Made by a program: the position numbers and the translations under genes. From positions 1 through 21,435 of the IMG/VR virus record IMGVR_UViG_3300005367_000127: 21,435 bases of DNA; one strand, 5' to 3'. The notes under the pieces were generated by a model. That model was not told the origin of the DNA and did no database searches. It saw nothing but the letters and a program-made list of their open reading frames with translations. Position 1 is the stretch's first letter; each line of letters opens with the position of its first letter. This stretch comes from a virus. Of the stretch, positions 1-21,435 are shown piece after piece.

Positions 1-2
1 GT

Positions 3-341
3 GCGGTGGTGGGCGCCGCACGGGACATAGCTGTCGCTGAGTTCCAGGCCGGCGTCCATCAGGTGGCCCTCGTGAGCCTCGGCGCCGGGGCGGAGGGCAT
101 CACCCTTACCCGAGCCCGGCGCCTTGTCGTGCTCCAGGCCAGCCACAAGATGACGGCCAATCTCCAATTCGTGGACCGCATCCACCGCATCGGCCAGACG
201 GCCGACTCGCTGGAGATCATCTTTGTGATCACCGAGGGCACGGTCGATGAGGACCGGCTGGAGAACTCGAACGCCAAGGAGCTGGTCATGCAGCAGGTCG
301 TGCGAGATGAGGGCTGGGAGGCCCTCGCACCCGTTGCCTAA
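3..341 (+). CDS. SNF2-family DNA helicase/ATPase, C-terminal end (partial)
   Basis: The reading frame is open from the window edge, so this is only the last ~112 residues of a larger protein. The segment GITLTRARRLVVLQ matches helicase motif V, and QFVDRIHRIGQT is the classic motif VI of SNF2-type superfamily 2 ATPases, with the arginine finger in the DRxHRIGQ core. A short charged tail follows. Phage SNF2-like helicases act on DNA during replication or recombination; the exact substrate cannot be told from this end. It is the first visible gene of a + strand DNA-metabolism operon, and the next gene starts inside or just before its stop codon. The motor lobe with Walker A and B must lie outside the window. 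Confidence 0.88.
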   Translation, partial: AVVGAARDIAVAEFQAGVHQVALVSLGAGAEGITLTRARRLVVLQASHKMTANLQFVDRIHRIGQTADSLEIIFVITEGTVDEDRLENSNAKELVMQQVVRDEGWEALAPVA

Positions 342-546
342 CTGCCCGCACTGCATGTGTGACTTCCGCACGGAGGCCGCACTCAACGGACACATCGGCG
401 CCAAGCACGTCCGTGTCCGCACGCTCAAAGCGTGTGACGGGACGTGGCAGGACTACCGCCGACACAAGCGCAACAACACAACCCCGTGCGCCGAGAGCCG
501 GAAGGCATGGCGTGAATACGTCGCTTCGAGAAGGAGAGCAAAGTAA
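334..546 (+). CDS. Small zinc-finger protein (C2H2 finger plus actinobacterial Cys/His motif)
   Basis: A 70-residue basic protein. Near the N-terminus it has CPHC, then 12 residues, then HIGAKH, i.e. Cys-x2-Cys-x12-His-x4-His with Phe and Leu in the core positions of a C2H2 finger. The second half, CDGTWQDYRRHKRNNTTPC, resembles a Cys-Gly-Thr...Tyr-Arg-Arg-His...Pro-Cys motif that I recall from many small actinobacterial and actinophage proteins; here the final cysteine of the usual PCxxC is serine. Start choice: TTG at 334 overlaps the helicase stop by 8 nt and has GGGAGG at 316-321. An in-frame ATG at 307 would add nine residues but has no close ribosome site. Likely a nucleic-acid-binding accessory factor; function unproven. 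Confidence 0.7.
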   Translation: MPNCPHCMCDFRTEAALNGHIGAKHVRVRTLKACDGTWQDYRRHKRNNTTPCAESRKAWREYVASRRRAK

Positions 547-746
547 TGGAAGAAGTCACCTACGAATACGGCATCGGTGAGGACGGGAGTATTCGGATAT
601 GCGGAGCCATCCGCATCTCGGCAGAGTACGTCATCCAACGGACGGACGATGACTTCGAGGCCGCCATCGAGAACGAGGCCATGCACCTCGGCGCCGAGAT
701 GAAGGACGAGCTGCGGCGCTACCGCCGGATCGTGAGGGCACGATGA
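546..746 (+). CDS. Hypothetical protein, 66 aa
   Basis: The ATG shares one base with the preceding TAA, and AAGGAGA at about 531-537 gives a good ribosome site. The protein is acidic in the middle and has a basic C-terminus (RRYRRIVRAR). I see no recognisable domain; the alternating charged stretch from residue 33 onward looks helical. It sits in a chain of coupled small genes between the helicase and the nuclease, so a role in DNA metabolism or host takeover is a contextual guess only. Confidence 0.7.
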   Translation: MEEVTYEYGIGEDGSIRICGAIRISAEYVIQRTDDDFEAAIENEAMHLGAEMKDELRRYRRIVRAR

Positions 747-976
747 AGCGCTGCTTCGATCCGCCGGCCGCCGTGCTGCCGTCACCCGACCCGAAGACCC
801 GCATTGCTTGGTACATGCTGCCCGGTCCCGTGGACGAGGACCCGGTGCGGGCCAAGGAGCAACGAGCCAAGTACGCCTGGCTCAACGTGAACCTTGAGGC
901 CATCTATGCCGACCGAGAAACCTTCCGGGGCGCCGCACGGGATGAGATGGCGGAGAGCTTCTTCTACCGTGACTGA
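743..976 (+). CDS. Hypothetical protein, 77 aa
   Basis: It starts with an ATGA overlap on the previous gene's stop codon, the usual translational coupling arrangement here. The N-terminus holds Cys and a Pro-rich stretch; the C-terminal half (VRAKEQRAKYAWLNVNLEAIYADRE) looks helical. No family recognised. Its last 8 bases overlap the GTG start of the nuclease gene, which suggests co-translation with it. Confidence 0.68.
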   Translation: MKRCFDPPAAVLPSPDPKTRIAWYMLPGPVDEDPVRAKEQRAKYAWLNVNLEAIYADRETFRGAARDEMAESFFYRD

Positions 977-1886
977 CCGCTACATCCGGCAGAGCTGGAT
1001 TCACTCCCACAAGGTGTGCCCTCGTGGCACGCTGCTGAGCTACGGCCTGGACGGCACCGGCTATCAGTTCCCGCCGTCCGACAAGCCGCTCAGCGGCAAG
1101 CGGGACGTGGGCACTCAGGTCCACCTCGGCGTGGAGGCCATCAATAAGGGGCTGGAGCCCCTGCCGGTCATGGACGCCGCCAAGAAGGCGCACCAAGAGC
1201 TGACGGCCGCTCTCGGGCTGCCGTGGAGCAAGGAGTGGGAAGAGGTGTACGTCCTCTCCCGCATCATGGTGGCGGGATACGTGGACTGGCTGGCCGAGAC
1301 GGCAGCTAACGCTGGCGAAGAGACGGTCGGCGTGGAGATCCCCTTCGAGGTAGTGATGCCCCTGCCGATTCTCGGTGATCGGGTCATCATCACGGGCCGG
1401 GTCGATCACCTCATCCGGGACACGTTCACCAACGAACTGATCGTGGAGGACACCAAGACGGTGGACGGGCTCGACGCTGCGGTGGAGATGCTCCAGATTG
1501 ACGACCAGGGCCGCAACTACTGCATCCTGGCCTCGGCATCACTCGGGGAGCACGTCAACCGTTTCCGCCACAACATGCTTCGCAAAGTGAAGCGCACCGC
1601 CAAAGCCGTGCCTCCGTTCTACGGCCGGCACGCCGTGCGCTACAGCGAGGTGCAGCTCAACAACTCGTGGCGGCACCTGTACCGCACGGTGGAGGACATC
1701 GTTGCACAGCTCCAAGCCGTCGAGCAGGACCGGGACCGCCATCACGACTGGCCTCCCGTTCCCTCGAAGGACTGTTCATGGCGGTGCGATTTCAAGCACA
1801 TCTGCCCGGTCATGGACACCGATCACGACTGGCACGGGGCAGTCACGACAAGCGGGCTCTACATCGCCCGAGAAGGGAAGGCATGA
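969..1886 (+). CDS. Cas4/RecB-like PD-(D/E)XK exonuclease with putative Fe-S cluster
   Basis: A 305-residue nuclease of the PD-(D/E)XK superfamily that probably resects DNA ends for recombination. Visible catalytic motifs: His52 in the GTQVHLGVEA helix, Asp146 in GRVDHL, Glu160-Asp161-x-Lys163 in IVEDTKT, and Gln180-x3-Tyr184 in QGRNY. Cys17 near the N-terminus, together with Cys269, Cys273 and Cys279 near the C-terminus (CSWRCDFKHIC), matches the split four-cysteine iron-sulfur arrangement of Cas4 and AddB nucleases. I chose GTG at 969 because the protein then begins MTDRYIRQSW, just before the first functional motif, with GGAGA at 952-956; the frame is open further upstream to 894, but that stretch overlaps the previous gene. 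No Cas1, Cas2 or CRISPR array is present, so this is a stand-alone phage enzyme. An ATGA overlap couples it to the next gene. Confidence 0.88.
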   Translation: MTDRYIRQSWIHSHKVCPRGTLLSYGLDGTGYQFPPSDKPLSGKRDVGTQVHLGVEAINKGLEPLPVMDAAKKAHQELTAALGLPWSKEWEEVYVLSRIMVAGYVDWLAETAANAGEETVGVEIPFEVVMPLPILGDRVIITGRVDHLIRDTFTNELIVEDTKTVDGLDAAVEMLQIDDQGRNYCILASASLGEHVNRFRHNMLRKVKRTAKAVPPFYGRHAVRYSEVQLNNSWRHLYRTVEDIVAQLQAVEQDRDRHHDWPPVPSKDCSWRCDFKHICPVMDTDHDWHGAVTTSGLYIAREGKA

Positions 1887-2047
1887 AGAAACTCCTCACC
1901 ATCCACGGCCACGGCAAGTTCAAGGAGGTGCTCCTCTCGGAGCGCATGCACAACTTGCTGGGTGCTCTCCGGGACGAGTACGGCAACGTGTCCGTTCGGC
2001 CGACCCGAGAGGGCCTCTCCGTCTACGTGCCTAACTGGCTGGCATGA
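1883..2047 (+). CDS. Hypothetical protein, 54 aa
   Basis: A 54-residue protein beginning MKKLLTIHGHGKFKEVLL. It overlaps the nuclease stop by ATGA and the ATPase start by ATGA, with GAAGGGAAGG just upstream as ribosome site. The layout (short strand, basic helix, then a strand-rich end SVRPTREGLSVYVPNWLA) suggests a compact alpha/beta fold. No family recognised. Its position between the nuclease and the Sak4-like ATPase suggests an accessory role in recombination, which is inference only. Confidence 0.75.
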   Translation: MKKLLTIHGHGKFKEVLLSERMHNLLGALRDEYGNVSVRPTREGLSVYVPNWLA

Positions 2048-2802
2048 ACCGGCTCACGATGCTCGTCCACGGAGAGTCCGGCCACGGCAAGAGCTGGCTC
2101 GGAGATAGCGCTCCGGGGCCTCGCTTGCTCATCGACGTGGAAGGCCGACACGCCTATACGCCGAGCCGCAAGATCATGTGGGACCCACGCACACCGCTGC
2201 CGGCGGCCTTCGAGGATGGGAGCCCCATCGACACGGAGACCACCATCGTCGTGAACGTGCGGGACTATCCCACGTTCGAGCTGGTGTACGCACAGCTCGC
2301 CTCCGGCAATCACTACTTTCAGTCCGTCATCATCGACTCGCTGAGTCGGCTCCAGAAGCGGGCGAAGGACTCCATCAATCCCGGCCAGTTCGAGCAACAG
2401 CACTGGGGCGAGCTGCTCCGCAAGATCGAGCAGACCGTCAACAACTACGTGGACCTTCGCACGCACCCGACCAACCCACTCACGGCGTTGGTCATCATCT
2501 CCGGCTCACACATGAAGGACGGGCGCCAGCGTCCGTTGCTGGAGGGCGGCATGTCCAACCTATTGGCGTATGCCTTCGATCTCGTCGGCTTCCTCCAGTT
2601 CGAGCTGAACATGGCCACCGGCGAGGGTGTCAGGAAACTTGCAATTCAGCCATATGGCCTATTCGTGGCCAAGGACAATACCGACATCCTCAGCGACTAC
2701 TACGGGATGTTTGTCGAAATACCTCACAAGTCCTCGGGACGGAAACTTGTGCAGGAGCTACTCATCGTCCTCAATAACCCGCAAGGAGCAACAGCAGAGT
2801 GA
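2044..2802 (+). CDS. Sak4/RecA-like ATPase (AAA_24-type), putative recombinase
   Basis: A 252-residue P-loop ATPase. Residues 10-17 (GESGHGKS) form the Walker A, LLIDVEGR at 28-35 matches the 'ID.E' strand seen in AAA_24/Sak4 proteins, and SVIIDSL at 94-100 is the Walker B with Asp98. Length and motif order fit Sak4-type single-strand annealing proteins, which are trimmed RecA/RadA relatives that need an SSB partner. It stands between a Cas4-like exonuclease and a probable SSB, the expected neighbours of an exonuclease-annealase pair. An ATGA overlap couples it to the gene before, and GTGA to the gene after. A general DNA-packaging or repair ATPase is the alternative, but the context favours recombination. 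Confidence 0.82.
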   Translation: MNRLTMLVHGESGHGKSWLGDSAPGPRLLIDVEGRHAYTPSRKIMWDPRTPLPAAFEDGSPIDTETTIVVNVRDYPTFELVYAQLASGNHYFQSVIIDSLSRLQKRAKDSINPGQFEQQHWGELLRKIEQTVNNYVDLRTHPTNPLTALVIISGSHMKDGRQRPLLEGGMSNLLAYAFDLVGFLQFELNMATGEGVRKLAIQPYGLFVAKDNTDILSDYYGMFVEIPHKSSGRKLVQELLIVLNNPQGATAE

Positions 2803-3023
2803 ACTCAATGGACTTCTCAGACGCTCTCGAAGCGCTGAAAGACGGGAACGACATCAGTAGGGCGGGGTGGAACGGCAAGGGTATGTGGCTCACGCTCCAG
2901 CGCCCGACCCCCACCTCGTGGATGACGGTGCCGTACATCTACATGCACACGGTGCAAGGAGATCGGGTGCCGTGGCTCGCCAGCCAGACCGACCTGCTGG
3001 CCGAGGACTGGCTGATCGTATGA
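2799..3023 (+). CDS. DUF2829 / Tad2-like anti-Thoeris protein
   Basis: A 74-residue protein covering almost exactly one DUF2829 domain. It begins DFSDALEALKDGNDISRAGW, followed by NGKGMWLTL, a PYIYMHT strand and the signature VPWLASQTDLLAEDW to within three residues of the C-terminus. DUF2829 is now described as the Tad2 (Thoeris anti-defence 2) fold: small oligomers that bind and sequester the cyclic ADP-ribose-type signal made by Thoeris TIR proteins. That this copy is active is inference. GTG at 2799 is preferred over ATG at 2808 because AAGGAG at 2783-2788 is 10 nt away. It is coupled by GTGA to the recombinase and by ATGA to the next ORF, so it is probably expressed early with the DNA-metabolism genes. 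Confidence 0.9.
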   Translation: MNSMDFSDALEALKDGNDISRAGWNGKGMWLTLQRPTPTSWMTVPYIYMHTVQGDRVPWLASQTDLLAEDWLIV

Positions 3024-3106
3024 GCATCTCAGCCGCAAGCGTTTGGTACCTCCTGGGCAGCTTCTCGTTCGCTGTCGGGACGCTGCTGAACTGCCGGGTC
3101 CGATGA
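3020..3106 (+). CDS. 28-residue putative membrane peptide
   Basis: A very short ORF, starting MSISAASVWYLLGSFSFAVG and ending TLLNCRVR. ATGA overlaps at both ends (3020-3023 and 3103-3106) tie it into the operon exactly like its larger neighbours, which is the main evidence that it is real. Residues 8-24 form one hydrophobic segment followed by a short basic tail, suggesting a single-pass inner-membrane peptide with its C-terminus inside. There is no strong Shine-Dalgarno, so translation would depend on coupling. Function unknown. Confidence 0.55.
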   Translation: MSISAASVWYLLGSFSFAVGTLLNCRVR

Positions 3107-3393
3107 TCCAGGCCGTCGTCGCCTCGTCAGAGATCAATGAGGGCATCCTCGCCGGCACCGAGGAGGGCCAAGTGCCGATCAAGGTCGTCACCCTCACCGT
3201 GGATGCTCTCACCGTTGGCGAGATCATGGAGCCCGTTCGCATCCAGCTCGCCATGTCCAGTTCCATCGCCGCCCAGATCGCTGGGAACCTCAAGCGCAAA
3301 GCCAAGCAAGTCCCCAACCCCGCAGACCAACACCCAGAGGCCAGTACCTTGCCGGCCTCGGAAGTCACAGAGGAGACCATTACACCCATATGA
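3103..3393 (+). CDS. Hypothetical protein, 96 aa
   Basis: It starts at ATG 3103 overlapping the previous stop. Residues 24-65 (PIKVVTLTVDALTVGEIMEP... and on to NLKRKAKQ) look like two beta strands followed by an amphipathic helix. The last 30 residues are rich in Pro, Ser, Thr and Glu and are probably disordered. No family recognised. Its stop codon overlaps the ATG of the SSB-like gene (ATGA), so the two are probably made together. Confidence 0.7.
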   Translation: MIQAVVASSEINEGILAGTEEGQVPIKVVTLTVDALTVGEIMEPVRIQLAMSSSIAAQIAGNLKRKAKQVPNPADQHPEASTLPASEVTEETITPI

Positions 3394-4094
3394 GCAACTC
3401 AACCAGCATGGCCGACCTGCTTCAGCAGGCAGAAGACGCCGGATTCGGCGGGCTTCTCACCGATGGCGTTTACCAACTCCAAGTCGGTGCGGTCAATTTC
3501 AAGGCTCGCCAGGATGGCGGCGCCAAGCTCGGCATTCAGTTCAAGGCGGTGTCCGGTCCGAGCACGGGCAGCTCGTGGTACAACACCAACCTCATCCCCG
3601 GAGGCAAGGGCAATGGGTTCTTCTTCGAGCTGCTGAACGACCTCGGCATCCCGAATGAGCACATTCTCCAGCTCGCCCCGCAAGCGAACGACCTCAGCCA
3701 GTTGGTCGAGCACATCAAGCGAGTGACCACCGGCCAGGTGTTCACCGCCACCGTTGGCACCCGCACCTGGGGCACCAACAACGACAAGACGGATAACACG
3801 TTCAAGTTTGGTGGCGCTGCTGCCGCTCCCGCTGCGGCCGTGCCGGCTGCCGCTCCCGTCCCGGTGGTGGCGCCCGTCGCCGTCGCTCCCGTAGCGGTGG
3901 CTCCCGTAGCCGTCGCCCCGGTTGCGCCCGTCGCCTCGGTGGCGGAGGTCCCCGTAGCCGTGGCCCCGGTGGCCCCGGTGGCCCCGGTGGCCCCGGTGGC
4001 TCCCGTCGCTCCGGTAGCCGCTCCACTGCCCGTGGCGCCCATTGCGCTGGACCCCAACACCGGCCTTCCGCCCCGTCCGGGTGGCGGCATCTGA
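3390..4094 (+). CDS. Putative ssDNA-binding protein (DUF669-like) with Val-Ala-Pro tail
   Basis: A 234-residue protein in two parts. Residues 1-140 are a folded, strand-rich domain with aromatic and glycine-rich strands (GVYQLQVGAVNFKAR, GSSWYNTNLIPGGKGNGFFF, FTATVGTRTWGTNNDK) that resemble DUF669-type phage proteins thought to be OB-fold single-strand DNA-binding proteins. Residues 141-220 are almost only Ala, Val and Pro in VAP-type repeats, and the end is PPRPGGGI, not the acidic tip of bacterial SSB. The assignment rests on domain flavour plus context: the exonuclease and a Sak4-like ATPase lie just upstream, and Sak4 proteins work with an SSB. Not proven by a catalytic motif. Confidence 0.6.
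   Translation: MSNSTSMADLLQQAEDAGFGGLLTDGVYQLQVGAVNFKARQDGGAKLGIQFKAVSGPSTGSSWYNTNLIPGGKGNGFFFELLNDLGIPNEHILQLAPQANDLSQLVEHIKRVTTGQVFTATVGTRTWGTNNDKTDNTFKFGGAAAAPAAAVPAAAPVPVVAPVAVAPVAVAPVAVAPVAPVASVAEVPVAVAPVAPVAPVAPVAPVAPVAAPLPVAPIALDPNTGLPPRPGGGI
3810..4049 (+). repeat. Val-Ala-Pro coding repeat, with 9-bp perfect tandem core
   Basis: This stretch encodes the Ala/Val/Pro tail of the SSB-like protein. It is built from degenerate GTNGCNCCNGTN-type units; four perfect tandem copies of GTGGCCCCG lie at 3960-3995, bordered by variant copies with silent changes. Such units can gain or lose copies by slippage without breaking the frame. The protein segment should be extended and proline-rich, a flexible tether. 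Confidence 0.85.
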
Positions 4095-4117
4095 TCTGCT
4101 GGTGGTTTGACAGCAGC

Positions 4118-4146
4118 CCCTCCCGGTGCAGTGTCGGCCGGGAGGG
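4118..4146 (+). terminator. 9-bp GC hairpin after the SSB-like gene
   Basis: CCCTCCCGG (4118-4126) pairs perfectly with CCGGGAGGG (4138-4146) around an 11-nt loop, starting 24 nt after the SSB-like stop codon. No T-run follows (GTTAGGCCCC), so it could be a weak or factor-dependent terminator, an mRNA-stabilising 3' hairpin, or part of the larger structured leader of the primase gene. A perfect TTGACA lies at 4107-4112, but no convincing -10 box follows at 16-18 nt. Confidence 0.45.
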
Positions 4147-4163
4147 TTAGGCCCCTTGTAGTG

Positions 4164-4248
4164 GTGCCCCACCCTAGTAGGAGCGCTTCGGTTTCGATAC
4201 CGATGCCTCGCAACGGGATGGGACAGGTTCGACTCCTGGCGGGGGCGC
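4164..4248 (+). other. Branched, tRNA-like RNA fold in the primase leader
   Basis: The non-coding stretch 4095-4257 ends in a closed multi-branch structure. GTGCCCC (4164-4170) pairs with GGGGCGC (4242-4248). Inside are a hairpin 4185-4192/4199-4206 (7 of 8 pairs, loop TTCGAT) and a T-arm-like hairpin 4222-4227/4235-4240 (5 of 6 pairs) whose loop TTCGACT is the canonical tRNA T-loop. AGTAGG at 4176-4181 recalls a D-loop. It is not a normal tRNA: the middle hairpin has the wrong stem and loop size, there is no convincing D-stem, and two bases separate the T-stem from the outer stem. The outer stem includes most of GGGGG (4241-4245), the only Shine-Dalgarno-like sequence for the primase ATG at 4258. 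Confidence 0.4.
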
Positions 4249-4257
4249 TTGGCAGAC

Positions 4258-6735
4258 ATGCGTGAACTACTAGACGCTTCGCAATCAGGAGCGTCCACCA
4301 GCATCGAAGAACTCAAGAAGCTCCCGATTGGATACGTCCTCACGAGAGCCGGAGTGGACCTGGAGGAAGTGGACGGAGTGGTCAAGGCCATCTGTCCCTT
4401 CCACCCGGACTCCTCGCCGTCGCTCGATATTTACTGGGACGACAAGGGCGGCGAGCGTTGGGGCTGCTATCCATGCGGCGTCAATGGCGACGTGCTCGAC
4501 ATGATCGGCAAGCTGAACTCCGTCACGGCCTTCGGGGAGAAGGCCAAGCTCGCTCGTGAGCTGCTAAAGCAGTACCACGTCGATGGCTGGACCGGACCCA
4601 AGCCCGGCGTCAAGAAGGTGCTAGACATCGACGCCGTTCGAGCACGGGTAGCGAACGCCGGCAGCGCACAGACCGGCACCCGTGATGCGTTTCTAGAAGC
4701 GAAGTCCGCAGCGAACCCCGGCCTTGCCATGTCGGGCGACTGGCTCGTGGACTGGTTCGGTATCGGGGAGGAGCTGGGCTCCATCGTGATCCCGTACTGG
4801 ACCCGTGGCGGCGAGCTGCTCACGATGAAGTACCGCACCGCCCACACCAAAGCAATGTCGGCGCCGGGCTCCCAGTTCGGTGACGTGCTGTACGGCGAGT
4901 GGGCCGACCGAGACCCCGAGCGCACCGTCGTGCTGTGTGAGGGTGAGTCCGATGCGTGGGCCGCCGCCTACGCACTCCGAGACGATCCCCGCTACGTCGT
5001 GCTCGGCCTGCCCACCGGCTCCGGCGCACACCCGAAGCAAGCCGCCTCGCTGAAGGGCCGCAACGTGATCCTGGCGTTTGACGGTGACCAGGCTGGGCGA
5101 GCCGGGAACATCCGGTGGCACGAGGCCCTGGCCGAGGAAGACGCCACCGTGCGCCTCGCCCCGATGCCGGACGGGTACGACATGGCCAAGCTCAACCCCG
5201 GCCAGATCGTGGCCCTCGTCAACGGAGCCCGGCACGCCATCAAGGCGCACAAGCACCTGGAGCCTCAAGGCGGTGGCTACTACAAGCCCGGCAAGGAGGA
5301 GAACTTTCCGGTGAGTAACTGGACTTTCCGCTCCGAGCGGGAGCTGGTGGGTGACACCGGCACCGCCTACGAGGGAGTGATCCTCCCTCTCGGCAACGGC
5401 ACCACGCTCAGCTCGTTCGATCTCGCCAGCAAGCCCCGCATCATCGCCTGGTCAGCCCGGCACGGCGGCGTCTGGTACGGATCGGACCAGGACACCCAGA
5501 TCCTCCTCGGCATGCTCCAGGCCGAGGGGCCGTTCCTCGCCACCGGCAAGATGGCCACCGTGGCGGGCCTCCACGAGGGGCATTTCATCTGGCCCGGCGG
5601 CAAGATCGGGCCGGACTACTGGCTCTATGTCGAGCCGCCCGCCAGCGTCCACCTGGCCGACATGATGGCCGTGGTTGAGGGCGACTGGAACATCCGACAA
5701 GTGAACTGGATGCGGGCGCTGCACACGCCGGCCGTCATGGACCCCGTGCTCGCCTGGCTCGCCGTCTCCCCGCTGCGCTCCATGCTGCGGGAGTTCCCCA
5801 TCCTCGCCGTCACCGGCAGCTCGGGCTCGGGCAAGACAACGCTCCTGGAGACCATCCTGCCTGCGTTCACCGGCAGCCACATCACTACGAACCTCACCTC
5901 CACTACGGAGCACGCTCTCTTCTCGTTCGTTGGTAGCTCGAACGCCTTTCCGATCCACTTTGACGAGTACCGCCGAGGCGCACGCAAGGAGACGATGCTG
6001 AGCCTTCAGCAGATTCTCCGTGACGCCTACACCGGACAGGGCTCCAGCAAGGGCGGCATGGGCAAGCACTGGGCGGAAGTCACATCCGTATCGGCCGGCG
6101 CTCCGATCATCGTGAGCGGCGAAGATGCCTTCTCGGAAACGTCGCACACGGAGCGCATGGTCCTCGTCTCCCTTCCTCTCGAAGGGAAGAATCCCGAGGC
6201 GCTCAAGATGGTGCGCTCGTGGACCGGCAGCGGCTTCACATACGCCTATCTCTCGTGGCTCCAGGAGAAGCTCTCCACCGGAGACCTCCCCAAGATCCAC
6301 AACTACTCCGCCGGCCCCGAGGAGCTGCCCGCCCGAGTGCGCTTGAACATCGGCGTGCTGGAGCTGGGCTGGGACATCCTGGGTGAGTTCGTCACCGAGC
6401 ACGGTGGCCAGGAACTCAGCCGCCCCGACTGGTCGCTCATCACCTCCGAGGCAGAGGAGTCGTCGCACCACAACCCCATCAAGGACGCCATCCTCTGGGC
6501 ACTGGACGAGGCCGATGCTGCGGAGTTCCTCGTGATCCGGGACGGCACCGTTCACATGCGGATCGAGAACTTTCTCCGACACGTAAACCGCAATTCCGAG
6601 TTCCAGATGCCGGGCGGTCCCGAGGCGATTCGCAAGTACCTTGGCCAGCACTACGGTGCTCGGGGAGACCGAGTTTCGATGGGCGGCAAGCAGGTCCGGT
6701 CGATGTCGTTCCCCGCAGCAGCGTTGGATTCTTGA
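4258..6735 (+). CDS. Bifunctional DNA primase/helicase (CHC2 zinc finger, TOPRIM, P-loop ATPase)
   Basis: A replication protein of about 825 residues. Residues 46-49 (CPFH) and 70-73 (CYPC) form a CHC2-type zinc site. TOPRIM motifs follow: VVLCEGESDAW with Glu228, then VILAFDGDQAG with Asp275 and Asp277. The C-terminal half has Walker A GSSGSGKT at about 520-527 and a Walker B HFDEY at about 567-571. The motor resembles DUF927-type phage helicase domains more than T7 gp4; that subfamily call is tentative. It would make primers and unwind the fork. The start is ATG 4258, with TTG at 4249 as alternative; GGGGG at 4241-4245 is the only weak ribosome site. No DNA polymerase gene is in view. It is the only + strand gene here with a long leader, suggesting its own control. 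Confidence 0.88.
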   Translation: MRELLDASQSGASTSIEELKKLPIGYVLTRAGVDLEEVDGVVKAICPFHPDSSPSLDIYWDDKGGERWGCYPCGVNGDVLDMIGKLNSVTAFGEKAKLARELLKQYHVDGWTGPKPGVKKVLDIDAVRARVANAGSAQTGTRDAFLEAKSAANPGLAMSGDWLVDWFGIGEELGSIVIPYWTRGGELLTMKYRTAHTKAMSAPGSQFGDVLYGEWADRDPERTVVLCEGESDAWAAAYALRDDPRYVVLGLPTGSGAHPKQAASLKGRNVILAFDGDQAGRAGNIRWHEALAEEDATVRLAPMPDGYDMAKLNPGQIVALVNGARHAIKAHKHLEPQGGGYYKPGKEENFPVSNWTFRSERELVGDTGTAYEGVILPLGNGTTLSSFDLASKPRIIAWSARHGGVWYGSDQDTQILLGMLQAEGPFLATGKMATVAGLHEGHFIWPGGKIGPDYWLYVEPPASVHLADMMAVVEGDWNIRQVNWMRALHTPAVMDPVLAWLAVSPLRSMLREFPILAVTGSSGSGKTTLLETILPAFTGSHITTNLTSTTEHALFSFVGSSNAFPIHFDEYRRGARKETMLSLQQILRDAYTGQGSSKGGMGKHWAEVTSVSAGAPIIVSGEDAFSETSHTERMVLVSLPLEGKNPEALKMVRSWTGSGFTYAYLSWLQEKLSTGDLPKIHNYSAGPEELPARVRLNIGVLELGWDILGEFVTEHGGQELSRPDWSLITSEAEESSHHNPIKDAILWALDEADAAEFLVIRDGTVHMRIENFLRHVNRNSEFQMPGGPEAIRKYLGQHYGARGDRVSMGGKQVRSMSFPAAALDS

Positions 6736-6737
6736 CC

Positions 6738-6750
6738 TACCTTTCCCGAG
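6738..6750 (+). promoter_or_regulatory. TACCTT box, 7 nt before an SD-less ATG
   Basis: TACCTT (6738-6743) followed by TCCCGAG sits directly before the ATG at 6751, which has no Shine-Dalgarno. It nearly repeats the TACCCT-TCCCGGC-ATG arrangement found on the other strand at 13834-13846. TACCTT fits the actinobacterial -10 consensus TANNNT, and a start 7 nt further on would put the transcript start at the codon itself (leaderless mRNA). No -35 box is evident. Confidence 0.4.
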
Positions 6751-7149
6751 ATGGACGCCGGGCTGTGGGCATTGCTAGGGACAGGGCTGATAGCCGGAGC
6801 TGCCGTCTATCGAGACCGTGTTCAGTTCCGCATCGCCAAAGAACAGCTCAACGCAACCCGAGAAGCTCGGGACATCGTGAAGGGTAACGGCCGGGGCAAC
6901 GTCATCGCCATGTTGAACACTGTTCAGGATCGTCAGCTCGCACAGGGCAAGACGCTCCTAGACCTTCAGACGTGGCAGTCGGCACACACCGCCGCCCACA
7001 CCGAGGCCGCTCTGCACGCTGCGGCCGGAATCAAGCAAGCGCACCAAGACAGTACCGATGCCCTTGAGCAAGCCCGCTCCCAACATGAAGGAACGCATGA
7101 TCTCAACGTCAACCTCACTGTGCAGCCTCCGGTGACCGAAGCTCCGTGA
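6751..7149 (+). CDS. Membrane-anchored coiled-coil protein, 132 aa
   Basis: Residues 4-19 (GLWALLGTGLIAGAAV) form one transmembrane segment, followed by a basic/charged stretch (YRDRVQFRIAKEQL) and then a long helical region with heptad-like spacing and many Ala, Gln and His to about residue 112. The C-terminus is polar. The design (N-terminal anchor plus cytoplasmic coil) is like several small phage membrane proteins encoded near lysis genes, such as DUF2746-type proteins, but I cannot assign it to a family. The start lies 15 nt after the primase stop, and the gene overlaps the next by GTGA. Confidence 0.7.
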   Translation: MDAGLWALLGTGLIAGAAVYRDRVQFRIAKEQLNATREARDIVKGNGRGNVIAMLNTVQDRQLAQGKTLLDLQTWQSAHTAAHTEAALHAAAGIKQAHQDSTDALEQARSQHEGTHDLNVNLTVQPPVTEAP

Positions 7150-8006
7150 GTCACTCTGACTACAACGTCGGGACAATGACGCACCTCGTCATTCCCGACA
7201 CGCAAGTCAAGCCCGGAGTTCCGACCGATCATCTCCTCTGGATCGGCAAGTACATCCTGGACATCAAGCCCGACAAGATCATCCACCTCGGAGACCACTG
7301 GGACTTCCCGAGCTTGAGCCTCTGGGACAAGGGCAAGAAGGCGATGGAGGGCCGCCGGATCTCCGAGGACATCAAGGCCGGCAACCGTGCGCTCCGCTTG
7401 CTCGATGAGCCAACGTACAAGTCCAACTGGGCGAAGACCGACCGTGGCACGGGCGAGCTGTACGAGCCCGAGAAGTGGCTCCTTCGGGGAAACCATGAGG
7501 ACCGCCTCCGCCGTGCGATTGAGGGTGATGCCACACTTGACGGCCTCCTCACGATGGACGCACTGGAGAGCCCCGGCTGGAACGTCGTGGACTTCCTCGT
7601 GCCGCAGTTCATCGACGGCATCGGGTACTGCCACTACTGGCCGAACGCTATGGGCAAGCCCATCGCCGGCATGATGGAGACACGCCTGAAGAACATCGGG
7701 CACAGCTTTGTCGCTGGGCACCAGCAGACACTTCAGGTGGGCATCCGCTTCATCCAGGGGCCTCGTGGCCCACTGAAGCAGCGTGGCCTCGTGGCCGGCG
7801 CATGCTACCTCCACGATGAGGACTACATGGGGCCGCAAGGCAACGCCCACTGGCGGGGCATCGTCGTGCTGCACGAGGTGAAGGACGGCGGATACGACCT
7901 CATGGAGGTCTCGCTCGACTACCTGTGCCGGCGCTACGAGGGCGTGCCCATCGAGCAGTTCATGTCCGAGAAGTACCCGGATCTCTCCTCAGCCCTCTAC
8001 CACTGA
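7146..8006 (+). CDS. Calcineurin-like metallophosphoesterase
   Basis: A 286-residue enzyme with the five metal-binding blocks of the calcineurin-like family in order: IPDTQV (Asp18; the usual DxH is DxQ, as in many phage members), HLGDHWD (Asp50), RGNHED (Asn116-His117), YCHYW (His163) and AGHQQT (His192). It should hydrolyse phosphomono- or diesters with two metals; the substrate (nucleotide, nucleic acid or protein) is unknown. I kept GTG at 7146, which overlaps the previous stop by GTGA; an in-frame ATG at 7176 would begin MTHLVIPDTQ and is equally plausible. It is complete and looks catalytically intact. Confidence 0.88.
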   Translation: MSHSDYNVGTMTHLVIPDTQVKPGVPTDHLLWIGKYILDIKPDKIIHLGDHWDFPSLSLWDKGKKAMEGRRISEDIKAGNRALRLLDEPTYKSNWAKTDRGTGELYEPEKWLLRGNHEDRLRRAIEGDATLDGLLTMDALESPGWNVVDFLVPQFIDGIGYCHYWPNAMGKPIAGMMETRLKNIGHSFVAGHQQTLQVGIRFIQGPRGPLKQRGLVAGACYLHDEDYMGPQGNAHWRGIVVLHEVKDGGYDLMEVSLDYLCRRYEGVPIEQFMSEKYPDLSSALYH

Positions 8007-8014
8007 AAGGCACC

Positions 8015-8203
8015 ATGACCAAACTCCGCACCGCCCTATCCGCCTTCTTCCACAAGGAGCCGGCCGTCATCATCGGAGCCAGCGTCTCCGTGCTCACCGT
8101 TGCCGCTCAGGCTGCGGTGGGAGCCCCGACCTGGCAGGCGGCCCTGCCGCTCATCGCTACCGCCGTCGTGCGGAAGTTTGTGAGTCCCGCAGCGTCCGAG
8201 TGA
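8015..8203 (+). CDS. Small holin-like membrane protein, 62 aa
   Basis: A 62-residue protein preceded by GAAAGG at 8005-8010. A short basic N-terminus (MTKLRTALSAFFHKEP) leads to a hydrophobic segment at about 17-37 and a second at about 39-53, ending RKFVSPAASE. The 'hydrophilic start, (K/R)EP, two helices, basic end' plan is common among small actinophage membrane proteins, some annotated as holins. No lysin is adjacent in the window, so the holin role is only an inference. It is the last gene of the + strand block and is followed 18 nt later by a strong hairpin terminator. Confidence 0.72.
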   Translation: MTKLRTALSAFFHKEPAVIIGASVSVLTVAAQAAVGAPTWQAALPLIATAVVRKFVSPAASE

Positions 8204-8221
8204 TCCTCCGTAAGAACTCAC

Positions 8222-8247
8222 AGAGCCCCGGCTTCGGCCGGGGCTCT
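8222..8247 (+). terminator. Terminator between the convergent gene blocks
   Basis: AGAGCCCCGGC (8222-8232) pairs perfectly with GCCGGGGCTCT (8237-8247) around a TTCG tetraloop, an 11-bp stem. On the + strand it ends CTCTTTGCGTT, the same tail found after two - strand terminators. It sits 18 nt after the last + strand gene and 5 nt past the end of the last - strand gene, so it probably ends transcription from both sides, though neither side has a long U-tract. Confidence 0.85.
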
Positions 8248-8252
8248 TTGCG

Positions 8253-11200
8253 TTATGAGGTCTTCACGCCCTTGGCGTTCAGCGAGGTGATGGCCGCCTT
8301 GCGGCGCTGCGCTGCGGTCGTCGGCTTGGTGTGGGTCGTCTTGGTCTTCTTGGCCTTCGGGATGAGGCCAGCGTTGGTCAGCTCCTCCATCGTCGGCAGC
8401 TCCACGCCCGCATCGGTGAGCTTCTTCAGCTCGGCCTTCACGAGATCGAGCTGACGGTACTGCTCCGCCTTCTGGGCCTTGTCGTCATTGATCGTGACGT
8501 GGAGTCCCAGCATGGTGGTGAGCAGGCGAGCCCGCTCCGGGTCCCGGCCGTCCGAGTCCAGGATGTTTCGCTGGGTGCCCTTCTCCTTGGCGAACAGCGG
8601 CATGATGGCTGCGGCGAACCGAGCCCGAGTCGAGCCGGCGTCCGTCTTGATCGGAGCCCCGGAGAACAGGCTCTTGCCGAACGCCTCCTCGGCAGCGAAC
8701 TTGATGACCTCAATGGGGCCACCGCTCGGGATGTTGAGGGCGCCCTGGGCGACCTCTCCGAGGCCACCCTCGGGGCGCATGGACTTCGGGAGGAGCTGCT
8801 TGGCGCCCGGCACCATCGTGAGTGCCTGGAGGGCGGGCTCGATGGACTGCATGGCGGTGGCGAAGGGGGAGTCGATGCCCACGAGCTTGTTGCCAAACTT
8901 GATGTCACCCTGGTTCACAGCGAACTGCGGCACGAGATCCGAGGAGCCCTCACCGGAGTTGAGCCCGTCCAGGATGTGACCGAGCGCCCTGAACTTGCCC
9001 GGCTGCTTGACCATCTCGGACAGCATGAGGGGCGTGTTCTTCCGCATGTAGGTGTAGAAGCGGACGTAGCGCCGGATGCTGTTCTTCTCGAAGGGCGTCA
9101 GCTCGTTGTAGTCGAACAGGTACTTCTTCACCGAGCGGGCCGCCATGTTGGCGTCTCCGAGCTTGTCAAACTGGTGCGAGAAGTGCGCCAGGCGGGCGTT
9201 GGTCTCGACCACCTCGTTGAACTTGGCGCCGGCCTCCAGCACGGGATTGTGCCGGTCCAGCACGACGCTCTTGCCGTTCGGCTTGAGCGAGTCCAGGACT
9301 GGGTGCTTGCCACCGTTGAGGCGCTCCAGCGTGTGGTCGGCCATGTCGGCGGTGAAGAAGCCGGCGTCGATGGCGCCCGTGCGCCGGGCCTCTTGCACCT
9401 TCAGCACGTCACGAGGCGAGAGGTGCTCGGCCAGTGCGGCGTCAAACTCCTTGCCGATGGTGTGGTCGGACTCCTTGATGGCCTTCGCAATCGCCATCTG
9501 CATGCGTCCGGCCTCCACGTAGGCGCTGCCACGCACGCCGGCCAGCGTGTTGCTCAGCACGTTGCTGAGCCCGTTGCGGGCCGAGAAGCCAGTGCCGAAG
9601 ATGAACGGCACCGTGGCGTAGCCGGCCCAGAGGGAGCCCCACTTGTCGATGGCCTTGGTGAACGCCTTGGTGGCCTCGTCGCCTTCGAGGAAAGAGCCGA
9701 GGGCCTCCACGTCCTTCTGGAGCGATGGGTGGACATACGCCTTGTCGAAATACTTGGAGCTGATGCTCACGTAACCGAGCTTCTTTGCCTCCTCCTTGGC
9801 GTCCTTGCCGATCATCAGGAGCGGATTGCCGGAAGTGTCCTTGATCTCGGAGAAGCCCTTGACGACCTTCACTTGGGCAGCGGCGTAGGCCGCTTGCACG
9901 CCACGCTGGGCGGTGAGCTTCAGCGGATCATGCTCATAGAAGTTGAAGGTCTCCGGGTCGAGCCCGGCGGCCTTGATCTCGTCGGCGTAGTCCACCCGGA
10001 GCTTCTTCTCGGCCTCCAGGATCGGCAGCTCGGGATACAGCTCACGGCTCTTGGCCGAGCCTCCCTGCTTGAGCCCACGCTGGAGCCCCGTGGACTTGGC
10101 GCCCTGTGCGGACTCCTTGCCTCGGGCGGCCTCCAGGATGCTGCGGCCCTCCTCGGTGGTCTGGCGCTTCACGTAGTCCTTGTCCATGAGGTAGAACCCG
10201 TTACGAGCCTCCTTGGCCACGGCCTTGTCGGCGGCCCGGTTCGCCCGCTTCACGGCGCCGTTGCTCATCACCTTGTTGGCCCGCTTCTCAGTGGAGGCGG
10301 CCCGGCTCTCCAGCTTCTTGGCGGCCTCCTCCAGATCGTGGGCACGAGCCTCGGCGGCTCCCAGCGCCTTGCTCTCGGCGTGCGTCAGCGGACCCGGCCG
10401 ATTCATGCGGGCCTCTTCGATTGCGTGGGCGAGCCGCTCCTGCTGCTCGACGGCCTTCTCGGTCTGGCGGATGGCCCGGACCTCTTCCCAGCCGGCCTTG
10501 TCCTGCTCGTTCAGGAAACGGCCGGCAACCTTCTTGCCCATCTCGTGGTCCCGGATGATCTCGTGCCTGGTCTCAGGACCCGCTGTGGCCTCCACCTTGG
10601 CGCTCAGGTCGGCTCGGATGTCTCCGAGTGCCTGATGGGCCTTCTCAGCCTCCTCACGGGCCACACGAGCCGCTTCTCGGTGCTCAGGCAGCTTGGCCAT
10701 AGCAGCGTCAACCTCTTCGGCGTGGGCCTTGGCGAATGCCTTGGTCCGAACCTTGTCCAGCTCGCTGCTCTCCTTGGCCCCGGCGGCGACCGCCAGGTCC
10801 CTCGTGTGCTCCCGCAGCGGGCCGTCCAGCTCCTCCAGGAGCTTGGCCGCCGGCTCCCGGCCTTCGGAGCGAAGGGCCTCGGCAGTCTTGGCAACGTCTC
10901 CACCGATGTCGAGCGCCGGCAGGAACCTCTCCTCCAGCTCGGTGTTGGACACGCCGGCCTCTTTGGCGAGGGCCGTGATGCGGTGCGTGAAGGCGTCGGC
11001 CTCCTGGCCGCTGAAGGCGCGGCCGTGGGACAGCACCTCGGACACCTGGGCGGCGCCCTCCTTGGAGATCGTCTTGTCCACGATCACGTCGTTGTGCGGG
11101 CGGAACAGTCCGCCGGCCACCTTGCGAGCGCTCTGGCTCTTGTCGGCGAGGTAGCCGAGGGGCTTGCCGACCACGGCGTTGGTGGCGTGCTCCAGGACCC

Positions 11201-12158
11201 GGCCCGGCAGGCGGGCGGCCGTGGCCACCTCATCCGACACGCCAGCGCCGACACGGGCGGCATGGAGTGCATCCCCGGAGGCGAGCGTGAAGCCAGCGAA
11301 CCGGAGCCCGCCCTGGCCGGACGCCTCGGTGGCCCGCAGCACCCGCTGTGCATACTGCTCCTCGGGGGCGAGAGCGCCGATGGCCCGCTCGGACGGCAGC
11401 AGGAACTTGGCGACCCGGCCGGGCGCCGACTTGGCGAGGGCCGCCTCGGAGCTGCTCTCAATGCCCTGCTTCAGAATGGACCGCTCAGCGTCGGTCAGTC
11501 CGGCCTTGAGGCCTTGCTTCGCAACGGTGGCGGCGGCCTCTTCCCCGACATGCTCACCGATGGCCTTGAGGCCCTGCTCGGCCAGCGGCTTGGTGCCGGC
11601 GGAGATGTACGTGGTCGGGTCGAGCGCAATCGAGCCGACCGTATCGAAGAACCCAGCGAGCCGGCCTCCGCCGTTGGGATCTCGTCCCGTGGCCGAGCGG
11701 AGGTTGAGCTGCCCGTCCGGGGCGTGGCCTTCCAGTGCTCCGAAGGCATCGGAGAAGTCAGCGTGTTCGCCGAAGTCGAGCCCCGCAGCGCTGCCAGCCG
11801 CCTGGAGCGTCTGGAGCGCCGCCTGGCCGGGGCGGCCGAGGATGTCCATTGCGCCAACGAGGGCGCCCGTACCGACCCGCTTGAACCCGGCGAGGACGCT
11901 GGAGTCCTGCTTCGGAACCGCAAGCCCGGCGCCGGCCAGCATCTCGGGCGGGATGCCCGGCCCGTACTTGGCCAGGATGGCATCGGCCTGCTTCTGGTGG
12001 TCCCCGCCGAGCGCCCGCAGCTTCGCAATGTTCTGGACGAACTGCTTGGCCGCTACCGCCTTGCCGTCAACAACGACGGACTTGGCGGCCTCCCTGGAGC
12101 CGAAGCTCGTGGAGCCTGAAGAGGAGTCGGATACGGCGTCAGCGAATGAGCGGGGCAC
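8253..12158 (-). CDS. Large internal virion (DNA-ejection-type) protein, 1301 aa
   Basis: At 1301 residues this is the largest gene and the last of the virion block. The sequence is rich in Ala, Glu and Lys; residues ~470-680 are a run of charged helices with coiled-coil character. Near residues 1015-1040 it has YNELTPFEKNSIRRYVRFY followed by TYMRKNTP, a pattern I recall from large phage internal or 'polyprotein-like' virion proteins. A Gly/Ala/Phe segment at about 845-890 (WAGYATVPFIFGTGFSARNG) could interact with membrane. I see no transglycosylase or peptidase motif. Position after the tail genes and size fit a capsid-internal protein ejected with DNA, as in T7-like phages. It starts at GTG with no Shine-Dalgarno; a TACCCT box is 6 nt upstream. 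Confidence 0.78.
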   Translation of the reverse strand: MPRSFADAVSDSSSGSTSFGSREAAKSVVVDGKAVAAKQFVQNIAKLRALGGDHQKQADAILAKYGPGIPPEMLAGAGLAVPKQDSSVLAGFKRVGTGALVGAMDILGRPGQAALQTLQAAGSAAGLDFGEHADFSDAFGALEGHAPDGQLNLRSATGRDPNGGGRLAGFFDTVGSIALDPTTYISAGTKPLAEQGLKAIGEHVGEEAAATVAKQGLKAGLTDAERSILKQGIESSSEAALAKSAPGRVAKFLLPSERAIGALAPEEQYAQRVLRATEASGQGGLRFAGFTLASGDALHAARVGAGVSDEVATAARLPGRVLEHATNAVVGKPLGYLADKSQSARKVAGGLFRPHNDVIVDKTISKEGAAQVSEVLSHGRAFSGQEADAFTHRITALAKEAGVSNTELEERFLPALDIGGDVAKTAEALRSEGREPAAKLLEELDGPLREHTRDLAVAAGAKESSELDKVRTKAFAKAHAEEVDAAMAKLPEHREAARVAREEAEKAHQALGDIRADLSAKVEATAGPETRHEIIRDHEMGKKVAGRFLNEQDKAGWEEVRAIRQTEKAVEQQERLAHAIEEARMNRPGPLTHAESKALGAAEARAHDLEEAAKKLESRAASTEKRANKVMSNGAVKRANRAADKAVAKEARNGFYLMDKDYVKRQTTEEGRSILEAARGKESAQGAKSTGLQRGLKQGGSAKSRELYPELPILEAEKKLRVDYADEIKAAGLDPETFNFYEHDPLKLTAQRGVQAAYAAAQVKVVKGFSEIKDTSGNPLLMIGKDAKEEAKKLGYVSISSKYFDKAYVHPSLQKDVEALGSFLEGDEATKAFTKAIDKWGSLWAGYATVPFIFGTGFSARNGLSNVLSNTLAGVRGSAYVEAGRMQMAIAKAIKESDHTIGKEFDAALAEHLSPRDVLKVQEARRTGAIDAGFFTADMADHTLERLNGGKHPVLDSLKPNGKSVVLDRHNPVLEAGAKFNEVVETNARLAHFSHQFDKLGDANMAARSVKKYLFDYNELTPFEKNSIRRYVRFYTYMRKNTPLMLSEMVKQPGKFRALGHILDGLNSGEGSSDLVPQFAVNQGDIKFGNKLVGIDSPFATAMQSIEPALQALTMVPGAKQLLPKSMRPEGGLGEVAQGALNIPSGGPIEVIKFAAEEAFGKSLFSGAPIKTDAGSTRARFAAAIMPLFAKEKGTQRNILDSDGRDPERARLLTTMLGLHVTINDDKAQKAEQYRQLDLVKAELKKLTDAGVELPTMEELTNAGLIPKAKKTKTTHTKPTTAAQRRKAAITSLNAKGVKTS

Positions 12159-12170
12159 GCCAGCAGGGTA
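12159..12170 (-). promoter_or_regulatory. TACCCT box, 6 nt before the GTG of the 1301-aa gene
   Basis: On the - strand, CATACCCT is followed by GCTGGC and then GTG. TACCCT (complement of 12165-12170) fits the TANNNT -10 pattern and no ribosome site is present in the 23-nt gap after the previous stop. If it is a promoter, transcription would start at or next to the G of GTG, giving a leaderless message for this gene. Confidence 0.4.
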
Positions 12171-12181
12171 TGCTGTGTGAG

Positions 12182-13282
12182 TTACTTACCTGCGGGGTAA
12201 CGCTTGGAGGCAAGACGGGCGGCGTCCTTCTTGCTGATGCCCTTCATCACGAGCTGATCCGTGAGGGCCTTTCGAGCCTTGTCGGCCTTGGCGCTGGTGT
12301 TGACCGCCATTGCGTCAGCTCGCTGAGCGGACTCCATGCCAGCGATGCCCTGGAGCGCCTGGTCGGCAACGGCCGAGTTGGCGTTCAGCTCCTTGGCCTC
12401 GGGGATGGCCTTGACCAGCCCGGCCGCCTCGTCCTTGTTGGCGAACACGGGGGAGTACATGGCGATGAGGAGCTTGGCCACACCGAGCTGGTCCTCGCCC
12501 TCCACGTCACCGAGGGCGCCGGCCTTCGCCTGGGCGAGGACCTGGGCCTTGAACTCGTCCAGCGACATGCCCTGCTTGGCGGCGTTCAGCGTCATCTCCC
12601 GGCCCTTGGCGTAGGAGCTGGTGCCCTGGAGGGCGTTCACCTGCTCGGGCGTGGAGTTCAGCAGCGTGGCGGCGTCAGAGATGCCGAGCGGCTTGGACAT
12701 ATTCGCCGGCACGGTGGCATCAAACTGCTGGCGCTCCAGGTTGAACTTGTCCCGGTTGAGCCCGAGCACGTCCCGCTGGTACTGATTCTGGGCGTCACGG
12801 TCGGCCTTGTCGGCAAGGATCTGCTGCACGGCGAGCTGCGTGCGCTGCTGCATGATTGGCTTGGCGGCGTTCAGCATGGCGTAGTAGTTGCCGTTCGCAC
12901 TGGCCGAGGAGGCCCGCTGGGCGGCGGTCGCTGCGGCGCTGCGGCTGTGGTGGGCGCTCGCCTGGTCATAAACGGCGTTGGACTGCCCGGCGTCCTGGAC
13001 GGCCTGGGTCATCGGGGCGTTCACGAGAGCGGCCCGCTGGGCGGCGGCCTGGGCGGCCTGGGCCTTGGTGCCTCCGGCATCCGCCGTGACGGCCGGCGCC
13101 GAAGCTGCGGGAGCTGCCGGAGCTGGAGCTGCGGGCGGGGCCACTACGGCCGGCGTCCCGATGTCGGTGGGCGGGGCCGCTGCGGCGGCGTTCACGTCGG
13201 CCTTGGCCTGGGTGCCCGACTGGGCCATAGCGCTCAGAAGCGCCCGCTTCTGGTTCTCATCCTGGGTCGTGGGCACGATCAT
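12182..13282 (-). CDS. Ala/Gln-rich virion-associated protein, 366 aa
   Basis: Residues 33-75 are a low-complexity Ala/Pro linker; the rest is mainly helical, with many Ala and Gln (for example QRTQLAVQQILADKADRDAQ). It overlaps the preceding gene by ATGA and lies directly before the giant internal virion protein gene. Such mid-sized Ala/Gln-rich proteins between tail and internal-core genes in podoviruses are commonly internal virion proteins, but I do not recognise a family. The C-terminus (KKDAARLASKRYPAGK) is basic. Complete, with no signs of damage. Confidence 0.72.
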   Translation of the reverse strand: MIVPTTQDENQKRALLSAMAQSGTQAKADVNAAAAAPPTDIGTPAVVAPPAAPAPAAPAASAPAVTADAGGTKAQAAQAAAQRAALVNAPMTQAVQDAGQSNAVYDQASAHHSRSAAATAAQRASSASANGNYYAMLNAAKPIMQQRTQLAVQQILADKADRDAQNQYQRDVLGLNRDKFNLERQQFDATVPANMSKPLGISDAATLLNSTPEQVNALQGTSSYAKGREMTLNAAKQGMSLDEFKAQVLAQAKAGALGDVEGEDQLGVAKLLIAMYSPVFANKDEAAGLVKAIPEAKELNANSAVADQALQGIAGMESAQRADAMAVNTSAKADKARKALTDQLVMKGISKKDAARLASKRYPAGK

Positions 13283-13833
13283 CCAATCCCGTATTGAGCG
13301 TTCTCACGAGCTGCCCGGTCCTGGGCGTTTAACTCTTCCTCGGACTTCTGCCGGCGCCGGGACGCAATGCCCTGGGCAAGGCTGGTGCCAATGTCCATCT
13401 TCTGGTCTTCGATGTCATTGATGGCGCTCTGGTGCTCACGGTTGGTGTCCGTCTGGAACTGGGTCTGATCCTCCAGCCGGCGGCCCGAGCGGAACATTCC
13501 CTGGCTCTCGGCGTTCTCCGAGATGTTGCGGAGCCCGAGACGCATGCGGTCGGCGTAGACGGGCTTCATGTCCTCCACCCGGCCGTTCAGGCGGGCGATG
13601 CGGGAGGCGGCCTCGCCCTGGGCCTCAGCGTCGGTTACTCCCGTCTCCCGAAGGAAAGCGAGATAGGTCGGGTCGGTGTATGCCAGATTCCCGGCCGGGG
13701 CGGCGGTCGGCGTAACGGCGGGGGCCGGAGCCACCGCTGCCGCAATGCCGCTGTAGTCCCCGCCGCCAATAGAGGCCAGGCTCGACGTGGCGGGTATTCC
13801 TGCGGAGGAACTACGGAGCGGGGTGATTGCCAT
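13279..13833 (-). CDS. Hypothetical virion-associated protein, 184 aa
   Basis: Residues 1-47 are low-complexity (Ser, Gly, Ala, Pro). From residue 52 (YTDPTYLAFLRETGVTDAEA) to the end it is a charged, mostly helical protein rich in Arg, Glu and Gln, with GMFRSGRRLEDQTQFQTDTN in the middle. The gene overlaps the following 366-residue gene by ATGA, so the two products probably act together, likely as internal or tail-tip virion components. There is no Shine-Dalgarno; instead TACCCT lies 7 nt before the ATG. Confidence 0.7.
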   Translation of the reverse strand: MAITPLRSSSAGIPATSSLASIGGGDYSGIAAAVAPAPAVTPTAAPAGNLAYTDPTYLAFLRETGVTDAEAQGEAASRIARLNGRVEDMKPVYADRMRLGLRNISENAESQGMFRSGRRLEDQTQFQTDTNREHQSAINDIEDQKMDIGTSLAQGIASRRRQKSEEELNAQDRAARENAQYGIG

Positions 13834-13846
13834 GCCGGGAAGGGTA
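13834..13846 (-). promoter_or_regulatory. TACCCT box, 7 nt before an SD-less ATG
   Basis: On the - strand the order is TACCCT, TCCCGGC, ATG. It is nearly the same as the TACCTT-TCCCGAG-ATG arrangement on the + strand at 6738-6750. It lies in the 30-nt gap between two - strand genes and fits a TANNNT -10 element that would drive a leaderless transcript. Confidence 0.42.
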
Positions 13847-13863
13847 CGTCGGCCTGGAGAGTC

Positions 13864-14667
13864 TTATGCGGCTGGCAGAACTACGCACCCGGCGAAGCTG
13901 TCCGCAGCTCCACCGCCCGTGCCTCCGGGAAGGGAGTCGATGGCGTGGAGGCCCGGCGAGCTGAGCCCGGCCTCAAAGAGTCCCTGGTTGACCTGGGGTC
14001 CGGTCTCAACGGTACCCACCATCGTGGTGCCCGAGATGGTGGCGGACGCCATCGTGACCGTGGCGTTGAGGTTGTACTCGTCACGGACAACGTATAGCGC
14101 CGTGGCGTCACCGGCCGGCGTGGTGATGGAGCCATGCGAGACGGGGGTGGCGTTGTAGTAGAAGACGAGGCTGGAGTCCAGCGCACTCGACGGCCGGAGC
14201 ACGCCCGAGATGACGGCAACTTGGTGTGACGTGGCACCCGAGTAGCCATAGGTGGCAGCAGGCGTCAGGTCCGAGATGAAGGCCGCACGGATGGCGGCCG
14301 ACTTGAAGTTGTCGATGATCTCCAGCTCATCGAACACTCCGCCGACCCATGTGCCGGCAATGCCGGGTCCGGCCTTGGAGGCCCAGACGATCATCAGGTC
14401 GTCCGGGCCATACAGGGCGTAGTTGGTGAGAGCGCTGGGCACGAACGAGTTGCCAACACCCTGGGTATCCACCCACACGGGTGGCACCGAAGTGCCGGGG
14501 GTGACGCCCGAGCCGAGGGTGCAGAGCTTGTCCTCCAGCGCCCGGTCCCGCTCCTCCAGGAGCCGCACGGTGTCCGGGCTCATCTGGGTGCCTTCGGGCA
14601 TGAGGCTCTCGGCCACCTGGCGCCAGCGGTGCGGGAACTCCCAGCAGGGCTTGTTACTGACGGCCAC
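13864..14667 (-). CDS. Putative tail/head fibre-like virion protein, 267 aa
   Basis: The N-terminal third has a short helical motif LLEERDRALEDKLCTL (about 35-50), a style I recall from minor tail proteins of actinophages. The remainder is beta-strand-rich with Gly/Ser/Thr (VWASKAGPGIAGTWVGGVFD, NATVTMASATISGTTMVG) and ends in a Gly-rich, small-residue tail. This composition fits a fibre, decoration or receptor-binding protein; no enzyme motif is visible. GTG at 14667 is chosen because GAGGAG lies 5 nt upstream and the start follows the nozzle gene's stop by one base; the open frame extends 20 codons further into that gene. Confidence 0.65.
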   Translation of the reverse strand: MAVSNKPCWEFPHRWRQVAESLMPEGTQMSPDTVRLLEERDRALEDKLCTLGSGVTPGTSVPPVWVDTQGVGNSFVPSALTNYALYGPDDLMIVWASKAGPGIAGTWVGGVFDELEIIDNFKSAAIRAAFISDLTPAATYGYSGATSHQVAVISGVLRPSSALDSSLVFYYNATPVSHGSITTPAGDATALYVVRDEYNLNATVTMASATISGTTMVGTVETGPQVNQGLFEAGLSSPGLHAIDSLPGGTGGGAADSFAGCVVLPAA

Positions 14668-14668
14668 G

Positions 14669-16180
14669 TCAGCTCCTCGGGCTCTTGGGCCGCACGTCCA
14701 GCTCGACCACAATGTCCTGGAACGCAACGCCCTTGACGGCGCTGAGCTTCAGGCTGATGCCGCCGCCGAAGCGGGACTCGGGACCGAACAGGAACGTCTT
14801 GCGGGAGCGGACGCCGGAGGTAGTGGCGCTGGCGCCGGGCTCGCTCCAGGTTTGGGCGGTGGCCGCCAGGCCGTCCGGCATCTCCCACCGGGAGTGCGAG
14901 GTCGGCGTCACGGTGAAGCCGTTGTCGGTAGCGCTGCCGGTGGCCCACTTGGTGAAGTCCACCGTGACCTTGCGGACACGCACCTCGTTGCCCTCCTCCG
15001 CCCAGAACTCGGGGAAGGTGACCTCGGCGTCGAGCGGCGTCGTGGAGGCATCGCCCGGCTGGGCGTAGGTGTCGGACGTGAACGCCGGCCGGGAGAGGTC
15101 AATGCTCCAGATCCAGAAGTTCGGTTGCGAGGCCACGCCTCCGCCATCGGTGAGGTGGATGTGTCCCTGGCCGTCCGAGGTGGCGTAGACACTGATGTCC
15201 ACGCCGAAGGTGTGCCGGGTCCAGACGCCGTTGCGGTAGAGGCCACCCTTGTCGGTGAGTGGGAAGAGGATCACGGCCTCGTCCGGGCGGAACCCCTTGA
15301 CTACCTTCACGGTGGTGAGCCCGAGCTGGGCCGTGGTGTCGTTGAGGCGGAGGTACCGCTTCTCCTGCACCGTGCTGCCGTTGAACACGGCGGGGTAGTC
15401 GGCCGAGATCGGGACAAAGATGATCTGGTCCGAGCCCAGCAGGGCGGCACAGTCAGCGAAGGCGGTCCACGGGTGGACACCGCCGCCGGTTACCCGCCGA
15501 AGGGTGCCGGTGGTGGGCAGCCCGGTGAGGGCGTGCCACTCACCGTTCTGAGTGAGGACGCTGAACTGGTTGCGCTGGGCGAATCCGCCCGTGGCGGCGC
15601 CCGAGCTGTTCGGCACGTCAAACCAGTTGGTAGCTCCCCACGTCGTGAAGTCCCCGGCATCCGAGTAGTACACCCGAGTGAGAAATCCCGATGCGCCGGT
15701 CACCATCATGCGCTCGCCGTAGAGGGCGATGTCGTACCCTCCGGGAGAACCAGCCAGAGCGGTGAGCGTTCCTCCCACAAAGTCCAGCACGTAGCTCTTG
15801 TCCCCGAAGCTGGTGATGTAGAGGTCCTTGTTGCCGTACTCGAATCCCCGCACCTGCTGTGTGGGCGTGCTGGCGAGGGCGCCCGTGAACGAGGTCATCG
15901 CACCGGGAGCGGTGACCGTCGCTCGATACACGGTCGTGCCGACGATGACGGCGAGGTCGGGGTTGGTGCCCCGCCAGAACATGCCCATGACCACGCCGGT
16001 CGGCTTGCTACTAAATCCGAGGGACTTGACCCCTGCACGAGGACCGATGAGCCCGGTGTTGTAGACGACCATGTTCTTGGCCGAGAACGTGTTAGCCGGC
16101 GCCCGGTCGGGCGAGGTCTCCCCATAGTCTCCGCCGCTGAAGTCGGAATAGCGGATGCGCTGTGACTTGTCGGCGGGCAT
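14669..16180 (-). CDS. Tail nozzle / DNA stabilisation-like protein, 503 aa
   Basis: A 503-residue, strand-rich protein beginning MPADKSQRIRYSDFSGGDYG. The 'F.GG.....SP......A..aknm' opening and the repeating beta blades afterwards (VIVGTTVYRATV, DLYITSFGDKSYVLDF, GERMMVTGASGFLTRVYYSD, VFNGSTVQEKRYL) suggest a propeller-like nozzle, as in T7 gp12 or P22 gp10. These hubs close the tail channel and retain the packaged DNA. The start overlaps the adaptor gene's stop in a TGATG arrangement, consistent with adaptor and nozzle being made together. Family assignment is by layout and fold flavour, not by a catalytic motif. Confidence 0.7.
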   Translation of the reverse strand: MPADKSQRIRYSDFSGGDYGETSPDRAPANTFSAKNMVVYNTGLIGPRAGVKSLGFSSKPTGVVMGMFWRGTNPDLAVIVGTTVYRATVTAPGAMTSFTGALASTPTQQVRGFEYGNKDLYITSFGDKSYVLDFVGGTLTALAGSPGGYDIALYGERMMVTGASGFLTRVYYSDAGDFTTWGATNWFDVPNSSGAATGGFAQRNQFSVLTQNGEWHALTGLPTTGTLRRVTGGGVHPWTAFADCAALLGSDQIIFVPISADYPAVFNGSTVQEKRYLRLNDTTAQLGLTTVKVVKGFRPDEAVILFPLTDKGGLYRNGVWTRHTFGVDISVYATSDGQGHIHLTDGGGVASQPNFWIWSIDLSRPAFTSDTYAQPGDASTTPLDAEVTFPEFWAEEGNEVRVRKVTVDFTKWATGSATDNGFTVTPTSHSRWEMPDGLAATAQTWSEPGASATTSGVRSRKTFLFGPESRFGGGISLKLSAVKGVAFQDIVVELDVRPKSPRS

Positions 16181-16791
16181 CAGATCACAAAGTCCGAGCG
16201 GGTGCGGATGCTGATGGGCGAGGAGGTCCGGCGCATGTTGTCCTTGATGCGGTCAATCTGCTCCTTCTTCTCGATCTGGAACATGGAGAGGAGCGTGGAG
16301 TCGTCCAGCTTGCGAGCTGCTCGGGCTCCGGCGTAAGCGATGATGAGTCCGGGGTACGGGCAGAGGGGTACGTCGGTGGGCGAGGCCAGCGCCGTCTCCT
16401 TGCCGATGTAGCCGTGGGACATGGTGATGACGGCATTAGGCGTCGGCCCGAGCCGGATCTTCTCGGCGGAGATGGCGTACACATGCGGGCGTCCCACTGT
16501 GCCGTCGTACTGAATCAGGTCCCGGCGCTGGACGGCTTGGATGTCTCGGCCGTGGTCATCGGAGATCCAGACGGTACGGGTCCAGCCGGCGGGCGGGGTG
16601 TAGGCCTGCTGGGCGTTCACCGTTGGGAAGGTGGTCTCGATCTGGAGCCACGGCCAGTCGTAATCGGTGGCGATGTCTTCGAGCGCCGAATTGATGAGCG
16701 AGTCGAGGATGGTCGTGGTGAAGTGGGCGTCATCACTCGGGAATCCGAGATCGTTCAGAAGACGGGCTCGGAGTGCGGTGAGGTCAGCCAT
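16180..16791 (-). CDS. Head-to-tail adaptor (tail tubular A / gp6-like)
   Basis: A 203-residue protein whose first 70 residues (LRARLLNDLGFPSDDAHFTT, LINSALEDIATDYDWPWL) match the helical start of adaptor proteins such as T7 gp11-like tail tubular A: a short helix, a 'lN.a..di....dWpwl' segment and then strands. It probably forms the ring between portal and nozzle. Its gene lies directly upstream of the nozzle gene (TGATG overlap), the normal order. There is no Shine-Dalgarno; a TACCCT box is 6 nt before the ATG. Confidence 0.78.
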   Translation of the reverse strand: MADLTALRARLLNDLGFPSDDAHFTTTILDSLINSALEDIATDYDWPWLQIETTFPTVNAQQAYTPPAGWTRTVWISDDHGRDIQAVQRRDLIQYDGTVGRPHVYAISAEKIRLGPTPNAVITMSHGYIGKETALASPTDVPLCPYPGLIIAYAGARAARKLDDSTLLSMFQIEKKEQIDRIKDNMRRTSSPISIRTRSDFVI

Positions 16792-16803
16792 GCCCGAAGG
16801 GTA
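16792..16803 (-). promoter_or_regulatory. TACCCT box, 6 nt before the adaptor ATG
   Basis: On the - strand the order is CCTACCCT, TCGGGC, ATG. The six-base spacer would put +1 exactly at the A of ATG if TACCCT is a -10 element. It lies in the 38-nt gap after the 145-residue protein gene, and no ribosome site is visible. Confidence 0.42.
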
Positions 16804-16829
16804 GGCGGAGTCTTACGGAGCGGTGCGGC

Positions 16830-17267
16830 TCAGTAGTGGTGGCCCACATCTTTGCCGAGCGCCCAGTACGCCTTGCCGAGCATCTCCGCCATCTTCGCCT
16901 CAGAGGTCTGGGTGTTGGCCTTCTCGATGGCGTCGTTGTGACTGTCGATCTCCGCCAGGACTTGCTCGGCGGTCTTCTTCTTCATGTCGTGGGCCATGAG
17001 GTGGAGGATGAGCGAGCCGTCCAGCTTGAGGCCGGGCTTGCTGCGGCAGACGATCCGATACACGTCGTCATGCTCCAAGCGCTGAAGCACCCAGCGGCCA
17101 TCCTCACGGAAGAGGGCCAGGCGGGGATCTCCCTCCCAGCCGAGCGCCGGATCTCCGAGCTGGAGGCGGTCCAGGATCTCCTTGACTTCGGGGGCAATCC
17201 ACAACGTCTTGCCGTTGACGACTTCAGGGTGCTGGATCTGCTGACGGGAGAGAGTGACTTCACGCAT
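16830..17267 (-). CDS. Conserved-type phage protein of unknown function, 145 aa
   Basis: It begins MREVTLSRQQIQHPEVVNG. The central block LQLGDPALGWEGDPRLALF, followed by GRWVLQRLEHDDVYRIV, is of a kind I recall from other phages at this place between capsid and adaptor genes, without a known function. A helical, charged segment (KKKTAEQVLAEIDSHNDAIE) and an AYWALGKDVGHHY end follow. I start at ATG 17267: extending the frame to 17318 would read through the capsid-gene terminator and encode only hairpin sequence. No Shine-Dalgarno; TACCCT is 9 nt upstream. Confidence 0.75.
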   Translation of the reverse strand: MREVTLSRQQIQHPEVVNGKTLWIAPEVKEILDRLQLGDPALGWEGDPRLALFREDGRWVLQRLEHDDVYRIVCRSKPGLKLDGSLILHLMAHDMKKKTAEQVLAEIDSHNDAIEKANTQTSEAKMAEMLGKAYWALGKDVGHHY

Positions 17268-17282
17268 GAGGACCGGAGGGTA
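17268..17282 (-). promoter_or_regulatory. TACCCT box between the capsid terminator and the next ATG
   Basis: On the - strand TTCTACCCT is followed by CCGGTCCTC and ATG. It lies between a strong terminator (17292-17315) and the start codon, a place where restart of transcription would be needed. This gives positional support to reading TACCCT as a promoter -10 element. Spacing to the ATG is 9 nt, slightly longer than in the other copies. Confidence 0.45.
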
Positions 17283-17291
17283 GAACGGAAA

Positions 17292-17315
17292 GAGCCCGCC
17301 CTTGCGGGCGGGCTC
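17292..17315 (-). terminator. Terminator after the major capsid gene
   Basis: GAGCCCGCCC and GGGCGGGCTC form a perfect 10-bp stem with loop GCAA (- strand), followed by TTTCCGTTC. It starts 18 nt after the capsid stop codon. The tail CTCTTTCCGTT is one base different from those of the terminators at 8222 and 18701. It should limit read-through from the heavily expressed capsid gene into the adaptor and tail genes. Confidence 0.85.
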
Positions 17316-17333
17316 CATCAGGTAGCGAGTGGA

Positions 17334-18545
17334 TCAGGCTTCGGTGATCCCGGTCATAACGCCGTGGGCGTTACGCTTGTCGGTGCAAAGCTCGTGGTAC
17401 TTGAACAGCGTTGCCTCGTAGGCATCCACGCCCGAGACCCGGCTGAGAATGGCGCCGTCCTCATCCATGAACTCCCAGTCCGACATCTCGTGCTGCTTGA
17501 GGTGGGGCAGGCCCAGCACGAACGCAAAGCCCGTGGGGATGTCCCGGTCCCAAGTCAGAGGGATGTCGCCGCCGCCGGCCGAAACCGACAGGGACTTGAA
17601 CCCGCCCTTGAGGTCCAACGAGTTGGTGTCGTTAAACCGCTTCTGGGAGGTGAGGGTATTGCTGTAGGCCCGGCGCACGCCGTCCGTGGTGATGATGTAG
17701 CCGGGGATCTCCCCGCCTTCGATACCGATGGTGTCGACGGCCAACTCGAACACGTTGTCCGAGATGGTGCCCACGGTGGCCCGCACGTAGCTGACCCAAG
17801 TGGGGTTGACGGTGGGGTCCACGTTGTGCAGCGTGCCGGAGGCCGCCACGATGGTCTGGAGCCCGGTCAATTCCTTCTGGGAAGTGGTGGCTCCGCCAGC
17901 GCCCGAACGGGAGATGAAGTCAGTGGCGGCCGTGGTCACGACTGCGCCCGAAATCACCATCGTCTTGGCGGCACGGTTGATGCTCTGGATGGTGCGGGCG
18001 GAGAAGGCCGAGGTGGGTGTGGCCACCGGGCCGGCGTCGATCACCATGCCGACCTCGAACTGCCGAAGCTGCACGAGCGTGGTGGTGGCCGCAAGCACGA
18101 GCGTGGTGCTGGCCGTGGTGACACCACAACCGGCGATCACGCCGTCCGAGGTGCCGGCGATCTGCCGGTTCACGTCACGCTTGAGGTCGTTCGTGACGCC
18201 CTTGGACTCGGACTCGACTGCACGAGTGAACGAGCCCTTGTCGGACTTCATGGCCCGGATCACGGGACCGTTGAGCTGGATGCGGCCGTAGTTGTACCGC
18301 AACGGCACTCGCTCCTCGGCGTAGCTCTGGTTACCGGCGGTGGGCAAGGTGCCACCTTCAGCTCGGGCGCCTACACCCGAGTTGCGGCTCACATGCAGCG
18401 ACAGCACCGCACGACGACCTTCGATGTCGTCCGAGTTCTTGTCGATCTGGTTGAGCAAGTTGAACGTGTTGTTGACCTGCTCACGAATTGTGGGCAGGTA
18501 GTCTTCCTTCAGCGCCGAGTCGGCGGTGGCGAGGGACAAAGGCAT
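17334..18545 (-). CDS. Major capsid protein (HK97/P22-type fold)
   Basis: A 403-residue coat protein. The N-terminal arm and helix (REQVNNTFNLLNQIDKNSDD), the charged 'E-loop' region (GTLPTAGNQSYAEERVPLRY) and the long helix KGSFTRAVESESKGVTNDLK are typical of phage coat proteins. Residues ~141-213 are a Thr/Val/Ala-rich strand block (TLVLAATTTLVQLRQFEVGM, then TIQSINRAAKTMVISGAVVT) that looks like an inserted beta domain. It follows the scaffold gene and a small protein gene, and is followed by a terminator, as expected for high expression. The ribosome site AAAGGGG is 6 nt before the ATG and overlaps a CCCTTGAAAGGG near-palindrome that could modulate translation. Confidence 0.85.
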   Translation of the reverse strand: MPLSLATADSALKEDYLPTIREQVNNTFNLLNQIDKNSDDIEGRRAVLSLHVSRNSGVGARAEGGTLPTAGNQSYAEERVPLRYNYGRIQLNGPVIRAMKSDKGSFTRAVESESKGVTNDLKRDVNRQIAGTSDGVIAGCGVTTASTTLVLAATTTLVQLRQFEVGMVIDAGPVATPTSAFSARTIQSINRAAKTMVISGAVVTTAATDFISRSGAGGATTSQKELTGLQTIVAASGTLHNVDPTVNPTWVSYVRATVGTISDNVFELAVDTIGIEGGEIPGYIITTDGVRRAYSNTLTSQKRFNDTNSLDLKGGFKSLSVSAGGGDIPLTWDRDIPTGFAFVLGLPHLKQHEMSDWEFMDEDGAILSRVSGVDAYEATLFKYHELCTDKRNAHGVMTGITEA

Positions 18546-18700
18546 TGCGATCCCCTTTCAAGGGTGGGTCGGATAGCGGAACTGGGTGGTGCCAGCGCTG
18601 CCTCCACCTCCAGGGTTTCGAGCGGCTCTCCGGGATCAACCCGGCTGGACATCTGAAGGAAAGCACATACCCGAGGGGGGTATGCGGGCCGCAACGCAAA
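18546..18700 (-). promoter_or_regulatory. Capsid gene leader with palindrome at 18665-18683
   Basis: This non-coding stretch lies between a terminator and the capsid gene, so a promoter should be here. It contains a 7+7 palindrome, CATACCC-GAGGG-GGGTATG (18665-18683, + strand reading), which could be an operator or a hairpin and which on the - strand includes GCATACCC, like the start of the box at 12165. Smaller palindromes lie at 18630-18644 (CCGGG/CCCGG) and over the ribosome site. I could not find a convincing -35/-10 pair; TATCCG and TATGTG are weak candidates. Confidence 0.35.
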
Positions 18701-18726
18701 GAGCCCCGGCCAGCAGGCCGGGGCTC
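18701..18726 (-). terminator. Terminator after the scaffold-linked small gene
   Basis: GAGCCCCGGCC and GGCCGGGGCTC form a perfect 11-bp stem with a 4-nt loop, followed on the - strand by TTTGCGTTGC. It begins 17 nt after the stop codon of the 77-residue gene. It separates portal-scaffold transcription from the capsid gene. Stem and tail are nearly the same as those of the terminator at 8222-8247. Confidence 0.85.
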
Positions 18727-18743
18727 CGTGAGTTCTTACGTTG

Positions 18744-18977
18744 CTACTTCAGGATGGTGCGCTTCTTGACCATTCCCTTCGGGATATGGAGGATGTGCGC
18801 CCACGCTCCCGTAGCTGGGTCGTGGCTCCCGGCGATCACGTAATGGCGCTTGTTGGCGCCCTTGATCTCCCAGCCGACAGTGGTGACCTCTCGTGGTTCC
18901 GAGGCAATGTCTTCGGTGCGGACCCACTCGTCCACATCCCCGAAGGCATCTTCCCAGATGACCTCCACCCGTTGCAT
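18744..18977 (-). CDS. Small phage protein of unknown function, 77 aa
   Basis: It starts with a TGATG overlap on the scaffold stop codon. The sequence MQRVEVIWEDAFGDVDEWVR... TVGWEIKGANKRHYVIAGS... HILHIPKGMVKKRTIL follows a pattern (WeDa, then a TVGW strand, a YVIA strand and a final IPkGmVk) that I recall from many short phage proteins of unknown role, often near structural genes. It looks like a small beta-barrel. Coupling to the scaffold suggests a function in head assembly. The open frame runs 15 codons further up but overlaps the scaffold gene without a better start. Confidence 0.75.
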   Translation of the reverse strand: MQRVEVIWEDAFGDVDEWVRTEDIASEPREVTTVGWEIKGANKRHYVIAGSHDPATGAWAHILHIPKGMVKKRTILK

Positions 18978-19786
18978 CAGTCTTTGATCCGGGAGAGCAT
19001 GCTCTTGCGAGCGCCGGCCCACGTCTTATCGTGCCCGCCGGCCGGGTCGGCCGGAGCGCCGCTGCCGCCAGCGACCTTCGGGAATACGGCGCCCTTGAGC
19101 GCTGCCTCTTCCACAAACTTGTCGATCACGGCTTGCTTCTCCGCTTCGATAGCGGCGTGGGCGGCCTTCACGTCACCGTCGAACTGCTGGCTGGCCCGCA
19201 GCAGAACGGTCTCATACTCCCTCGTGCCCGGCTCGTAGCCGAGGTCGGTGGTCTCCTTGATGACGGCTTGGACCGCATCCTCCTGGGCCTTGGCCTCGGC
19301 AGCTGCGGTGGAGCTGGCGGTCTCACGGTCAGAGACGTACTTGTCGATGAAAGCCTGCAACTCCTCGGCGGTCTTCGGGATCTCGACCTCGGGAGTGGGC
19401 TCCGGGGTGACGGGCTCCGGGGTCTCCTCGTCGGGCGCCAGGATGCGCTCGGCAAGGTCCTTCATGCGCTGGGCGGCTTCGCCGATGGTCTCCGGGTTGC
19501 CGATGTCCCGCACGAGGCTCATCAGGACCTCACGCTCGGGCTCGCTGAACGGAGCGAACGCTTCCTCATAGGGCTTGAGGCTGGTACGGCGCTCGGCTGC
19601 CTCTCGGCGGATCTTCTCGACGTATGCACGCTCGAACGTGTCGGTGGCCTCGTCATCAAACGGGTCCACCTCGGGCTCTACAACCGGCTCAACCACGGGC
19701 TCGACAGCAGGAGAAACCTCCGGCGTCGTGACCGGCTCCACAACGGGATCGGCGGCGGGTGCAGAGGGTTCTACTGGATCAGGCAT
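18977..19786 (-). CDS. Capsid scaffolding/assembly protein
   Basis: A 269-residue, strongly acidic and Pro/Val/Glu-rich protein. Residues 1-45 are repeats of the type VEPV (PAVEPVVEPVVEPEVDPF), then charged helices (TFERAYVEKIRREAAERRTS and others) and a helical C-terminus ending AGARKSMLSRIKD, a basic tip that in scaffolds binds the coat. Location between portal and capsid genes is the normal place of the scaffold. AGGAG and AAGGG stand just before the ATG. No protease motif is seen, so it is probably released or cut by other means. Confidence 0.8.
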   Translation of the reverse strand: MPDPVEPSAPAADPVVEPVTTPEVSPAVEPVVEPVVEPEVDPFDDEATDTFERAYVEKIRREAAERRTSLKPYEEAFAPFSEPEREVLMSLVRDIGNPETIGEAAQRMKDLAERILAPDEETPEPVTPEPTPEVEIPKTAEELQAFIDKYVSDRETASSTAAAEAKAQEDAVQAVIKETTDLGYEPGTREYETVLLRASQQFDGDVKAAHAAIEAEKQAVIDKFVEEAALKGAVFPKVAGGSGAPADPAGGHDKTWAGARKSMLSRIKD

Positions 19787-19807
19787 CAGGCCCTTGTCTC
19801 CTATGGC

Positions 19808-21391
19808 TTATGGAGCGGGAGGAGCTTCCTCACCGCCGGGCGGGACGGTACCGCCAGCAGGAGAGCCCGGTGCGGCTGCCTCGGGCTGGAGCCCGGACAT
19901 GAGCAGCTCAGGCGGGAGCGGCGGGGCTCCCGTCTTGTCCGGCATGGCGCCGAGCGCCGGGTCGATGGCCGCCCGTGTGCGCTGCTGGGCGATGGCCTGG
20001 GACTGCATGACCTCGTGCGCCTGGATGTGGTCGTAATAGACCTGCTTCTGATCCTCGGACATGAGGTCGAAACGGGGGGACTTCATAAACGTCCGGTGCT
20101 GGTCCATGTGGATTGCGTGGTCGTCAATCTCCATCGGGATCGCAACCTGGCCCTGGGCCATGATGGCGTTCTCCCGGCGAGCCCGAGCGATGTCCGGGCT
20201 GAGGGCGTCGATCATCCGGTGGGCGTCCGGCAGCTCCGCCACGCTGGCGTACTGGGCAATGGACGTGATGAGCCCCATCTGGAGCATGCTGTCGGCCTGG
20301 GCCTTGAGCGCTGCCCGGCTGCGGGGGAGGATGGCGTCGAGCGGCACCTTGGCGCTGGTCTGGCCCTGGAGATCCTTGCCGTTCCAGCGGGCGGTCTCCG
20401 CCGGCTGACCGGGCGTGGAGATGACGGCCTTGCGGGTGTCGGTCACCATGACCTCGTAGAGCTTGAGGACCATCGTGGCGACCTTCGAGAACATGCCGGC
20501 CTGCTCCTTGGCCAGTCGGCCTACGGGAGTGGTGTCGTTCTCGGCCAGCACGGAGAGCCCGACCCCGGACTCGATATTGACGGGCGCCTGGCCTCGGCTC
20601 ACGTCGTGGACGCCCATGAGGTCGTCCAGCTCGTTCGAGAGCACCTGGGGCTGCTCCAGCCACCAGCCCGGCATCTGGGGCGGGCTCTGCCACGTCGGTG
20701 GCTGCTGCCCGTCAGCAAAGGGCACCAGCTCGCCGGGAAGGTCCGACATCTGCTCAATGAGGTCCATGCTCGACTGGGGCACCATGAGGCGGGCGTTGCC
20801 GGCCAGCTTCATGTGCTCGGCAATGCTCGACCAGCTCAGATTCAGGAGCGTCTGCACCGGGATGGCCTGGGTCAGCACGGTGTCACCGGCCCATGCGTTC
20901 TCCAGGATGGACTCCCGGCTCACGGCCAGGTTCAGGTGATCCTTCCACGGGAACGGCCACGGCTTCGGGCCGTCCACCATCTTGCCGTTGACGACCACGC
21001 CGACCCGGCCCTTGGGCGCATCACCGTTGGGGCGCTCGTAGTAGGTCAGCACGAGGGTGAGATCCACCATCTCGTCGCTGTGCCCCTTGGAGGATGCCAT
21101 GAGCTTGCGCTGGAACGGCGTCATGCCGGCAGTGATGTCTCCCGGAGGAGTGTCAGGCAGGCCATATGTCGCTCGGACTTCGCCGGGCGGGAGTGCCTGA
21201 ACCTTGATCCACCAACGAGCCTTCTCGGCATCGAGCACGCCGGGCTCGACCACGAACTCCGCAATCGAGAGCACCGTCTCTACGGTGTCCCCTTGGAAGA
21301 CTTCCGTGCCGTCCGAAGCGGTGGCGACGTGGTTCCCGAGGCTGGCATCCCAGTCCACGGACATGGCGGCGGTGCCGCCCTTCCAGGCCAC
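19808..21391 (-). CDS. Portal protein (possibly only its C-terminal part)
   Basis: A 527-residue portal-type protein. Clear stretches: SVDWDASLGNHVATASDGTE (the 'WDp..G' strand near the portal wing), a long middle with NLSWSSIAEHMKLAGNARLM and DDLMGVHDVSRGQAPVNIES, and a low-complexity Gly/Pro/Ala C-terminus. Portals form the dodecameric ring for DNA packaging, and the scaffold gene follows. GTG at 21391 gives the longest start in the window, but the frame upstream stays open with portal-like residues (ETKREVAGL) until an amber codon at 21428-21430. Portals of this kind usually have some 100 residues before this point, so the N-terminus appears to be missing or out of frame. Confidence 0.8.
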   Translation of the reverse strand: MAWKGGTAAMSVDWDASLGNHVATASDGTEVFQGDTVETVLSIAEFVVEPGVLDAEKARWWIKVQALPPGEVRATYGLPDTPPGDITAGMTPFQRKLMASSKGHSDEMVDLTLVLTYYERPNGDAPKGRVGVVVNGKMVDGPKPWPFPWKDHLNLAVSRESILENAWAGDTVLTQAIPVQTLLNLSWSSIAEHMKLAGNARLMVPQSSMDLIEQMSDLPGELVPFADGQQPPTWQSPPQMPGWWLEQPQVLSNELDDLMGVHDVSRGQAPVNIESGVGLSVLAENDTTPVGRLAKEQAGMFSKVATMVLKLYEVMVTDTRKAVISTPGQPAETARWNGKDLQGQTSAKVPLDAILPRSRAALKAQADSMLQMGLITSIAQYASVAELPDAHRMIDALSPDIARARRENAIMAQGQVAIPMEIDDHAIHMDQHRTFMKSPRFDLMSEDQKQVYYDHIQAHEVMQSQAIAQQRTRAAIDPALGAMPDKTGAPPLPPELLMSGLQPEAAAPGSPAGGTVPPGGEEAPPAP

Positions 21392-21435
21392 GAGCCCGGC
21401 AACCTCTCGCTTGGTCTCCCACCCGTGCTACACTC

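Follow-up and report, generated by a model that had tools for sequence, protein, structure and literature searches.

The virion genes of an uncultured virus are very probably expressed in part from leaderless promoters, since the short boxes that stand immediately before five of its gene starts have the properties of host sigma-A-type -10 elements; on this reading, five genes would be translated from leaderless mRNAs and the virion block would be cut into separately transcribed units. The window analysed is the entire record, a contig of 21,435 bases. As judged by sequence comparison, the predicted promoters are real and of an ordinary kind, TANNNT leaderless genes being standard in Actinobacteria, but are used unusually systematically. 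A phage lineage that expresses part of its virion genes from predicted leaderless promoters at fixed junctions, with its capsid and scaffold genes never boxed, would have a simple and testable route to virion-protein ratios without a single polycistronic late operon, and recognition of such starts aids correct start calling in uncultured actinophages.

The right part of the window, on the - strand, is the virion block (Table 1), which past the capsid gene runs through connector and tail genes to a tail-fibre-like protein. The left part, on the + strand, encodes a helicase fragment, a PD-(D/E)XK nuclease, an AAA protein and a primase-helicase-like protein. The phage collection contained no relative of the window at the DNA level.

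Table 1. Genes, boxes and terminator considered in the window, with the positions noted for the boxes of Microbacterium phage Shocker (SD, Shine-Dalgarno site).
Feature	Position	Strand	Remarks
Portal gene	right end of virion block	-	cut off by record end
Gene in scaffold position	18977..19786	-	SD-led, no box
Major capsid protein gene	17334..18545	-	SD-led, no box
Intrinsic terminator	17289..17315	-	just past capsid gene, ahead of the 17277 box
TACCCT, -10 box	17277..17282	-	9 nt before ATG 17267; expected leader 0-3 nt
Gene	16830-17267	-	ATG 17267, no SD
TACCCT, -10 box	16798..16803	-	6 nt before ATG 16791
Tail protein gene	16180-16791	-	ATG 16791, no SD
Gene	13864..14667	-	SD-led, no box
TACCCT, -10 box	13841..13846	-	7 nt before ATG 13833
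Gene	13279-13833	-	ATG 13833, no SD
TACCCT, -10 box	12165..12170	-	6 nt before GTG 12158
Tail fibre-like gene, 1301 aa	8253-12158	-	GTG 12158, no SD
TACCTT, fifth box	6738..6743	+	7 nt before ATG 6751
Small gene, hydrophobic N terminus	6751-7149	+	ATG 6751
Shocker (L132), two sets of boxes	550, 3582, 16907, 18521, 21224		

Ahead of the starts at 12158, 13833, 16791 and 17267, all of them SD-less, the original prediction had placed TACCCT at distances of 6, 7, 6 and 9 nt, and all of these coordinates and distances hold, with none of the motifs GGAG, GAGG, AGGA or AAGG occurring in the SD zone of the four genes. The starts at 14667, 18545 and 19786, described at the same time as having a ribosome site and no box, were confirmed in both respects, and a fifth box (TACCTT, before the + strand start at 6751) that had been missed brings the SD-less box starts in the window to five out of five. 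The starts at 13282 and 16180, which overlap or abut the upstream stop, have neither an SD motif nor a box. TACCCT occurs eight times in the window against 2.9 copies expected, a number reached in none of 100 shuffles, and the remaining four copies do not lie upstream of gene starts. It is the hexamer most shared at offsets 4-10 (four of the 21 window starts); when the best of all hexamers was taken in each of 20,000 random ATG/GTG sets, at least four of 21 starts were reached with p = 0.006. For the looser pattern TANNNT at 5-9 nt before the start, five of the 21 starts are positive, where the background rate is 0.6 % (p about 2e-7). The centres of the boxes are CCC in four cases and CCT in one, and the test for an extended -10 element found TGn before none of the five.

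Comparison with relatives gives the main support for reading the boxes as promoters. Related capsid genes were found at 43 loci, with 44-61 % identity over the full or near-full length and 74 % for one short fragment, and these fall into 36 clusters including the window, i.e. 35 related clusters. Genes were defined as ORFs conserved between clusters and their starts were picked blind to the motif, yielding 371 starts outside the window. In 32 of them, the end of a TANNNT lies at a distance of exactly 6 nt from the start, compared with approximately 2.2 at each other offset (binomial p about 1e-26), and the peak is one base sharp. As many as 29 of the 32 boxes stand at SD-less starts (Fisher p 3e-6), and among 5808 internal in-frame start-like codons only 16 (0.28 %) have a TANNNT. 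An extended -10 (TGn) precedes 17 of the 32 boxes against a background of 4.8 %, most of the aligned sites having T at -15 and G at -14. The absence of a shared -35 element, noted originally, extends to the relatives, in which no hexamer is enriched at spacers 12-23, just as no sigma-70 consensus pair occurs in positions 12000-19000 of the window; TGn enrichment with no -35 is what would be expected of -10-driven promoters. TANNNT also has a smaller peak of 10 cases at offset 11; several of these are accounted for by the T/A that extended -10 elements have at -17/-16, and others belong to SD genes. In the relatives' boxes, A is the preferred middle base of the centre and A or C the preferred last one, and the exact hexamer TACCCT is found at offset 5-9 before none of the 371 starts. 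Thus, conservation in related phages, which had been proposed as a check and the lack of which was to count as refutation, proved to be of the -10 pattern and its spacing, and not of the literal TACCCT, so that the promoter reading survives while a TACCCT-specific reading is weakened.

The same conclusion emerges gene by gene, in a count over all clusters that admitted offsets of 5-7 and as many as six candidate starts. A box was found at homologs of the portal gene in 11 of 30 clusters, of gene 16830 in 12 of 32, of gene 16180 in five of 31, of gene 13279 in five of nine, and of the tail fibre gene in two of six. By the same procedure, no box was found before any capsid homolog (0/35 clusters, 25 with an SD) or scaffold homolog (0/30, 26 with an SD). 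In the nearest relative (L014), whose capsid and portal are 61 and 65 % identical, respectively, to those of the window, all four orthologous starts have a box at 6 nt (TATACT, TAGACT, TAACAT and TAGACT), including TAGACT at the orthologs of both 12158 and 16791, and its portal gene is boxed at 6 nt too. In two of these four boxes, among them that of the 12158 ortholog, and also in the portal box, the first bases are those of the upstream stop codon, and part of their TA could therefore be coincidence. Across the relatives, TANNNT and its spacing are kept at the same genes and the TACCCT letters are not, with the choice between SD and leaderless starts tending to go with the gene. The claim that the boxes are leaderless promoters is in this way strongly supported by comparison, i.e., by the 6-nt peak, the anticorrelation with SD sites, the extended -10, the recurrence at the same junctions and the SD-gene controls. 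Within the same relative, three successive genes of 194-195 aa (13857-15615), whose products weakly resemble the N-terminal part of the 13864-14667 product, occupy the place of that window gene.

A terminator marks the boundary between the capsid gene and the first of the boxed - strand genes. It consists of a 10-bp G+C stem, a tetraloop and a T run (-27.3 kcal/mol, z -5.35), and the 17277 TACCCT begins about 10 nt beyond its stem, which bears out the earlier remark that one copy lies just past a strong terminator. In eight related clusters, a terminator-like hairpin likewise directly precedes the TANNNT box of the 16830 homolog, and in L007, L009, L014, L015 and L027 a terminator followed by a box comes right after the capsid stop. 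L013 has TATACT past the terminator and then a leader with an SD, and there, to go by its sequence, the promoter is retained and the leaderless state is lost.

According to the mechanism proposed, the scaffold and capsid genes would be expressed on a leadered transcript with SD sites, the strong terminator past the capsid gene would stop most of that transcript, and the connector and tail genes would restart from their own leaderless promoters. Transcription of genes 8253-12158, 13279-13833, 16180-16791 and 16830-17267, together with 6751-7149 on the + strand, would start on the start codon or within about 3 nt of it. A TANNNT with +1 seven bases past it is the -10 of actinobacterial sigma-A promoters, and at some 12 nt before a start it signifies a leaderless gene (PMC3160421, PMC3898074); the simplest account is that the host polymerase begins at the start codon. 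The start sites themselves and leaderless translation are predictions from spacing, statistics and positional conservation as well as from sequence. Because the capsid and scaffold genes are never boxed and a terminator parts them from the next genes, abundant and scarce virion proteins would probably be set separately. Tuning of virion-protein ratios by internal leaderless promoters, as originally suggested, is plausible and fits the capsid terminator and the boxless capsid and scaffold genes. The points that speak against leaderless expression are the lack of TGn at the window boxes, the single box at 9 nt and the failure of the hexamer to be conserved.

Systems already described make such promoters familiar. 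Leaderless (TA-led) genes of Actinobacteria are known to be marked by TANNNT some 12 nt ahead of their starts (Zheng et al. 2011, PMC3160421), and the window agrees with that class in motif, distance, absence of SD sites and high G+C, its boxes ending 6, 7, 6 and 7 nt before the start (and one at 9); those genes, however, are cellular, whereas the present ones belong to a phage virion block. Leaderless TANNNT promoters have been mapped in Mycobacterium tuberculosis, where they consist of a -10 without a -35, and missing -35 elements are normal in actinobacterial promoters (Cortes et al. 2013, PMC3898074). The likeness to that bacterium lies in the -10 alone, the start at the codon, which is predicted in the present case, and the abundant growth genes that stay SD-led, although TGn is found at 7 % of promoters in M. 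tuberculosis against 17/32 in the relatives and 0/5 in the window. Among phages, the cluster O mycobacteriophages (Corndog) have predicted leaderless SigA promoters, PL1, PR2 and PL2, which resemble the present ones in belonging to actinophages and in having the first start-codon base as predicted +1 (PMC4351075). Those three came from a sigma-70 search that included the -35, whereas here the promoters are repeated within a virion block, are without a -35 and are conserved over a distant phage group. A literature search of partial coverage found no conserved pattern of leaderless starts inside a virion block.

The chief alternative, which is unlikely, is that TACCCT marks a phage-specific class of late promoter, read by host polymerase with the help of a phage co-factor or by a sigma factor that the phage encodes, so that the units are switched together. 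The letters CCC, present in all four TACCCT boxes, occur in 0/32 relative sites; the chance of four equal centres is about 1.4e-3 if they are drawn from the relatives' pool and 1.5e-5 if drawn according to composition; TGn is missing from all five window boxes; and boxes are more alike within than between phages (p = 0.02), although that may merely reflect host preference. Microbacterium phage Shocker (MW507126), a distant relative with a known host and a capsid only 32 % identical, resembles the window in having TACCCT or TAGGAT 6-7 nt before starts, but it has TACCCT outside the late block (genes 2 and 10, at 6 nt) and TAGGAT within it (genes 30, 31 and 34, at 6-7 nt), which hints that promoter classes within one phage can share letters. 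Each of Shocker's two box sets has its own common extended letters, TGTGCTACCCTAAC for genes 2 and 10 and TAGGAT for 30, 31 and 34. Against a separate class stand the deviating box at 6751, the match of TACCCT to plain TANNNT, the variation of the relatives' centres at the same junctions, and the lack of a sigma-70 region 4 domain (PF04545) in the window, itself a 21-kb fragment. A phage-specific factor is not needed, since only TANNNT and not the TACCCT letters are conserved, and as a general explanation it is not supported, the relatives carrying ordinary TANNNT or TGnTANNNT boxes; for this phage, whose boxes have CCC in common and no TGn, it keeps a small probability. A dedicated late class of the form TACC(C/T)T, devoid of TGn and -35 and read by host polymerase only with a phage factor, by which the virion genes would come on together after capsid termination, is similarly improbable.

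It is very improbable that the box acts in the mRNA as a translation signal, standing in for an SD by pairing with rRNA or by binding a ribosomal protein; it does occupy the SD position and exclude the SD, but conservation is limited to T1, A2 and T6, with the centre free to vary, which base pairing would not yield, and the TGn enrichment, the 6-nt spacing and the occurrence of boxes directly after terminators fit promoter geometry instead. That a hexamer recurs merely by chance in the gaps between genes, aided by TAA/TAG stops near the next start, is hardly credible either, for although the family-wise p from the window alone is only 0.006 and a stop codon opens some of the relatives' boxes, the peak persists with 29 of the 32 sites once boxes beginning with a called upstream stop are removed, and the capsid and scaffold controls are 0/65.

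The leaderless promoters favoured here are unevenly distributed among the relatives, about 20 of the 35 related clusters having no box in the genes examined. On the capsid tree, the trait requires four changes compared with 11.6 when shuffled (0/500 as low); on one side, 12 of 13 clusters are boxed, and a set of 15 has none. Such clustering makes the trait a property of lineages, a dependence that probably acts through hosts, and leaderless usage, which only some clades of the group show, may mark the host lineage. The large boxless sister part, for the genes examined, includes L011, L012, L017, L019-L024, L026, L032, L034, L036-L040 and L042. The closest capsids of annotated phages are 31-35 % identical and come from 13 records, 11 with a host and two environmental ones without; since all the recorded hosts (11/13 records) are Arthrobacter, Microbacterium or Cellulosimicrobium, sequence relationship makes an actinobacterium the likely host of the window phage. 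Searches with the primase and the phosphoesterase gave no pointer to the host. A scan of the genome collection found capsid homologs in only two MAG contigs, L042 and L043, which are labelled Campbellbacteria and Rhodobacterales and are probably misbinned phage contigs.

Several further features of the window were recorded. The best annotated relatives (46-48 %) of the phosphoesterase (7146-8006, + strand) come from phages that infect proteobacteria, among them Pseudomonas and Vibrio, which sets it apart from the virion genes; gene exchange is likely. The gene at 3390-4094 closes with a low-complexity Ala-Pro-Val repeat tail (3820-4094, + strand) made of 9-nt tandem units. Rfam gave nothing above gathering thresholds. 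Stretches of TAAGACTC or TAAGTAACTC occur at gene ends on the - strand (13859-13866, 16808-16815 and about 12187), and were rejected as a -35 because their distances to the three boxes differ (12, 4 and 8 nt, respectively). Two near-identical terminators, at 8209-8254 (+) and 18693-18740 (-), lie in opposite orientation 10 kb apart and have the common flank CGTAAGAACTCAC-GAGCCCCGGC...GGCCGGGGCTCTTTGCGTT; the TAAGACTC/TAAGTAACTC stretches are related to the TAAGAACTC of these repeated terminators and are commoner than chance.
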